Source: Verrucomicrobiales bacterium (GTDB lineage: Bacteria > Verrucomicrobiota > Verrucomicrobiia > Verrucomicrobiales > DEV007). Taken from it: a stretch of DNA of 64,000 bases. This document shows positions 1 through 64,000 of the stretch, in pieces. The stretch lies in NCBI GenBank assembly GCA_002698785.1, contig PAAG01000009.1, forward strand, positions 62,001 to 126,000, written 5' to 3'. Every line of letters begins with the position of its first letter. Position 1 is the first letter of the stretch. The notes under the pieces were generated by a model, which had not been told where the DNA came from, ran no database searches, and saw only the letters and a list, made by a program, of their open reading frames with translations. A program made the translations under genes and the position numbers.

Positions 1-1
1 A

Positions 2-724
2 CAAATACCAGCCTTCGAAAACATGCCGATCCACAACGAGGATGGTGTCGTAGGGCAGCAGACCTACATGCCATGGTGGATGTGTAAGGAGCAACTCGCC
101 GGAAAACTCGATTTCCCGGGAGGTTATAAGCTGCTCATGGTATCCGGGCGGAAAATGCCCAACCTGAACGCGGGAAGAGGTTACGATAGATACAACGACG
201 ATGAGGAGATCCTCTATGGTCGCAGGCTGAAGGAGGAAGCTCGCCGCTACTACGGATCGTTTCAGGGTATCGGAGCGCAGGGTTTCATGGCCCCGAACGA
301 CGATTGCTACAGCGAACTCGATCCCGAGGTGAAGGACAAATGGGGGATTCCGGTCCTGCGCTTTCACTGGAAGTTCTCAGACGACGAACTCAAACAGGTC
401 GCTCATCAGCAGGAGATGATGGCCGCAATCCTTTCTGAGATGGGTGGTCGATTTTCACGCTCTCCGGAGACCAAAAATCCAATCAAAGCGGTCAAACACG
501 GCGGCCGAATCATTCACGAAGTTGGCGGAGCCATCATGGGGGATGATGCGAAGAAATCGGTCACGGATCAATGGTGCAGGCTTTGGGATGTTCCCAACGT
601 TGTCGTAGCTGATGGAGCGCCTTTCCCGAATACTGCGGATAAGAACCCGACACTCACTATCATGGCGCTAGCCTGGCGGGCAGCAGACCGAATTGTAGAA
701 GACTTGAAGAGAGGAGATGCTTGA
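2..724 (+). CDS. GMC-family oxidoreductase, large FAD subunit (C-terminal part, cut by window edge)
   Basis: The reading frame is open to the window edge, so only about the last 240 residues are present. The C-terminal GMC domain is clear: a HEVGGAIMG motif carries the histidine of the active-site region, and the last 50 residues have the NPTLTIMALAWRAAD helix typical of the family. The family oxidises sugars or alcohols with FAD. The next gene, overlapping by 8 bases, is a gluconate-2-dehydrogenase subunit 3 homologue, so the pair probably forms a periplasmic sugar or polyol dehydrogenase feeding a cytochrome. The substrate cannot be told from this part. Confidence 0.9.
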   Translation, partial: QIPAFENMPIHNEDGVVGQQTYMPWWMCKEQLAGKLDFPGGYKLLMVSGRKMPNLNAGRGYDRYNDDEEILYGRRLKEEARRYYGSFQGIGAQGFMAPNDDCYSELDPEVKDKWGIPVLRFHWKFSDDELKQVAHQQEMMAAILSEMGGRFSRSPETKNPIKAVKHGGRIIHEVGGAIMGDDAKKSVTDQWCRLWDVPNVVVADGAPFPNTADKNPTLTIMALAWRAADRIVEDLKRGDA

Positions 725-1394
725 GATGGAGAACAAGGATACACCAACCCGTATAGATCGTCGGAAGTCGCTCAAATGGATGGCCAGCGCGGCAGCAGCA
801 GCGCCGTTTCTGGGACACGACGTTTTCTCAGCAGGCGATGCGGCTTCTCCTTCGATCAGTAGAGGTTATGGCCTTGATCCTGACATGGTGAAGGTCTACA
901 ACCCCGGTGAGCTATGGCCTTTGACTTTCTCCGACGAGCAACGGCAGAAGGTGACCGTGCTTTGTGATATTATCATGCCGGCGGATGAAACTTCTCCGAG
1001 CGCTTCCTCCCTGGGTGTTCAGGACTTCATCGACGAATGGATCAGTTCTCCCTATCCCGATCAAGCAAAGGATCGCAAACTGATCCTGAAAGGGCTCGAT
1101 TGGCTCGACGAAGAAGCAGCGGTGCTCGGCGCGCCAAATTTCCTTTCCCTCGAATTTGAGCAGCAGACCGCGATGTGCCACGAGTTGGCGAAGTCAGCAA
1201 AGAAGAGTTCGAAGGAGTATCCCGGCAGCTTTTTCCTCAAGATGCGCGACCTCATTTCCGGTGGTTACTACACAACTCCCGAAGGAATGAAAGACATCGG
1301 TTACGTGGGAAACGTCGCTCAGATCGAGTGGAACGGACCACCTCCCGAAGCTCTCGCTCATCTCGGATTGAGCGAAGAAGATCAACTCCAGTAG
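717..1394 (+). CDS. Gluconate 2-dehydrogenase subunit 3 family protein
   Basis: A 225-residue small subunit of a membrane or periplasmic dehydrogenase. The N-terminus has a twin-arginine-type signal (RRKSLKWMASAAAAAP, about residues 15-30). The body matches the subunit 3 family, including the DIIMPADETSPSASSLGV segment near residue 85. It overlaps the stop of the GMC oxidoreductase gene by 8 bases, which suggests translational coupling and a two-subunit enzyme; an internal ATG at 726 would remove the overlap. In the known family this subunit helps export and assembly of the FAD subunit. Its 3' end overlaps the convergent gene by 13 bases. Confidence 0.88.
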   Translation: MLEMENKDTPTRIDRRKSLKWMASAAAAAPFLGHDVFSAGDAASPSISRGYGLDPDMVKVYNPGELWPLTFSDEQRQKVTVLCDIIMPADETSPSASSLGVQDFIDEWISSPYPDQAKDRKLILKGLDWLDEEAAVLGAPNFLSLEFEQQTAMCHELAKSAKKSSKEYPGSFFLKMRDLISGGYYTTPEGMKDIGYVGNVAQIEWNGPPPEALAHLGLSEEDQLQ

Positions 1395-1834
1395 GCACGG
1401 ATTTTCACGGTCTCGCCATCTTCGAAAACGACAACGCGAGCGAAGGTAGCTCCTTCTCCGGTTGGCTTAATTCGGTGGGCGCTGGTCGTCCCGGGAGTGG
1501 GTTCAAACCCATCTGTGCCCGGAGAGGCCGCCAGCCAGCAGAGGATGTCCTCAGCTGGTGCTTGAAACGTAATCACAAACTCACGAGTAAATGAAGAGCC
1601 CTTCACATCTATATCGATATGTTTCGCCGAGGCGGGTAGGGGCTCGAGCCTTGCCCACGATGTCGCTTTTTGAATCGCGGACGAACGGTTCAATGGACTG
1701 TTCTCGCTTGCGAGCAACCACATACCTATCGCAAGCAGGAGAGCGGCGGAAAAGAGCGCAACACCGAGAGCCTGGAATACCTTCCGCACACTGGATGTGC
1801 CAGGTGAGTCGAATTCATTCGAACATGTAGTCAT
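1382..1834 (-). CDS. Small single-span membrane protein, unknown function
   Basis: 150 residues, not recognised. One hydrophobic segment at about residues 20-43 (ALGVALFSAALLLAIGMWLL) probably anchors a 100-residue extracytoplasmic domain. That domain has an alternating pattern compatible with beta strands and no evident catalytic motif. The gene is convergent with the dehydrogenase pair and overlaps its end by 13 bases. No Shine-Dalgarno sequence is obvious before the ATG. It is probably real because the opposite frames in this stretch give no sensible protein. Confidence 0.6.
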   Translation of the reverse strand: MTTCSNEFDSPGTSSVRKVFQALGVALFSAALLLAIGMWLLASENSPLNRSSAIQKATSWARLEPLPASAKHIDIDVKGSSFTREFVITFQAPAEDILCWLAASPGTDGFEPTPGTTSAHRIKPTGEGATFARVVVFEDGETVKIRAYWS

Positions 1835-2001
1835 GATTCAGATAGGGGTATGAAACAGGAGAAATACGAACTGACCGAAACGGTTCTTTCAAAATGAGAC
1901 GAGCATTTGCAGTAACACTTCCAAAAATTGAAGCGGAACCGCTAAAGAGTTTTATCTCGAACAGAATGTGTAAATGTGTTGTCCGTAACTTGCCCAGTTC
2001 C

Positions 2002-3045
2002 ATGAAACCGTTCCCATTCCTCCTCCTGGCAATACTGATTTTCCTGAGCCCCGACGCCCGCGCGGCATGGAACACCAAAGAGATCGAAGGACAGGACCAC
2101 GTGGCGTTGGAAGAAGTAGCTGCGGCGTTTGGTATGCAGCCGGCCTCGAAGCGCAAGGACCCACGTGAAATTGCCTACTCGGGAGGTGCCCATCTTTTGA
2201 TCATCAAAACCGGCACGCGCGAGGCCATCATCGATGGTGTCAGGCATTGGCTTTCCTATCCAATCGCGACGAGCGGCGGAAAGCCCTATGTGGCAGTGAC
2301 GGATATCAACTGCACCCTTGGTCCAGCGATGAGCCCGGCCTCCGTAAGGCAAATCGGCAAGGTGCAGACAGTTGTTCTGGATCCCGGTCATGGGGGGCAC
2401 GACAAAGGGGGGCGGAGTCCATACGGATACGAGAAAGACTATACTCTCGATATGGTCAACCGGATCAGGAAGATTCTCGAAGCAAAGAAAGTGAAGTGCG
2501 TACAAAGCCGCCTCTCAGACTTCTTCGTAGAATTGGCCGAGCGTCCTGAGATGACGAAGAATTACAAAGACCCCATTTTTGTCAGCATCCATTTCAACTC
2601 TGCCGAGTGGCGCCCATCGGCCAACGGTGTCGAGGTCTACGCCTTGCCTCCACTGGGATCTCCGACAACCGGCAAAGCCCCTGACCCGATTCTCGACCGA
2701 CGGAAGTGTTCGGGAAATGCCAAGGAGCCAGCCAGTTTTGTTTTGGCCAACACGATTCACCATACCATGCTGGGAAAGACGGGAGCGTTCGACCGTGGCG
2801 TCAAGCGTGCTCGCTATGCGGTCCTTCGCCACTGTGAAACTCCCTCGGTTCTTATTGAGTGCGGATTCGTCACAAATCCGCAGGAAGCCAAGGGCATTCA
2901 TAGTTCGCAGTGGAGAGAGAAATATGCCCAGGCAATCGCCGACGGAATCATCGCTTACATGAACCTGGCCAACGCCCAGAAGCTGCCTCCTCGGGTCTGG
3001 GACTACAAACGCAAATCGACCGACGAGTTTGTCTGGGAGGAGTAG
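2002..3045 (+). CDS. N-acetylmuramoyl-L-alanine amidase (Amidase_3, zinc-dependent)
   Basis: Cleaves the amide bond between N-acetylmuramic acid and the stem peptide of peptidoglycan in the periplasm. The start at 2002 gives a clean signal peptide (MKPFPFLLLAILIFLSPDARA) with cleavage near residue 21; the longer frame from 1894 puts it after 36 odd residues. The zinc ligands and catalytic glutamate of the family are visible: H130 in DPGHGG, E144, H197 in SIHFNS, and E286 in LIECGF. The region between signal and catalytic domain (about 22-120) is probably an AMIN-like or copper-amine-oxidase-N-like wall-targeting domain, but I cannot assign it. A small lipoprotein gene follows at 18 bases. Confidence 0.93.
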   Translation: MKPFPFLLLAILIFLSPDARAAWNTKEIEGQDHVALEEVAAAFGMQPASKRKDPREIAYSGGAHLLIIKTGTREAIIDGVRHWLSYPIATSGGKPYVAVTDINCTLGPAMSPASVRQIGKVQTVVLDPGHGGHDKGGRSPYGYEKDYTLDMVNRIRKILEAKKVKCVQSRLSDFFVELAERPEMTKNYKDPIFVSIHFNSAEWRPSANGVEVYALPPLGSPTTGKAPDPILDRRKCSGNAKEPASFVLANTIHHTMLGKTGAFDRGVKRARYAVLRHCETPSVLIECGFVTNPQEAKGIHSSQWREKYAQAIADGIIAYMNLANAQKLPPRVWDYKRKSTDEFVWEE

Positions 3046-3063
3046 GAAGCAACCACCTTGAAA

Positions 3064-3372
3064 ATGAAATTACGATTCACAATCCTCTTCCTCATCTCAT
3101 TCACTTCTTTGTCGTTCAATAGCTGCAAAGAAGATACCACACCTCCGTCCCCGGAAACTCCGCCTGACACTAAGGCGGGAGATCCTGCGAAGGATAGCGA
3201 TTTCGTAGGTCTAACAGCCGAAGCAGGGGAGGCCCTGGCGAAAGAAAGAGGGCTCGCCAACCGAGTGGTGTCCCTTGATGGTGAAGTACGACCCGTCACG
3301 ATGGACTACCGAGAAGACCGAATCAATTTCACAATCGAGAAGGGAAAGATCGTGAAGGCGACGAGAGGCTGA
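3064..3372 (+). CDS. Lipoprotein with peptidase-inhibitor I78-like domain
   Basis: About 102 residues. A lipoprotein signal ends in SFNSC (C21), followed by a Pro/Thr-rich linker. The last 35 residues carry the pattern VTMDYREDRINFTIEKGKIV, close to the TMDYRPDRLN signature of the I78 family of small serine-protease inhibitors related to potato inhibitor I. The assignment rests on this motif only. ATG at 3064 is preferred over the in-frame TTG at 3058; a GGAGGAGTAGGAAGC stretch lies just upstream. It follows the amidase closely, so it may be co-transcribed and act at the envelope. It abuts the convergent phosphatase gene with no gap. Confidence 0.7.
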   Translation: MKLRFTILFLISFTSLSFNSCKEDTTPPSPETPPDTKAGDPAKDSDFVGLTAEAGEALAKERGLANRVVSLDGEVRPVTMDYREDRINFTIEKGKIVKATRG

Positions 3373-4023
3373 TTACGAATCCAGCGATAGTATTGTCTCA
3401 GTGAGCTTCAATGGGGAGTCGACAATGGCTTTTGCTCCGGCCTCTTCCAGTTCTTCGAACGATCCGAATCCCCAAAGCACTGAGATCGGATAGACACCAT
3501 TGGCGATCGCTCCTTCGACATCATGCTTCCGGTCACCAATCATGACCGTGTTGGTAGGATCAAGGCGATCCCGTTCGATGATGTGAGAGAGGAGAATGGG
3601 CTTCTGTGTCCTCGTCCCATCCAGCTCGGCTCCATCAACAGAACGGAAAAACTGTGACAAATCGAAGTGTTCAATGATCTGCTTGGCGAAGACTTCGGGC
3701 TTTGAAGTGGCCACGCTCATTGTGAAGCCTTTGTCCTGTAAAATGGCAAGGCACTCTGGGATCTCCGGAAAAATCTCATTCTCAAACAACCCGACCGAAC
3801 CAAACCGATCTCGATAATAAGCTACTCCCTCATCGGCCAATTCAGGATCATCGGTATCCAGTAGTTTGAAGAACGATTCTTTCAAAGGAGGCCCGATACA
3901 CCAACGCAGACTCTCCGCGGGTGGCGACGTACGCCCAAGCTTCTCCAAGGCATACGAAATACAATTCGTGATTCCGAGAAAGGGATTTGTCAGGGTGCCG
4001 TCGAGGTCAAAGAGTAGGTGCAT
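3373..4023 (-). CDS. HAD-superfamily phosphatase, phosphoglycolate phosphatase-like
   Basis: 216 residues, the normal size of Gph/PgmB-type HAD hydrolases. Motif I is FDLDGT with nucleophile D6 and acid/base D8; motif II is TSKPE; the acidic metal-binding motif is MIGDRKHD. A helical cap domain lies between motifs I and II. The likely reaction is dephosphorylation of a small phosphometabolite such as 2-phosphoglycolate. Substrate assignment within this family from sequence alone is unreliable. The gene stands alone on the minus strand and meets the previous gene tail to tail. Confidence 0.87.
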   Translation of the reverse strand: MHLLFDLDGTLTNPFLGITNCISYALEKLGRTSPPAESLRWCIGPPLKESFFKLLDTDDPELADEGVAYYRDRFGSVGLFENEIFPEIPECLAILQDKGFTMSVATSKPEVFAKQIIEHFDLSQFFRSVDGAELDGTRTQKPILLSHIIERDRLDPTNTVMIGDRKHDVEGAIANGVYPISVLWGFGSFEELEEAGAKAIVDSPLKLTETILSLDS

Positions 4024-4063
4024 AGGCGGGCTACTCTACATGAACTGACAAAAAATCCATTCG

Positions 4064-5110
4064 TCACTTTCCCAACGTCTGCGGATATACTTCGATCGAA
4101 TGCAGCCCAGGATGCTGAGTTCCTTCAACGATTTCGATCTTTAGATCGCTGAGGAAGGCCGGCTTCGAAAGCTGGATCTGCATTGCCGATCCTCTTTCAA
4201 AGTCTCTAAACTCCATCAGATTTTCTCCGTTGAGTGAAACTCTTCCTTTTTTCCAGATATCAGCTTTCGATTCGCCAGGGCGATTCACAAGAATGATTTC
4301 TTTTACGACCACAGGCGATCTCCATTGCAGTCGAATCCAGCCAGTAGTTTCCGTTCCCGACCAAAAGTCTGTCGGATTCATGGCTTCTAGTCTTGTTAAC
4401 CGTTCGGTTCGACAGACGAGATGTACATCTCTGTCTTTCCATGAACTGGAGGCAGTTGCTCTCGCGGAAACTGCCTGATTATTCTTCGGATCCGTTGAAG
4501 AGAGTAGTACTTCGGCATCGTCCCCTGTAAGGATGGAGAAAGATTGGAGTTCCCCCTTTTTCGTGGGAGCGTTTTTGATTTTCCTGATTTGATCTTGATA
4601 CTCTTGAATCAAATTCGCGAGCTGTTTTGCTGATTCAATGTCTCCTTGTTTGGTACGTACTTTTATTTGGCGATCAATGAGGGGAATGAAAGATTCGTGG
4701 AGTTTGATTGTTGCTTCTGACTTTTCCGCAAGAATCGCCGCGATTTCATTGCTAAAGATCTCGCGCAGTGGTTCTAGTGTTTCATTGGGAATTGTCCCTG
4801 TTTTTCCTGATTCGTTGAGAATTTCGATTTCGGTTTTCAGAACTAGGGCAGTGTCCAACTTGCCGGCTTCCTGGAACTTTTCTTGGATTTGGATGACACG
4901 ATTTTTGTAGCTCTCAATCAAGTTGGCCTCTCGCTCATCGTAGGGTATCTGAATTGCCGCGAGCCTTTTGTCAAACTCAGTGCGAAAGTCTCCGGCGCTC
5001 GGCTTAGCTTCCTGAGATACAGCGAGCTGAGCAATGCAGAAAAAAGCTGTTACGAGGTGTAGCCTCGCCAGTTTCTTTGGGTTTCCATTCGAAAAGAGGA
5101 TAGTTTGCAT
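4064..5110 (-). CDS. Secreted coiled-coil protein with C-terminal discoidin-like domain
   Basis: 348 residues. A signal peptide (about residues 14-33, ending near AVSQ) is followed by a long charged helical region, about 40-190, rich in Glu/Lys with heptad-like spacing. The last 130 residues look like a beta-sandwich binding domain of the discoidin / F5-8 type C sort: a DFWSGTETTGWIRLQW stretch is followed by VKEIILVNRPG and a final strand LHSIEVY. Such domains in planctomycetes and verrucomicrobia often sit on exported proteins that bind glycans. No catalytic residues are seen. It lies 35 bases downstream of the SUMF1-type gene on the same strand. Confidence 0.7.
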   Translation of the reverse strand: MQTILFSNGNPKKLARLHLVTAFFCIAQLAVSQEAKPSAGDFRTEFDKRLAAIQIPYDEREANLIESYKNRVIQIQEKFQEAGKLDTALVLKTEIEILNESGKTGTIPNETLEPLREIFSNEIAAILAEKSEATIKLHESFIPLIDRQIKVRTKQGDIESAKQLANLIQEYQDQIRKIKNAPTKKGELQSFSILTGDDAEVLLSSTDPKNNQAVSARATASSSWKDRDVHLVCRTERLTRLEAMNPTDFWSGTETTGWIRLQWRSPVVVKEIILVNRPGESKADIWKKGRVSLNGENLMEFRDFERGSAMQIQLSKPAFLSDLKIEIVEGTQHPGLHSIEVYPQTLGK

Positions 5111-5145
5111 CGATCTGACGAGTTTGCCGAGGAAAGTGCCGGAGA

Positions 5146-6288
5146 TTAGTCTAGATCAGGTAGCTCATGAAGGCAGTTCAACTCGGGACCAGCTATTCGA
5201 AAACCGATGACGTTTCCCTCTCGGTCCAGGAGGCCGGCGTCGCGCTTGGAAGAACGAAGCCTGCCTTCGTGACTGAACCATGAACCACCGCGAAGGCCTC
5301 TCTTGGTCCCGTCCATATCTACAATGACAGCGTCATTCCATTCAAATACGCTCCCGCCCATGTCAAATGTGCCAAAGAAACCGGCGGTGCCTTCGAAGAT
5401 ACCAGCATCGAGAAGGTAGTTGGTGTCTTCAGTTGCTGTTCTTCGGGTAGCCGCATACAGGTTGTCCGGGGTTCTATGGTTCGCCTGATTGGGGAGATTA
5501 CCGATGAGATTGCCTGGGACGTCATCGCTTCCAGTGGGGTAGAGCCAGTAGCTGTCAGCTGGGCCCCCCTCGTTGTGAGGGTGAAAATAGGCTGCTTTGT
5601 ACCACTCGTTCTCACTGGGAATCCAACAACGGGCTCCCCAATTTCGCTCGGGTGTTCCTGTTTGGGCTCCGAGTAGAGTGTACGCACCATCTTCGGTGGT
5701 GGTCTCATCCTGAGCGCCATTTGGTCGTCCGTTGTGAAGCCAGTTGCAAAACCGTGCCGCATCGAACCAAGTGACATTAGTGACCGGGTGTTTGCCGCTG
5801 CCTATTACCGAATAGGTATAGTTTCCTGACCCGCCGGATCTCGCGATGCCCGCGACGTGAGGATGCGTACCTATGTTGGTTCGGTAGAGATCATACGTGT
5901 CGGTCGCAGCAACGGCATTCAGAAATGCCGTATATTGCTGAAGGGTAACTTCATATTTTCCGATCTGGAATACATAGGGTACATGCCCAAAGTTTTCCAC
6001 GTCGACGGTACTCCCGTCTCCATCTGAAGGGTCGTCCGGATTTCCGGGGTTTCCGACGGTAACCATTTCCATAAATGGTTTGGGAATGGGAACCGGTCGC
6101 CTTGCTTCTGCGAGTTGGCTGGCGATAGAACGAAGTGTCCGTTTCAATTTTCGCGTCTCCTTTTTTAACTTCGCGAGTTTTCTTTTATCTCGGGAAGGCG
6201 CGCCTTCGACAGGGGGCGGGGCGATGACTGCTATCGAGAAGATAAGGCTGGTAAACAGGAGGAGGTACTTCAGGTGATGAGATTTCAT
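5146..6288 (-). CDS. Secreted SUMF1/formylglycine-generating-enzyme-like protein, probably non-catalytic
   Basis: 380 residues: signal peptide (1-30), a basic helical stretch (about 32-65), then a SUMF1/FGE-sulfatase domain (about 72-375). Family marks are FQIGKYEVTLQQYTAFLNAV, VTWFDAARFCNWLHNG, IPSENEWYKAAY and the closing RGGSW...GFR. The paired cysteines that bind copper in true formylglycine-generating enzymes are not at the expected place near the C-terminus (GGSWFSHEGRLRSSKRD has no Cys). It is therefore more likely a C-type-lectin-fold binding or structural protein, of a kind common in exported planctomycete and verrucomicrobial proteins. Confidence 0.85.
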   Translation of the reverse strand: MKSHHLKYLLLFTSLIFSIAVIAPPPVEGAPSRDKRKLAKLKKETRKLKRTLRSIASQLAEARRPVPIPKPFMEMVTVGNPGNPDDPSDGDGSTVDVENFGHVPYVFQIGKYEVTLQQYTAFLNAVAATDTYDLYRTNIGTHPHVAGIARSGGSGNYTYSVIGSGKHPVTNVTWFDAARFCNWLHNGRPNGAQDETTTEDGAYTLLGAQTGTPERNWGARCWIPSENEWYKAAYFHPHNEGGPADSYWLYPTGSDDVPGNLIGNLPNQANHRTPDNLYAATRRTATEDTNYLLDAGIFEGTAGFFGTFDMGGSVFEWNDAVIVDMDGTKRGLRGGSWFSHEGRLRSSKRDAGLLDREGNVIGFRIAGPELNCLHELPDLD

Positions 6289-6374
6289 TTTTAAGCAGCC
6301 TATGAGTGTCAGTAGAACGAAGACAAGACTATAGTCACCGGATAGGCGGATAACGCTTTCGTCTCTATAAACAA

Positions 6375-6406
6375 AAAAGCGGTCCTGTTTTCGCAGGACC
6401 GCTTTT
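6375..6406 (-). terminator. Intrinsic terminator of ppdK
   Basis: A perfect 13-bp inverted repeat, AAAAGCGGTCCTG (6375-6387) against CAGGACCGCTTTT (6394-6406), with a 6-base loop. On the minus strand the stem is followed by a run of six T (6378-6373). It lies 36 bases past the ppdK stop. Confidence 0.9.
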
Positions 6407-6441
6407 GAAATACGTCACTTAGACGTCAGTGGAGAAGTAAA

Positions 6442-9261
6442 TTACTTCTTCGCTGTCTTGCGCTTAACAGCTTTCTTTTTGGCTGTCTTCTTCTTGGACG
6501 CTTTCTTTGCAGGAGCGTCTTCGAGGGCAGCTTGTGCAGCGGCCAGTTTCGCAATCGGGATGCGGAATGGGCTACAGCTGACGTAGTTGAGTCCGGTGCG
6601 GTGGCAGAACTTAACGGAGGAAGGATCTCCACCGTGCTCACCACAGATACCGACTTTGAGCTTCTCCTTAGTGGAACGACCGCGCTCAACACCAAGCTCA
6701 ACAAGCTGACCGACACCGGTCTGGTCGAGCTGAGCGAATGGGTTGTTGTTCACCACTTCTGCATCCTGGTAAGCAGGAAGGAAGGAGCTGGAGTCGTCAC
6801 GGCTGAGGCCGAGGCATGTTTGTGTAAGGTCGTTTGTTCCGAAGCTGAAGAACTGAGCGTGCTCAGCCACTTCGTTAGCAGTAAGTGCAGCGCGAGGAAT
6901 CTCGATCATTGTTCCGACCTGATACTTCAGCTGGCTGGCACGAAGACCGTGCTTCTTGCGAACTTCGAGAGCTGCTTCGTCGATAACGGCTTTCTGCAAC
7001 TCAAGCTCTTTCGCGTAGCTGACGAGAGGAACCATGATCTCAGGAAGCACCTTGATCTTCTTCTTCTGAACTGCAACAGCAGCTTCGAAGATCGCAGTTG
7101 CCTGCATCTTGGTGATCTCAGGATAAACGATTCCGAGACGGCAACCACGGTGACCGAGCATTGGGTTCTCTTCGTGGAGGTCGTTGATACGGCGCTTGAT
7201 GAATTCAGCAGTCACTTTGAGCTTCTTCGCAAGATCGTCGATCTGCTCAGGAGTCATGGTGCCGATGAACTCGTGCAATGGTGGGTCAAGAAGACGGATG
7301 GTTGCAGGGCGTCCTTCGAGAGCTTCGAAGATACCTTCGAAGTCAGACTGCTGGTAGGGGAGCAACTTGTCGAGAGCTGCTGCACGACCTTCGTCGTCTT
7401 CGGCAAGGATCATCTGGCGAACGGCATCGATGCGGTCACCTTCGAAGAACATGTGCTCTGTACGAGTAAGGCCGATACCTTCCGCTCCGAATGCGATCGC
7501 GTTTTTCACCTGACCGGGAGTATCGGAGTTGGTGCGAACACCAAGCTTACGGAACTTGTCGGCCCAGGTCATAAGCTGTGAATACTTCTTGAACGTGTCG
7601 CTCTTCTTCGCAGAGGCTTTGTTCTCGAGGAGTGCCTGGATAACCTGAGAAGGAGCGGTTGGAATTTCACCTGCGTAGATGTTTCCAACGAAACCGTTCA
7701 GGGAAAGGAAGTCACCTTCGTTGATGGTAACGCCTGCACCTGTGAGGGTCTTCTTCTCGTAGTCGACGTCCATGTCGTGTGCGCCACAAACACAGATCTT
7801 ACCCATCTGGCGGGCGACGAGAGCTGCGTGAGAGGATGCACCACCACGAGTTGTGAGAATACCTTCCGCAGCGATCATACCGCGAAGGTCTTCTGGAGAA
7901 GTTTCCTGACGTGCGAGGATAACTTTCTGTCCTTTGGCTGCAGCTTTCACTGCTTCGTCAGCGGTGAAGTATACCTGTCCGCAGGCAGCACCAGGTCCAG
8001 CAGGAAGTCCGGAGCCGACTTTAGTCGCTTTCTTCTCTTCAGTGGAATTGAAGATAGGAGCGAGGAGGTGGCTGAGGTCTTCTGCAGGAATGCGCTTGAT
8101 AGCTGTTTCCCGGGTGATGAGTTTCTCGTTCACCATATCGACTGCGATGTTCACCGCAGCGAAACCGGTCCGCTTACCGTTACGGGTCTGAAGCATCCAG
8201 AGCTTACCTTCTTCGATGGTGAACTCGACGTCCTGCACATCTTTGAAGTGCTTCTCGAGGATCGTGCGGATCTTGAGGAGCTGCTTGTGAGAGTTTGGCA
8301 GGTCTTTAGCCATCTGCTTGACCTGCTTTGGTGTACGAACACCTGCGACAACGTCTTCGCCCTGTGCGTCGATGAGATACTCACCGTAGAAAACGTTTTC
8401 ACCGGTGGCGGGGTCACGTGTGAAGGCAACACCTGTTCCCGATTTCTTACCTGTGTTACCGAATACCATGGCCTGCACGTTTACTGCAGTACCCCACTCA
8501 GCAGGGATGCCATACTTCTGGCGGTAAACTTTGGCACGGTCATTCTGCCAAGATGCGAACACAGCGTTGATCGATCCCTGAAGCTGCTTCATTGGATCCT
8601 GCGGGAAGTTCTTTCCAGAACGCTCTTTGATGAGGGCCTTGAACTTCTCTACGATTCCCTTGAGGTCGTCGACAGTAAGGTCTGTGTCGTCGGCAGCACC
8701 AGCTGCTTCCTTGGTCGTTTCGAGGATGTGCTCGAATGGGTCGTGGTGCTCACCTTTACGAGCCTGAACGCCCATCACAACGTCTCCATACATCTGGAGG
8801 AAACGACGGTAGCTGTCCCATGCGAAACGCTCGTTGCCTGTCTTGGTAGCGAGAGATTCGACAACCTTATCGTTGATACCAAGGTTGAGGATGGTGTCCA
8901 TCATTCCTGGCATAGATTCGCGGGCGCCGGAACGAACGGAAAGAAGAAGTGGGTTTTCGAGATCACCGAACTTTTTGCCCATCACCTTTTCGATCTTGGC
9001 GATGTTCAGTTCGATCTGACGCTGAAGGTCAGCAGGCCACTTGCGGCCGTTCTCGTAGTAGTGTGTGCAGACCTCAGTGGTGATCGTCATGCCGGCAGGA
9101 ACCGGAAGACCGATGAGTGCCATCTCAGCGAGGTTGGCTCCTTTACCTCCGAGGAGGGCCTTTTGTTTTCCATTACCATCTGCTTTTTCTCCCCCGAAAA
9201 AGTAGACGAGTTTCTTGGCCCTCTTTGAGGCCGATTTCTTTGCGGTTTTTTTGGTTGCCAT
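6442..9261 (-). CDS. ppdK: Pyruvate, phosphate dikinase with lysine-rich tails at both ends
   Basis: Interconverts pyruvate + ATP + Pi and PEP + AMP + PPi in the cytoplasm. All three parts are present: the N-terminal nucleotide-binding domain ([13 protein letters not shown] near residue 37), the swivelling phosphohistidine domain (H478 in [12 protein letters not shown]), and the C-terminal PEP/pyruvate barrel ([14 protein letters not shown] near residue 880). At 939 residues it is longer than the usual 870-910. The extra length is a lysine/alanine-rich stretch at the start ([17 protein letters not shown]) and about 25 residues at the end rich in KKTAKK-type units, unlike the rest of the protein. 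Next upstream is the PPi-dependent phosphofructokinase, which would use the PPi made here. Confidence 0.96.
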
Positions 9262-9412
9262 ATCTCGAGCGATGCTTCCTTTGTTTTGTTGTAAAAAAGA
9301 GGTGAAAGAAAAAGTGGGGGTGCGAAAGCGCGGCAGTCGATTGACTGGTTACGGCTGATACTGTGCGGGGGTTAAACGCGGGGAGAAGCAGCCTCTGCGC
9401 TGAGGCGGCGCA

Positions 9413-9440
9413 ACTGTAAGCGAGCGTTTGCACCTGTCAA
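9413..9440 (-). promoter_or_regulatory. Candidate sigma70 promoter for ppdK with overlapping dyad
   Basis: On the minus strand TTGACA (9440-9435) is followed after 16 bases by TACAGT (9418-9413), giving a leader of about 145 bases before the ppdK ATG. The -35 box lies inside a perfect 8-bp inverted repeat, AGCGTTTG (9423-9430) and CAAACGCT (9438-9445), separated by 7 bases, which could be an operator. No T-tract follows the repeat, so it does not look like a terminator. Confidence 0.5.
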
Positions 9441-9508
9441 ACGCTTGCTTTGGAGTTCTTTAATTTCGCGATAGAGATCGTCAAGAGATGCTTCTCTCAG
9501 CGCACCGA

Positions 9509-10723
9509 TCAGTGCGCGTCGATTCGCTTCCCTTTGGGCTGGCCAATCTCATCAAGGAGGTTGGTGAACCAGCTCTGATCGATGTCGAAAGGTTTGCCGC
9601 CTTTGATGCGAGGGAAGGCTATGGTGCTCATCTCGTCGTTGTTGTCTTCGTCGAGACCTGCGACTCCGCTCTCGCCTCTGAGAGCTGACTCCGCTGCGTG
9701 GCGAGCACTTGCTTTGATCAGTTCGAGATCGTCCTGATTCGGGGCGGCGCTTCTTGCAAAGTATCCACTTTTCTGAACGAGAACTTTCTCTGCTCCCAGC
9801 TTATCCTGAAGGTCACTTCCGAACCACTTTCCAACGTTTACGTCGTCGAGGCGATAGTGACCAAATGCGTCTTTGGCAGGCTCTTTTCCCTGAGCTTTGA
9901 GTTCGGAGATGATATTGTCGAGACCGGCACCTTCGCTGATGAAAATGTTCACGCTGTCGTGCTCGTCCATTTTCCCGTTCAAGCGATCAATCTCCGATTC
10001 AAGGGCAATTTCCATTTCGGGAACGTAAACGGCATCAACATCCCAACGAATCTGGTGAAGCAGAGCTTCGGGCATCCAGTCGTAGCGGTGGAGGCTTTCG
10101 TGGTATTCGAAAGCAGCACGGCCTGTCAGCCATCCGCAGTGACGGCCCATGACTTCGTGAATGATCAACTGGCGAGCACTGGTCGTGTTCTCGTTCGCTA
10201 CGTTGCGGAAAAATCGAGCGCTCTGGTGAGCTGCTGTCCATGCACCAAGTGTCTGCTTGATGGGGAAGACGTCGTTGTCGATGGTCTTTGGCAGTCCAAC
10301 TACGGTGAGGTCGTAATCGTTCTCGTGGAGATAGGCTGCGAGGTCGGCAGCAGTCGTATTGGTGTCATCGCCACCGATGGTGTGCAGAATATTTACTCCG
10401 TCGGCAACGAGGCGATCAGCTGCCACTTTAAGCGGAGTCTCACCTTTTTGCACCAGGCCGCGTTTTACGCAGTCGTCCACGTTGGTCAACTTTACCCGGC
10501 TATTGCCGATGGGGCTTCCACCGAAATTGTAGAAGATGCTCGCGTTGTCCCTTACAGATTTAGGGAAGTGATACGAATTTCCAAGAAGCAGTCCCTGGTA
10601 TCCATTCAGATAACCCATCAGATCAGCCTCAGGAGCGATCTCATTGTAGTGTTCGATTAATCCTCCAATGGATGCGGAAAGGCAGGGCGCGATGCCCCCG
10701 GCAGTCAGGAAAGCGATTCTCAT
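9509..10723 (-). CDS. pfp: Pyrophosphate-dependent 6-phosphofructokinase
   Basis: 404 residues of the phosphofructokinase family. It phosphorylates fructose 6-phosphate reversibly. Two diagnostic sites argue for PPi rather than ATP as donor: GGDD at 117-120 (ATP enzymes have GGDG) and PKTIDND at 145-151 with K146 (ATP enzymes have PGTIDND). The catalytic aspartate D149 is intact. The gene is upstream of ppdK on the same strand, 247 bases apart, and ppdK has its own likely promoter in that gap. The pair suggests glycolysis that saves ATP by using PPi. Confidence 0.92.
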   Translation of the reverse strand: MRIAFLTAGGIAPCLSASIGGLIEHYNEIAPEADLMGYLNGYQGLLLGNSYHFPKSVRDNASIFYNFGGSPIGNSRVKLTNVDDCVKRGLVQKGETPLKVAADRLVADGVNILHTIGGDDTNTTAADLAAYLHENDYDLTVVGLPKTIDNDVFPIKQTLGAWTAAHQSARFFRNVANENTTSARQLIIHEVMGRHCGWLTGRAAFEYHESLHRYDWMPEALLHQIRWDVDAVYVPEMEIALESEIDRLNGKMDEHDSVNIFISEGAGLDNIISELKAQGKEPAKDAFGHYRLDDVNVGKWFGSDLQDKLGAEKVLVQKSGYFARSAAPNQDDLELIKASARHAAESALRGESGVAGLDEDNNDEMSTIAFPRIKGGKPFDIDQSWFTNLLDEIGQPKGKRIDAH

Positions 10724-10886
10724 AAGGTAGCAGTGTCCGTTGCGTTTAAGTGCTTGAACTTCGAGGCAGAATCCAACGAATCAGGGAGAAGTCAAGCAGG
10801 TGAAAAACTCCGCAGTAAGAATAAAATATCTTCTTTATTGAAATTTATAGTTATTGTGGGAAGATTTTGAAAATCTATTCAGCTTG

Positions 10887-11318
10887 ATGATTCGCCTACC
10901 GTTTTCCGCCGACTCGCATCCAGCCGATCCAAAACTACCCAGGGAGGAAGTGTCTCTTGGGAATGAGGGCTCGGCGCACAGGGAAGGTGTGATTGAGGCC
11001 AGGCTGGCGGCGCTGGAGCTGAAGCTGGCACTTCATGCGGAGGAGTTGCACACCGAAGTCAGCGGTCGTGTGGAAAGGATCCAGAGTCGCTTGGAAAACG
11101 TCGTCCAGTTTTTCGGTGAAGAGAAGGGGATTTCTGCTGAAGCAAATGTCGTCAAGTTCGCTGGTGGTGAGTCAAGTATGCACCATTTACACGCTACCAA
11201 TGCAAAAGTAGCATTGAATGAGTTGAACGAAACTTTGCATGTCACTCGCAAGCACCTCGATGCTCTCGGCGATAGTGTTGCTCGTATGAGGACGGCTGTC
11301 GATTCACGGAGCGCATAG
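10887..11318 (+). CDS. Small coiled-coil protein, unknown function
   Basis: About 143 residues from the ATG at 10887; a TTG at 10854 in the same frame is a weaker choice. Two helical stretches are visible, about 35-75 (RLAALELKLALHAEELHTEV then RIQSRLENVVQFF) and about 100-135 (ALNELNETLHVTRKHLDALG), with heptad-like hydrophobic spacing. No signal peptide, membrane segment or catalytic motif is seen. It sits between two minus-strand genes and has no close partner. Not recognised; probably a cytoplasmic coiled-coil protein. Confidence 0.6.
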   Translation: MIRLPFSADSHPADPKLPREEVSLGNEGSAHREGVIEARLAALELKLALHAEELHTEVSGRVERIQSRLENVVQFFGEEKGISAEANVVKFAGGESSMHHLHATNAKVALNELNETLHVTRKHLDALGDSVARMRTAVDSRSA

Positions 11319-11338
11319 GAGAGTCGCGAGGACACAAA

Positions 11339-11389
11339 AAATCCCGGTGTTATCCGACGTTTGAAACGCCGAGAAACGGACCGGGATTT
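11339..11389 (-). terminator. Intrinsic terminator for the cytochrome-LRR gene
   Basis: AAATCCCGGT (11339-11348) pairs with ACCGGGATTT (11380-11389). A smaller inner stem, CGTTT-G-AAACG, lies in the loop. On the minus strand the outer stem runs into TTTTTT, as expected for termination of the gene that ends at 11406. Confidence 0.75.
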
Positions 11390-11405
11390 GTGTGAAAGGG
11401 GAACC

Positions 11406-12806
11406 TTACTTGTTGGCTTCCACCGCTTTCTGAAGTTGGCTGAGTGCGGCTTTGGTTTCGTTCGCCACTTTGGCATCCTTTTCAGATTTCGCTTTTAGAG
11501 CCTCTGCTTTCTTGGTCGCTTCTTCTACTGCTTTGATGGCGGCTGAAAACTGCGCTTTCGAGTCTGCGGCTCGTTTTTCCGCCTCTGCCAACGTGGCCTG
11601 GAGCTGAGCAACGGCCTTATCAAACATTGGATCTACCGGAGCTGGTTTTGCAGGTGTCTTCGGTGCAGGCTTAGCAGCGGGCTTGGTGGGAGTAGGAGTG
11701 GTTGGCTTTGGCGCAGGTTTTGGTTTTGCCTTGGGCGTAGGCTTAGTCTCTGGCTTTTTCGGTGCAGGAGCTGGAGGAGTCGGCTTCTTGGTGTCGGCTG
11801 CGGCAAGAACGACGGGCTCAACTTTGCTGGCTTTCCATCCGGTGTTTACGTCTATTCCGGGAATGGCTGCTGCCAGTTTCTTTGCACCGTCATCGGTGAC
11901 TTTGCTTTGCCAAAGGAAAATCTTTTTCAGATTCTTCAGGCCAGCGAGTTTCATCACGCCAGCATCCGTGACTTGAGTGCCATAGAGATTCAGGTATTCG
12001 AGATTCGAGAGGCCCTTGAGGTGATCAAGGCCTGCGTCGGTCACTTTTGTATTCTCCAGGTGAAGACGAGTGAGTGATTTCATTCCACCCAGATGAGCGA
12101 GTCCCTTGTCGGAAACCTGGGTGCGAGCGAGATCCATCCATTTGATCTGATCAGCAACTGGCTTGAGTGCAGCAAGCTGATCGTCAGAATAGTCTTTGCT
12201 GACGTTCAACGCGCTGAATCGGAGCTGCGGTGTGTCCTGTGCAATCGCCATTAGGCTAGCTCCTGACTTTTCGATATTGCCTATGGTCTCGTCGATGAGC
12301 TTCTGTTTTGCCGGATCGATCTTGGGGGCATCGGCTTTCGCTACTGGAGCTGCTGCCGCTTTTGGCAAATTCGCTGCCACGTGGGCGATGGCTGCGTTTG
12401 CCTTTTCGTCGGGCTTGAACTCAGCTACTGTTCCTTTTTCCTTAGCGCCAGAATTGATCCAGAAGGCTACCAGAGCTGTCTCCTGTTCGGTAAGCTGCTC
12501 CTTGTCTTCTGGCGGCATATGCTCGTCGTCTTCCAGGGGAAGGTAGACTCGGTAGAGAATGCTGCTGTCCTGATCATTCCCGGGAATCACACCTTCTCCT
12601 TCGCTGCCGCCTTTCATGATGTCGGCGTAGGAATCGATTCTAAGCTTTCCTTTCTGCTTCTCTGCGCCGTGGCAACTTGCGCATTTTGCGTTCAAGACTG
12701 GCTGAACGAGATCGTTGAAAAGTTGCTTGGAATTGTGTTCGGCACTGAACGACGCGGTAGTAGTCAGTGACAGGCCGATAAGGAAGGCAGGAATGGCTAA
12801 TCTCAT
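11406..12806 (-). CDS. Secreted c-type cytochrome / leucine-rich-repeat protein with Pro-Lys linker and coiled coil
   Basis: 466 residues in four parts. After a signal peptide (1-22) comes a planctomycete-type cytochrome c domain with one haem site (CASCHG, about residues 42-47) and the EHMPPEDKEQLTEQE stretch typical of that family. Residues about 200-320 hold four leucine-rich repeats of the T-x-V-T-D-A-G-L type. A low-complexity linker of alternating Pro, Lys, Ala and Thr (about 335-395) leads to a C-terminal coiled coil (about 400-466). It probably acts in the periplasm or at the envelope: the haem for electron transfer, the repeats for binding. The partner is unknown. Confidence 0.88.
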   Translation of the reverse strand: MRLAIPAFLIGLSLTTTASFSAEHNSKQLFNDLVQPVLNAKCASCHGAEKQKGKLRIDSYADIMKGGSEGEGVIPGNDQDSSILYRVYLPLEDDEHMPPEDKEQLTEQETALVAFWINSGAKEKGTVAEFKPDEKANAAIAHVAANLPKAAAAPVAKADAPKIDPAKQKLIDETIGNIEKSGASLMAIAQDTPQLRFSALNVSKDYSDDQLAALKPVADQIKWMDLARTQVSDKGLAHLGGMKSLTRLHLENTKVTDAGLDHLKGLSNLEYLNLYGTQVTDAGVMKLAGLKNLKKIFLWQSKVTDDGAKKLAAAIPGIDVNTGWKASKVEPVVLAAADTKKPTPPAPAPKKPETKPTPKAKPKPAPKPTTPTPTKPAAKPAPKTPAKPAPVDPMFDKAVAQLQATLAEAEKRAADSKAQFSAAIKAVEEATKKAEALKAKSEKDAKVANETKAALSQLQKAVEANK

Positions 12807-12908
12807 GAAACTAGAATTTTTTTGAAATTCAATATTAGACTATTTCGATCAGGGGACTGGAAATCAAGCCTCAAAGGGGTAGGTAATCGTGTCTTTCTTG
12901 TCATTGAA

Positions 12909-13283
12909 ATGGAAGAGATTATTATGCAGGCACTTGGCGAAGAGGGGGTTGAAAACCTCGTCGCGGCATTTTATCGGCGTGTGAAACGCGACGATGTAAT
13001 CGGACCTATGTATCCCGACGACGATTGGGAGGGCTCGGAGGAACGGTTGAGGGAGTTCCTACTTTTCCGCTTTGCCGGAAACGAGGACTACATCAAGAAG
13101 AGGGGGCATCCGCGTCTTCGTATGCGCCACATGCCGTTTGGCATTGGTAACCGAGAGAGGGACCGCTGGCTGGAATTAATGGGAGGTGCCATGGTCGAAA
13201 TCGGTCTGGAAGGCCAGGCAAGGGAACTGCTGGGTGGTTTCTTTGAGCAAGTCGCCAGCTTTATGCGGAATCAACCCGAATGA
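12909..13283 (+). CDS. Truncated haemoglobin, group II-like
   Basis: 124 residues from ATG 12909; the longer frame starts at a TTG and adds residues not typical of globins, while ATG 12924 has a GGAAGAG just before it. Family marks are the B-helix tyrosine (Y22 in AAFYRRV), the proximal histidine H74 in RMRHMPFGI, and the ERDRW segment with the conserved tryptophan W87. Group II truncated globins bind oxygen or NO and are linked to NO or peroxide protection. It stands alone, divergent from the cytochrome-LRR gene. Confidence 0.9.
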   Translation: MEEIIMQALGEEGVENLVAAFYRRVKRDDVIGPMYPDDDWEGSEERLREFLLFRFAGNEDYIKKRGHPRLRMRHMPFGIGNRERDRWLELMGGAMVEIGLEGQARELLGGFFEQVASFMRNQPE

Positions 13284-13341
13284 TGGTGCCTACAAATGTA
13301 GTAAAAAAATCGCATTTCCTAACTATTTGGAGTAAAATAAT

Positions 13342-13371
13342 TTGCGGAAACACACAGTTTTGGTTTATAAT
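13342..13371 (+). promoter_or_regulatory. Candidate sigma70 promoter for the transglutaminase-like gene
   Basis: TTGCGG (13342-13347), an 18-base spacer and a perfect TATAAT (13366-13371) lie in an AT-rich gap about 60 bases before the ATG at 13434. Confidence 0.55.
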
Positions 13372-13433
13372 TACCATAACGAAACACGGCTGCGCTTGAA
13401 ACACGCGGCCACCAACACACAGACAATTACCGA

Positions 13434-14654
13434 ATGTCACGAAGCGTTCTAAGCTTCGGCGGGATCTTTCTCGTCGCAGTTGCAGTACTGATTTTTGGCC
13501 TCCAATATACTGGGTGGCTGGATATAGCCGGTCTTTTCCGGCCTCTCCCGACGGTCGATGCCGCTTTTCAGCGCGGTTTCCGATCCGACTCCATGGCGAA
13601 GATCAATCGACTTCGGTCCTCCATGGGGGTGGAAGAGGTGAAAGGCGACGAGGAGCTACAGAATTTTATCAACGACTGGATAAGTCGTCATCCCGATCCG
13701 GAGAATATCGAACTTGATTCTGTTTTCACGATGCTCCAGGCCGAATATCCCGGGGCTCAGTATCTGGCGGCGAATTTGATCTCTTCGAACAATAGAGACG
13801 AGCTACTGAGTGAAATGACGGGCTGGTCGGCTGTAGCGAACACCGACTTCGACACCATAAATACAGCAGTTTTTCGATCAGGGTTTCATCTGGGGGCGCT
13901 AGGTGTGATGTCCAGGAGGATACCGGAGTTCAACCTGGAAGTTGCCAATAGCGAAGGCGGCAAGTTTCATAACTCCTGCCCACATTGCGGAAAGACGCAT
14001 GCCCTGGAGATCGATCGCGACTCGCGGACACTGATTCTTTCCTGCCCATACTGCGAATTGCCTTTCGACGTTCTGGCTGCGGATACCTCCGGCACCATTC
14101 GAAGGGCGTGTGACTTTTTCGAAGGTTTCACCCTGGTGGAAGATGCGCGGCACGTGGAAACTCTGTCCCCCGAGCAGCGAATCGTGTTCTTGTGGGGACG
14201 AATAGCCGACCGCTGTGATTATCAACTGGATCAGGACCGGAGTTCTGCTCGGGAATCTTGGAAAACTCCCCGACAGACGTGGGATGAGAAGAGCGGAGAC
14301 TGTGAGGATACTTCAATCTTACTGGCCGACACTCTGTCGAATGCCGGATTTGATGCGAGAGTTGCGATCGGTTGGAACGGAAACATAGGCCAGCACGCCT
14401 GGGTCGTAGTCAAGGCGGGTGAGAAGCAGTACCTTCTCGAGTCTACGCTCCAGAAAAAGATCACTCTTGATTGCCTGTTGGAGTTGGAAGAGGCGTCGCA
14501 ATACTACCAGCCAGAGCAGCTCTTCGATGCAAAGACGATCTATTACTCGAGTGCTCGTCCTGATCGCTTCAACAAGAACTATTTCGACACCAAGATCTGG
14601 AAGGCTGTGCCTGATCTCCCACGAACGGTGGCTCCGAAGCTATCTGTGCGATAG
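13434..14654 (+). CDS. Membrane-anchored transglutaminase-like protein with CAP-like region and zinc ribbon
   Basis: 406 residues. A membrane segment lies at about 8-28. Residues about 50-165 have a helix pattern like a diverged CAP/SCP domain (INRLRSSMGVEEVKGDEEL, later SGFHLGALGV), though the usual His/Glu pairs are not evident. Four cysteines, C182, C185, C204 and C207 (CPHC and CPYC), form a likely zinc ribbon. The C-terminal domain is transglutaminase-like, with C290 in GDCEDTS, H321 in QHAWVVV and E336 in LLEST as a complete triad. It may act on proteins or peptides at the outer face of the membrane. The CAP reading is inference. Confidence 0.75.
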   Translation: MSRSVLSFGGIFLVAVAVLIFGLQYTGWLDIAGLFRPLPTVDAAFQRGFRSDSMAKINRLRSSMGVEEVKGDEELQNFINDWISRHPDPENIELDSVFTMLQAEYPGAQYLAANLISSNNRDELLSEMTGWSAVANTDFDTINTAVFRSGFHLGALGVMSRRIPEFNLEVANSEGGKFHNSCPHCGKTHALEIDRDSRTLILSCPYCELPFDVLAADTSGTIRRACDFFEGFTLVEDARHVETLSPEQRIVFLWGRIADRCDYQLDQDRSSARESWKTPRQTWDEKSGDCEDTSILLADTLSNAGFDARVAIGWNGNIGQHAWVVVKAGEKQYLLESTLQKKITLDCLLELEEASQYYQPEQLFDAKTIYYSSARPDRFNKNYFDTKIWKAVPDLPRTVAPKLSVR

Positions 14655-14732
14655 TTCTCTGCTTGTGGATATCCGGTTTATGGCGCGAGGCTCCGGTTGA
14701 CGAACCGCAGAGTGGTCCCTACAGTCGCCGCG

Positions 14733-15590
14733 ATGAAACTTCTGCGCTTTGGAACCCCCGGATCGGAAAAGCCCGGTCTGCAATTGGAAGACGGAACCCG
14801 TATCGACGCTTCGGGATTCGGAATGGATTGGGACGAAACCTTTTTCGCCGACCCTGACAATCTGGCTAAACTCTCTGACTGGGCTGCATCTAATGCTGCC
14901 TCAGCTCCGAAGATCGAAGAGGGTACGCGTCTTGGGCCCGCCGTTTCCCGTCCCGGGAAGTTGATCTGCATTGGGCTGAATTTCTCCGACCACGCGGAAG
15001 AGGCCGGAATGGATATCCCCAAAGAGCCGATCGTATTCTTTAAGGCGACCAGTGCCATCTGTGGTCCTAACGACAATGTCGTGATTCCCAGAAACAGTCA
15101 GAAAACTGACTGGGAAGTTGAACTCGCCTTTGTCGTTGGCAAGCGTGCAAACTATGTCTCCGAAGAAGAGGCCCTCGATCATGTTGCCGGTTACCTTCTC
15201 CACAACGACTACAGCGAACGCGAGTTTCAAATCGAACGTGGTGGTCAGTGGGTAAAGGGGAAGAGCTGCGATACTTTCGCACCTCTCGGGCCTTACGTGG
15301 TTACTCCTGATGAGCTGGACGATCCCGAAAACCTCGGTATGTGGCTGAAGGTAAATGGTGAAACCAAACAGGACGGGAATTCCAACAAGCTTATTTTTGG
15401 GATTGCCCATCTTGTCAGCTACCTCAGCCAGTTCATGAGTCTCATGCCTGGTGATATTGTATCGACAGGGACACCTCCAGGAGTTGGCCTTGGATTCGAT
15501 CCGCCACAGTTCATGAAGCCGGGTGACGTAGTCGAACTCGGTATCGAGGGGCTCGGTGAGTCAAAGCAGGTTGCTGTAGCCTGCGACTAA
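14733..15590 (+). CDS. Fumarylacetoacetate hydrolase (FAH) family protein
   Basis: About 285 residues from the ATG at 14733; the longer frame starts at a TTG. The C-terminal FAH domain begins with ICIGLNFSDHAEEAG and has the metal-binding acidic residues of the family (DWEVELAFVVGK, then HNDYSERE). Such enzymes cleave C-C bonds in beta-diketo acids or act as 2-keto-3-deoxy sugar acid hydrolases or decarboxylases, with Mg2+ or Mn2+. The closest general type is the ureidoglycolate lyase / 2,4-diketo-3-deoxy-L-fuconate hydrolase group. The exact substrate is not visible. A small membrane protein gene follows at 25 bases. Confidence 0.9.
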   Translation: MKLLRFGTPGSEKPGLQLEDGTRIDASGFGMDWDETFFADPDNLAKLSDWAASNAASAPKIEEGTRLGPAVSRPGKLICIGLNFSDHAEEAGMDIPKEPIVFFKATSAICGPNDNVVIPRNSQKTDWEVELAFVVGKRANYVSEEEALDHVAGYLLHNDYSEREFQIERGGQWVKGKSCDTFAPLGPYVVTPDELDDPENLGMWLKVNGETKQDGNSNKLIFGIAHLVSYLSQFMSLMPGDIVSTGTPPGVGLGFDPPQFMKPGDVVELGIEGLGESKQVAVACD

Positions 15591-15615
15591 TCCGGTTTGG
15601 CAGCAAAACGAGGAA

Positions 15616-15885
15616 ATGGAAAAGTTCAAAGCGTTCACTCTCGAGGTATTTGAAGTGATGCCGATCTATGCCCAGATCTTTGTGGGTGCCATTATTTTTG
15701 CGTTTGCGGCCGCTTCGGTATACAGCCGAATCAATCTGAACTTCGGGGCAAAGACGTTCTCGGGAATACCCCGGGAACAGCTTCGAACAAACGTGGGGCA
15801 CATCCTCGTTTACACAGGGATTCCGGTGGTGCTTGCGATCGCTTTCTTCACGATGGTGGCGATCTACTACACCTCTGGAAAGTGA
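15616..15885 (+). CDS. Small two-span membrane protein, unknown function
   Basis: 89 residues with two hydrophobic segments, about 19-37 (IFVGAIIFAFAAASVY) and 62-84 (GHILVYTGIPVVLAIAFFTM), joined by a basic loop. No known motif is recognised. It follows the FAH gene on the same strand with a 25-base gap and may be co-transcribed. It meets moaC tail to tail with a 4-base gap. Confidence 0.72.
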   Translation: MEKFKAFTLEVFEVMPIYAQIFVGAIIFAFAAASVYSRINLNFGAKTFSGIPREQLRTNVGHILVYTGIPVVLAIAFFTMVAIYYTSGK

Positions 15886-15889
15886 CTGA

Positions 15890-16354
15890 TCAGGAAGCCT
15901 CTGCTTTTGTTTTCTCGAGAAGTGTGATTGGGCCGATGGTCATCGATTTGTCGATGGCCTTGCACATGTCGTAGATCGTCAACGCAGCTACGCTTACACC
16001 GGTGAGCGCTTCCATTTCCACACCAGTTTTGGCATCGGTGCGAACGGTGCAGCGAATGGCTACATGCGTCGGCTCGATATCAAAATCGATGGCTACCTTG
16101 GTGAGAGGGAGTTGGTGACAGAGTGGGATGAGGTCGGCGGTCTTTTTAGCGGCCTGAATACCGGCGATTCGGGCAACGGAAAGCACGTCTCCTTTTGGAA
16201 CGTTTCCATCAGAAATGGCTGAAATGCTATCCGGTTGAAGGTGGATGCGTCCTTCGGCAGTTGCTTCGCGACGAACTACGGGTTTTTCCGAAACGTCGAC
16301 CATCGCAGCGCTTCCGTCTTCGCGAATATGGGTGAGCTCTTTCTCGCCTGACAT
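15890..16354 (-). CDS. moaC: Cyclic pyranopterin monophosphate synthase (molybdenum cofactor)
   Basis: 154 residues, the normal length. Converts the MoaA product 3',8-cH2GTP to cyclic pyranopterin monophosphate. The family motifs [15 protein letters not shown] (about 79-93), [21 protein letters not shown] (about 121-141) and the following AIDK are intact. moaA lies 1 kb away on the same strand but is separated by an oppositely oriented gene, so the two are not one operon. No other moa genes are in the window. Confidence 0.97.
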
Positions 16355-16447
16355 GGCTGTATTCTGGCTGCGGGCAACGGATGGCGCAAGAACGGTTCGC
16401 TATCGAATTGGATTGACGCAGTGTTTCACTCTGTGCTTTTTGAGGCA

Positions 16448-17341
16448 ATGCGACGACTTCTGGCTTTGGCTCTCATTGGATGCGGACTTTCTCTCGGTAT
16501 CTCGGGGGAGATGAAGTGTTTGGAATCAGACGCAGCAATCGAAGTCTTCTCAGGAGACAATCTAGTGCTGCGGTACAATAAACAACCGACTGAAGATGCG
16601 GAGAGGAACAAACCTTTCTATTCTCGAACGGGATACATCCATCCGCTGAGAACACCATCGGGTAAGACCATCACAGGGGACTACGCGCCAGATCATCCTC
16701 ATCAACACGGGTTGTTTTTCGCGTGGACAAAGACGGGATTTGAAGGGCGTGAGCCGGAATTTTGGAACCAGAAGCTGGAGAAGGGAAGGGTGTCTTATTC
16801 GGAGACGAAGGAAATCCTATCCGAGCCGGGTGAAGCTGGCTTTGTCGTAGAACATCTTTGGGAGGATCTATCAGACGAAGGCAATGCGAAACCAATCCTT
16901 AGTGAGCTTTGGTCCATTCGAGTGCGCGCTGTCGAAAATCGATATGAGATCGATCTGGAGTCTACGCAGACTTGTATCGCAGACAGTCCTCTTACAATAA
17001 AGCAGTATCACTATGGAGGTATGGCGATACGAGGAAACGATGAGTGGCTAGGGGAAGAAGACGGCCGAATTACGACGAGTGATGGGAAGGGGCGGCAGGA
17101 AGGGAACCATTCCCGTCCGGCCTGGGTGAAAATGTCAGGAGATCTGGACGGGGCACCGTGCGGGGTGGTGGCGATACAGGACAAATCGAATTTTCGCTAT
17201 CCGCAGTGGGTCCGCCTTCATCCGTCCAAGCCATACTTTGTTTTCGCTCCGATGGTTGAGGAGCCTTTTGAGATCAACCCGGGCGAGGACTACGTGTCGA
17301 AGTTTCAATGGGTTGTCTTCGATGGGGACTATACCCCCTGA
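16448..17341 (+). CDS. PmoA-like (DUF6807) secreted protein
   Basis: About 297 residues from the ATG at 16448, which gives a signal peptide (MRRLLALALIGCGLSLGISG); the longer frame starts at a GTG. The family pattern is clear in NKPFYSRTGYIHPLRTPSGK and the histidine-rich PDHPHQHGLFFAW motif near residue 80. Despite the name, this family is not particulate methane monooxygenase; it is common in planctomycetes and verrucomicrobia near sugar-degrading genes and its biochemistry is unclear. The gene lies between moaC and moaA on the opposite strand. Confidence 0.85.
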   Translation: MRRLLALALIGCGLSLGISGEMKCLESDAAIEVFSGDNLVLRYNKQPTEDAERNKPFYSRTGYIHPLRTPSGKTITGDYAPDHPHQHGLFFAWTKTGFEGREPEFWNQKLEKGRVSYSETKEILSEPGEAGFVVEHLWEDLSDEGNAKPILSELWSIRVRAVENRYEIDLESTQTCIADSPLTIKQYHYGGMAIRGNDEWLGEEDGRITTSDGKGRQEGNHSRPAWVKMSGDLDGAPCGVVAIQDKSNFRYPQWVRLHPSKPYFVFAPMVEEPFEINPGEDYVSKFQWVVFDGDYTP

Positions 17342-17349
17342 AAATACAC

Positions 17350-18354
17350 TTACCCTCCGATGGCGATCATCTTGCGGCCGGGCTGGTAGTTTTCGCGGAA
17401 CTCGTGCTGCTCGGGTTTTCGGTCGACGACTTCGAGAAAAAATTTCGCGACATCCTCATCGGTCATGTCGGGATTGCGCAGAATCTCCCGCATGTCGAAT
17501 TCCAGGTGACTACCTAGGCAGGGGCGCAGCTTTCCTTCGCAAGTGAGGCGTAGTTTGTTGCAGGTCTCGCAGAAGTGAAAGTTGGTCATCGCACCGATGA
17601 ATCCCAGTATTTGTCCAGTCTCAGGGACTTCGTAGTAGGACGCAGGACCGTTGGTTCGGATTTCAGGGCGCGGAATGAAATCACCAAGGCGGTATTCGAG
17701 AATTTTCTTCGCTTCACCGCTCGCGAGAAAGTTCTCTTCAGTGAGAACTTGTGTGGTGCTGACCGGCATTAACTCAATAAATCGAAGGAGTAGATCGCGC
17801 TCTCTGGCAAAATCCACGATGTCCCAAAGTTCGTGCTCATTTTTGTGGCGCATCAGGACCGTGTTAATCTTGATCCGCTCAAAACCGGCATCGCGAGCAG
17901 CATCGATTCCCGCGATGGCGCGGTCCAGGTAGTCCCGACCAGTAGTCTGGGCGTAAGCCTCTGGATTCAATGTGTCGAGAGAAACGTTTACGGTGCGGAC
18001 GCCTGCGTCTTTCAGTGCCTGTGCTGTCGTTCGGCCATCTTCAGTGACTCTGTCGAGCAGGGTTCCGTTGGTGGAGATGCCGATATCCGTGATTCCTTCC
18101 ACTTTCTGCAGCTCTTCAAAGAACCAGAGGATGTTTCTGCGCGTCAAAGGTTCGCCTCCCGTGACGCGGAGTTTGGAAATCCCCATTCGGGCTCCTACGC
18201 GGATGACTCGAAGCATTTCTTCGTAACTGAGGACATCGTCTCTCGCGAGCCACTCCTGCTCTTCCTGCGGCATGCAGTATTGGCAACGTTCGTTGCAGCG
18301 ATCGGTTACCGATACGCGCAGGTAGCTGATTCGATGTCCGTAGTGGTCTTCCAT
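17350..18354 (-). CDS. moaA: GTP 3',8-cyclase (molybdenum cofactor)
   Basis: 334 residues. A radical SAM enzyme that makes 3',8-cH2GTP from GTP. The N-terminal cluster motif is C20-x3-C24-x2-C27 in DRCNERCQYC; the SAM-binding GGEP motif follows (VTGGEPLTRR). The C-terminal second Fe-S cluster cysteines lie in FCETCNKLRLTCEGKLRPC, and the protein ends in the conserved Gly-Gly (MIAIGG) needed for activity in known enzymes. A lipoprotein gene lies 14 bases upstream on the same strand. Confidence 0.97.
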   Translation of the reverse strand: MEDHYGHRISYLRVSVTDRCNERCQYCMPQEEQEWLARDDVLSYEEMLRVIRVGARMGISKLRVTGGEPLTRRNILWFFEELQKVEGITDIGISTNGTLLDRVTEDGRTTAQALKDAGVRTVNVSLDTLNPEAYAQTTGRDYLDRAIAGIDAARDAGFERIKINTVLMRHKNEHELWDIVDFARERDLLLRFIELMPVSTTQVLTEENFLASGEAKKILEYRLGDFIPRPEIRTNGPASYYEVPETGQILGFIGAMTNFHFCETCNKLRLTCEGKLRPCLGSHLEFDMREILRNPDMTDEDVAKFFLEVVDRKPEQHEFRENYQPGRKMIAIGG

Positions 18355-18368
18355 CGGTCTAATTCACC

Positions 18369-18842
18369 CTATCTCAGACGCTCCCAGGCGACTACCTTTC
18401 CATTGGAGAATTCTACGGTCTTTTCGACGTTGCTAAGGAAATCCACTCCTGTGCCGTAACCCCAGCCCGGACCGACGCCGTAGCCAAAGCGAGGGTGAAA
18501 TCCGAAATCGGAGTAAAATGAGTGGTAACCTCCTGTGCCGAAGCCGATTGAGACGGATTGGACGGGAGTGGTATCAAAAAAGGCCCAACTCTCTGTCCCT
18601 TTTCCATCCCGGCTGCCCGTTCGTACCATATCGGGGCGGCCCCATGCCAGGTAGACGGCATCTCGGGACATTCCCTCGGCAACTTCGCCGCGGTAGACCA
18701 GCTCTCTTTCACGGTCATTCAGGCGAGCCATCAGATCAGGGTGCTTCTCTACACGACGTTCCGCTGCCGAGCGGGTTGCGCATCCGCTGGAGCATGCGAT
18801 GACGAGGGCAAGAGCACCTGCCAATGGGAAGAGAAATTTCAT
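18369..18842 (-). CDS. BamE/SmpA-like outer-membrane lipoprotein
   Basis: 157 residues. The signal ends in CSSGC with C21 as the likely lipidated residue. Residues about 40-95 resemble the SmpA/BamE fold: YRGEVAEGMSRDAVYLAWGRPD, then GTESWAFFD, where a short helix is followed by a G-x-P turn and beta strands. BamE takes part in outer-membrane protein assembly, but many unrelated lipoproteins share this fold. A glycine/tyrosine/phenylalanine-rich stretch (about 97-135, GFGTGGYHSFYSDFGFHPRF) is an unusual insertion. The gene is 14 bases upstream of moaA, probably by chance. Confidence 0.72.
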   Translation of the reverse strand: MKFLFPLAGALALVIACSSGCATRSAAERRVEKHPDLMARLNDRERELVYRGEVAEGMSRDAVYLAWGRPDMVRTGSRDGKGTESWAFFDTTPVQSVSIGFGTGGYHSFYSDFGFHPRFGYGVGPGWGYGTGVDFLSNVEKTVEFSNGKVVAWERLR

Positions 18843-18953
18843 TCGCTGGTAGAGTTCAATGTCTTAGTATTGGTCGCGATTAGCAAGTGAATCCGATTCA
18901 TGAGGTCGCTATGACGGTTGCCAGAGGCTTTGTCAGGGGATAGAATCGTAAGG

Positions 18954-19736
18954 ATGTCCCTCCTTTCAGTGGAAGATCTAGTCTTGAAGCAGCAGCGTTT
19001 GCGCCGCCGATGGTTTCGATACGATAAGGAGGACGAGATTCTGATCGATCATGTTTCTTTTGCCATCGACAATCATGGCAGCCTCGGGCTCGTTGGTGAG
19101 GAAAAGAGCGGAAAGTTTGCTCTTACGCTGGCCTTGCTGAAACTGCATGAGGTGGCATCTGGCAAAATCAATTTTGCTGAAGTCGACGTGACTGCGATTG
19201 GAGATCGCCATTTCCGGCGCATGAGGAAGTGGATTCAACCAGTGTTCGGTGATCGATATGGGCAATTGACTCCCGATTTCACAGTGAATGAGTCGTTTCT
19301 GGAAGTACTGAAGGTGTGGTTCGCATCGACGGGAAAGGATGACTGGTATCAGAAAATCGAAACCGTTATGATTGCTTGTGGATTGCCCGAGGCAGTTCGC
19401 GTGCTATACCCGGTGGAATTGGATGCGGTCGAGAGGATCCAGGTCGCTATCGCGAGGGCACTTCTCACCAGGCCGAGGCTCCTTATATGCCATGGGGTGA
19501 CACAGGGGCTCGATGTCGTTCAGCAGGCGGAAATCCTGAATTTAATCAGGCGCTTGAGAGAAGATCACGGTCTGGCGCTTTTGATTGTGACGGACGACCT
19601 TGCAGTTGCTCATCATCTGGGTGATCATATCGGCGTGCTTCACCGGGGAAAGATGCTGGAATACGGCAATGCCGAAGTCATCGTCAACCGGCCCGAGCAC
19701 GAATACACTCGGCGACTGGTGAGTTGTTCGGTGTAG
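18954..19736 (+). CDS. Degenerate ABC ATPase-like protein (OppF/DppF-derived, probable pseudo-ATPase)
   Basis: 260 residues from ATG 18954 (AAGG just upstream); the longer frame starts at 18918. It aligns along its length with oligopeptide-transporter ATPases, but the nucleotide-handling motifs are altered. Walker A reads GEEKSGKF (48-55), keeping K54 but losing the Ser/Thr. The Q-loop has G99 in place of Gln. The signature is LDAVE (156-160) for LSGGQ. Walker B and the catalytic Glu are C179-H180-G181 for A-D-E. The H-loop has D214 for His. The frame is intact, so this is not a plain pseudogene. No permease or binding protein is nearby; rodA follows at 12 bases. It may be a regulatory or structural ABC-fold protein, perhaps in wall synthesis. 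Confidence 0.8.
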   Translation: MSLLSVEDLVLKQQRLRRRWFRYDKEDEILIDHVSFAIDNHGSLGLVGEEKSGKFALTLALLKLHEVASGKINFAEVDVTAIGDRHFRRMRKWIQPVFGDRYGQLTPDFTVNESFLEVLKVWFASTGKDDWYQKIETVMIACGLPEAVRVLYPVELDAVERIQVAIARALLTRPRLLICHGVTQGLDVVQQAEILNLIRRLREDHGLALLIVTDDLAVAHHLGDHIGVLHRGKMLEYGNAEVIVNRPEHEYTRRLVSCSV

Positions 19737-19748
19737 TTTTTGATTTCC

Positions 19749-20930
19749 ATGACTCCTCTCTTCAGAAAATTCCTCGGCATGAACTGGCTGTTGTTTGCCA
19801 ACATTCTTGCTCTGCTGATTTTTGGAGTGTTCGCCGTCTACAGTGCCTGCTGGATGAGGGAAGAGCAGGATCTGGCAACGAAGTGGAGGGATCAGGTTTA
19901 CTGGATTCTCCTTGGACTGGTGTTTTTCTTCGTTGCAAGTCTGGTGGACTACAAATGGATCAAATATCTTGGTCTGCCTGCCTACCTGCTGGCGACTGGT
20001 CTGCTGATCTACACGACGTTTTTCGGTGTTGAGATCAACTCAACCCGGGCCTGGTTGAAGGTTGGTCCAGCGCTGGTTCAGCCGTCTCAGTTGGCCATCG
20101 CCGGGGGAGTGCTTCTTCTGGCTTTGGTTCTATCGACGCTACACCGTTGGCACCCAGTTTTGAGGAATCCGTTTATCCGCCTGATGGCTACTGGTCTAGT
20201 GGCCTTGATTCCTTTCGCCTTCGTGTTGATCCAGGGGGACTTTGGTTCGGCTCTCGTTTGGGTTCCGGTGATCGGCGCGATGGTATTGATCGGGAATATT
20301 CCTCTTCGGTATCTGGTCGTAATCATGTTGACCGCGACGATGTTCCTGCCTTTCGCGTTCTTTTTCGGCCTTAAGGATTACCAGAAAAAGAGGATTACGA
20401 CGCAGATAGAAATGCTCCAGGGCAAGAAGGTGAATATTCTCGCGGAGGCCTACAGCGCCTACAATAACCTTCTCGCTATTGGTAGTGGTGGCTGGAGCGG
20501 TAAGGGTTTTAAAAATCCAGAGTCTATCAACAACAAAGGGTTCATTTCTCCTGATACCGCCATCAACGACTTCATTTTTCCGGTTTTGTCGGAGGAGCAT
20601 GGTTTTCGAGGAAGCATCATGCTTCTCGGTGGCTTTATGCTCCTGCTGCTTCAGTGTATTTACGTGGCCTTTTACAGCCGCGACATGATGGGAAGACTGC
20701 TCGTTGTTGGTGTAGTAGGCCTCCTTTTTGCCCACATTTACCAGAATGTCGGGATGAACCTGTTGCTGATGCCAATTACTGGTATCCCTCTGCCTTTTAT
20801 CAGCTACGGGGGCACATTCATGGTCGTAATTCTTTTCCTCATGGGACTGGTCCAGAGTGTCTGGGTTCACCGTATTGATCCCGAGGAACGGAAGGGAAGA
20901 CCGCAGTTACAGATCGAGCATCTCGAATAG
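19749..20930 (+). CDS. rodA: RodA/FtsW-type peptidoglycan glycosyltransferase
   Basis: About 393 residues from the ATG at 19749. A SEDS-family polymerase that builds glycan strands from lipid II in the inner membrane. About ten hydrophobic segments are visible. Conserved marks are RAWLKVGPALVQPSQL, the long loop with the catalytic aspartate in AINDFIFPVLSEEHGF, and MPITGIPLPFISYGGT near the C-terminus. The RodA call over FtsW is likely from overall resemblance, not proven. It lies 12 bases after the degenerate ABC gene, suggesting co-expression; no mreB, mreC or pbp2 gene is next to it here. Confidence 0.9.
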   Translation: MTPLFRKFLGMNWLLFANILALLIFGVFAVYSACWMREEQDLATKWRDQVYWILLGLVFFFVASLVDYKWIKYLGLPAYLLATGLLIYTTFFGVEINSTRAWLKVGPALVQPSQLAIAGGVLLLALVLSTLHRWHPVLRNPFIRLMATGLVALIPFAFVLIQGDFGSALVWVPVIGAMVLIGNIPLRYLVVIMLTATMFLPFAFFFGLKDYQKKRITTQIEMLQGKKVNILAEAYSAYNNLLAIGSGGWSGKGFKNPESINNKGFISPDTAINDFIFPVLSEEHGFRGSIMLLGGFMLLLLQCIYVAFYSRDMMGRLLVVGVVGLLFAHIYQNVGMNLLLMPITGIPLPFISYGGTFMVVILFLMGLVQSVWVHRIDPEERKGRPQLQIEHLE

Positions 20931-21031
20931 TATTCGGAGGGTTTTGACAGGGGGAGCAGTTCTTGTTGAAACTGTGTTGATCCGTTTCGCTGATCCGTGT
21001 AACGATACACCCTTCGTGCAGACCCCCGCCG

Positions 21032-22033
21032 ATGATAGAAGTTGAAAAGTTGACCAAGCGCTACGCCGGGCGCCTCGCTGTTGACGCCATTTCCTTTGAA
21101 GTGGCGAAGGGGGAGATTGTAGGGTTCCTGGGACCCAATGGGGCCGGGAAAAGCACGACCCTTCGCATGCTGACCTGTTTCCTTTCGGCTTCGTCAGGAA
21201 CCGCAAGAGTTGCCGGATTCGATATCTACGACAAATCCATCGAGGTGCGTCGCCGTGTCGGCTACATGCCGGAAAACGTTCCTTTGTATCCCGATATGCG
21301 AGTTTCGGAATACCTCACCTTTCGCGCGAAATTGAAAGGCATTGGTTTCCGTGCCGCGAAGCGCGCTGTGGCAGAGGCGATGGATGTGTGTAGCCTGACA
21401 GAGGTGGAGAGGAAAATGATTTCGACTTTGTCGAAAGGATACAAACAGCGGGTTGGTTTGGCAGATGCTCTCGTTAACAAGCCGGACCTTCTTATTCTGG
21501 ACGAGCCGACCAACGGACTGGACCCCAACCAGATTCGCCAATCGAGAGAATTGATTCGTCGGCTTGGTGACCGGCATACGATCTTGATTTCGACCCATAT
21601 TCTCTCAGAAGTCGAAATGACCTGTGGCCGTGTAGTCATTATCGACCGCGGGAAGATTCGTGCTTCGGACTCACCTCAGAACCTGATACGCAGATTGCGC
21701 AAGCCGGGTGAGGTGATTCTGGAAATGTGTGGTGATCACGCTGACGCACGAGAGCGCATCGAAAAGATTGAAGGGGTGGAGCAGGTCACTTTGATCCACG
21801 AACGTCAGGACTGGTTTACGCTTTCTATCAGTACGAATCCCCATGTGGACATACGAGAGGACCTTTTCGAGTTGGTCAGTGAAAGAAAGTGGAAAATTCG
21901 GGAGCTGGCCAGCCGAGCCGCATCCCTGGAGGATGCCTTCGTAGACCTTGTTCAGCATCCGAAAGAGGAAGAAAAACCTACAGCAGTGAACGGTGCTGAG
22001 GATGCCGAGACAGAGGAGGGGGAAAACGAGTAA
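21032..22033 (+). CDS. ABC transporter ATP-binding protein (GldA-like)
   Basis: 333 residues. An intact ABC ATPase: Walker A GPNGAGKS (near 34-41), signature LSKGYKQR, Walker B LLILDEPTNGLDP, H-loop STHILSEVE. After residue 225 there is a C-terminal extension of about 100 residues ending in an acidic tail. Similar ATPases drive ABC-2 export systems including the Gld gliding/secretion-like complexes. It heads a cluster on the plus strand: permease at 4 bases, GldG-like and DUF4340 proteins, then a cytochrome. The ATPase is unlike the degenerate one two genes upstream. Confidence 0.93.
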   Translation: MIEVEKLTKRYAGRLAVDAISFEVAKGEIVGFLGPNGAGKSTTLRMLTCFLSASSGTARVAGFDIYDKSIEVRRRVGYMPENVPLYPDMRVSEYLTFRAKLKGIGFRAAKRAVAEAMDVCSLTEVERKMISTLSKGYKQRVGLADALVNKPDLLILDEPTNGLDPNQIRQSRELIRRLGDRHTILISTHILSEVEMTCGRVVIIDRGKIRASDSPQNLIRRLRKPGEVILEMCGDHADARERIEKIEGVEQVTLIHERQDWFTLSISTNPHVDIREDLFELVSERKWKIRELASRAASLEDAFVDLVQHPKEEEKPTAVNGAEDAETEEGENE

Positions 22034-22036
22034 GGT

Positions 22037-22792
22037 ATGCGCACGTTTCTGATACTTTTCCTGAAAGAACTCCGGTCATTTTTCCTTTCGCCGTTGGCGT
22101 GGGTGGTGATGGCACTGTTTACCTTTCTGAACGGGTGGCTCTTCGCAAGCATGGTGAATGCGATGCGTCTACGGGTGAGTCCAAGAAGCCTCGTCTTTAA
22201 CATGTTCGAATCCGGATGGTTCTGGATGGGCTTCTTTATCTTATTCCCTCTAATCACGATGCGGCTTTTCGCAGAGGAGCGGAAAATGGGGACCATTGAG
22301 GGTTTGCTCACCGCACCCGTGCGAACCTCAGAAGTGGTGTTGGCCAAGTACCTGGCCACGGTGATCGTCTACGTGATCATCGTTCTGCCTGTTTTCCTTT
22401 TCTTTCCTCTGTTTCAGGTAGTGACAGGGGAGAGTGCGGCGTTTCACTCCGGCGCCTTGTGGGGAAGCGCTTTGGGGCTATTACTCGTTGGGATATTCAA
22501 TGTTGCGATTGGGACGTTGGCGTCTTCGCTTACGGCAAATCAGTTGATCGCCGCGATGCTGACGTTTGTGCTCGTGATGCTCCACTATTTCATGGGTTTC
22601 CTGCACAATTTTGGCGTGGTGCCGGGGTCAAACTGGACAGACAGCCTGACGTATTTTTCGACCACCGAGCACATGCAGGCTCTCTCCGAGGGGCTGATCG
22701 ATAGCCGACCGATTTTTTATTACTTGAGTTTCAGCGTCATCCTCCTGTCATTGACACATCATGTGTTGGAATCAAGGAAGTGGAGGGCGTAG
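22037..22792 (+). CDS. ABC-2 type permease (GldF-like)
   Basis: 251 residues with six hydrophobic spans, the usual form of an ABC-2 permease. The first span follows MRTFLILFLKELRSFFLSP; an amphipathic charged loop (EERKMGTIEGLLTAPVRTSEVVLAKYLA) after the second span matches the coupling region of the family. It starts 4 bases after the ATPase stop. The pair should form an inner-membrane exporter; the substrate is unknown. Confidence 0.92.
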   Translation: MRTFLILFLKELRSFFLSPLAWVVMALFTFLNGWLFASMVNAMRLRVSPRSLVFNMFESGWFWMGFFILFPLITMRLFAEERKMGTIEGLLTAPVRTSEVVLAKYLATVIVYVIIVLPVFLFFPLFQVVTGESAAFHSGALWGSALGLLLVGIFNVAIGTLASSLTANQLIAAMLTFVLVMLHYFMGFLHNFGVVPGSNWTDSLTYFSTTEHMQALSEGLIDSRPIFYYLSFSVILLSLTHHVLESRKWRA

Positions 22793-22799
22793 TCGACGG

Positions 22800-24317
22800 A
22801 TGGATAAGGAGAAAAAACAGAAACCAGAAAAGAAGGATGCTTCGGCGTCTCGCCTTACTGAGACGGGACGGAAGATCGAGCGGTACCGTACTGCCGGTCT
22901 TGTGTCGATCCAGGTTATCCTCATGCTGGTTGTGTTTTTCCAGGTGAACTATCTCAGCTGTCGCAGGCATACCACGTGGGATTTGACCCAGAACCGCCGG
23001 TTTACGCTCTCCGACACCTCGAAGAATTTCCTGGGAAGTCTGCGGGGAGAGGTAAACATCGTAATGGCGTTTCTCGGCACGTCGGATCTCTATGCCGATG
23101 TGAAGGGGCTGATTTCGGAGTACGATCGAATTGGTCGAGACTCAGTGTCCGCAGAGTTTCTCGATCTAAGTCGAAGCCGCTCCCGCCTTTCCGAACTGCA
23201 GGACAAGCACAGGCTTCAATTCAACCGAAACCAGATCGTAATTCTCGGTGCGAATGATCGGATCAAGACGATCCCGGCAGAAGAGCTGGTAACGCGGGAC
23301 GCCAATACTGGCAGGATCCTCGAATTTCGTGGGGAAGATGTTTTGACAGCTGCTTTGTTAGAAGTTACAGAGCAGCAGCAGCGTAAAATCTACCTGATTT
23401 CGGGAGACCGTCGCGCAGATGAGCTGGTTCCGATCGCAGCGCAGTTGCAGCCTCTTACCAATGCCCAGAACGCGAGGCTTGAGAGTTTGAATCTCGAAGG
23501 ACGCACCGATATTCCTGAAGATGCTGACGTGTTGTTTTTTGCCGGTAATTCATCCGATATTACTGAGCGCGAACTGGAGTTGCTGAAGTCCTACTTTGAT
23601 GAGAGAAAAGGGGGCTTGATGGTTCTGCTCGACCCACGAGCAAGCACGCCAAACTTAAATTCACTGCTTCGAGAGCATGGAGTCGCCCCGAATCCGGATC
23701 GTGTCCTGAGTGTGGTGAATATTCCGGGTGTCGCAGAGAAGCGAACTTATGAAGTGCCGGTTGCCCTGATGCCCGGCACTGGACCCACTCGAGACCTGCC
23801 TGCGATGACGATGAGGCTCGTAGAACAGACCCAATCCATTGCGGTATTGTATCAGGACGATCTACTGATTTCCGAAAACGTTCATCCGCAACCGTTGATG
23901 ATTGCCGGGAATGGATTCTGGGGCGAAACCGACTTCCAGTCCGACGAAGTTTCTTACAATCCAGATGTCGATACTGGACAGCCGGAGCCCGTCTTTGTCG
24001 CCGCGTCCGTTGAAAAAGGATTGCCGGGAGATCCTGAATTCCGCGAAGGTTCTTCTCGGCTGGTCGTTGTGGGAAATCCTGCGGTGATTTCTCCAGATGG
24101 AAACACTTCCAAAGTGGGGGCGGATTTTATCATGGCTGCCTTGAACTGGACGATGAACCGGGAGGAGTTGATTGGTATCTCTCCGAGAAATCCTACTGCA
24201 TTTACTCTGAATATATCGGCGGCGGATTTTGGTATGCTTCAGACCTTGATGATTTTTGTGTTGCCGCTGGTGGCTTTGATAGTTGGGGCTTTTGTGTGGA
24301 TCAGGCGTAGAGCGTAG
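22800..24317 (+). CDS. GldG-like auxiliary component of an ABC system
   Basis: About 505 residues from the ATG at 22800. The longer frame overlaps the permease gene. Charged N-terminus (about 1-35), a first membrane span at about 38-58, then a large periplasmic domain of the GldG / ABC-type auxiliary family: DLTQNRRFTLSDTSKNFL, later ADVLFFAGNSSDITERELELL and GGLMVLLDPRAS. A second span lies near the C-terminus (TLMIFVLPLVALIVGAFVW). In Bacteroidetes GldG partners GldA and GldF; here gliding is not implied, since this trio is widespread outside gliding bacteria. Confidence 0.88.
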   Translation: MDKEKKQKPEKKDASASRLTETGRKIERYRTAGLVSIQVILMLVVFFQVNYLSCRRHTTWDLTQNRRFTLSDTSKNFLGSLRGEVNIVMAFLGTSDLYADVKGLISEYDRIGRDSVSAEFLDLSRSRSRLSELQDKHRLQFNRNQIVILGANDRIKTIPAEELVTRDANTGRILEFRGEDVLTAALLEVTEQQQRKIYLISGDRRADELVPIAAQLQPLTNAQNARLESLNLEGRTDIPEDADVLFFAGNSSDITERELELLKSYFDERKGGLMVLLDPRASTPNLNSLLREHGVAPNPDRVLSVVNIPGVAEKRTYEVPVALMPGTGPTRDLPAMTMRLVEQTQSIAVLYQDDLLISENVHPQPLMIAGNGFWGETDFQSDEVSYNPDVDTGQPEPVFVAASVEKGLPGDPEFREGSSRLVVVGNPAVISPDGNTSKVGADFIMAALNWTMNREELIGISPRNPTAFTLNISAADFGMLQTLMIFVLPLVALIVGAFVWIRRRA

Positions 24318-24331
24318 AAGGTGAGTTAGAA

Positions 24332-26236
24332 ATGAGAATCATTACGACAGCAATTCTGGGAGTGACTGCCATTATCCTGGCAGTGGTGACCCATTTTGTT
24401 GACCGGAAGATTGAGACGGCAGAGGACAATGCCGATCTGGCGAGAGTCGCAATACGATTTGAACCTGAGCAAGTAGATCGCATCGTCATCGAGCAAGGCA
24501 CGAAGAAGGTCGTTATCGAAGCGCGCAATAGGTTCTGGTATTTCTCTGAGCCTGAAGAGGATCGGGTGGATCCGGCAGCTGTTAGTGCAGTGCTTGATGT
24601 GCTGAATCATCTCAGCATTCTCGATACCATAGAGAAAGGGGAAGGGGAGGAGATGTCACCGCAGTCCTTGGGATTAAAGGGGGATGATGCGATCAAAGTC
24701 ACGGTGAGCGGGCCAAGCGAGAAGGGGAGCAAAGATCGATTTAAAGAAGGGGTTATAGTTGGCGTTTCGGCTCCACGAGAGGAAACCGTCTACGCTCGGC
24801 GGGTCGGGGAAGATGATTCGATTCTGGTGGTCGACGGCAATCCTCGACCATGGATTTCGGAGCCGCTGCAGACGTTACGGGATCGGCGGATCCTGGGGGC
24901 TCCGGTAGAGGCGATTGTCCAGATGGTTATTGGTCAGTCAACGGGGCAGATCGCTTTGCAGAGGAGAATCACACCTCCGGCTCAGGATTGGGCGATTGTA
25001 AAACCAATTCAGGTTTGGGCTGACAAAGAGAAGCTGGATCAGATGTTGGCTACTTTGGCATCTTTTGAAATTCAGGAAGTCGCCTCGACTGATGGCGGTG
25101 CTATCGAAATCCCGAATCCTATCCCGGAGAATGCGGCCGTGTTTCAATTTCAAGTGTACGGAATTGAGCAGCCACTTACGCTTTACCTGAAAGAGGTGGA
25201 TCCCGGAGACGGCGTTGCTCCTCCTCAACTTGAGGCTGTCGTGTCAGGTCGTCCGGGTGTGTATCGATTCTATTCTCCATTCCTGTCGCAGTTGCCTGGA
25301 AAGGCGAATGAGCTTCGTGACCGTACCCTCGCCCGTATACCGATCCAGTTTCTCGATTCAGTCGTGATAGAAAGTCTCATCGATCCCCCTGTGGTGTTGA
25401 TGTCAGAGCCGACCCAAGAAGGACGGCGCTGGCAGGTCAGTCTGAACAACGAGCTTGTTACTGCGGATACTCGAGCGGTCGCTGATTTGGTAAGCGGTGT
25501 AAACGAGACGCCAATTCTCGATTTCGTTTCGGACTCCGGAGATAACCTTGCTGAATACGGACTGAATCCACCCGCGCGGAGCGTTACTTTCCGGATGAAG
25601 TATCCTGGGCAACCTGATGCACAGGGCAACCCTGGGCAAGTTCAGCAACAGGATCGAGTGCTGAACCTGGGATGGAGAGAGGGAGAGGAACAACGGCTTT
25701 TCGCGAACTTTGCTGGTGACCCTTACATCTACGAACTTGATCCGTCTTTTGTTGGATTGATTCCGACACATCCAATCAAATGGAGATCGCTCGAGGTGCT
25801 GAAGTTCAATCCCATGCACTTGATTTCGATCACAAGAGAGACGGATGACGGGGAGAAGCTCAAGCTTGAGTATAATTACAAACTCGATGACTGGGAGGCC
25901 GAGCGAAATGGTATTCCTATCACGGAAAGTATCGATGAAGCATCGGTTCGGCGGTTGCGAGACCGGCTCGGCGGGCTTACCGCAAGCGGATGGGCCCTTT
26001 CATTGCCACAGGCATACGAGGCCTTGCAGGAACCCGCTGCCGTTTTCACGATCGTAACAGATGAATTCGATCCGGCGATCGGGGACCGAAAAAGGAAGAC
26101 AACTCGAGTGAGATTTGCCAAGGCGATCGAGGAAGTGTACTTCGGCCAGCTCGAAGGTTCTCCCGATGTTTTCACAATGGATTACAGTGACTTCAGGAAT
26201 CTGAAGAGACCGGTTACGACAAGGCGAGCGAACTGA
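24332..26236 (+). CDS. DUF4340 domain protein of the GldG-like cluster
   Basis: 634 residues. An N-terminal membrane anchor (about 5-22) is followed by a long extracytoplasmic region carrying DUF4340-type repeats, the first at about 60-240 (ILVVDGNPRPWISEPLQTLRDRRIL is typical). The domain is found next to GldG-like genes in many PVC bacteria and elsewhere, but has no defined function. A 14-base gap from the GldG-like gene supports one operon. It probably sits in the periplasm as part of the same membrane complex. Confidence 0.85.
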   Translation: MRIITTAILGVTAIILAVVTHFVDRKIETAEDNADLARVAIRFEPEQVDRIVIEQGTKKVVIEARNRFWYFSEPEEDRVDPAAVSAVLDVLNHLSILDTIEKGEGEEMSPQSLGLKGDDAIKVTVSGPSEKGSKDRFKEGVIVGVSAPREETVYARRVGEDDSILVVDGNPRPWISEPLQTLRDRRILGAPVEAIVQMVIGQSTGQIALQRRITPPAQDWAIVKPIQVWADKEKLDQMLATLASFEIQEVASTDGGAIEIPNPIPENAAVFQFQVYGIEQPLTLYLKEVDPGDGVAPPQLEAVVSGRPGVYRFYSPFLSQLPGKANELRDRTLARIPIQFLDSVVIESLIDPPVVLMSEPTQEGRRWQVSLNNELVTADTRAVADLVSGVNETPILDFVSDSGDNLAEYGLNPPARSVTFRMKYPGQPDAQGNPGQVQQQDRVLNLGWREGEEQRLFANFAGDPYIYELDPSFVGLIPTHPIKWRSLEVLKFNPMHLISITRETDDGEKLKLEYNYKLDDWEAERNGIPITESIDEASVRRLRDRLGGLTASGWALSLPQAYEALQEPAAVFTIVTDEFDPAIGDRKRKTTRVRFAKAIEEVYFGQLEGSPDVFTMDYSDFRNLKRPVTTRRAN

Positions 26237-26247
26237 CCTTTTCACCT

Positions 26248-26940
26248 ATGGCTAGCCGGATTTGTCTGCTCCTTCCGTTCGTATTTCTTGGTTCATTCCT
26301 GGCTGGATGTGGAGAAGATCCGGATCTGGAGAAACTTGATGAGCTCGCCAGTTACTCGGAAAATGTCAATGCTTACCGTCAGGTATGCGCCACCTGCCAC
26401 GGGGAGAATGGGGAAGGCAAAGAAGAGGTCTTCAGCCCATCGATAGCAGGCCTTCCTGCTTGGTATATCGAAGAGCAGGTGAATAAATTTCGAGAGGGTA
26501 CACGCGGGTTTCACCTTGAAGATGTTCCTGGGCAGATGATGCGAGGAATTTCCCTGACATTGACAGATGAGCAAGTGAAAGAGGCTGCTCAAATCGTCAG
26601 TCAGATGGACAAAATCCTGACGGAGCCGCCTGCGGAGGGTGTCGATTTACTACCGGGGCGCAGACTGTACGCACGAGAGTGCATGGCTTGCCACCGTTAC
26701 AATGGAACAGGTGAAGCGACCTTTCACAGTGCACAGTTGATCGCGTTGAACCGGTCGTACATTCGCCGTCAATTGTTGCACTACCGCGAAGGGAAACGCG
26801 GAGCCACGAAAGACGACATCTACGGAAACAAGATGGTGCAAGTGACCTCTCGGCTGAGTGATGACGATATCGATGCGCTAGTGAATTACATCGGCGCACT
26901 GGCGCATGGCGACGATCCTCGCAGCGAGATGGAGAGGTGA
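26248..26940 (+). CDS. Dihaem c-type lipocytochrome (cytochrome c4-like)
   Basis: 230 residues with a lipoprotein signal ending in LAGC (C21) and two cytochrome c domains. The haem sites are CATCHG (about 48-53) and CMACHR (about 143-148), each followed by similar segments (IEEQVNKFREGTRG and IRRQLLHYREGKRG), so the two halves are a duplication. Such cytochromes carry electrons to terminal oxidases. It lies 11 bases after the DUF4340 gene, the last in the cluster. Confidence 0.9.
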   Translation: MASRICLLLPFVFLGSFLAGCGEDPDLEKLDELASYSENVNAYRQVCATCHGENGEGKEEVFSPSIAGLPAWYIEEQVNKFREGTRGFHLEDVPGQMMRGISLTLTDEQVKEAAQIVSQMDKILTEPPAEGVDLLPGRRLYARECMACHRYNGTGEATFHSAQLIALNRSYIRRQLLHYREGKRGATKDDIYGNKMVQVTSRLSDDDIDALVNYIGALAHGDDPRSEMER

Positions 26941-26947
26941 AATCCGA

Positions 26948-28000
26948 TCAGTCGATCATTCCAAAGTGAGTCATGAGAAACTCAGGAATGGACATCGTTC
27001 CGCGCGGATCGAACCCATAGCGGAACTCATTCTCCACGCCTAGTTCATCCAGCTTCTCTTTCAGCGCTTTTCCGAAGTAAGGGTGGTGAATTAGTTTGCC
27101 TGTGGTGGCCGTCTCTGGAAGCGGGACCTCATCCAATGGGCCGCTGTAAACGAGAAACGACGGAGGATCATCAGCACTGACATGCTCCCATGGGGATACC
27201 TCGCGGATCAAAGCCAGGATTGGTTCTGGAATGGAACCCGAAACACCCTCACCAAACATCTTGGCAAAGCTACCATGGACATGGGCGGGGCCTCCCAGAT
27301 TCTTCTGGATCCAGTCAGGCATCAGGTTAGTAGGGCCATTGATGGGCACGATGCAATTCACACGCGTGCTTTCCTTAGAAACGGGATCATCACTGGCGGG
27401 ATCTGCCATGTCATCCTTGTAAGCGATCCACATTGCCATTACCGCTCCTGCAGAACCTCCTGACAAAGCAATGCGTCCCGGATCGAGATTCCATTCCTCA
27501 GCACGGTGGCGAACCGTCTGTACGACTCTAGCACCATCCTGAAGCGGATGGATGCCGAGATTATGGATTCCATCCACGAAACGATAGTTCGCACTGATGC
27601 AGGCGATACCTGCATCGAGGTAAATCGAAGGATCGAAGCTCCCTTTGTCGCCAACTACGAAACCTCCACCGTGAAAGTAAATCAGGACGGGAAACGGAGT
27701 GCCGTCAGACGACTCATCAGGTATCCAAAGGTCGAGCTTGTTCCGGTCATGAGGTCCGTAGGAAACGTTGGCATAGGTTGGCTCGACTGTGGACTTCTTC
27801 TTCGACCTTTTGTCCGTTCCGGAAGTCATTTTCTCCCGATAGGCCTGGGCCTCTTCGAGAGTCAATTTCCCATCCCCATTAGCATCAGCTTCTGGGAACT
27901 GGAGTAGCCATTTGTTCAGCCGTTCTTCTATCTGAGATTGTTGTGAATGGCCTGGAATGGTCAGAGCGAGAAGCAGAAGGAGGGGGAGATATTGTTTCAT
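26948..28000 (-). CDS. Secreted alpha/beta hydrolase (esterase/lipase) with N-terminal EF-hand-like loop
   Basis: 350 residues. After a signal peptide (1-19) a calcium-binding loop of EF-hand type, DANGDGKLTLEE (about 39-50), sits before the hydrolase domain. The oxyanion motif HGGG and the nucleophile in SGGSAG identify the hormone-sensitive-lipase group. An aspartate in YSGPLDE is a plausible third residue. I do not see a histidine at the usual site near the C-terminus (NEFRYGFDPRGTMS has none); another His may serve, or activity may be changed. It is 18 bases downstream of the metalloprotease on the same strand. Confidence 0.85.
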   Translation of the reverse strand: MKQYLPLLLLLALTIPGHSQQSQIEERLNKWLLQFPEADANGDGKLTLEEAQAYREKMTSGTDKRSKKKSTVEPTYANVSYGPHDRNKLDLWIPDESSDGTPFPVLIYFHGGGFVVGDKGSFDPSIYLDAGIACISANYRFVDGIHNLGIHPLQDGARVVQTVRHRAEEWNLDPGRIALSGGSAGAVMAMWIAYKDDMADPASDDPVSKESTRVNCIVPINGPTNLMPDWIQKNLGGPAHVHGSFAKMFGEGVSGSIPEPILALIREVSPWEHVSADDPPSFLVYSGPLDEVPLPETATTGKLIHHPYFGKALKEKLDELGVENEFRYGFDPRGTMSIPEFLMTHFGMID

Positions 28001-28018
28001 TCGAGTTCAAAAAACTCC

Positions 28019-30631
28019 TCAAGGATTTAACGCATTGTCGATCAGCCGTACCAGGTGCCTCTTGTGAGAAATGGGCGAAAGAGGAGGGATTTCGTCATTC
28101 GCATGTTTCTCCAGCAAAGAGACCGCCATACTTTGTGCTGCCGACGGATATTTGGAGTCCTCTTTGAGACCACTGATCTTGATCAGGCGTTCAATGTATT
28201 CGATCTGCAAAGCGGCTCGAAAGCTGTTTGCGGTATCGTCAGGATCGCCGGCCATGATTGCTGAATCGATGTCCGTCATGACCTCTGTGAGAGTGTATGT
28301 GTTCCCATACAGACTCGTGTCGAGAATACGGGCCAGTGTATTTTTGTGAAGAATCTGATCGAGGACCTCCTTTTGAATATCGAGGACCGAGTCATGAATC
28401 TTGGGATCTTCGTTTGCATCGAGGTCGAAGAATTCGAAGCCGCGGCGCTGCATCTGCAAGTGCGCGATCAGCTCGGGTGAAAAGGAGAAAGCGTCAGGGG
28501 CAAATACGTTCATTGCCAGTGCAGACATGGCATTCTTCTGCATTTGCTCCGGGACAGGCTGAAACGGCGTTTCCGTGCCGCCATCCTGGCCATGGAAGGA
28601 ACGGTCAATGAAAACGCCACCGATAAAACGGGAAATTGTCTCTGCACTTCGCGAATGAGTGCGAATCAGGGTGGAGAACGCCGTACGTACTTCCTGATAA
28701 CTTTCTCCATCGATAGGGAATTGATCGATCAGTTTTGGATAGGTTTTCTGCACTAGATCAATCTGATCAACGGCCTGCTCGACTGGTTCGTTGGTGAGGT
28801 CGTTGATCATCACTCGAGGATCGATACCGCGACCTGCGGAGCGCATGTCATCTGCATCGTTACCGAATGCATGCTCAGGTTTCGTTGACTCTGTCAGGAT
28901 GTCCTCTAGCTCGTCCTCATCAGCGTATCCGAATCGAATCGCCCAGTGGTCGTAGGGGCCGGGAACGATCGAGTAGTAGTGGCCCTGTTTCTCGGGATCG
29001 GGAGAGAGGTTGATGGGCGCGTAGTCCATTACAGAACCTGTAACTCCTGTTTTAGAAGTGAGTTCTTTGTCGTGGATCTGTTTCCGATCATAGAGGTGAC
29101 TGGAGCGGAAATTATGATTGAGCCCCAGGGTATGGCCGACTTCGTGAAGTATCAGGTCTGTCAGTGCCTGGCGGATGAGTTCTTCTACTTCCACGGATCC
29201 ATTGTCCAACCTCTTTCCGCGGAGGGCTCCGAGGATCGCAGTTCCTGAAATGCGGTCCATGTGCAGGCAGTCGCCGAATTGACAGAAGTGTCCACGTTTC
29301 CCGGCGATTCCGGGAAAGTGTGCTACCGGATTTGAAGCTCCCAGCTTTACCAGATCCCGGTAGCGAATTCGATTCGTGATGAAGACGTATTCCAACATGA
29401 TGTCGGCGCCGAGGATTTGTCCGGTTCTTGGATTTACAAAACTAGGGCCATATCCGCCAAAGGGAGGATTTGGTGAGGATGTCCATCGCAGCACATGGTA
29501 ACGGATGTCATCTGAGTCCCATTCAGCATCGTCAGGCTGCACTTTTACCTCGATGGCATTCTCGAAGCCTGCGGATTCAAATGCCTTGTTCCATGCAAGA
29601 GCGGCATTTTTGATGGTATCACGTAGCTCCAACGGAGTCGTGTTTTCGATCCACCACGTGATGGGTTCCTCTGGTGGAGATTTCTCCGCCTCGGGATTCT
29701 GTTTCTTTAAATTCCAGCGGCTGATCAGGTCCCGATAAGGAGCGCTCGATTTTGAGGTTAAGTCAGTGACTTGTGTCGTAAAATAACCTACCCTCGGATC
29801 GTCGAAGCGAGGTTCGTAATCGTTCTCCGGCATCTGGATGAGAGTGTGCTGGACCTTGAGGGTGACAAAGCGGGAATCGGCTACATCAGCATCGCCAGAC
29901 TTAGCCGGATGGAGATTCTCGAAAACGTATTGAACTCGGAAAAGAGTATTGTCAGGAAAGCTCTTTGCTTCCAGGAATCTCGTTCGATCATCAGAAAGGT
30001 CACCTAGTTTGAACTCGTCCTTTTTGTCGTCGTCCGATTTTCCGGGTTTTAGCTGTCGAAAGAACTCCTCAAGGAAAAGACCTTCCGCCTCAATCAGAAA
30101 TCTCGTCTTCTCTGGGTTGGCTGCCTCTACTTTCTGACTTGCCAGGACGGCATCTGAAACATTCGCAGCGGATGCTCGAGAGAGTGCACTGTCAGGGTTG
30201 AAATAAAAGCTCGTGTTTACCGCCACAAATTCGATCTTCTCGAAATGCCGCTGAATCGTAAAAATGCGCTCGTTGCCGAAAGCCCCTCGAAAGTGGCCCA
30301 GTTCAGGCACACCATCGAGAGTGTGGCTGAAATGAATGAATTCTTTTCCAATCTGATTGGAATTCACTTCGAGAAAGATTTTTCCAGACTTTCTGTTCTG
30401 GTGGATAGGGAAGAGGCCATCCTTGCTGTCACAGTCTTTGAGGACCTCGTCGATCCCTTTTACCTTCTCGTCATCGTCCTTTGATTCGTCTTTTTCTTCT
30501 TGTTTCTCCTCAGCGTCACTTTTCTCTTCTGCAGAGGCTGGAAAGAGGAAAAAGAGAGCGAAAAAGGTGACGATACTGACACCGAAATAAAAAGGGCGCT
30601 TGATTACGGGGGAATTGTGCATTGAAGTCAT
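28019..30631 (-). CDS. Large secreted zinc metalloprotease (DUF5117/DUF4953-type metzincin)
   Basis: 870 residues with a signal peptide (about 11-35), an acidic Lys/Glu/Asp-rich stretch (37-60) and then the protease. The zinc site is HEVGHTLGLNH at 496-506 (H496, H500, H506 with catalytic E497), followed by a likely Met-turn in GSVMDYAP, the metzincin pattern. The N-terminal half (about 75-330) resembles the DUF5117 region and the C-terminal part the DUF4953 region of this bacterial family. Probably degrades proteins outside the cytoplasm. The acidic stretch next to the signal is unusual. An in-frame ATG at 30622 is also possible. It is followed by the esterase at 18 bases. Confidence 0.9.
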   Translation of the reverse strand: MTSMHNSPVIKRPFYFGVSIVTFFALFFLFPASAEEKSDAEEKQEEKDESKDDDEKVKGIDEVLKDCDSKDGLFPIHQNRKSGKIFLEVNSNQIGKEFIHFSHTLDGVPELGHFRGAFGNERIFTIQRHFEKIEFVAVNTSFYFNPDSALSRASAANVSDAVLASQKVEAANPEKTRFLIEAEGLFLEEFFRQLKPGKSDDDKKDEFKLGDLSDDRTRFLEAKSFPDNTLFRVQYVFENLHPAKSGDADVADSRFVTLKVQHTLIQMPENDYEPRFDDPRVGYFTTQVTDLTSKSSAPYRDLISRWNLKKQNPEAEKSPPEEPITWWIENTTPLELRDTIKNAALAWNKAFESAGFENAIEVKVQPDDAEWDSDDIRYHVLRWTSSPNPPFGGYGPSFVNPRTGQILGADIMLEYVFITNRIRYRDLVKLGASNPVAHFPGIAGKRGHFCQFGDCLHMDRISGTAILGALRGKRLDNGSVEVEELIRQALTDLILHEVGHTLGLNHNFRSSHLYDRKQIHDKELTSKTGVTGSVMDYAPINLSPDPEKQGHYYSIVPGPYDHWAIRFGYADEDELEDILTESTKPEHAFGNDADDMRSAGRGIDPRVMINDLTNEPVEQAVDQIDLVQKTYPKLIDQFPIDGESYQEVRTAFSTLIRTHSRSAETISRFIGGVFIDRSFHGQDGGTETPFQPVPEQMQKNAMSALAMNVFAPDAFSFSPELIAHLQMQRRGFEFFDLDANEDPKIHDSVLDIQKEVLDQILHKNTLARILDTSLYGNTYTLTEVMTDIDSAIMAGDPDDTANSFRAALQIEYIERLIKISGLKEDSKYPSAAQSMAVSLLEKHANDEIPPLSPISHKRHLVRLIDNALNP

Positions 30632-30685
30632 TGGTGGCTCGCTGTATGATTGGCGTGCATTTGCGAAAAAATCTTATTGAGAAAT

Positions 30686-31183
30686 ATGTCGAAACTAACC
30701 CTCATTCCTATTCTCGTCGGTCTTGTTATTCCTGCTGCGTCCAGTCAGGCAGAAGAGATCGACTTCTACAAGCAAATCTATCCTTTCGTGAAGTCTGGAT
30801 GCGTAAAATGTCACCAGCCTCCGTATGCGAGACGCCCTGAGCGACCGGACCGTCTCTCGAAGCCGAAGGCCGACATCATTTTGACCTCTCCTGAAGAGAT
30901 CCTGAAGGCGGAAGACGAAGATGGAAATAAGATCCTCGTTCCCGGTAAGCCTGATGAGAGCCGTATGCTCGAGGTGACGAAGCTCCCCATCGACGATGAT
31001 TATCACTTCCCTCCAGAGGGCAAGGCTCCTCAGTGGACTGACGCCGAGAAGGAACTGTTCGCCAAGTGGATTGAGCAGGGTGCCAATTTCGGTGACTGGG
31101 AAGGCGACGAAGATCTTCCGTATGACCCAGATTGGGACATGAAAGAGAAGGAGCCAGGCACTGTCGAAACCTGGGACGAGTAA
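30686..31183 (+). CDS. Planctomycete-type cytochrome c domain protein
   Basis: About 165 residues from the ATG at 30686, which gives a signal peptide ending near SSQA; the longer frame starts upstream without one. One haem site, CVKCHQ (about 40-45), is followed by a pattern typical of the planctomycete cytochrome family: a gap, then GKPDESRMLEVTKLP, then HFPPEGKAPQWTDAE and the closing FAKWIEQGANFGDW. Such proteins are usually attached to larger dehydrogenase or oxidase systems. No neighbour of that kind is here. A terminator follows. Confidence 0.87.
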   Translation: MSKLTLIPILVGLVIPAASSQAEEIDFYKQIYPFVKSGCVKCHQPPYARRPERPDRLSKPKADIILTSPEEILKAEDEDGNKILVPGKPDESRMLEVTKLPIDDDYHFPPEGKAPQWTDAEKELFAKWIEQGANFGDWEGDEDLPYDPDWDMKEKEPGTVETWDE

Positions 31184-31208
31184 TCTTCTCCCCGAAATTC
31201 TTTTTACG

Positions 31209-31238
31209 AAAAGCCGGAGCAAATGCTCCGGCTTTTTT
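31209..31238. terminator. Bidirectional intrinsic terminator
   Basis: GCCGGAGC (31213-31220) pairs with GCTCCGGC (31225-31232), extended by AAAA/TTTT on the outside. It is followed by six T on the plus strand (31233-31238); on the minus strand the A run gives about four T. It can serve both the cytochrome gene ending at 31183 and the FMN reductase gene ending at 31255. Confidence 0.85.
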
Positions 31239-31254
31239 CGTGCTCAGAAGAAAC

Positions 31255-31836
31255 TTAATTTGAGAGCCTGCTGGCGAACGAAACGAAGTCTTTGGCTGCA
31301 GAAGTGATTTTTGCCTTCCAGCGTTCGTCAGTCACTTCACCGTTGTCCCCAACGACATCGAATGCCGAGCGGACTGCCAGCATGTCGGGAAAGACCGTGA
31401 CATTAATATTCTGTAGAAGAGTGCGAAGGGCGTATAGACCTCTCAGGCCGCCAAGCGCCCCTGGCGAAGCCGCAAGCAGCATCGCGGTTTTTCCCGAATA
31501 AGCGGCAAGGGGCGGTTCGTCATCTGTCTCGGCTCGGCTACACCAGTCGATCGTGTTCTTGAGCAGAGGGGAAAATGCGCTGTTGTATTCAGGACTGGCA
31601 ATGATGAAACCGTCGGCTTCACGAAACTTTGCTTTTAATGCGAGTGCTGTTTCCGGAATGCCGCTGTCCGTTTCCAGATCACCATTGTAGATGGGCATTT
31701 CGTAGTCAGCCAAGTCGATCAACTCGACTGTGGCTCCAGCGTTGGATGCGGCTTCTGCTGCGGCAGCAACAACGGCACGATTCAGCGATCCCTTTCGGGT
31801 GCTGCCAGCAAAGGCAATGAGTTTTGGCGCGGTCAT
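31255..31836 (-). CDS. NADPH-dependent FMN reductase family protein
   Basis: 193 residues of the flavodoxin-fold NAD(P)H:FMN/quinone reductase family. The FMN phosphate loop is GSTRKGSLNR (about 11-20) and the second FMN-binding segment is SPEYNSAFSPLLKNTIDWCSR (about 80-100). Such enzymes reduce quinones, chromate or azo compounds, or supply reduced flavin. It is 45 bases downstream of the NIPSNAP gene on the same strand. Confidence 0.93.
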   Translation of the reverse strand: MTAPKLIAFAGSTRKGSLNRAVVAAAAEAASNAGATVELIDLADYEMPIYNGDLETDSGIPETALALKAKFREADGFIIASPEYNSAFSPLLKNTIDWCSRAETDDEPPLAAYSGKTAMLLAASPGALGGLRGLYALRTLLQNINVTVFPDMLAVRSAFDVVGDNGEVTDERWKAKITSAAKDFVSFASRLSN

Positions 31837-31881
31837 AATTCGATGCTCACGATACGTATGTCGCTCGTAGAATGTCGAACT

Positions 31882-32640
31882 TTACTTTACCGGAGAGTAA
31901 TCGGTCGGAATGAGAAAAGTTGACGCAATACCTTTCTTCACCAAGAGCTTGCCGTCTTTCTCGGATGCCTCCCTTGCGGATTTCCATTTGGGATCTTGAG
32001 AGAACGTTTTAAAGGAGGAATTACGGGCCTCTTCGGAATTTGCTGCGATGAAATACAAGAGGGTGTTGGCGCTGTCTTTCTGACCGTCGACCAGATGAAA
32101 ATAAATGAGGTTTGTGACTCCATGTTTCGTAAATAGTTCGACCGTGTGATCTCGAAAACGGGCATCAAGGTCGTCGAGCTTTTCCTCATTCGTGGTGTAT
32201 CGACGCATCTCGAAAACTCGTTCTTTGTCCGATTCAGGAAAGGGCAGGGAAGGGGAATAGTCGGTCATTTCCAGGAACAGGCTATCGACCTTCGCGACCA
32301 GTGGGCCTTCCTCTTCCGATGCTGCCTTTGCTTCGGTCCATTCTGGATCCGCTCGAAAATCTTTCCATGCCTGTTCCCTGGCTTCTTTGCTTGGGTAGCC
32401 TAGCAGGTATATCAATACTTGTTTCTCGTTTTCCTTGGGCACCCAGTAGGCGATATTTGCCATGCCGTGCTTCTCGAAAAGTCCGACGGTATGATCTCTG
32501 AACCTTGCATGTAACGCCTCCAGTTTGCCGGGATTGGTGTAATACGTTCTAAGCTCGAAAAACTGGAGGTCTTCTGACTTAGCGGACGAGACAGAGACGA
32601 AGAAGATGCTCAGGAAAAGAAGGAAGTATCGAGGATTCAT
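31882..32640 (-). CDS. Secreted protein with two NIPSNAP domains
   Basis: 252 residues. A signal peptide (1-22) is followed by two related NIPSNAP domains, about 25-125 and 135-245. Each has the shape: ELRTYYTNPGKLEALHARFRDHT / EMRRYTTNEEKLDDLDARFRDHT, then a KHG(M/V) turn and a W-containing helix (AREQAWKDF). The repeats show an internal duplication. NIPSNAP proteins have a ferredoxin-like alpha/beta fold; in PVC bacteria they are often exported and of unknown function. Confidence 0.9.
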   Translation of the reverse strand: MNPRYFLLFLSIFFVSVSSAKSEDLQFFELRTYYTNPGKLEALHARFRDHTVGLFEKHGMANIAYWVPKENEKQVLIYLLGYPSKEAREQAWKDFRADPEWTEAKAASEEEGPLVAKVDSLFLEMTDYSPSLPFPESDKERVFEMRRYTTNEEKLDDLDARFRDHTVELFTKHGVTNLIYFHLVDGQKDSANTLLYFIAANSEEARNSSFKTFSQDPKWKSAREASEKDGKLLVKKGIASTFLIPTDYSPVK

Positions 32641-32659
32641 TTGGGTAGGATGTAGCGAT

Positions 32660-33049
32660 TCAACGCCGGTTTGGAAACCATTTTTCGAGCAATTTCACGA
32701 GGAGAAATCCCCCGAAAACGGTGACCAGAAGGATCGAACCAATGACATAGACGAGATGAAATACGGCTCGCGGGTGAGTCAGCGCAAGCAACGCCAGTGA
32801 TAGTACCCCGAAGCCGAGGAATAGCAGAATGGTGGAACGAAATCCTCGTGTGAAGATGCTCTCAGGAGCTTCGGGCTCTTGTCTTGTAGTGACTTGTTCC
32901 TCGGAATATTCAACACGAAAACCGCCAACCGCTCGGGGGCCCCAGAGAAATCCGACACTCTCATTCAGGATTTTCGCCTCATACCCTGCCGCTCGCTTCT
33001 CCTCTACAAATCGCGAAGCGTCTTCGAAAGTATCGAACCGCGCGATCAT
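32660..33049 (-). CDS. Small membrane protein with N-terminal soluble domain, unknown
   Basis: About 129 residues from the ATG at 33049, which overlaps the stop of the upstream DUF423 gene by 4 bases (ATGA), a common sign of coupled translation; the longer frame reads back through that gene. The N-terminal 60 residues (MIARFDTFEDASRFVEEKRA...) look like a small alpha/beta domain, like those that track subunit or ligand contacts. Two spans follow, about 72-92 and 97-120. Not recognised. Its partner is probably the DUF423 protein. Confidence 0.65.
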   Translation of the reverse strand: MIARFDTFEDASRFVEEKRAAGYEAKILNESVGFLWGPRAVGGFRVEYSEEQVTTRQEPEAPESIFTRGFRSTILLFLGFGVLSLALLALTHPRAVFHLVYVIGSILLVTVFGGFLLVKLLEKWFPNRR

Positions 33050-33417
33050 TCGCTGATTTTCGGCTCCAGGCTTCGGTGGAATAACCACATGCCCCATCCA
33101 ATCAACATGGCTATACCTCCGAGAGGAGTGATGGCACCGAGTTTGGTAATGTCGGTCAGCGCCAGGGCGTAGAGGCTGCCTGAGAAAAGAATGATTCCGG
33201 CAAGAAACCACCAGAAACCAATGGTGCGTTTTCCTGACAAGGCGATCAGGAACATCGCTACACCATGAATAAGGTGATAAAAGGTCGCGGTTTCCCAGTT
33301 GTCGAGTCTACCGGTCTCTTCGAGGCGATCTGCCAGGCCGTGGGCACCGAAAGCTCCCAGGGCAATCCCGAGAAAAATGATAAGGGCAGAGATCCTGATT
33401 TTTGTGGAGGGGGCCAT
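33046..33417 (-). CDS. DUF423 family membrane protein
   Basis: 123 residues with four hydrophobic spans, the size and pattern of the DUF423 family (YgdD-like). The family core is visible as GAFGAHGLADRL and ATFYHLIHGVAMFLIA near the first two spans, and GGIAMLIGWGMW near the last. The function is not defined. It overlaps the next gene by 4 bases, so both should be made together. Confidence 0.88.
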   Translation of the reverse strand: MAPSTKIRISALIIFLGIALGAFGAHGLADRLEETGRLDNWETATFYHLIHGVAMFLIALSGKRTIGFWWFLAGIILFSGSLYALALTDITKLGAITPLGGIAMLIGWGMWLFHRSLEPKISE

Positions 33418-33496
33418 AGATGAAGACCATTCCGTAAGCGGAACGGGATGACAACCCCGTATTCACACGAGCGCCCATCCACTTGTCGTGCACGTA

Positions 33497-34420
33497 TCAG
33501 GGCACCTCTAGAAGCGGTGAGGCATAGGCGCGAGTAGATACGGGCATCACCGTAGGACGGCCTTCAACGAAAACCAGCCTGTCGCCATTGGCCCAATCAT
33601 GTCCTTCGAGTTCATTTCCGAGAAACGATGCAATGGCAGAGAGTTCCAACTGACCGGAAGAGGGCTCGAAATTCGCACTGGCACAATTCACTGTTGAGCC
33701 AGATGGAAAATGGGAAACAGAAACACCCGAAATTACGGCGCGGAGAGGATGCTCCAAGTCTTCTGACATAACTACCGATGCGGAATCGGCCTCGATACGA
33801 AACTCGTTGTTCAGAATGACGACATCGCCAGAAAAGAGAATGCGGTTTCCCACGGTTCGGGACTCGTTCGCGGAGATTGAAAAGCTGTCGTGGCGGATTT
33901 GCTTCTCAGGCAGCGAGTCGAAAGAACTTTCAAACTGCAGGGGGAGATCGAAATGTCCGATCGCATTTCCGTCGACGGATATGGATTTCATATTGCCGTC
34001 GGAAAAGGTAAGGTCTGGCGAATACCGAAGGGGTTCGATCACGGGTGGCACTGGCGTAACCTCATCCTGAAACGATCCGACAAGAGGCCGCGCGGACTGA
34101 ACGACGAAATGATATTCCTCGCGGTTCTCGCCATTAGAACCAAACGGAAGTGTGTTCAGTGCAATCAAGGCAAGAGCGATGAGTGCTGCCACGGCAGAAA
34201 CACCCGATAGTACCAGTTTCAGATCGAAGGTGGAAGGGGATAGACCAGAGATTTCTCTACCTGCGTCAGTATTCGGCTTCGGACGGTGAACCGTTTCCAT
34301 CAGAATCCGATGAACAAGCTCGGCGTCGCGACCTTCTTCTCCCAGCCTGCTTTTCTCCCGCAAGGCGGCGTCGATGAAGCGCTCAGACGGGTCGGGTTCG
34401 AACGGTGATTGATCTTCCAT
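33497..34420 (-). CDS. Membrane-anchored anti-sigma-like protein with LptA/OstA-like outer domain
   Basis: About 307 residues from the ATG at 34420, 8 bases after the sigma factor stop; the longer frame overlaps that gene. About 70 cytoplasmic residues (helical, no zinc motif) lead to one membrane span at about 70-92. The outer part ends in a repeated beta pattern (about 185-300): GNRILFSGDVVILNNEFRIE, later ADSASVVMSED and LELSAIASFLGN, close to LptA/OstA-type beta repeats. This is inference. By position it is probably the partner that holds back the sigma factor; the OstA-like half is unusual for such a protein. Confidence 0.65.
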   Translation of the reverse strand: MEDQSPFEPDPSERFIDAALREKSRLGEEGRDAELVHRILMETVHRPKPNTDAGREISGLSPSTFDLKLVLSGVSAVAALIALALIALNTLPFGSNGENREEYHFVVQSARPLVGSFQDEVTPVPPVIEPLRYSPDLTFSDGNMKSISVDGNAIGHFDLPLQFESSFDSLPEKQIRHDSFSISANESRTVGNRILFSGDVVILNNEFRIEADSASVVMSEDLEHPLRAVISGVSVSHFPSGSTVNCASANFEPSSGQLELSAIASFLGNELEGHDWANGDRLVFVEGRPTVMPVSTRAYASPLLEVP

Positions 34421-34428
34421 GATAGTTT

Positions 34429-34995
34429 TCAGGAGGAGGTGGTAAGTTTCGTGTCGAGGCAACTCTTCAGCAGAGTTCTGGCCCGCTGAAGGCGTTTACG
34501 GACGGCGGCAGGAGCGATCTGAAGCAGCTCAGCAGTTTCCTCGCCGCTCCGTCCTTCGAAATAGAATGCGTGTATGGTCTCTTTCAGATTGTCAGGAAGC
34601 CGGTCAAGGCAATGTTCCAGTGCCTCAAGAAGCGAACTCTTCCCCTCTGCCTGTCGAGTTTGCCAATTGGCGATTTCGGCATCCAGACGAGCCAACTCCG
34701 GCTCTCCAAGGTCATAGCGTTTGTTTTCCCGAAGCCATTCACGCCACTTGTTTCGAACAATGCCGCGCATCCACGAAGGAAAATCCCGAGTCACATCGAA
34801 GAGGTCGATTTTCTCGTAAGCAACGATGAAGGCTTCTTGCACGATGTCCCGTGCTGTCGTGGGGCTCTTCGAAAGCGCTGTGGCATATACAAGCAGGTCG
34901 GAATGGTGCAACTCTACCAGACGCGCGAAATCCTCCGGGCGACGTGGATCGAGGTCTTCATTGTTTGCTGAGTTGTCGAAAGAAAGCATTTCCAT
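34429..34995 (-). CDS. ECF-type RNA polymerase sigma factor
   Basis: 188 residues. Region 2 includes RDIVQEAFIVAYEKIDLFD (about 49-67), which contacts the -10 DNA, and region 4 includes LPDNLKETIHAFYFEGRSG and the helix-turn-helix AAVRKRLQRARTLLK (about 130-180). The gap between them is typical. Its downstream neighbour is a membrane protein starting 8 bases on, the usual sigma/anti-sigma arrangement. Its target genes cannot be told. A 262-base gap with an AT-rich palindrome at 35157-35170 lies upstream, towards the PQQ-like gene. Confidence 0.93.
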   Translation of the reverse strand: MEMLSFDNSANNEDLDPRRPEDFARLVELHHSDLLVYATALSKSPTTARDIVQEAFIVAYEKIDLFDVTRDFPSWMRGIVRNKWREWLRENKRYDLGEPELARLDAEIANWQTRQAEGKSSLLEALEHCLDRLPDNLKETIHAFYFEGRSGEETAELLQIAPAAVRKRLQRARTLLKSCLDTKLTTSS

Positions 34996-35257
34996 CCGTC
35001 AGTTTGAATTGGCAGATCCGGGGAGAATTGTGACTCGTATCTTACAGGAACTTTGTCGAATCGTGAAGTGTATTAGGAATCCTTATATGAAATATTGGCA
35101 TTGGCGCCTTTTTGTCGAAGATGCCAGTGACAGTAGAGTGGAGGATAAGTTTTACTAATTTACGTAAATTCGGCAGATTTTCCTTTTGCGCGACATTATG
35201 ACCCTTCTACGTTGGTAGGCGTTCGATATCGCGAACTGTCTAATAAACCCACATTTT

Positions 35258-37531
35258 ATGAAACTCTTATCTCGAGTTCTTCTCGTTCTCTGCGCCGCCG
35301 TGGTTTCCGCCCAATCTGCCGATCCCGGCGTTCATAAAGAAAACTGGATCGCCTGGAGGGGACCACTTCAAAATGGATCCAGCTTGGAGTCATACTCAGA
35401 CTACAAGTTCAACACCGAGCCGGTTTGGACGGATGATATCCCGGGACGCGGAACACCAGTCATTTACAACGGTCGCATGTATTCCTGGGGCTACCGCGGT
35501 GAAACGACTGATTTGGAGGAAGTTCTCCAAGCTCGTGACGAGAAGACAGGAGATATCATTTGGGAAAAGCCGATGCGCGACTTCCTGTCCGACACGGTCT
35601 ACAACCGGTACACCATCGGTGCAGCAGCGATTGACACAGAGACTGAGAACGTCATTTCCGCCACCACCTACGGGGTAGTGACATGCTACACCAAGGACGG
35701 CGACATCGTTTGGCAGCACTCAATGGTAGAGCGATTTGGCCGCCTGACTTTCCCTAATGGTCGTGCGGGTGCACCGGTTATTGACGGCGATATCTGTATC
35801 ATCCGCGGCGTTACTAGTTACTGGGGTGCAGACGGTCCGGCGCGGGACCGTTTCTTCGGATTTGATAAGAACACGGGTGAATTGCTCTGGTCATCGACTC
35901 CTGGTGTGGGACCTCCCTATTTGAAAGACAGCTCTTTCAGTAACCCCACCATTGAGACCCGTAACGGAAAGCGTGTTTTCTACGCGGGTACTGGTTGCGG
36001 AAACATTGTCTGCGTTGACGTAAACGACGGGACTCCATTGTGGCGCTACCAGATCTCTAAAGGCGGGGTGAACAGCTCGCCGGTAATTTACAAAGACATG
36101 CTCATCTGTGTGCATGGTGCTGAAAATCTCGACACCACAGAGGCAGGTCGTATGTTCGCGATCAAGCTCCCGGCAGACTACGACAACCCCGGGGGTGAGG
36201 TAGACCCCGACCAGGGTGGTGCACCACGTCTACCAGCAGACGTGGAAGTGTGGAGACACACGATTGAGATGTTCACAAGCTCTCCGACTCTTGCAGACGG
36301 AAAAGTCTATCAATTCGATAAAACGGGAACGCTCTACTGTTACAAGGCCGAAACCGGCGAGGTGCTCTGGGAGAAGAAGCTTTCCAACGAACAGCTCCAT
36401 TCCAGCCCTGTCTATGCTGACGGAAAGCTCTACGCTCCCATGTATCCAGGTGAATTCGTCATTCTGGACGTTACTGGTGAGGAGCATGAGTTCGTAGAGA
36501 AGATCAAGCTCGATGGAAACTGCATCGGTTCACCTGCTCTTTGCAACGGAAAGGTCTACGTTCACACGACTGAGAAGCTCTATTGCTTCGAAATTGAAAA
36601 CTCCGGGATTACTTGGGCAGACATGCCGGAAGACAAGATGCCTGAAGCGGGTGAGGCGTCGAAACTCCTCTCATTGCCTACCGATGTCCTTCTGCAGGGC
36701 GGAGCCTCTGAAGAGGTAAAACTCTACAAGGCTGACGCTAACGGTGTTCGCCTTGGCGAGGCCGGTGTTGCCGAGTGGAATACCTTCATCCCGCCCACTG
36801 CCAGGGTGAAAGCTACCATGGATGCTTCCTTCGAAGGAAATACTATCTCTGCTGCTGATGACGCTGCCCTCTCTGCGGGTGCCTGGAAGGGCGAAGCTGA
36901 CGGGCTCACAGGATTTGTTCGTGGCCGAGTGATCTCGAACATTCCGTACACCGAAGATTTCGAGACGGGTTATGAACTCGGAGACAAAGGTTTTGATTTC
37001 CCTCCGCTCCCTTGGATCGGTGCTCGCCTGAAGTGGGAAGTTCGTGAACTCGAAGGTAACAAGGTTCTTCAGAAGACTCTCGACCGAGTCCTTTTCCAGC
37101 GTTCGCTTTCCTTCATCGGCCATCCTGACCTATCGAACTACACCGTGAAAGCAGACGTCATGACAGACGGGAATCGCCGGATTAAGTCTGTTGTAGGCCT
37201 GATCAACCAGCGATACATCATTTCCCTTGTTGGAAACTCGAACAAACTGGAAGTCAGCTCAAACTACGAGCGTTTCGAGGAATCGGTTCCTTTCTCAATT
37301 TCGCCCAATAAGTGGTATACGCTAAAAACTCGCGTCGATGTCGCGGAAGATGGCAGTGGCGTGGTTCGCGCGAAAGCATGGGTGAAAGGTGAGCCTGAGC
37401 CAGACGCGTGGACTATTGAAGCGAAGCACGATGTTGCTCACAAAAAAGGCGCACCTGGTCTTTTTGGTTTTGCTCCACAGAGCCAGAAGACCGTTTACAT
37501 CGACAACATTGAAATCACCTCGAACGAATAA
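35258..37531 (+). CDS. Secreted PQQ-like beta-propeller protein with C-terminal LamG-like domain
   Basis: 757 residues with a signal peptide ending near VVSA (about 19). The first 450 residues carry several PQQ-type propeller blades with the W-x-x-P/G repeats (for example GTLYCYKAETGEVLWEKKL and CVDVNDGTPLWRYQIS). Such propellers need not bind PQQ; BamB-like ones are structural. The last 200 residues (about 560-757) look like a concanavalin/LamG-type binding domain with SNYTVKADVMTDGNR and a final strand VYIDNIEITSNE. The next gene is a second, shorter propeller protein. Confidence 0.85.
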   Translation: MKLLSRVLLVLCAAVVSAQSADPGVHKENWIAWRGPLQNGSSLESYSDYKFNTEPVWTDDIPGRGTPVIYNGRMYSWGYRGETTDLEEVLQARDEKTGDIIWEKPMRDFLSDTVYNRYTIGAAAIDTETENVISATTYGVVTCYTKDGDIVWQHSMVERFGRLTFPNGRAGAPVIDGDICIIRGVTSYWGADGPARDRFFGFDKNTGELLWSSTPGVGPPYLKDSSFSNPTIETRNGKRVFYAGTGCGNIVCVDVNDGTPLWRYQISKGGVNSSPVIYKDMLICVHGAENLDTTEAGRMFAIKLPADYDNPGGEVDPDQGGAPRLPADVEVWRHTIEMFTSSPTLADGKVYQFDKTGTLYCYKAETGEVLWEKKLSNEQLHSSPVYADGKLYAPMYPGEFVILDVTGEEHEFVEKIKLDGNCIGSPALCNGKVYVHTTEKLYCFEIENSGITWADMPEDKMPEAGEASKLLSLPTDVLLQGGASEEVKLYKADANGVRLGEAGVAEWNTFIPPTARVKATMDASFEGNTISAADDAALSAGAWKGEADGLTGFVRGRVISNIPYTEDFETGYELGDKGFDFPPLPWIGARLKWEVRELEGNKVLQKTLDRVLFQRSLSFIGHPDLSNYTVKADVMTDGNRRIKSVVGLINQRYIISLVGNSNKLEVSSNYERFEESVPFSISPNKWYTLKTRVDVAEDGSGVVRAKAWVKGEPEPDAWTIEAKHDVAHKKGAPGLFGFAPQSQKTVYIDNIEITSNE

Positions 37532-37601
37532 TTGAAGTTTGTATCGTTTTTCCCAATTCCCCATTTTAAGATCCACCAATCCGACGAAACCCACCACGAA
37601 A

Positions 37602-39239
37602 ATGAAAACCATCCTGAATCTGTTCCTTGCACTGCTGGCCGGCTTCTTTGTCATCAGTTGCACCGAAAAGGAGGAAGCTTCCGAACCGGAAGAGAAAGAG
37701 CAGCCAGCAAAGGCTGACGAAAAAGCGCCTAGCCCTGCTCCTGAAGCTCTCGTTGCAGGCGGAGAATGGCCCGAGTGGGGCCGTGATGGCACAAACAATA
37801 TGATGTCACCTGCCACTGGTGTGCCGACTGACATTGATGCCGGTGAAATCGCCGATGGAAAAGTTGAGGGAGCAAAGCATCTCAAGTGGATGGCGGATCT
37901 AGGTTCTCAGGCATACGGAACTGCAACAATCAAGGACGGTCGAGTTTTTGTTGGCACTAACAACGAGAAGCCGAGAGTAGAGAGTGTTGAAGGTGATCGC
38001 GGTATCGTGATGTGCTTCGACGAGCAGAGCGGTGACTTCCTCTGGCAGCTCGCCATCCCCAAACTCGATGCAGGTAAGGTTTCCGACTGGGAATTCCTCG
38101 GAGTGTGTTCATCCGTTGCGGTTGACGGCAAGCATGGCTACGTCGTCACAAACCGTGGTGAAGTGATCTGCCTCGACGTGTATGGAATGAGCGACGGAAA
38201 TGATGGTCCTTTCGAAGACGAGGGGAAATACATGAATGGTGGACTGGAGAAGCTTGCTCAATCTGAGCCAGCTGAGACCAATGACCAGACTGGTGACATC
38301 GTTTGGGGTTACGACATGCGAAGTGAGCTAGGTGTTTTCCCTCACAACGTTACATCAAGCTCCGTAGTGATCTCTGACAAGTATGTTTTCGTATCCACCT
38401 CTAACGGAGTGGACTGGTCGCACACGAATGTTCCAGCTCCTTTGGCACCGTGCTTCATCGTTCTCGACAAAGAGACCGGTGAACTTGTTGCAGAAGAGAA
38501 CAGCATCAACGGAGAAGACATCATGCACTGTAACTGGTCATCGCCAGCGTATGTGCCGGACCTGAATGGTGTACCGACTGTAATCTTCGGAGCTGGAGAT
38601 GGATACTGCTACGGTTTCCACGCAGAGGAGTTCCAGGAACCAGACGAAGAGGGCTTCGTTTTCTTGAAGGAGCTTTGGAAAGTAAATTGCTGCCCTGACG
38701 AGTATCGCATCGACGAAGAAGGAAAGCCGATCAAATACGCAACCTACCCTGGACCTTCCGAGATTATTTCGTCTCCGGTCGTCTATGGCGGCAAGGTATA
38801 TGCCGCCATCGGGCAAGACCCAGAACACGGTGAAGGTGTCGGTGCTATCACCTGTATCGACCCAAGCAAAGGAACTGGTGACGATGCAATCGTCTGGCAG
38901 TTCAAAGAAGTGAAGAGAACCATTTCCACTCCTTCCATCGTCGATGGCCTTGTTTACATCGCTGACTACTCTGGCCGTATCTTCTGCCTTGATGCAGAGA
39001 CAGGTGAGAAATACTGGGAGCACGACACGCTCTCCCACATCTGGGGATCCACATTGGTTGTGGATGGTAAAGTTCTCATCGGCACGGAAGACGGAGAACT
39101 CGTTTACCTGAAAGCTGGTAAGGAGTACGAAGAAATGGAGATCGTGACATTTCCTGCGTCGATCTACTCGACTCCAGTGGTGGCGAACAACACTCTTTAC
39201 GTGATGTGCATGACTCACCTCTACGCATTTGAATTCTAA
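37602..39239 (+). CDS. PQQ-like beta-propeller lipoprotein
   Basis: About 545 residues from ATG 37602, which gives a lipoprotein signal ending in FVISC (C20); the longer frame adds 21 residues without a signal. A Glu/Lys/Ala/Pro linker (22-50) precedes propeller blades such as WQLAIPKLDAG, SGRIFCLDAETGEKYWEHD and GVGAITCIDPSKG. No C-terminal binding domain is present, unlike the upstream partner. The two genes look like a pair in an outer-membrane or periplasmic system. Whether PQQ is bound cannot be told from sequence alone. Confidence 0.85.
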   Translation: MKTILNLFLALLAGFFVISCTEKEEASEPEEKEQPAKADEKAPSPAPEALVAGGEWPEWGRDGTNNMMSPATGVPTDIDAGEIADGKVEGAKHLKWMADLGSQAYGTATIKDGRVFVGTNNEKPRVESVEGDRGIVMCFDEQSGDFLWQLAIPKLDAGKVSDWEFLGVCSSVAVDGKHGYVVTNRGEVICLDVYGMSDGNDGPFEDEGKYMNGGLEKLAQSEPAETNDQTGDIVWGYDMRSELGVFPHNVTSSSVVISDKYVFVSTSNGVDWSHTNVPAPLAPCFIVLDKETGELVAEENSINGEDIMHCNWSSPAYVPDLNGVPTVIFGAGDGYCYGFHAEEFQEPDEEGFVFLKELWKVNCCPDEYRIDEEGKPIKYATYPGPSEIISSPVVYGGKVYAAIGQDPEHGEGVGAITCIDPSKGTGDDAIVWQFKEVKRTISTPSIVDGLVYIADYSGRIFCLDAETGEKYWEHDTLSHIWGSTLVVDGKVLIGTEDGELVYLKAGKEYEEMEIVTFPASIYSTPVVANNTLYVMCMTHLYAFEF

Positions 39240-39270
39240 AATCTACTCCGGCTAGTTTGCCGGGCTATTT

Positions 39271-39486
39271 ATGAAAAAATCCGCCGTTGTAGTGATTCTC
39301 TTCTTCGTCCTGGCTGCCCTTCATCAGGACACTTGGAACTGGAATAATAAGGACCTGTGGCTGGGCTTTATGCCTGCAGGACTAGGCTATCACCTGATCT
39401 TTTCTGTGGTTGCTGCGCTCTTCTGGTTTTTGGTCAGCAAGTTTGCCTGGCCTCACAAAACCGAAGAGTGGGCAGAACAGGAATAG
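39271..39486 (+). CDS. DUF3311-like small membrane protein
   Basis: 71 residues with two hydrophobic spans, about 4-18 and 35-56. The pattern GFMPAGLGYHLIFSVVAALFWFLV is like the DUF3311 family, small proteins often next to sodium/solute symporters of the SSS family. The symporter gene follows at 49 bases, so it is probably its accessory subunit. A short GC-rich hairpin (CCGGC/GCCGG, 39248-39263) lies before the gene, but with only a short T-rich stretch it is a weak terminator at best. Confidence 0.78.
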   Translation: MKKSAVVVILFFVLAALHQDTWNWNNKDLWLGFMPAGLGYHLIFSVVAALFWFLVSKFAWPHKTEEWAEQE

Positions 39487-39535
39487 TGTCCCGACACGCC
39501 ACAACGTTTGTAACCCCTGACAGTCCTTTGTTTCA

Positions 39536-41092
39536 ATGACCACCTTTTTTATTCTGGTAGGATATCTCCTACTGCTCGTCGGCCTCGGCCTGTTGAGTAG
39601 TCGATTCTTTAAAGGCACAAGTGCCGACTTCTTCGTCGTTAGCCGATCAGTTGGCTCGTTCTTACTTCTTATGTCGATCTTCGGAACGACGATGACTGGA
39701 TTCGCGCTCGTCGGTTCGACAGGTAAGGCCTTTTCCAGCGGTATCGGTGTCTACGGACTCATGGCCTCTTGGTCTGGATTGATTCATTCGGCTGTTTTCT
39801 TCGCCGTGGGTATCAAGCTCTGGGCGGTAGGGAAGCGCTATGGATACGTGACACAGTGTGAGTATTTCCGTGACCGCTTCGAATCACCTAAGTTGGGATA
39901 TCTCTTGTTTCCCATCTTGGTGTTGCTGGTGATCCCTTACCTTCTCGTTGGAGTCATTGCTGCAGGGAAATTCATTCAACCCACTACAGCAGGCTTGTTT
40001 CCTGAGGCGTTCCCAATGCCTACACTTCCAAATGGAAATCCTCATCCATTGAATGGCGGTGTCCCGCCTGCAATCGGTAGCGGAGTTATCTGTCTTATCG
40101 TTCTCTTCTATGTCTTTTTTGGCGGATTGAGGGGCGCAGTCTGGGCGAACACCTTTCAAACGATCGTTTTTATGGTCACTGGTTTGATTGCCTTCATCAT
40201 GATTTCTAAGAATCTCGGCGGGTTGAAAGAAGCAAGTGAAGCTGTAGCGAATAGTGAGTTCGCTCAGAACCGTCTGGCTCGAGAAGGCTTGATCGGAAAG
40301 TTGGAATTCCTCAGTTACTGTTTCGTCCCGTTGTCAGTGGGAATGTTCCCGCACCTCTTCCAGCATTGGCTGACGGCAAAGAGTGCAAAGAATTTCAAAC
40401 TAACAGTGGTGGCGCATCCTCTCTTTATAATGGTTGTCTGGGTGCCATGTATCCTGATCGGTATCTGGGCCGCCGCGTATCTTGGACCGCTTGGCCCTGG
40501 TCAGACACCGAATTCAGTTCTGGGCAGAATGGTAGGTCAGCTAGTTCACTCACCGGTACTATCGGGACTTGTCGGAGCAGGAGTCCTTGCGGCGATTATG
40601 TCTTCGCTGGACTCCCAGTTCATGTGTCTGGGAACGATGTTCACGAACGATATCGTTATGAAGAAATTCGGGGCAGGTCGCTTCACGGACACACAGAAGA
40701 TCTGGATCGCCCGTGGCTTCATCATGGCTGTCGTAGCGATCACATATGGTCTTTCAATCTATCTTAAGGACAGCGCACACGTTTTCGATCTGGGAGTCTG
40801 GTGCTTCTCGGGATTTGCTGCTCTCTTTCCTTTGGTGTTCGCTGCGGTCTATTGGAAAGGTGTAACAAAGGCCGGTGCTTATACCTCTATCATCGCGACG
40901 GTCGTGGTCTGGTGCATCCTTTTCTATAACGATATTATCGCTGAAAAACCCGAAGGGATGGAAGACGAACTCCTTATCGGAGGAATGATGCCCGTAACAA
41001 TTATGATTGCGGTATCCGCGGTAACGCTCGTCGGCGTATCTCTGTTCACCAAAAAGCCCTCTCAAGAAACGATTCAAAAGTTTTTTGCCTGA
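39536..41092 (+). CDS. Sodium:solute symporter (SSS family)
   Basis: 518 residues with about thirteen hydrophobic spans, as usual in the SSS family. The second span region carries SVGSFLLLMSIFGTTMTGFA; a middle segment has CFVPLSVGMFPHLFQHWLTA, and AGVLAAIMSSLDSQFMCLGT is typical of the sodium-binding core (spans 1 and 8 of the fold). It moves a small organic solute with Na+. The substrate is not visible; the catabolic or reductive cassette that follows suggests an acid or alcohol. Confidence 0.93.
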   Translation: MTTFFILVGYLLLLVGLGLLSSRFFKGTSADFFVVSRSVGSFLLLMSIFGTTMTGFALVGSTGKAFSSGIGVYGLMASWSGLIHSAVFFAVGIKLWAVGKRYGYVTQCEYFRDRFESPKLGYLLFPILVLLVIPYLLVGVIAAGKFIQPTTAGLFPEAFPMPTLPNGNPHPLNGGVPPAIGSGVICLIVLFYVFFGGLRGAVWANTFQTIVFMVTGLIAFIMISKNLGGLKEASEAVANSEFAQNRLAREGLIGKLEFLSYCFVPLSVGMFPHLFQHWLTAKSAKNFKLTVVAHPLFIMVVWVPCILIGIWAAAYLGPLGPGQTPNSVLGRMVGQLVHSPVLSGLVGAGVLAAIMSSLDSQFMCLGTMFTNDIVMKKFGAGRFTDTQKIWIARGFIMAVVAITYGLSIYLKDSAHVFDLGVWCFSGFAALFPLVFAAVYWKGVTKAGAYTSIIATVVVWCILFYNDIIAEKPEGMEDELLIGGMMPVTIMIAVSAVTLVGVSLFTKKPSQETIQKFFA

Positions 41093-41143
41093 TTCGGCGA
41101 AAGAAAAGTAATCGAGATCGACTCGCCATTTCTTCACAGTGAA

Positions 41144-42232
41144 ATGGCAACTACCTATTTTTTTACAATGACTGCAGACGAAGCTAAAGCACAACTTGAC
41201 GAACGTGTCCGCGAAATGATGGCGTGGCACTTCAGTGAAGAAACCGGTTGTCCCTTCTGGTTGGATTGGAAAAACGAAGCCGGCTGGGACCCTCGGGAAG
41301 AGGTGAAGTCCTACGATGATATCGTGAAGTTTCCTCACTTTCAGGATGAGTGGCTGCGCGATGAAGAGAACGAGCGCTTCGTTCCGAATGCCTACAAAGG
41401 CCGCCCTTTCAATATCTTCGAGACTGGTGGCACGACCGGTCTTCCCAAACAGCGTGTCGGTTGGGAAGATTACAAGCACGACTACGAGCAGTTCTCTTAT
41501 CAATTGAGCGACGAGTTTTTCCCGAAAGGCGGAAACTGGATCATGGTTGGCCCAACTGGTCCTCGTCGTCTTCGCCTTGCTGTGGAGCACCTTGCCAACC
41601 ATCGTGGTGGTAGCTGCTACCACGTTGACCTTGATCCTCGCTGGGTGAAGCGCCTGATTTCTCGGAAAGAACTCGACCAGGTTGAGCGCTATCAGGCTCA
41701 CGTCATGGCTCAGGCCGTGGAGATCATTAAGCACCGCGATATTTACTGTATCTTTACCACACCGAAATTGCTCGCTTCAATTGGCGAACGCATTTCGATT
41801 CCTGATCATGGAATCAAAGGCTGTTTCTGCGGCGGAACTTCAATGACGCCGGAATACGTGCGTTTTCTTCAGGAAGAGGTGCTCGAGAACCGCGCTCAAT
41901 TCGTTCCCACTTACGGAAATACTCTCATGGGATTGGCTGTGAGCATACCTGAAGAGCTTCCCGAAAAGGATTACAGCGTGACCTACTACGCCCCACAGCC
42001 ACGCGCCGTTCTTCGAATTGTAGATCCGGAGAAAACTGAGATCACAAAAGAATACGGCGAATACGGGCGGGTCGAGCTCACCACGTTGACTCACGAATTC
42101 TTCATGCCGCGTTTCCTTGAAAGGGACGAGGCCATCCGTCGTCATCCACATGATCGCTATCCATGGGATGGTGTTGGTGACGTCCGTCCTTTCGGTGCGA
42201 TGACAAAGACAGTGATCGAAGGCGTTTATTAA
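41144..42232 (+). CDS. Adenylate-forming enzyme, PaaK/LuxE-like
   Basis: 362 residues. The ATP/AMP loop reads ETGGTTGLPKQRV (about 89-101), and a GTSMTPEYVRFLQ and PTYGNTLMG stretch (about 230-267) match the middle of the phenylacetate-CoA ligase / LuxE-type acyl-activating family. It is shorter than typical PaaK (about 430) and ends near the position where the C-terminal lid begins. It probably activates a carboxylic acid as the adenylate, perhaps passing it to CoA or to a protein thiol. Aldehyde dehydrogenase and alcohol dehydrogenase genes follow. An in-frame ATG at 41168 is also possible. Confidence 0.75.
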   Translation: MATTYFFTMTADEAKAQLDERVREMMAWHFSEETGCPFWLDWKNEAGWDPREEVKSYDDIVKFPHFQDEWLRDEENERFVPNAYKGRPFNIFETGGTTGLPKQRVGWEDYKHDYEQFSYQLSDEFFPKGGNWIMVGPTGPRRLRLAVEHLANHRGGSCYHVDLDPRWVKRLISRKELDQVERYQAHVMAQAVEIIKHRDIYCIFTTPKLLASIGERISIPDHGIKGCFCGGTSMTPEYVRFLQEEVLENRAQFVPTYGNTLMGLAVSIPEELPEKDYSVTYYAPQPRAVLRIVDPEKTEITKEYGEYGRVELTTLTHEFFMPRFLERDEAIRRHPHDRYPWDGVGDVRPFGAMTKTVIEGVY

Positions 42233-42251
42233 CACGTATTCCTTTCTTGAT

Positions 42252-43691
42252 ATGACAGCTCCTCACATCCCCATCCTTCGTCAGGGTAAGGTCTACAAGA
42301 GCCTCGACGTTCAAACTGTGAACCAGCTAGGCACCGATGAACCCGCGGCTGAAATCAGTTTCGCCTGCGCGGACATGATCAAATATGACCTGAATAAAAT
42401 GGGTCAAGCCCGAGAGGCGCTGAAGAAGTTCAGCTGCAAGGAGTTGGTCGATATTACCAAGAAAGCAGGGGAAATATTCCTGAACGACGATCTTCCGATC
42501 GGTACGGATGGAATGATGCAGTCACCAGAGGACTATGTGATGTCTCTCGCTGCCACAAGTGGGCTTCCTCATTCGCTCATTCGAATGAACATGAAGCGGC
42601 TTGGAGGGATCTTCGATCAGATTGACTTGATCTTCCGCGGCTTGACTCGTGGTCTTGATTGGGACGTCCTCGACAAAGGCTACGGCGAGCAGGGCGGGGC
42701 ACCCGTCAGCTTTTCAGCGACGACGAACGAACTCGCAGTCATCCTCCCGAGTAACTCTCCCGCAGTGAATGCGCTCTGGATTCCGTCCATCGCGATGAAA
42801 GTTCCGGTGCTTCTGAAGCCCGGCCGCGAAGAGCCATGGACGCCTTGGCGTGTCATTCAGGCGTTCATTAAAGCGGGTTGTCCCGCAGAGGCCTTCAGCC
42901 TGTATCCGACTCAGCACGATGGATCCGGAGCGATCATTCGTCGCGGCGGCAGGGTTATGCTTTTCGGCGACGACTCCACGGTGAAGCAATACGAAAACGA
43001 CGAGCGCATCGAGGTGCATGGCACCGGTTACTCGAAGTTCCTCATCGGAGAAGACGAGATCGAAAACTGGGAGAAATACATCGACACCATTGTTGAGTCC
43101 GTTTCTGCTAACTCAGGTCGAAGCTGTATCTGCACCTCTACAATTGTTGTCCCGAAATACGGAGACGAAATTGCCGAGGCAGTCGCCAAGCGTGTGGCAG
43201 AAATTAAACCTCTCGCTCAGGATGATCCCGAAGCGAAACTTTCGGGCTTCGCGAATCCGAAATTTGCTGAATGGATTAATGCTGCCGTCGAAGAAGGGCT
43301 CTCATCCGGGGGCGCAGTCGACGTAACTGCCCAGTATCGCGAAGGCGAGAGGTTCCAGGAGCGAGAGGGGATGAACTACCTCCAGCCGACTATTATTCGC
43401 GTCGATGGATTCGATCAGGATTTGGCCGTTCGCGAGTTTCTGTTTCCGTTTGCCAGCGTGGTGGAATGTCCTCAGGCTGAAATGCTTGAGAAGATCGGGC
43501 CATCTCTCGTGGTGACTGCTGTCACAAAGGATATCGACTGGATCAACAAGCTATTTGATTGTCCTCACATCGACCGTCTCAACGTCGGAAATGTGCCGAC
43601 AAACCGGATCAAGTGGGATCAACCGCACGAGGGCAACCTCTTCGAGTTCCTGTATACGCGCCGTTCTTTCCAGATTGCGGAGATTGCCTGA
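42252..43691 (+). CDS. Aldehyde dehydrogenase-superfamily protein, probably acylating/reducing type
   Basis: 479 residues of the ALDH superfamily. The catalytic cysteine lies in NSGRSCICTS (about 290-299). The glutamate that acts as general base in hydrolytic ALDHs (E in ELGG) is not at its usual place: the segment reads GTGYSKFLIG (about 258-267). This pattern is seen in CoA-acylating ALDHs, which form acyl-CoA or reduce activated acyls to aldehyde. Placement between an acyl-activating enzyme and an alcohol dehydrogenase supports that role. LuxC-like acyl reductase is an alternative. It starts 19 bases after the previous gene. Confidence 0.8.
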   Translation: MTAPHIPILRQGKVYKSLDVQTVNQLGTDEPAAEISFACADMIKYDLNKMGQAREALKKFSCKELVDITKKAGEIFLNDDLPIGTDGMMQSPEDYVMSLAATSGLPHSLIRMNMKRLGGIFDQIDLIFRGLTRGLDWDVLDKGYGEQGGAPVSFSATTNELAVILPSNSPAVNALWIPSIAMKVPVLLKPGREEPWTPWRVIQAFIKAGCPAEAFSLYPTQHDGSGAIIRRGGRVMLFGDDSTVKQYENDERIEVHGTGYSKFLIGEDEIENWEKYIDTIVESVSANSGRSCICTSTIVVPKYGDEIAEAVAKRVAEIKPLAQDDPEAKLSGFANPKFAEWINAAVEEGLSSGGAVDVTAQYREGERFQEREGMNYLQPTIIRVDGFDQDLAVREFLFPFASVVECPQAEMLEKIGPSLVVTAVTKDIDWINKLFDCPHIDRLNVGNVPTNRIKWDQPHEGNLFEFLYTRRSFQIAEIA

Positions 43692-43711
43692 GGAAGTAGG
43701 GTCCTTTCCCA

Positions 43712-44884
43712 ATGCCGAACGATATGCTTTCGATCGAGGCGCTTTGCGCCGGACTCGACCTACCTGACTGGGTTCTCAATTTCGAGCATTCGGCAGGGAG
43801 ACGAGTTGTTTTCGGTCCGGGGAAGCTCGATGTGTTGGGCTCTGAGGCGGAATCCATAGGGGCGAAAAAGGCCCTGATCGTGACCGATCCCGGGATTGCG
43901 CAGACCGGTGCCGTAGAGAGATCAATCGGCATTCTTGCAAAACACGGTATTGGCGTGGTCGTCTACGATCAAGTCCGGGAGAATCCGACCACTGAGGATG
44001 TCGACCGTTGCGTAGCGGTAGCCTCTTCGGGCGAGATTGATCTTATCATTGGTCTCGGCGGCGGTTCAAGCATGGATACCGCCAAAGGGTGCAACTTTAT
44101 CCTGACCAATGGTGGAACGATGCACGACTACTGGGGCGTCAATAAAGCAACCAAACCGATGCTGCCATTGATCGCCGTGCCGACAACGTCCGGCACCGGC
44201 AGCGAATGTCAGAGTTTTGCCTTGATCGCCGACGTGAAGACCCACGCGAAAATGGCGTGCGGGGATACGAAGGCCGCAGCAGCCGTTGCCATTCTCGATC
44301 CTGAGCTGACGCTAACAATGCCCCGCAAAGTGACCGCCCATACAGGGATAGATGCAATCGCGCATGCTCTTGAGACAGCGGTCTGTAACAAGCGTACGGA
44401 AATTTCTTCGGCGTATTCCCGAGCAGGCTGGTTGTTGCTGGACGAAGGGCTGGATCGTGTCCTTGCCCATCCCGGAGATCTCGAAGCACGGGCCCGAATG
44501 CAGTTGGGGTCCGCTTTCGCTGGCACAGCGATTGAGAATTCGATGTTGGGAATTGCGCATTCCTGTGCAAACCCGCTGACCGCCCATTTTGGCATCGTTC
44601 ATGGACAGGCAGTTGGGACGATGTTGCCCCATGTAATCGAATTTAATCGAAGTAACGCAGATGCGGAGAAAGTGTATCATTCACTCTGCGACGGCGACCT
44701 GGCCTTGAAAATTCGGGATCACCTTATTCGGGCCGATATGGCTGAGCCCCTGTCCGAACAGGGCGTAGACGAATCTCTCATCCCTCAGATGGCTGAGGAA
44801 GCGTCTGCGCAATGGACCGCACAGTTCAATCCGGTCCCGGTTTCTGGGGCAGATGTCGAAATCGTTTATCGCGCAGCCTTTTGA
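43712..44884 (+). CDS. Iron-containing alcohol dehydrogenase
   Basis: 390 residues of the group III (Fe) alcohol dehydrogenase family. The NAD(P)-binding motif GGGSSMDTAKG (about 113-123) and the metal-site region HTGIDAIAHALE (about 210-221) plus GIAHSCANPLTAHFGIVHG (about 280-298) are intact. It interconverts an aldehyde and a primary or diol alcohol. It follows the ALDH gene by 20 bases. The three genes read as acid to acyl adenylate, to aldehyde, to alcohol, or the reverse. Confidence 0.92.
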   Translation: MPNDMLSIEALCAGLDLPDWVLNFEHSAGRRVVFGPGKLDVLGSEAESIGAKKALIVTDPGIAQTGAVERSIGILAKHGIGVVVYDQVRENPTTEDVDRCVAVASSGEIDLIIGLGGGSSMDTAKGCNFILTNGGTMHDYWGVNKATKPMLPLIAVPTTSGTGSECQSFALIADVKTHAKMACGDTKAAAAVAILDPELTLTMPRKVTAHTGIDAIAHALETAVCNKRTEISSAYSRAGWLLLDEGLDRVLAHPGDLEARARMQLGSAFAGTAIENSMLGIAHSCANPLTAHFGIVHGQAVGTMLPHVIEFNRSNADAEKVYHSLCDGDLALKIRDHLIRADMAEPLSEQGVDESLIPQMAEEASAQWTAQFNPVPVSGADVEIVYRAAF

Positions 44885-44924
44885 TTCCCTTGGAATTTAC
44901 GGTCACTTGTTATAGTGTCGGATA

Positions 44925-46451
44925 ATGGGGGATTTTACTAGCGATGGCACTGGAAGTGCTAATAAGGAGGAGATGCTGGATCTCTTTTCCAATTACGAAG
45001 TCGGCGAATACTTTGACGAAGCTGTAACGTCTGAGGACGGTAAGCCACGTCTATCATACGAAGAGACCGTAAATTACTTTTCCAATCTCACTAAAGGGGA
45101 TATGGACGCGAGTTTGCGATCTCTGGAGAGATTGTTTTTGAAGCAGGGTGTTACTTTTACTGTTTATTCGGACGGTCAGGGGACTGAGCGTATTTTTCCT
45201 TTTGATCCGTTTCCGAGGATCATTCCCGCGGATGAGTGGGCTGGTGTGGAAGCTGGTTTGCGACAGCGAATCAAAGCGCTCAACATGTTCCTGAAAGACA
45301 TCTATTCAGAACGGAGGATTTTGAAGGAAGGTGTGGTCCCTGACTACCTGGTCAAGACATCCAAGCACAACCGTTCGGAGTTTGCCGGACTGGAGCTTCC
45401 GCACGACACCTACATCCATATTTGTGGAACGGACCTCATTCGGGACAATGAGGGGACCTATCGAGTGCTGGAAGACAACGGGCGCTGTCCATCCGGTGTC
45501 TCCTACATGCTCGAAAACCGCTTGGCGATGAAGAGAACATTTCCCGATCTCTATCGCCAGATGGGAATCGAACCGGTGCGCAACTATCCGACAGAACTAT
45601 TGAAAACCCTTCAGTCAGTTTCTCCTCGCCAGCAGGATACACCTGTCTGCGTTCTGCTCACTCCTGGGCATTTCAACAGCGCATATTTCGAACACACCTT
45701 TCTCGCCCAGCAAATGGGTATCGAGATCGTCGAAGGACGAGACCTTACCGTCGACAATGACCGAGTCTACATGCACACCACGAACGGCCTCGTGCAGGTG
45801 GATGTAATCTATCGAAGGATTGACGACGATTTCCTCGATCCGAAATTTTTCCGCAGGGATTCCATGTTAGGAGTTCCGAATTTGATGAAAGCCTACCGCG
45901 CCGGGAACGTTTCGCTCGTAAATGCGATCGGAACAGGAGTTGCCGACGATAAGGCAACGTACGCTTACGTTCCTGACATGATCCGATTCTATCTGTCGGA
46001 AGAGCCGATTCTCGCAAACGTAGACACCTTTCTTGGTGGACGAGAAGATGACCTGAAATACATGCTCGAAAACATGGAAGATCTCGTCATCAAGGCTGTG
46101 GACGAAGCTGGTGGATACGGAATGCTCCTCGGGCCGTATTCCACAAAGGAAGAAATAGAAAGTTTTCGACAGAAAGTTAAAGCGAATCCCCGTGGATACA
46201 TTGGCCAGCCAGTGATCCAGCTCTCACGACATCCCACTTTTGTGGACGGAAAGTTGGAAGGAAGACACATTGATCTACGACCGTTTATTTTGACGGGGAA
46301 AGAGACTTCCGTCATCCCGGGAGGTCTGACTCGAGTTGCCTTGAGGAAAGGTTCGCTGGTCGTCAATTCCTCACAGGGCGGAGGCAGTAAAGACACATGG
46401 GTGCTTCGAGACCCTGCTACGTTCCCTGCGCCTGAAACCCCCACGAACTAA
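44925..46451 (+). CDS. Circularly permuted ATP-grasp protein (type 2), split-system copy
   Basis: 508 residues of the DUF404/DUF407 (COG2308) family. Visible marks are [20 protein letters not shown] (about 88-107), the [19 protein letters not shown] stretch (about 182-200), [13 protein letters not shown] (about 388-400) and the ending [20 protein letters not shown]. Such proteins are predicted to ligate amino groups to carboxylates with ATP. The alpha-E gene follows after 6 bases and a transglutaminase-DUF2126 gene after that, so the three form one operon. The same architecture recurs in a second, fused form just downstream. Confidence 0.93.
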
Positions 46452-46457
46452 TTACTT

Positions 46458-47459
46458 ATGCTCTCAAGAGTTGCAGAAAGTCTTTTTTGGATGAGCCGCC
46501 ATATTGAGCGGGCAGATAACCTCGCTCGCCTCGTTACGGCTCATCAGAATGAATTAATGGATACGACCTCGGCGATGTCCGGGGAAGCACATGTCTGGCA
46601 CCCGTTGTTGGAAGTGACCGCCATGGGAGACGAGAGTTCTTCCGAAGGAGTGGTCACCTATATGGTGAGTTCCGAAGACAACCTCGATAGCATTGTGAAC
46701 TGTGTTTTTCAGGCGAGGGAAAATGCCCGAGCCATTCGGGACCAGATTTCCGATGAGATGTGGTTGGAGTTGAATGAACTTCGGCTCGACATCAAAAACC
46801 TCGACCCGTCTGGGCCTGATTATCATCAGACCATTTGCGAGATGGTAATGCGGTCTGCTCTTCAGTTTCGCGGAATCGTCGCCACAACTCTTCCGCGGAC
46901 TGATGTGTGGGCTTTTCAGGCTTTGGGGGAATACATTGAGCGTGCCGACAAGACGAGCCGTATTGTCGATTTGCCGCACTTCCTTCCTGACGATGATTCC
47001 GGCAGTGCATGGAACACCATGCTACGCGCTTGCAGTGCCACGGCGGAATACCGTCAAAAATACGGAGGAGAAGTGAACTCGGTGAACGCACCGACACTTC
47101 TTCTGCTTTCGACTACATTTCCGAGGTCGGTTCGCTACTGCGTAAAGCGGATGAACGAGCTGCTTCACAGAATTTCAGGATCCGCCGACGATGACTACAC
47201 CAACGAGGCGGAGCGCGCGACTGGCGCTCTCCTTGCTCGCATCAATTACTCAGGTGTGGAAGAGATTGGTGAGATGGGGCTTCACGAGTATGTCGACGCG
47301 ATCCAAGTGGATTTGAACAACATCGGTTTTCAGATCGGGATGCGCTACTTCCTGAGAACGTGGGATGCACCACCGGCCAGTGCAGAAGAATATGTGACGA
47401 GCCGCATGCAGGCTCAGGCCTGGAGACATCAGCAGCAGCAGGAACAACAACAGCAATAA
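46458..47459 (+). CDS. Alpha-E domain protein (DUF403)
   Basis: 333 residues of the alpha-helical alpha-E family (COG2307), starting MLSRVAESLFWMSRHIERAD. The whole protein is helical, without membrane segments or an evident metal site. It ends in an unusual poly-glutamine tail (HQQQQEQQQQ, encoded by CAG/CAA repeats, 47430-47456). In known gene neighbourhoods alpha-E, ATP-grasp and transglutaminase proteins go together. It lies 6 bases after the ATP-grasp gene and 25 before the next. Confidence 0.93.
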   Translation: MLSRVAESLFWMSRHIERADNLARLVTAHQNELMDTTSAMSGEAHVWHPLLEVTAMGDESSSEGVVTYMVSSEDNLDSIVNCVFQARENARAIRDQISDEMWLELNELRLDIKNLDPSGPDYHQTICEMVMRSALQFRGIVATTLPRTDVWAFQALGEYIERADKTSRIVDLPHFLPDDDSGSAWNTMLRACSATAEYRQKYGGEVNSVNAPTLLLLSTTFPRSVRYCVKRMNELLHRISGSADDDYTNEAERATGALLARINYSGVEEIGEMGLHEYVDAIQVDLNNIGFQIGMRYFLRTWDAPPASAEEYVTSRMQAQAWRHQQQQEQQQQ

Positions 47460-47484
47460 ATACCTTCCCGAAACACATCCTTGT

Positions 47485-50400
47485 ATGTCAATCAACGTAG
47501 CGCTTTACCATCGTACCACCTACAAGTACGAAAAAGAGATCACGGTACACCCGCAGATCGTTCGGCTCAGACCGGCACCTCACTGCCGCACACCCATCCT
47601 CTCATATTCTCTTAGGATTGAGCCAGCCGAGCACTTCATAAACTGGCAGCAGGATGCCTACGGAAACTACCTCGCTCGATTGGTATTTCCGGAGAAGACA
47701 GACGTTTTCGATATTACAGTCGACTTGGTGGCCGATATGACGTCGGTCAATCCATTCGATTTCTTCATCGAAACATCTGCGGAAGAGTATCCTTTTCAGT
47801 ACAATGATAGGGTGAAAGTTGATTTGGCTCCGTATCTTGAGCTCTCTCCGTGTTCTTTCGCACTCGATCTACTTGTCGAAGATTTGGCGCCGAAGAAAAA
47901 GCTTCGGACAATCGATTTTCTGGTCCAGTTGAATCAGAAACTTCAGAGCATGATTGCCTACCAGATCCGCATGGAGCCTGGGGTGCAGAGTTGTCAGGAG
48001 ACGCTCGACAGGGGAAAGGGTTCATGCCGAGACTCTGCGTTTCTCTTAGCTCAGTTGCTACGGCGGTTTGGACTGGCCTCACGATTTGTTTCTGGCTATC
48101 TCGTTCAGCTCGCATCCGATGAGAAATCTCTCGATGGCCCTTCCGGACCGGAGAGTGATTTCACTGATTTGCACGCTTGGACAGAAGTCTATTTGCCTGG
48201 CGCTGGGTGGGTAGGTCTCGATCCAACATCCGGTTTGATGGCTGGTGAGGGACACATCCCTCTCGCGTGTACTCCAGAACCTACAAGTGCTGCACCTGTG
48301 ACTGGAGCGGTTGAGCCATGCGAGACTGAATTCGAATTCGCCAACGAAGTCACACGAGTTCACGAAGATCCAAGGGTCACCAAGCCTTACACTGAATCTG
48401 AGTGGAAGTCCGTGTTTGAAGTGGGTGAGGAAGTCGACAGGAGGCTCAATGCTGGCGATGTCAGGCTGACGATGGGTGGGGAACCTACCTTTGTGTCAAT
48501 CGACGACATGGAAGGTTCTGAATGGAATACCGTTGCCGACAGTCCGAAGAAGAGGGAACTCGCGATCGATCTGACATACCGTCTTCAGGAAGCTTTCGCA
48601 CCGGGCGGTATGATCTGGTTTGGGGAAGGGAAGTGGTATCCCGGAGAGCCGCTGCCACGTTGGGCCTACGGCATATTCTGGCGAAAAGATGGATTTCCAA
48701 TTTGGCGAGATAGATCACTGCTTGCTGATCCGGCTCGTGCAGGATCGTGCGAGATTGAGGATGCCGGGAAGATGGCTCACAAACTCGCCGAGGTTCTGCG
48801 TATTCCTGATGAGTGTGTAGTTCCAGCTTTTGAAGATATCGAGTATTACCGCTGGTGGGCGGGAACTCTTCCATCATTCGAGAAAATCGATGATGCCAGT
48901 GAGAATGATACGTTGGAGCGTCGTCGTCTGGCGGAGCTTGAGAGGCGAGGGATCGATAAACCTGTCGGTTTTGTAATTCCGATGCTCGTCAGCGAGAGAA
49001 GCGGTCGATGGACTGGCTCGGTCTGGAATCTTCGTCGAGACAGACTTTACCTCACCCCGGGGACCTCAGCTATGGGGTTGCGGCTTCCTTTGGATTCGAT
49101 CCGCAAGGCAACGAAAAAGGACCATATCAAAGAGCGTTCTCCGATGACAAAGGGGCTCCCTCCATTGGACGAAGATCCGCTCGGTATTTACGATGGGTTT
49201 GAACAGCCGGATGTATTTGAAGATGATGGCGCTTGGGTTCCACGGACAGCAATCACTTTTGAAGTGCGCGAAGGGCGAATTCACGCGTTTCTACCTCCGA
49301 CTGGTCGAGTAGAGGATTACCTCCAGCTTGTTTCAGCCATCGAAGCTGCGGCTGTAGAATCCGGGCTGAAAGTCGTTATCGAGGGATACGAGCCTCCCAA
49401 AGACTCTCGTATTGAGAGTATGAAGGTGACGCCTGACCCAGGGGTTATCGAGGTCAATATCCACCCATCGGCAAGTTGGAAGGAACTGGTCGAGCGCACA
49501 TCTCGTCTCTACGAAGAAGCGAGGCTGTCACGTCTGGGAACGGAAAAGTTCATGATCGATGGGCGCCATACCGGAACCGGTGGTGGTAACCACGTCGTTA
49601 TTGGTGGTCAAACTCCCGCCGATAGTCCCTTCCTGAGGCGTCCGGATCTACTGGCCAGCCTTGTGACCTACTGGCAGCATCACCCTGGACTTTCCTACTT
49701 GTTTTCGGGGCTGTTCATCGGACCTACAAGTCAGGCCCCTCGCGTGGATGAAGCGCGCGACGACCAGTTGTATGAGTTGGAGATTGCTGTTGCCGCTCTT
49801 CACCGGGGCGTGAGCAACCCGGGAATGGTGGATCGCATCATGCGCCACCTCCTCACTGACCTGACAGGGAACACTCACCGCGCAGAATTCTGTATCGATA
49901 AGATGTGTTCTCCGGACTCGGCGTCTGGACAGCTCGGATTGCTTGAACTGCGTGCATTTGAGATGCCTCCGCACAAACATATGGCGTTGGTGCAGTCGCT
50001 TCTCGTACGTGCGCTCATTGCCATGTTCTGGGATAAACCATTCAAGGCTCGCCCGGTGCGTTGGGGCACAGCTCTACACGACCGTTTTCTTCTCCCTCAT
50101 TTTGTGTGGGAAGACGTGCGAGAGGTATGTGAGGATCTACAGGCGGTCGGGATACCATTTCAGTTGGAATGGCTTGCTCCGTTCCAGGAATTCAGATTTC
50201 CACGCTTCGGAACTGTTGTTCACAAGGGAATGAAGCTTGAAGTGAGGACTGCCTTGGAGCCTTGGCACGTTTTAGGAGAAGAGTCTTCCAGTCAGGGTAC
50301 TTCTCGCTACGTTGATTCCTCCCTGGAAAGACTTCAGGTTCTCGTGACAGGAATCAACAAAAGCCGTCACGTTCTGCTCTGCAACGGCCGTAGAGTGCCG

Positions 50401-50838
50401 CTGACCGACACCGGAGTGAACCAGGAGTTTGTCGGTGGTGTCAGATTCAAGGCATGGAACCCAGTATCATCTTTGCATCCGATGATCGACGCACAATCAG
50501 AGTTGGTATTTGATATCGTCGATGTGCGAAATAAGAAATCCATCGGAGGATGCGTTTACTACGTTTCCCACCCGGGAGGCAGAAGCTTCGAAACATTCCC
50601 AGTCAATGCGCGCGAGGCGGAATCCCGCCGTATCGCTCGATTCTGGGAAGATGGGCACACTGCGGGCACGATTGAAGTGGATACTGTCGTTCCTCCTCCG
50701 AGTGGTTCAGGGCGATTTGAAGCTCGGCCTGGAGGTGTTGATCTTACGGTAGTTCCGCAGGAATGGCCGAATCTGGAGTTTCCACATACCCTTGATTTGC
50801 GTGCTCCTTCGGGCTTGCAAGCTTTTGATTACGAGTAA
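47485..50838 (+). CDS. Transglutaminase-DUF2126 fusion protein
   Basis: 1117 residues. An N-terminal bacterial transglutaminase-like region (about 1-90) leads to the transglutaminase core with the triad C181 (GSCRDSA), H230 (LHAWTEV) and D246 (LDPTSG). Residues about 320-1110 are the DUF2126 region, with VRLTMGGEPTFVS, GTGGGNHVVIGG and RAEFCIDKMCSP stretches, which often look like an amidoligase-related or circularly permuted fold. Large multi-domain fusion of this kind is known in COG1305/COG4196-type proteins. It is the last of the split set and is followed at 11 bases by the fused set. Confidence 0.92.
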   Translation: MSINVALYHRTTYKYEKEITVHPQIVRLRPAPHCRTPILSYSLRIEPAEHFINWQQDAYGNYLARLVFPEKTDVFDITVDLVADMTSVNPFDFFIETSAEEYPFQYNDRVKVDLAPYLELSPCSFALDLLVEDLAPKKKLRTIDFLVQLNQKLQSMIAYQIRMEPGVQSCQETLDRGKGSCRDSAFLLAQLLRRFGLASRFVSGYLVQLASDEKSLDGPSGPESDFTDLHAWTEVYLPGAGWVGLDPTSGLMAGEGHIPLACTPEPTSAAPVTGAVEPCETEFEFANEVTRVHEDPRVTKPYTESEWKSVFEVGEEVDRRLNAGDVRLTMGGEPTFVSIDDMEGSEWNTVADSPKKRELAIDLTYRLQEAFAPGGMIWFGEGKWYPGEPLPRWAYGIFWRKDGFPIWRDRSLLADPARAGSCEIEDAGKMAHKLAEVLRIPDECVVPAFEDIEYYRWWAGTLPSFEKIDDASENDTLERRRLAELERRGIDKPVGFVIPMLVSERSGRWTGSVWNLRRDRLYLTPGTSAMGLRLPLDSIRKATKKDHIKERSPMTKGLPPLDEDPLGIYDGFEQPDVFEDDGAWVPRTAITFEVREGRIHAFLPPTGRVEDYLQLVSAIEAAAVESGLKVVIEGYEPPKDSRIESMKVTPDPGVIEVNIHPSASWKELVERTSRLYEEARLSRLGTEKFMIDGRHTGTGGGNHVVIGGQTPADSPFLRRPDLLASLVTYWQHHPGLSYLFSGLFIGPTSQAPRVDEARDDQLYELEIAVAALHRGVSNPGMVDRIMRHLLTDLTGNTHRAEFCIDKMCSPDSASGQLGLLELRAFEMPPHKHMALVQSLLVRALIAMFWDKPFKARPVRWGTALHDRFLLPHFVWEDVREVCEDLQAVGIPFQLEWLAPFQEFRFPRFGTVVHKGMKLEVRTALEPWHVLGEESSSQGTSRYVDSSLERLQVLVTGINKSRHVLLCNGRRVPLTDTGVNQEFVGGVRFKAWNPVSSLHPMIDAQSELVFDIVDVRNKKSIGGCVYYVSHPGGRSFETFPVNAREAESRRIARFWEDGHTAGTIEVDTVVPPPSGSGRFEARPGGVDLTVVPQEWPNLEFPHTLDLRAPSGLQAFDYE

Positions 50839-50849
50839 GTTTCGGGGCG

Positions 50850-53369
50850 ATGCAGCCTCCCCCGATGCCTTTTCCGCCTATGACCCGAGAGCAGTTAGAT
50901 GTTGTCGGCTATAGCGCCTTCCCTGGAAGGCGTGACGAGGCTATGTCGGCAGACGGAAAGTTGGCTCCTGAATGGCATGACCTTTTTGAGTCGATTCATC
51001 GACACGGGAATAGTGTCCTGACGAACTGGAGAATCGTCGCAGCACGAATTTCCAGGGAGAGAGGAATGGCCTACCGACCGGCCAGTGTTGAGCCGGGTAG
51101 TATGGAAGGGTGGTCTCTTGACCCCATTCCCTGGATTTTCTCCCCAGACGAGTGGGCCAAGCTCGAAAAGGGGATCTCTCAGCGGAGCCGGTTGTATGAA
51201 GCTCTGCTAGCGGATGTTTATGGGGAGCAGCGGCTGATGAAGGAAAAGGTCTTTCCAGCTGAGTTGGTTTTGTCGAACAAAGGCTATCTCCGAGCACTGC
51301 GGGATCTGACTCCTGGCAACGGGGTGGTCGGATTGGGATTGTGTGCATTCGATATCGCCCACGATCTGGCTGGTCAGTCTTTCGTGGTAAATGATCGGTT
51401 CGATTGTCCTTATGGGCTAGGACTGGCTCTCGAGAACAGGACAGTGGTGAACAAAGTTCTGCCACGATTGTTCCGTCGATGTGGTGTCCAGAGGATTGGG
51501 CAGTTTTACGTGGACTGGTTTGAGAATTTGTCTGCATGCAGTCCGGCCGCCGGCAAGGCGCCGGTGATCGTCATTCTTGATTCTTCCACAAGCGGGGAAG
51601 ACTCCGAGCTCAGCTTTCTTGCCAACTATTGCGGAATCGCGCGGGTGCACCCCTCAGATCTCACCGTGCGTGATGGCAGGGTCTGGATCAAGACTCTGGG
51701 AGGGCTGGTGGCTGTCGATGCCATCTGGAAGATGAAGCCGGGCCGAATGGTCGATTCCCTCGAGACAGAAAAACCAGAGCGCCCTGGCGTGGCAGGTCTC
51801 TTTGAAGCAATGCGGGCTGGATCCGTTGCCGTTGCGAGTCATCCAGGGGCTGAGGTTCTTCAATCTCCCGCGCTCTACCCTTATTTGCCCAAAATCTGCC
51901 GAGCATTGTTCGGTGAAGAGCTGCTCATCCCGCCGGTTGCCACATGGTGGTGTGGTCAGAAAAAGGAGCTTTCACATGTTCTTGCGAACCTTTCGAGAAT
52001 GGTGATCAAGCCTGCGGGACATCATCACGAGTTTCCGACATATTACGCAAGTCGATTGAGTGAAACTGAGCTTTCCGAACTCAGGGCGCAGATAGAAGCG
52101 AATCCGGCAGCATATGTTGGCGAAGAAGAACTTAACATTTCTACCGTGCCGACCTCACGTGGGGATGAGTTGGTTCCGCGAGGTGCCGTTCTCCGTACGT
52201 TTGCTTTTGTTCATCGGGAAGGGCATGCGCAAGTAATGCCGGGGGGATTGGCCCGAGTCAGCACTGCTGATGGAGCCTTTGTGTCGACTCGGACAAGCGG
52301 GGAATCAAAAGATGTCTGGGTGCGGTCGCCGGAGCAGGCAGAACCGTTCAGCATTGCTTCCGTTGTGGACAGCTCCCGGATCAAGGCGCCCGAGATTACG
52401 GCCAGTCGGACGGGAGAGAATCTTTTCTGGGCAGGTCGCTATGCTGAGCGGACCGATACCATTTCGCGATTCGCTACTAGAGCACTGGAGGGGCAAATAC
52501 GGGGATTTTCTCTCGAGCCAGACTTTGAGGCTGAGCACGAGAAGATTCTTCTATCTGTTCTGTTTCAGCTGTTCGAAGTGCCCCACAACCTCGATGCTGA
52601 GCCAGATCCCGAAAAGCGTCTGGGCCAGGTTCTGGTCGACCGGACGTCCATTGTTGGCATCACATACAACCTGGAACGGTTTCACAACGCTGCCCAGGCA
52701 ACTTGGGAAGAGTGGTCTCCTGCCAGCATTCTCGCGATCGGCTCGTGCTACAATGGCTGGAAGACAGGAACAGAGAACATGGCTTCCAGTTTTCATCTCA
52801 GTTCGGTTGTCGAAACGCTTCAACTGAATCTTGCCGCGTTTCTTGGCCTCAACCTTGATAGCATGACAAGGGACGAGGGCTGGGCACTTCTCGATGCCGG
52901 GAGGCGAATCGAACGAGCTTCCAATATCTGCAGCCTCCTTGATATCCTGTTGGGCAGCGGGTTCGAGGAAGACATGGAAACGCTCCTCAATGAGTCATTC
53001 CTTTTCATTCTCGACAGTGTTCGAACCTTCCAGAGTAAGTTCCACGAGATTCCTAAAACAGCCCTTACCTGGAGACTTCTGGTCGGTGAACCAGACTACC
53101 CAAGGTCTGTCAGGAACCTGCTTGGGCGCCTTGAGGAAGTGCTGAAAAAACTGCCTGATCCACCTCATCAGGCAGCGCCATGGACCCTTTTGTCACCGAT
53201 GATTCAACAATTGGACACCTTCCTGGAGCAGTTCGATGCGGATTTGGATGCAGACATCTTTACTGTGGAAAAAGCCAGTGCAATGGTTAATCAGTTAGGG
53301 ATGTTTTTCGCCAATCTTTCGGACGAAATTACCGTGAGCTATTTCAGCCACGCTAAGAAGGGGCAATGA
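50850..53369 (+). CDS. Fused circularly permuted ATP-grasp / alpha-E protein
   Basis: 839 residues combining both proteins of the split set in one chain. The first part (about 60-490) is ATP-grasp: PIPWIFSPDEWAKLEKGISQ (about 91-110), VVNDRFDCPYGLGLALENR, MVIKPAGHHHEF and AQVMPGGLARVS. The second (about 520-835) is alpha-E, starting ASRTGENLFWAGRYAERTDT. The N-terminal 40 residues are a proline-rich extension. The gene overlaps the next one by 4 bases (ATGA), so both products are probably made together. Confidence 0.93.
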   Translation: MQPPPMPFPPMTREQLDVVGYSAFPGRRDEAMSADGKLAPEWHDLFESIHRHGNSVLTNWRIVAARISRERGMAYRPASVEPGSMEGWSLDPIPWIFSPDEWAKLEKGISQRSRLYEALLADVYGEQRLMKEKVFPAELVLSNKGYLRALRDLTPGNGVVGLGLCAFDIAHDLAGQSFVVNDRFDCPYGLGLALENRTVVNKVLPRLFRRCGVQRIGQFYVDWFENLSACSPAAGKAPVIVILDSSTSGEDSELSFLANYCGIARVHPSDLTVRDGRVWIKTLGGLVAVDAIWKMKPGRMVDSLETEKPERPGVAGLFEAMRAGSVAVASHPGAEVLQSPALYPYLPKICRALFGEELLIPPVATWWCGQKKELSHVLANLSRMVIKPAGHHHEFPTYYASRLSETELSELRAQIEANPAAYVGEEELNISTVPTSRGDELVPRGAVLRTFAFVHREGHAQVMPGGLARVSTADGAFVSTRTSGESKDVWVRSPEQAEPFSIASVVDSSRIKAPEITASRTGENLFWAGRYAERTDTISRFATRALEGQIRGFSLEPDFEAEHEKILLSVLFQLFEVPHNLDAEPDPEKRLGQVLVDRTSIVGITYNLERFHNAAQATWEEWSPASILAIGSCYNGWKTGTENMASSFHLSSVVETLQLNLAAFLGLNLDSMTRDEGWALLDAGRRIERASNICSLLDILLGSGFEEDMETLLNESFLFILDSVRTFQSKFHEIPKTALTWRLLVGEPDYPRSVRNLLGRLEEVLKKLPDPPHQAAPWTLLSPMIQQLDTFLEQFDADLDADIFTVEKASAMVNQLGMFFANLSDEITVSYFSHAKKGQ

Positions 53370-54250
53370 GTGAGATACGATATAGGGTCCGCCACCTCAC
53401 GCGGTACAGGTATACGGGGAGAATCGATCTCTGCCACAGCCTGTGTCGGTTGGTTCCTCTTGAAAACGATACGCAGGAGTTGTTGTCCCACCGGCTCGAC
53501 ATCTCGCCCGATCCTCAGTTTCAGTCTGACCGAATGGACTACTTTGGGAATAATCGGCAATATTTTTCGATCCAGACCACGCACGAGCAGCTTGAGGTCG
53601 TTTCGAACTTCGCGATCACAAAGCGGATGGTGGAGAAGAAACTGCTACCGTCAGAATTGAATTGGGAGCAGATTCGCACTGCGATCGGGAAAACGGCGCA
53701 AGATGCGGAAGGGAACTGGTTATTAGATTTTCTCATGCCGTCCCGGGCCTGCGTGATGACTCCTGAGATTGTCGAATTCGTCCAGCCTAGTCTTCTTCCC
53801 GATCTCGATGTGCTTGCATTAGTTCGAGAGCTCACCACACGGATTTACACCGAGTTTGAGTATGTCCCTGGCGCGACAGACAACTACACGCCGGTGGAGA
53901 CTGTCCTGAAAAACAGAAAAGGAGTGTGCCAGGATTTCGCCCATGTCCTCCTGACCTGTCTTCGGCATCTGAAAATTCCGGCACGGTATGTGAGCGGTTA
54001 TCTGGAAACTCTTCCGCCTCCGGGCGAGGAAAAGCTTCAGGGAGCCGATGCGACTCATGCATGGATCGAAGCATACACACCGAAGACAGGATGGGTGGGA
54101 TTTGACCCGACAAATGACATGCTCGCCGCCGAGCAGCACTTGAAGCTTGCTCATGGGCGCGATTATTTTGACGTGCAGCCGCTCAAAGGGATTTTCGTAG
54201 GAAGCAGCAGGCAGAAGCTCTCAGTTGAGGTGGATGTTGAACGATTCTAA
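53366..54250 (+). CDS. Transglutaminase-like protein (second set)
   Basis: 294 residues: an N-terminal beta domain typical of bacterial transglutaminases (about 1-95) and the core, with C188 in GVCQDFAHV, H231 in THAWIEAY and D247 in GFDPTND. All three residues of the triad are present. Unlike the first transglutaminase, no DUF2126 part follows. It overlaps the ATP-grasp/alpha-E gene by 4 bases. It may cross-link or cleave peptide substrates linked to the ATP-grasp reaction; no substrate is identified. Confidence 0.93.
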   Translation: MSEIRYRVRHLTRYRYTGRIDLCHSLCRLVPLENDTQELLSHRLDISPDPQFQSDRMDYFGNNRQYFSIQTTHEQLEVVSNFAITKRMVEKKLLPSELNWEQIRTAIGKTAQDAEGNWLLDFLMPSRACVMTPEIVEFVQPSLLPDLDVLALVRELTTRIYTEFEYVPGATDNYTPVETVLKNRKGVCQDFAHVLLTCLRHLKIPARYVSGYLETLPPPGEEKLQGADATHAWIEAYTPKTGWVGFDPTNDMLAAEQHLKLAHGRDYFDVQPLKGIFVGSSRQKLSVEVDVERF

Positions 54251-54307
54251 AGATCCGTGTAATTTCTGCCTTGCCTCGCGAACTGTTTGGCTGGATCGCT
54301 AAGGACT

Positions 54308-56293
54308 GTGATTTCGATCTCCGATTTCGGGAGCCTGTCCCATTCTCTGTCTCGCACGACTTCCGAATTTTTCGGCGTGAGTGGTGCGCTGTCGAAATTG
54401 AAGGACTTCGAGTTTCGTCCGCAACAGCAACAGATGGCTGTGGCAGTAGCCAGGGCATTGGAGGAAGAAAGGCCTCTTGTGGTGGAAGCGGGAACCGGCG
54501 TCGGGAAATCTCTTGCCTACCTGGCCCCCGCTGTTCATAAGGCATTGGATGAGAAGCGAAAGGCAATTATTTCTACGCACACGATTAATCTGCAGGAGCA
54601 GTTGATCGTGAAAGATATTCCGCTTCTCCAATCGGTGGTTTCCGATCCGTTTAATGCACTTTTGCTGAAGGGCCGCCGAAATTATGTCTGCCCGGCTCGC
54701 CTCCAGATCGCTCTGTCAGGAGGAGGGGAGATGTTCACTTCCTCAGAGCTTGAGGAAGTGAAAGCGATCTGGGAGTGGGCGGAGAAATCGAAAGATGGTA
54801 CGCTGAGCGAACTCGATTTCACGCCTTCGACTCGTGTATGGTCTCAGGTTTGCAGTGAAACCCATATCTGCACTCCGAAGCGCTGTGGCCCGACCGGGAA
54901 ATGTTTTTACCAGGAAGTGAGAAAGAGAGTCGCCGAGGCTGATGTGCTGGTGGTCAATCACACGCTGTTTTTTACACTTCTGAACAGCCAGGCCGAATTT
55001 ACCGAATCGGGCGAAGGTTTCTTGTTTCCCGGTGATTTTCTGATCTTCGATGAGGCCCATACCTTAGAGCAGGTAGCCGCCAGGCAGCTCGGTCTTTCGA
55101 TTTCCCAGACAGGAATGAAGTTCGATCTGCAGCGGCTCTACAATCCGAAAAGCAGGAAGGGCCTGTTCCAGATGACGGGCGATAGCGCTGGTCGAAGGCT
55201 CACCCTGAAATTGCTCGATGACATCGACGAGTTTTTCGATCAAGTCGAAGAGGCTTGCACTTGGGGAGAGTATGGTCGCGAGTTTCGGATCCGGGATCCC
55301 GAATTTGTAGAGGATTCATTGGGAGGTGGCTTGATCGAAGTGAGCCGAAGAGCCCGTGCCATGGCCGACTTGGCCGACGATACCACAAAGGTCGAGCTCG
55401 GAGAGCTGGCCCGTCGCCTCAACGACTGCAGGGCAGGATTGGCGACGTTTCTGGATCAGAGCGATGACGGCTCGGTGTATTGGGTGGAGAAGAGTGATCG
55501 GGAATCCATCAGCTTGAATGCTGCTCCCATTGATGTGTCCGAACTGCTGGGACCGGTGTTTTTCGATCGGGATCGCCCCTGTGTCTTCACTAGTGCGACG
55601 TTGGGGATCGGTGATCGTGATCTGGGATATTTCCGGAATCGGGTAGGTGCCACCGAAGTGGAAGCCATTCAGATAGGCAGCCCGTTTGATTACGCGAAAC
55701 AGATGACGATTCACCTCGTCAAGAAGATGCCGCAGCCGTCTGAGTCAGGATATGAGAAGGCATTGGAGAAATGGGTTTCGCATTTCGTGAAGAAATCGAA
55801 AGGTCGAGCTTTCGTCCTGTTTACCAGCTACAAGCTCCTTCAAAGTCTGGCTCGGTCGATGGAAGGCTTTTTCAGTGACATGGGCATTCAGCTACTCGTT
55901 CAGGGAAAGGGGCGTCCGCGAGGTCAGTTGATACAAGAGTTCAAAGAGGACGAAACGAGTGTTTTGTTCGGGACAGACAGCTTCTGGACAGGAGTTGATG
56001 TGCCGGGTGACGCGTTGACAAATGTGATTATCACTCGGCTTCCTTTTGCAGTGCCGGATCATCCCCTGACGCAGGCACGGCTGGAATACATCGAGGAGAG
56101 AGGTGGAAATTCCTTCATGGATTACAGCGTTCCAGAGGCAATCCTGAAGCTCCGCCAGGGAGTGGGACGCTTGATCCGTAGCGAGGATGACGAAGGAATG
56201 GTCGTGCTTCTCGACAACAGAATTCTGACAAAGCGGTACGGGAAAGCGTTCTTGAGTGCGCTTCCAGATGCGCCAATATCCATCGAAGAGTAA
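54308..56293 (+). CDS. DinG/XPD-type ATP-dependent DNA helicase
   Basis: About 661 residues. The best start is GTG 54308, with an AAGGA just before; the longer frame from 54287 starts at a TTG. Superfamily 2 motifs are present: Walker A EAGTGVGKS, DEAH box LIFDEAHTLE, and motif VI QGVGRLIRSEDDEG. Four cysteines (one in RRNYVCPARL, three in VCSETHICTPKRCGPTGKC) fit the iron-sulfur cluster site of the DinG/XPD group. It unwinds DNA, often at R-loops and replication blocks. Its position after the transglutaminase genes is probably coincidental. Confidence 0.9.
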   Translation: MISISDFGSLSHSLSRTTSEFFGVSGALSKLKDFEFRPQQQQMAVAVARALEEERPLVVEAGTGVGKSLAYLAPAVHKALDEKRKAIISTHTINLQEQLIVKDIPLLQSVVSDPFNALLLKGRRNYVCPARLQIALSGGGEMFTSSELEEVKAIWEWAEKSKDGTLSELDFTPSTRVWSQVCSETHICTPKRCGPTGKCFYQEVRKRVAEADVLVVNHTLFFTLLNSQAEFTESGEGFLFPGDFLIFDEAHTLEQVAARQLGLSISQTGMKFDLQRLYNPKSRKGLFQMTGDSAGRRLTLKLLDDIDEFFDQVEEACTWGEYGREFRIRDPEFVEDSLGGGLIEVSRRARAMADLADDTTKVELGELARRLNDCRAGLATFLDQSDDGSVYWVEKSDRESISLNAAPIDVSELLGPVFFDRDRPCVFTSATLGIGDRDLGYFRNRVGATEVEAIQIGSPFDYAKQMTIHLVKKMPQPSESGYEKALEKWVSHFVKKSKGRAFVLFTSYKLLQSLARSMEGFFSDMGIQLLVQGKGRPRGQLIQEFKEDETSVLFGTDSFWTGVDVPGDALTNVIITRLPFAVPDHPLTQARLEYIEERGGNSFMDYSVPEAILKLRQGVGRLIRSEDDEGMVVLLDNRILTKRYGKAFLSALPDAPISIEE

Positions 56294-56308
56294 TCCCCGC
56301 GTTGTCAC

Positions 56309-57220
56309 ATGCCCTATTTCGATCCTCAGGTTAACGGCTACGCCGGAGTCGATTTCTGCTCTTTGAACCTGACTCAAGAAGATTTGCGAAAAGCGTGTGA
56401 GGCCATCAGGGCGGATGGGATCGAGGGTATTCTCGCGACGGTTATCACTGACTCGATTGAATCACTGTCGACGAAGCTCAGTCAGATGGTTCGTTTCCGG
56501 GAGGCCGATCGTTTCATCGCTGAAACGATTCGTGGATTCCATGTGGAAGGGCCCTTTATCAATCCTGCCCAGGGATACGTGGGGGCGCATCCGGCTTCCG
56601 AGGTGAAACCCGCAAACGCTGATGATGCATCCCGTCTTCTGGATGCAGGGGAGGGGCTTGTGCGTCTAATGACACTTGCCCCGGAATACGACGTGAATTT
56701 TGAAACGACCCGATTCTTGGTGGATCAGGGTGTCACAGTTTCGGCGGGGCACTGTGATCCAGACCTCACGACACTTCAGGGTTCGATCGATGCAGGGCTT
56801 GCGATGATCACTCATCTTGGGAACGGATGTCCTGTGACCCTGGCGAGGCACGATAATTTCATTCAACGTGTCCTTTCGGAGGCTGAGCGGCTCTGGATCA
56901 GTTTTATTCCCGATGGTGCCCACGTTCCCTTTTTTGCCTTGAGAAATTACCTCAAGCTGATCGATATCGAAAAAATTGTTTTCACTACCGATGCCATTAT
57001 GGCGGCGGGGTTGGGGCCGGGAGTTTACGAACTTTCGGGGGCCCCGGTGGAGATCGATGAGAATGGTGTGGCACGGCGTCCGGGCTTAGAAAACCTTGCT
57101 GGGTCTACCATCAGGGGGCACGAAGTTGTTAAGAATTTACAAGAGAAACTTGGTTTTTCTGACGCAGAGGTGGATCTGGTCTTCGGGGAAAATGCGAGGA
57201 GAGCTGTTGGGCTTTCCTGA
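56309..57220 (+). CDS. nagA: N-acetylglucosamine-6-phosphate deacetylase
   Basis: 303 residues, against about 380 in typical NagA. The amidohydrolase barrel is recognisable: GFHVEGPF near residue 74, TVSAGHCDP, MITHLGNG, FIPDGAHVP, and the catalytic aspartate in FTTDAIMA. The N-terminal beta-sandwich domain of usual NagA is short or missing. It removes acetyl from GlcNAc-6-phosphate, in amino-sugar use or wall recycling. It lies 15 bases after the helicase gene. The deacetylase role is likely; the small N-terminus should be noted. Confidence 0.88.
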   Translation: MPYFDPQVNGYAGVDFCSLNLTQEDLRKACEAIRADGIEGILATVITDSIESLSTKLSQMVRFREADRFIAETIRGFHVEGPFINPAQGYVGAHPASEVKPANADDASRLLDAGEGLVRLMTLAPEYDVNFETTRFLVDQGVTVSAGHCDPDLTTLQGSIDAGLAMITHLGNGCPVTLARHDNFIQRVLSEAERLWISFIPDGAHVPFFALRNYLKLIDIEKIVFTTDAIMAAGLGPGVYELSGAPVEIDENGVARRPGLENLAGSTIRGHEVVKNLQEKLGFSDAEVDLVFGENARRAVGLS

Positions 57221-57346
57221 TCAAAGAGTAAACCACCGCATCATTCGTACATTCGGTACGGGTTTTGCTTGAATTAGGAGTGGTTTTCTTGGCGGTTTCC
57301 CGTAACATGAAACACGCCGAACTCGATGCCCGAGACTCGACACAGC

Positions 57347-59080
57347 ATGAACCGTAGACTCGCCGGAATTCTCATTCCGGTTTTTTCTCTTCGTGGGGTA
57401 GATGATTTAGGAATTGGAGATGTTTCTTCTCTCCATGAATTTATCGGATTTGCCTCAGACACTGGATTTGGATTTGTTCAACTGCTCCCTATCACGGAGA
57501 CGGGGCCGGACAATAGTCCCTACAACGCAATCAGTTCCGTCGCGATAGATCCGATGACGCTCGACTGCACGCCGAGTGGTCTCAAAGACCTCTCTCAGGA
57601 AGCATTCGACGAAGTCATGGCGGACTACGACTTGGAGGCTTTGAACCAAGGGAGTGTTCAGTACACCCAAGTCAGGGAATTGAAGCATCGCCTCCTCCAT
57701 AAGGCGTTTGATAGTTTTTGTGACACGGTTTTAGGGAAGGTCGACTTGCGTGCAGATGCTTTTGCGAAATTCTGCAAATCAGAGTCTGGATGGCTGAATG
57801 ACTATTGCCTTTTCCGGTTCCTGATGGACAAGCAGGGAGGGAGTCAGGTCTGGCATCAGTGGCCTGAAGACTGGCAGACAAAAGAGAGTGCCCTCAACTA
57901 CGTGATGGATCTGGCGAAATCCGATCCTGATGGAGTCGATCGCGATCTCCAATACTACGCCTACGTCCAATGGGTCGCTTTCAGCCAGTGGAAAGAGGTG
58001 GCGGATTACGCTGCTTCGAAGGATGTCAGCTTGATGGGTGATATTCCGTTCGGGGTTAGCCTCTACAGCTGCGACGTCTGGGCAGAGAGGGAGATTTTCG
58101 ACATGGACTGGTATGGTGGCGCGCCACCTGAGAAGCTGTTCAAAGACGATCTGTTCGTTCAGAAATGGGGGCAGAACTGGGGCATACCGCTTTACAACTG
58201 GGACAAGCTCGAAGAGCGGGACTACGATTGGTGGCGACAGAGAGTCAGTAAGACCACTGAGATCTTCGGGATGTTCCGTGTGGATCACGCTCTCGGATTC
58301 TATCGAATTTATGCTTTTCCGTGGAATCCTGTCCACAATGGTGAGTTTCTTGAATTGAACCAGGAGCAAGCCGCTGCTCGATGCGGTGGGCGTGAGCCCG
58401 GTTTCAAGCCTCGTGCTGATGACTCCTACGAGTCGAGCCAAAAGAATCGCGAAGAAGGGGAGAAGTATCTCCGAGTTCTGCAGGAAGCCGCAGGTGACGC
58501 TGAAATCATCGCTGAAGACCTTGGCACGGTTCCCGACTACGTGCGGCCTTCCCTCGCAGAGCTTGGTATTGCTGGGATGAAGGTTCCGCAGTGGGAGTTT
58601 ACCGACGGACACGTCTCCTCAGGATTGCACTATCCTGCGTGTTCGTTTGCAGCCTATGCGACTCACGACCATTTTCCGATGAAACCCCAATGGGATCAGG
58701 CATTGAACCAAATGTCACAGTCGGAACACGAAAGCCCTGAGTGGTGGGAAGCTCGCAATTTCCTTGAGACTCTGATCGCGTTTGCCGGAATCGAGAAACC
58801 CGGTGGCGAGATCCCTTCCTATGGTCCCGAGGTGTGGGGGCAGCTTCTTCGGGCGCTCTGCTTTTCGAATTCTGACCGCGTAGCGGTGATGATGAACGAC
58901 TTTCTCATGTCAGAGGATCGCATCAATGTTCCTGGAGTTATGGATGGAACGAATTGGAGCTACCGGCTTGATGTTTCTGCGAAAGAACTTTCAGTAGATC
59001 CTGAATACTGGGAACTTCGAGAGAGCCTAAAAAACGTGTTGAATGAAAGCAGCCGTTCGCGAAGGGTGGGCGACTTTTAA
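57347..59080 (+). CDS. malQ: 4-alpha-glucanotransferase (amylomaltase)
   Basis: 577 residues from ATG 57347, which fits the family N-terminus (MNRRLAGILIPVFSLR); ATG 57326 adds seven residues. It transfers alpha-1,4-glucan chains between acceptors (GH77). The nucleophile D313 (RVDHALGFY), the acid/base E390 (IIAEDLGTVP) and the third aspartate D441 (YATHDHF) are all present, and the length is normal for short MalQ forms. It acts on maltodextrins or glycogen. No maltose transporter or glycogen genes are in the window. Confidence 0.95.
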   Translation: MNRRLAGILIPVFSLRGVDDLGIGDVSSLHEFIGFASDTGFGFVQLLPITETGPDNSPYNAISSVAIDPMTLDCTPSGLKDLSQEAFDEVMADYDLEALNQGSVQYTQVRELKHRLLHKAFDSFCDTVLGKVDLRADAFAKFCKSESGWLNDYCLFRFLMDKQGGSQVWHQWPEDWQTKESALNYVMDLAKSDPDGVDRDLQYYAYVQWVAFSQWKEVADYAASKDVSLMGDIPFGVSLYSCDVWAEREIFDMDWYGGAPPEKLFKDDLFVQKWGQNWGIPLYNWDKLEERDYDWWRQRVSKTTEIFGMFRVDHALGFYRIYAFPWNPVHNGEFLELNQEQAAARCGGREPGFKPRADDSYESSQKNREEGEKYLRVLQEAAGDAEIIAEDLGTVPDYVRPSLAELGIAGMKVPQWEFTDGHVSSGLHYPACSFAAYATHDHFPMKPQWDQALNQMSQSEHESPEWWEARNFLETLIAFAGIEKPGGEIPSYGPEVWGQLLRALCFSNSDRVAVMMNDFLMSEDRINVPGVMDGTNWSYRLDVSAKELSVDPEYWELRESLKNVLNESSRSRRVGDF

Positions 59081-59167
59081 CGCAGCCGATTTCCAAACGG
59101 CCATCATTTCCTCCAGAAAGTTTTTCACGTATTTACCAAATAAGAAACCAACCCACCTCACAAAGCC

Positions 59168-60151
59168 ATGACCCAACCCATTCGAGTCGCAGTCACCGGA
59201 GCAGCCGGTCAAATCGGTTACGCACTTCTTTTTCGCATCGCCAGCGGTGCCATGTTTGGACCCGATCAGAAGGTTGCTTTGAATCTCATTGAGATCGAGC
59301 CAGCTATGAAGGCTCTGGAAGGCGTTGTGATGGAGCTGGATGACTGTGCTTTTCCTTTGCTGGACGATATCGTCGCGACCTCCGATCTGAACACTGGTTT
59401 CACCGATGTGAACTGGTCGCTTCTCGTCGGCAGTGTTCCTCGCAAGGCAGGTATGGAAAGAAAAGATCTGCTGGGCATCAACGGAAAGATCTTCACTGGC
59501 CAGGGGCAGGCGATTGCCAGCAACGCGGCCTCCGACGTTCGGACGCTTGTCGTGGGTAACCCATGCAATACGAATTGTCTGATCGCGATGAACAGTGGTT
59601 CGGATATTCCTGCCGACCGGTGGTTTGCCATGACTCGGCTCGATGAAAACCGGGCAAAGACGCAGTTAGCGCAGAAGGCTGGCGTTCATGTAAGCGAAGT
59701 GTCGAACATGACAATCTGGGGAAATCACTCCGCGACCCAGTATCCTGATTTTTACAACGCGAAGATTGGTGGTGTTTCGGCTGCGGAAAAGATCTCCGAT
59801 GAGGAGTGGCTGCAAGGCCCGTTCATCGAGACGGTTCAGAAGCGCGGTGCTGCGATCATTCAAGCCCGTGGCCTTTCATCCGCTGCTTCGGCTGCCAACG
59901 GGGTAGTGGACACGGTGAAAAACCTCACGACTCCAACTCCAGAGGGTGATTGGAACAGTGTTTGTGTCTGTTCTGACGGTTCCTATGGCGTAGATGAAGG
60001 TCTTATCTCTTCTTTCCCCATTCGCAGCGACGGCGAAAAGTGGGAAATCGTTCAGGATGTTCCGGTTAACGATTTCAGTAAGGAAAAAATCGAGACATCG
60101 GTACAGGAACTGCGAGAGGAGCGAGAAGCTGTCTCAGACCTGCTTCCTTGA
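59168..60151 (+). CDS. mdh: Malate dehydrogenase (NAD-dependent)
   Basis: 327 residues of the cytosolic-type malate dehydrogenase family. The dinucleotide loop is [11 protein letters not shown] (about 10-20), substrate arginines lie in [13 protein letters not shown] (about 94-106) and DENRAK, and the catalytic histidine in TIWGNHS (about 181-187). Oxidises malate to oxaloacetate in the TCA cycle. It stands alone; the gap before it has no clear Shine-Dalgarno sequence. Confidence 0.96.
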
Positions 60152-60212
60152 ATTTTTCGTTATTTTAGAAATAATTATAATCAAAGTAACCTAATCCGCT
60201 ACCCATAGCCTG

Positions 60213-60241
60213 TTGACTCTCTGCCGCTTCTTGCTTATATC
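60213..60241 (+). promoter_or_regulatory. Candidate sigma70 promoter of the polyketide synthase gene
   Basis: TTGACT (60213-60218), a 17-base spacer and TATATC (60236-60241), which would start a transcript near 60248 with a leader of about 150 bases. A second -10-like TATACT (60264-60269) has no fitting -35 box. Confidence 0.55.
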
Positions 60242-60339
60242 CTCATCCCTCATTATAAAGGGGTATACTTTGCCGCAGAGGACGAGAATTGAGGCGGACA
60301 GCGAGTAAGTTTTCTAAATTCCCAGTCGACGAATTTTTA

Positions 60340-60376
60340 GCGAAAGAGCGTGATGCTCTTTCGCCTTTCCTTTTTT
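60340..60376 (+). terminator. Leader hairpin with T-tract before the polyketide synthase (attenuator or terminator)
   Basis: GCGAAAGAGC (60340-60349), loop GTGAT, GCTCTTTCGC (60355-60364): a perfect 10-bp stem followed by CTTTCCTTTTTT. It lies 189 bases after the mdh stop and only 24 bases before the polyketide synthase ATG. Because a promoter cannot fit between hairpin and ATG, transcription into the polyketide synthase must pass it. Confidence 0.8.
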
Positions 60377-60399
60377 GATACAAGTATTTGAACAACATC

Positions 60400-63300
60400 A
60401 TGTCTGACAACTCATCAGCGCAACGCGAGCCTCTGGCGATCGTAGGGATAGGGTGCCGTCTTCCGGGCGGAGTTTCGGGACCAGAGTCCTTCTGGGAGCT
60501 GATGGTTGAGGGCCGCTCCGGTATCGTTCCGGTCCCAACGGACAGATGGAATCGGGAACGCTGGTATCACGAGAATGTCGAAATTCCGGGTAAGATGATC
60601 ACCAAATGGGGTGGTTTTATCCATGATTTCGACAAGTTCGATGCTCAGTTTTTCGGGATTTCTCCACGGGAAGCCCTGAGGATGGACCCCCAGCAGCGTT
60701 GGTTGCTGGAATCAGCGTGGGAATCGCTGGAAGACGCAGGAATTGCTCCTGACTCTCTTCGCGGTTCTGAGACGGCTGTATACGTTGGCATCGCTTCCAA
60801 TGACTACGCGTCTGTCGCGCAGAGCGATACAAGAAACGTCGACGTGCACACCAACTCGGGAAGCACTCTCTCGATTGCCTCGAACCGAATCTCATACCTT
60901 TTCGACCTGAAAGGTCCTGCCGTCTCCGTTGATACGGCATGTTCGTCGGCTCTCGTTGCGATTAACCTCGCTTGTGAAAGTGTCTGGTCTGGACAATCCA
61001 GCATGGCGCTTGCGGGTGGTGTGAACGCACTTTTGACTCCTGACGCTTCGATTGGTTTCTCGAAGGCGACGATGCTTTCTCCATCAGGGCAGTGTTTTGC
61101 CTTTGATGACCGTGCGAACGGATATGTTCGTGGTGAGGGCGCCGGGATGTTTGTCATCAAGCCGCTTTCTCAGGCGCAAAAGGATGGAGACAGGATTTAC
61201 TGTACGATCCGCGCCGCTGTGATCAATCAGGACGGCAACACATCTTCGATGACTGTTCCTGGAGTGGAGACACAGGCAGAGATGCTTCGCATTGCCTACT
61301 CTCAAGCAGGGATGGAGCCGAAGCGCGTTCGCTACATGGAAGCGCACGGAACGGGAACACCGGTTGGTGACCCGATCGAGACTCGTGCTCTTGGGCAGAT
61401 TCTTTCTCAGGGACGGGACGAAGGCGACTACTGCCTGATTGGTTCGGTAAAGACCAATGTTGGCCACCTTGAGTCTGGTTCCGGTGTTGCTGGGTTGGCG
61501 AAAGCAGCCCTGGTGTTGTTTCACGACCAAGTTCCAGGAAACCTCAATTTCAAGAACCCAAACCCGAACATTCCGTTCGAAGAGTTCAAACTGAAGGTCG
61601 CAACGGGACTGCAGCCGCTTCCGCATTTGGGGGATCACCCGCCAGTAGTTGCCGTGAACAGCTTCGGTTTTGGTGGAACAAATTCCCACATTGTTCTCGA
61701 AGCAGCACCTGCTCCGGCGGTCGAAGAGAAGAAGTCGCTTCCTGTCACCGTTACTTCCGAGAAAGCAGAACGCCCAGTAGTGGTTCCTCTTTCGGCTCGT
61801 GGTGATGATGCCGTTCGCGACACCGTGAAGAAATGGCGCCGTTTCCTTCGTGCAACAGACACCGATGTTCACGAAATCGCTGCTGCCGCAGGTTTGAAGC
61901 GGGAACACCACGATACACGTCTGACCTTCGTTGGTGAAGATTCTGCCGATCTGATCGCCGAGATGACGGAGTGGTTGGCCTCTGGTGACAGTGAAAAATC
62001 CATTTATGGCAAGCCTTCCGGTGAGGCGCACCCTCTTGTTTTCGTCTTTACGGGACAGGGAGCTCAGTGGTGGGCGATGGGGCAGGACCTCATCAAGCGT
62101 GAGCCAATTTTCCGTGGTGTTCTTGAAGAAATTGACAAGCACCTGAAGCCGCTAGCTGGCTGGTCGCTCATCGAAGAGATGAGCCGCGACGAAGAGTCGT
62201 CGCAGATCAACCGCACGAACATTGCGCAGCCTGCGATCTTTGGACTGCAGGTTGCTCTGGCGGAACTCTGGAAATCCTGGGGGATCACTCCTTCGAAGGT
62301 TGTTGGTCACTCTGTCGGTGAAGTTGCTGCAGCGTATGTCGCTGGCGCCTACACGATGGAAGATGCCGTGACGATTATTTACCATCGTTCTCGCCTTCAG
62401 GATATGACGGGCGGTAAGGGACGCATGGTGGCGGTCGGCCTTTCACAGGCAGAAGCCAAAAAGGCGATTGCCGGTCACGAAGACGTTGTTCAGGTTGCCG
62501 TGATCAACAGCCCCGGACTGGTCACTCTCGCAGGTGATACAGAGCCTCTCGAAGAGATTGTCGGTGGGTTGGAAGAAGCTGGGAAGTTTGTTCGCTGGCT
62601 GCGAATTGACTACGCGTTCCACACGCATCAGATGGAGCCGATCAAGGAAGAACTCCTGGAGACGCTTGCCGATATCAAGCCACGGGCGACCACGATCCCA
62701 TACATTTCTACTGTCACTGGCGGTATGTGCGAGGGCACCAAGCTTGATGGAGAGTATTGGTGGAACAACGTTCGTGAGTCCGTTCTCTTTGCCCCCGCGA
62801 TTGCGAACCTTATTCGTTCTGGCGAGGATTCATTCCTTGAGCTGGGACCGCACCCAGCTCTTCAGAATCCAATTATGGAGTGTCTGTCCGACGCCGGACG
62901 GAAGGGATTCTATTTCTCCAGTCTCAAGCGTAAGACCGATGAGTCGGTCGAAATGCTTTCAAATCTGGCTCGTCTGCACAATCACGGTTACAAAATCGAT
63001 TGGGCGTCTGTGAACCAAGCTTCTGGAAATGGAGTGCGCCTGCCCAACTACGCGTGGCAGAAAGAGCGTTTCTGGCTCGAGTCTCCCCAGTATGAGTATC
63101 TTCGTTGTGCACCGCTTGAGCATCCGTTGCTTGGGTTGTCACAAACAGCTCCGCGCCCGACTTGGCGTTTTGAACTCGACCCACGTTACTACACCTGGCT
63201 CGACGATCACCGCTTCTGGGATAGCGTTGTCTTCCCGGCCTCTGGTTATGGCGAGATTGGCTTAGCGATTGCAAGGAAGGTTTTTCCTGACGAGAACTAC

Positions 63301-64000
63301 GTCGTCGAAGACCTCGAGATGAAGAAAGCGCTCTTCGTTTCTGAGACGAATGTGCCTACTGTGGAGGTCGTTTTTGACCCGGCTACACGAATTTTCCAGA
63401 TTTTCAGCTCTACGGGTGATAAAGGTGAGTGGGACCTTAACTCTCAAGGGGTTCTGCGTAAGCAGCCGTTCCCCGAGGGCAAGACTCTCGACATTGAAGG
63501 TCTTAAGAAGACTTTCCCGAAACACTTCACACACGAAGAATACTACGACGACTATTCTGAGGCGGGTTACCAGTTTCGACCTCTCTTCCAGCACCTCCAG
63601 AACGTCTGGAGAAAGGACGGGGAAGCCCTTGCTGAAATCGTAGCTCCAGAAGGATTGCGCGATACTATTCCGGATCATCACTTCCATCCGGCTGTTCTCG
63701 ATGCCTGCTTCCACACTGTGAAAGGTGGTCAGGTAATTCCTGATGGTGCCAAGGCAATCGACTACTTCTACCTTCCTGCGGCGATTCGCAGTATCCGTCT
63801 CCATGTTGAGAAGCCGCCGCTTCGTCTCTGGGGACATGCGAAGGTAAATTCCGATAATGATCGCGAGTATATCATCGCTGACATCGATGTGTTTGATGAT
63901 GCTGGAAACCTGGTTGCTGAAATTTACGGATTCCGTGCTGACAGGGTTGAGCAAAGCGAGAACGACGATCTTGAGAAGTGCCTCTATCAGACCGAGTGGG
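60400..64000 (+). CDS. Modular type I polyketide synthase (5' part: KS-AT-DH, runs off the window)
   Basis: The frame is open from ATG 60400 to the window end, 1200 codons, so the 3' part is missing. Residues about 10-435 are a ketosynthase with C181 in DTACSSAL, H316 in EAHGTGTPVGDP and H356 in TNVGHLE. Residues about 525-840 are an acyltransferase with S638 in GHSVGE; YAFHTHQM suggests malonyl-CoA as extender. From about 905 a dehydratase starts with HPLLG, having H937 in DHRFWDSVVFP (Gly of the usual HxxxGxxxxP is Asp) and D1101 in LDACFH. Later domains (KR, ER, ACP) must lie beyond the window. Confidence 0.95.
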   Translation, partial: MSDNSSAQREPLAIVGIGCRLPGGVSGPESFWELMVEGRSGIVPVPTDRWNRERWYHENVEIPGKMITKWGGFIHDFDKFDAQFFGISPREALRMDPQQRWLLESAWESLEDAGIAPDSLRGSETAVYVGIASNDYASVAQSDTRNVDVHTNSGSTLSIASNRISYLFDLKGPAVSVDTACSSALVAINLACESVWSGQSSMALAGGVNALLTPDASIGFSKATMLSPSGQCFAFDDRANGYVRGEGAGMFVIKPLSQAQKDGDRIYCTIRAAVINQDGNTSSMTVPGVETQAEMLRIAYSQAGMEPKRVRYMEAHGTGTPVGDPIETRALGQILSQGRDEGDYCLIGSVKTNVGHLESGSGVAGLAKAALVLFHDQVPGNLNFKNPNPNIPFEEFKLKVATGLQPLPHLGDHPPVVAVNSFGFGGTNSHIVLEAAPAPAVEEKKSLPVTVTSEKAERPVVVPLSARGDDAVRDTVKKWRRFLRATDTDVHEIAAAAGLKREHHDTRLTFVGEDSADLIAEMTEWLASGDSEKSIYGKPSGEAHPLVFVFTGQGAQWWAMGQDLIKREPIFRGVLEEIDKHLKPLAGWSLIEEMSRDEESSQINRTNIAQPAIFGLQVALAELWKSWGITPSKVVGHSVGEVAAAYVAGAYTMEDAVTIIYHRSRLQDMTGGKGRMVAVGLSQAEAKKAIAGHEDVVQVAVINSPGLVTLAGDTEPLEEIVGGLEEAGKFVRWLRIDYAFHTHQMEPIKEELLETLADIKPRATTIPYISTVTGGMCEGTKLDGEYWWNNVRESVLFAPAIANLIRSGEDSFLELGPHPALQNPIMECLSDAGRKGFYFSSLKRKTDESVEMLSNLARLHNHGYKIDWASVNQASGNGVRLPNYAWQKERFWLESPQYEYLRCAPLEHPLLGLSQTAPRPTWRFELDPRYYTWLDDHRFWDSVVFPASGYGEIGLAIARKVFPDENYVVEDLEMKKALFVSETNVPTVEVVFDPATRIFQIFSSTGDKGEWDLNSQGVLRKQPFPEGKTLDIEGLKKTFPKHFTHEEYYDDYSEAGYQFRPLFQHLQNVWRKDGEALAEIVAPEGLRDTIPDHHFHPAVLDACFHTVKGGQVIPDGAKAIDYFYLPAAIRSIRLHVEKPPLRLWGHAKVNSDNDREYIIADIDVFDDAGNLVAEIYGFRADRVEQSENDDLEKCLYQTEW

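Follow-up and report, generated by a model that had tools for sequence, protein, structure and literature searches.

Within the 64,000-nucleotide stretch of Verrucomicrobiales DNA analysed here (the window), positions 18954–19736 of the plus strand hold an uninterrupted 260-codon frame, with an ATG start and a TAG stop, that ends 12 bases before the ATG of rodA (19749) on the same strand. The protein matches Pfam ABC_tran (E 2.9e-9) and, of the oligo_HPY extension, the beginning only. In the NCBIfam ranking the second half of YejF came first and OppF next, and the nearest solved chains were Dpp and Opp ATPases, with YejF, OppF and DppF the closest kinds. The AlphaFold2 model is a complete and confident nucleotide-binding domain (NBD; mean pLDDT 94.4, pTM 0.90) whose best match in the PDB is E. 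coli OppF (8z21_D, query TM 0.96); PhnK was also among the nearest folds in the structure comparison. The initial annotation of this locus had described a full-length OppF/DppF-like protein with no frameshift lying 12 bases before rodA, and both points held. The features are as follows.

18954..19736, plus strand: pseudo-ATPase, an OppF/YejF-type ABC nucleotide-binding domain of 260 aa with its catalytic motifs lost
19095..19121, plus strand: former Walker A, GEEKSGKFA instead of GESGSGK[ST]T (residues 48–56)
19239..19271, plus strand: former Q-loop, PVFGDRYGQLT instead of MVFQDPFGSLN (Gln99 to Gly)
19416..19442, plus strand: former ABC signature, ELDAVERIQ instead of EFSGGQRQR
19482..19496, plus strand: former Walker B and catalytic Glu, LICHG instead of LICDE
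19506..19520, plus strand: D-loop GLDVV, with Asp187 invariant across orthologs
19590..19601, plus strand: former H-loop, TDDL instead of AHDL (His214 to Asp, 22/22 orthologs)
19749..20930, plus strand: rodA, encoding the SEDS glycosyltransferase, the supposed operon partner (Pfam FTSW_RODA_SPOVE, E 3.6e-57)

Measured against a working OppF or YejF ATPase, the window protein has no intact Walker A, Q-loop, signature, Walker B Glu or H-loop. In its Walker A, G48, S52, G53 and K54 remain, but the middle Gly and the two Ser/Thr residues are gone; the LSGGQ core of the signature reads LDAVE; the Walker B Asp–Glu pair has become His180–Gly181; and Asp187 of the D-loop is the sole catalytic landmark left unchanged. 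The initial annotation had all nucleotide motifs changed, which is right for the Q-loop, signature, Walker B and H-loop, all lost, and needs one qualification, as Walker A is damaged and not erased.

Conservation and selection within the genus

A search of 57 related genomes recovered 22 full-length orthologs, the window's included, and one partial copy. All fall in a single genus, that of the window, and are 40–64% identical. In every full-length ortholog the Q-loop Gln and the H-loop His are gone, the signature is no longer intact and position 55 in Walker A does not carry Ser/Thr. The replacements recur across the genus: H214D and Gln160 to Glu are found in 22/22 and Ser157 to Asp in 21/22, and GQL in the Q-loop region is fixed in nearly the whole genus. 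At 22 positions the orthologs are fixed for a residue other than the one fixed in intact relatives (among these changes are S104Q, H122W, S157D, G159V, Q160E and H214D). In their new state, the stretch from the Q-loop to the helical domain, the ELDAVERQ segment that was the signature and the TDDLAV segment that was the H-loop hardly vary. Walker A drifts among the orthologs, with its Lys retained in 11 of the 22.

Codon models gave dN/dS values of 0.037, 0.076 and 0.095 in three subclades, and fixing dN/dS at 1 cost 595, 236 and 285 log-likelihood units, respectively. Pairwise values for the closest ortholog pairs were about 0.03–0.15, and rodA gave 0.010–0.026 in the same genomes. Two expectations attached to the initial annotation, conservation of the degenerate residues and of the rodA neighbour in relatives and a dN/dS below 1, were thus borne out by the same residues at the same locus in the genus and by subclade values of 0.04–0.10. 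Strain-specific decay or an assembly error is ruled out by the same degenerate locus in genus relatives together with the low dN/dS. With its catalytic residues lost clade-wide and its frame under purifying selection, the protein is, as judged from sequence, a pseudoenzyme, a pseudo-ATPase selected as a protein. Selection for a non-ATPase role, as first suggested, is well supported by the degenerate orthologs at the same locus and the low dN/dS.

Intact relatives and the graded loss of ATPase motifs

Outside the window's family, the same gene encodes an intact OppF subunit, a history that was not visible to the initial annotation. An intact OppF-like ATPase of ~262 aa precedes rodA in 41 of the 43 rodA-bearing genomes of family f4 and in 5 of 9 in family f3, at a median gap of 44 bases; no permease was recognised in the flanks inspected, which were read by eye. 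One f4 genus carries a second, more distant rodA-like gene directly after rodA (L061:11885-13087 in G051, also G080 and G150). In an OppD-rooted tree, the degenerate clade (100/100) lies inside the rodA-linked proteins and groups with six of them (96/83); its long stem calls for caution, and the tree gave the same answer when intermediate genera that break the stem were added. By whole-length homology, tree position and NBD fold, the window protein is an OppF/YejF-type ABC ATPase by descent.

Beyond the order, sampling across the class turned up the same protein in another 68 genomes, at 56–68% identity to the f4 protein. At the 20 of these loci that were examined, the gene either comes last after an oppD-like gene or stands as an orphan before rodA (L209, L210, L211, L214, L215, L218, L220, L228), with L221 and L225 assignable to neither arrangement; a permease gene was also recognisable in several oppD–oppF loci (for example, L217, L222, L223 and L227). 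The OppD of complete operons forms a distinct ortholog clade (SH-aLRT 100), and such an OppD is encoded elsewhere, at 57–68% identity, in 20/20 tested genomes with an orphan intact oppF. No oppF was present among the frames read at these 20 OppD loci, some of whose contigs end soon after oppD, and where checked (L232, L241) oppD is preceded by genes for a family-5 solute-binding protein and permeases. The simplest reading of these gene orders would be a split transporter, with oppABCD at one locus and oppF with rodA at another. This split arrangement (L229–L248, L209–L228) was seen in many Verrucomicrobiota.

The cognate OppD is missing in 11/11 tested genomes with a degenerate rodA-linked protein, their best matches being 43–53% identical; those of G000 lie outside the OppD clade and group with generic OppD and a fused YejF-like protein. 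G034, from the same family as the window, keeps both an intact orphan OppF and OppD. From the missing OppD we infer that OppABC was lost in the window's family as well, its permease diverging too fast for a search. The association of OppD loss with motif loss may stem from a single evolutionary event.

The rodA-linked proteins of seven genera in the window's family form one clade (100/98) with graded motif states.

g22: Walker A Lys–Thr, Q-loop and His kept; signature and Glu lost
g16: Walker A kept; Q-loop, signature and His lost
g21 and g15: His kept; Q-loop Gln, Walker A Thr and Walker B Asp lost
g17: Lys also lost; His lost in 2/4
g20 and the window's genus: Asp replaces the H-loop His

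Because the ancestor and several intermediates survive in related genomes, as do the operon split and the loss of the partner, the order of motif loss is readable. It can be read as a putative series in which the catalytic Glu and the signature went first, then the Walker A Ser/Thr, the Q-loop Gln and the Walker B Asp, with the H-loop His last; the distribution of states indicates that this His was lost more than once. In g16 (L198, L199), the rodA-linked ABC protein has an intact Walker A, GETGCGKT[TS]; it possibly represents an ATP-binding, non-hydrolysing stage.

Linkage to rodA and candidate roles

No permease gene adjoins the pseudo-ATPase in the window, as the initial annotation had it. 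After rodA, positions 21032–26236 hold a cluster of ABC ATPase, permease, GldG-like and DUF4340-like genes, which keeps this position in most genomes of the genus and was not seen there in other families. Partnership with this ABC–permease–GldG set was considered and set aside: the set has its own ATPase (21032–22033) and was not seen behind rodA in the other oppF–rodA families.

All 22 full-length orthologs precede rodA and share its strand, with gaps of −1 to 29 bases (median 13), and the link to rodA stays while the other flanking genes vary. Among genomes of the genus with rodA, the gene is present in 23 of 26, with rodA cut by a contig end in one more; among those without a full rodA, some of them incomplete, it is present in 0 of 8. 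MreB is also missing in G011, G014 and G022, genomes that are 91–92% complete, which suggests a subclade that lost the rod system. In G014 (L073:6310-6603), only about the last 98 codons of rodA remain, and the same locus has no pseudo-ATPase gene. Co-loss with rodA may reflect one deletion of neighbours, as seen in G014, and is weak evidence of shared function because the two genes are adjacent. RodA does not always depend on the pseudo-ATPase, since rodA occurs without this gene upstream in G025, in G030 and, within the window's family, in the genera g3, g19, g23, g24 and g25.

Such lineages would fit a conserved role unrelated to RodA, the neighbourhood having been inherited from the old oppF–rodA arrangement; that order is older than the ATPase loss, so the linkage need not reflect the present role. 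We nevertheless consider this reading unlikely, as gaps below 30 bases have been kept in all orthologs despite varying flanks, and the gene follows the presence of rodA in the counts just given.

It is quite unlikely that the protein serves an ABC importer as a dead structural NBD whose partner is some other OppD- or YejF-type ATPase in the cell. In favour of this reading, the protein retains the D-loop Asp, the overall fold and several of the core residues of an NBD, the genome encodes other intact OppD/OppF and fused YejF-like ATPases, and there are heterodimeric ABC exporters in which one site is degenerate. Known heterodimeric ABC proteins of this kind, however, keep one working composite site (PMC12038006), whereas the window protein has lost its Walker half as well as its signature half. 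A heterodimer containing it would thus be crippled at both sites, namely the protein's own Walker/H-loop site and the one to which it would lend its signature. The cognate OppD is also missing, and the genome's OppD–OppF pair and its fused YejF-like protein each own both ATPase halves.

Retention of the frame merely as a leader for rodA expression, through transcription or translational coupling, would suit the very short gap and the one-base overlap in one case, but is highly improbable: a leader would not conserve amino acids, the dN/dS values and the 22 fixed new residues point to selection on the protein, and rodA does without such a leader in other lineages. A pseudogene decaying in the window's lineage, as loss of all nucleotide motifs might suggest, can practically be dismissed, being contradicted by open frames intact in 22 genomes and by subclade dN/dS values that all lie well below 1.

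We therefore favour the reading in which an OppF of a peptide importer became a selected pseudo-ATPase with an ATP-free, most likely Rod-linked role, and regard it, taken whole, as fairly probable. Its OppF lineage and pseudo-ATPase status are very likely; the Rod-linked role falls just under an even chance. A stricter version, in which the ATPase subunit of a (muro)peptide importer gave rise to a dedicated ATP-independent regulator or scaffold of the RodA elongation machine, with intermediates still living at several stages of ATPase loss, is tentative and lies somewhat below even. The protein very probably has a new ATP-free job, perhaps in cell-wall growth. A role in elongation, raised in the initial annotation, appears plausible from the operon-like position before rodA and the co-loss with rodA and MreB.

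In the course of events that we propose, the ancestor would have served as the ATPase subunit OppF in an importer of peptides, possibly of muropeptides, and oppF would have moved apart from the opp operon to a place directly before rodA, leaving oppD and the rest elsewhere. In the window's family, OppD would have been lost and the motifs shed stepwise, with the full-length protein retained beside rodA for an ATP-independent second role that was either already present or gained. That the gene outlived the transporter in several genera suggests that this second role predates transporter loss, and peptide import and wall synthesis may have been coupled through the ancestor while it was still intact. 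The pseudo-ATPase would act by binding. Most likely it would be a scaffold or a regulator in the cytoplasm, serving RodA or the Rod complex, and would make contact through the surface on which its new residues are fixed, made up of the helical domain and the former Q-loop, signature and H-loop. The NBD of an ABC importer binds its membrane partner through the Q-loop region, so it is natural to guess that the pseudo-ATPase may dock on a membrane protein, RodA for example. The link to rodA persists, and OppF is intact in the majority of relatives carrying both genes; this suggests a tie between peptide import (perhaps wall-peptide recycling) and elongation in Verrucomicrobiota.

Comparison with known ABC systems

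OppF of E. coli OppBCDF (8z21_D) and the C-terminal half of YejF (NCBIfam NF011713) have the same fold as the window protein (TM 0.96), about 28–33% identity over the whole length and a similar C-terminal P-x-H-x-Y-T stretch. Unlike them, the window protein has no intact catalytic motif, lacks most of the oligo_HPY C-terminal extension and has neither an adjoining permease nor a cognate OppD, standing instead before rodA.

The exporters MsRv1273c/72c (PMC12038006) and PatAB (PMC9541285) likewise contain an ABC subunit that has lost catalytic residues and is kept by selection. Both retain nucleotide binding, one working composite site and fused transmembrane domains, whereas the window protein is a stand-alone NBD with every motif lost. 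A literature search that covered few subscription journals returned no paper on an oppF–rodA link and no stand-alone pseudo-NBD, the papers on degenerate sites dealing with heterodimeric or two-domain ABC proteins. To our knowledge, stand-alone ABC NBDs that have lost every motif and yet are strongly selected have rarely been described.

PhnK and FtsE are ATPases, which the window protein is predicted not to be. Like PhnK on the C–P lyase (PDB 7z19) and FtsE of FtsEX, the window protein is proposed to be an ABC domain with a partner other than a classical importer. Finally, YejBEF–YepA of Agrobacterium, an active transporter with a Yej-type ATPase, imports muropeptides and is tied to peptidoglycan recycling (PMC9790009); because a Yej-type importer carries muropeptides there, a tie to wall metabolism is plausible, and this system offers a possible model for why oppF arrived next to rodA.
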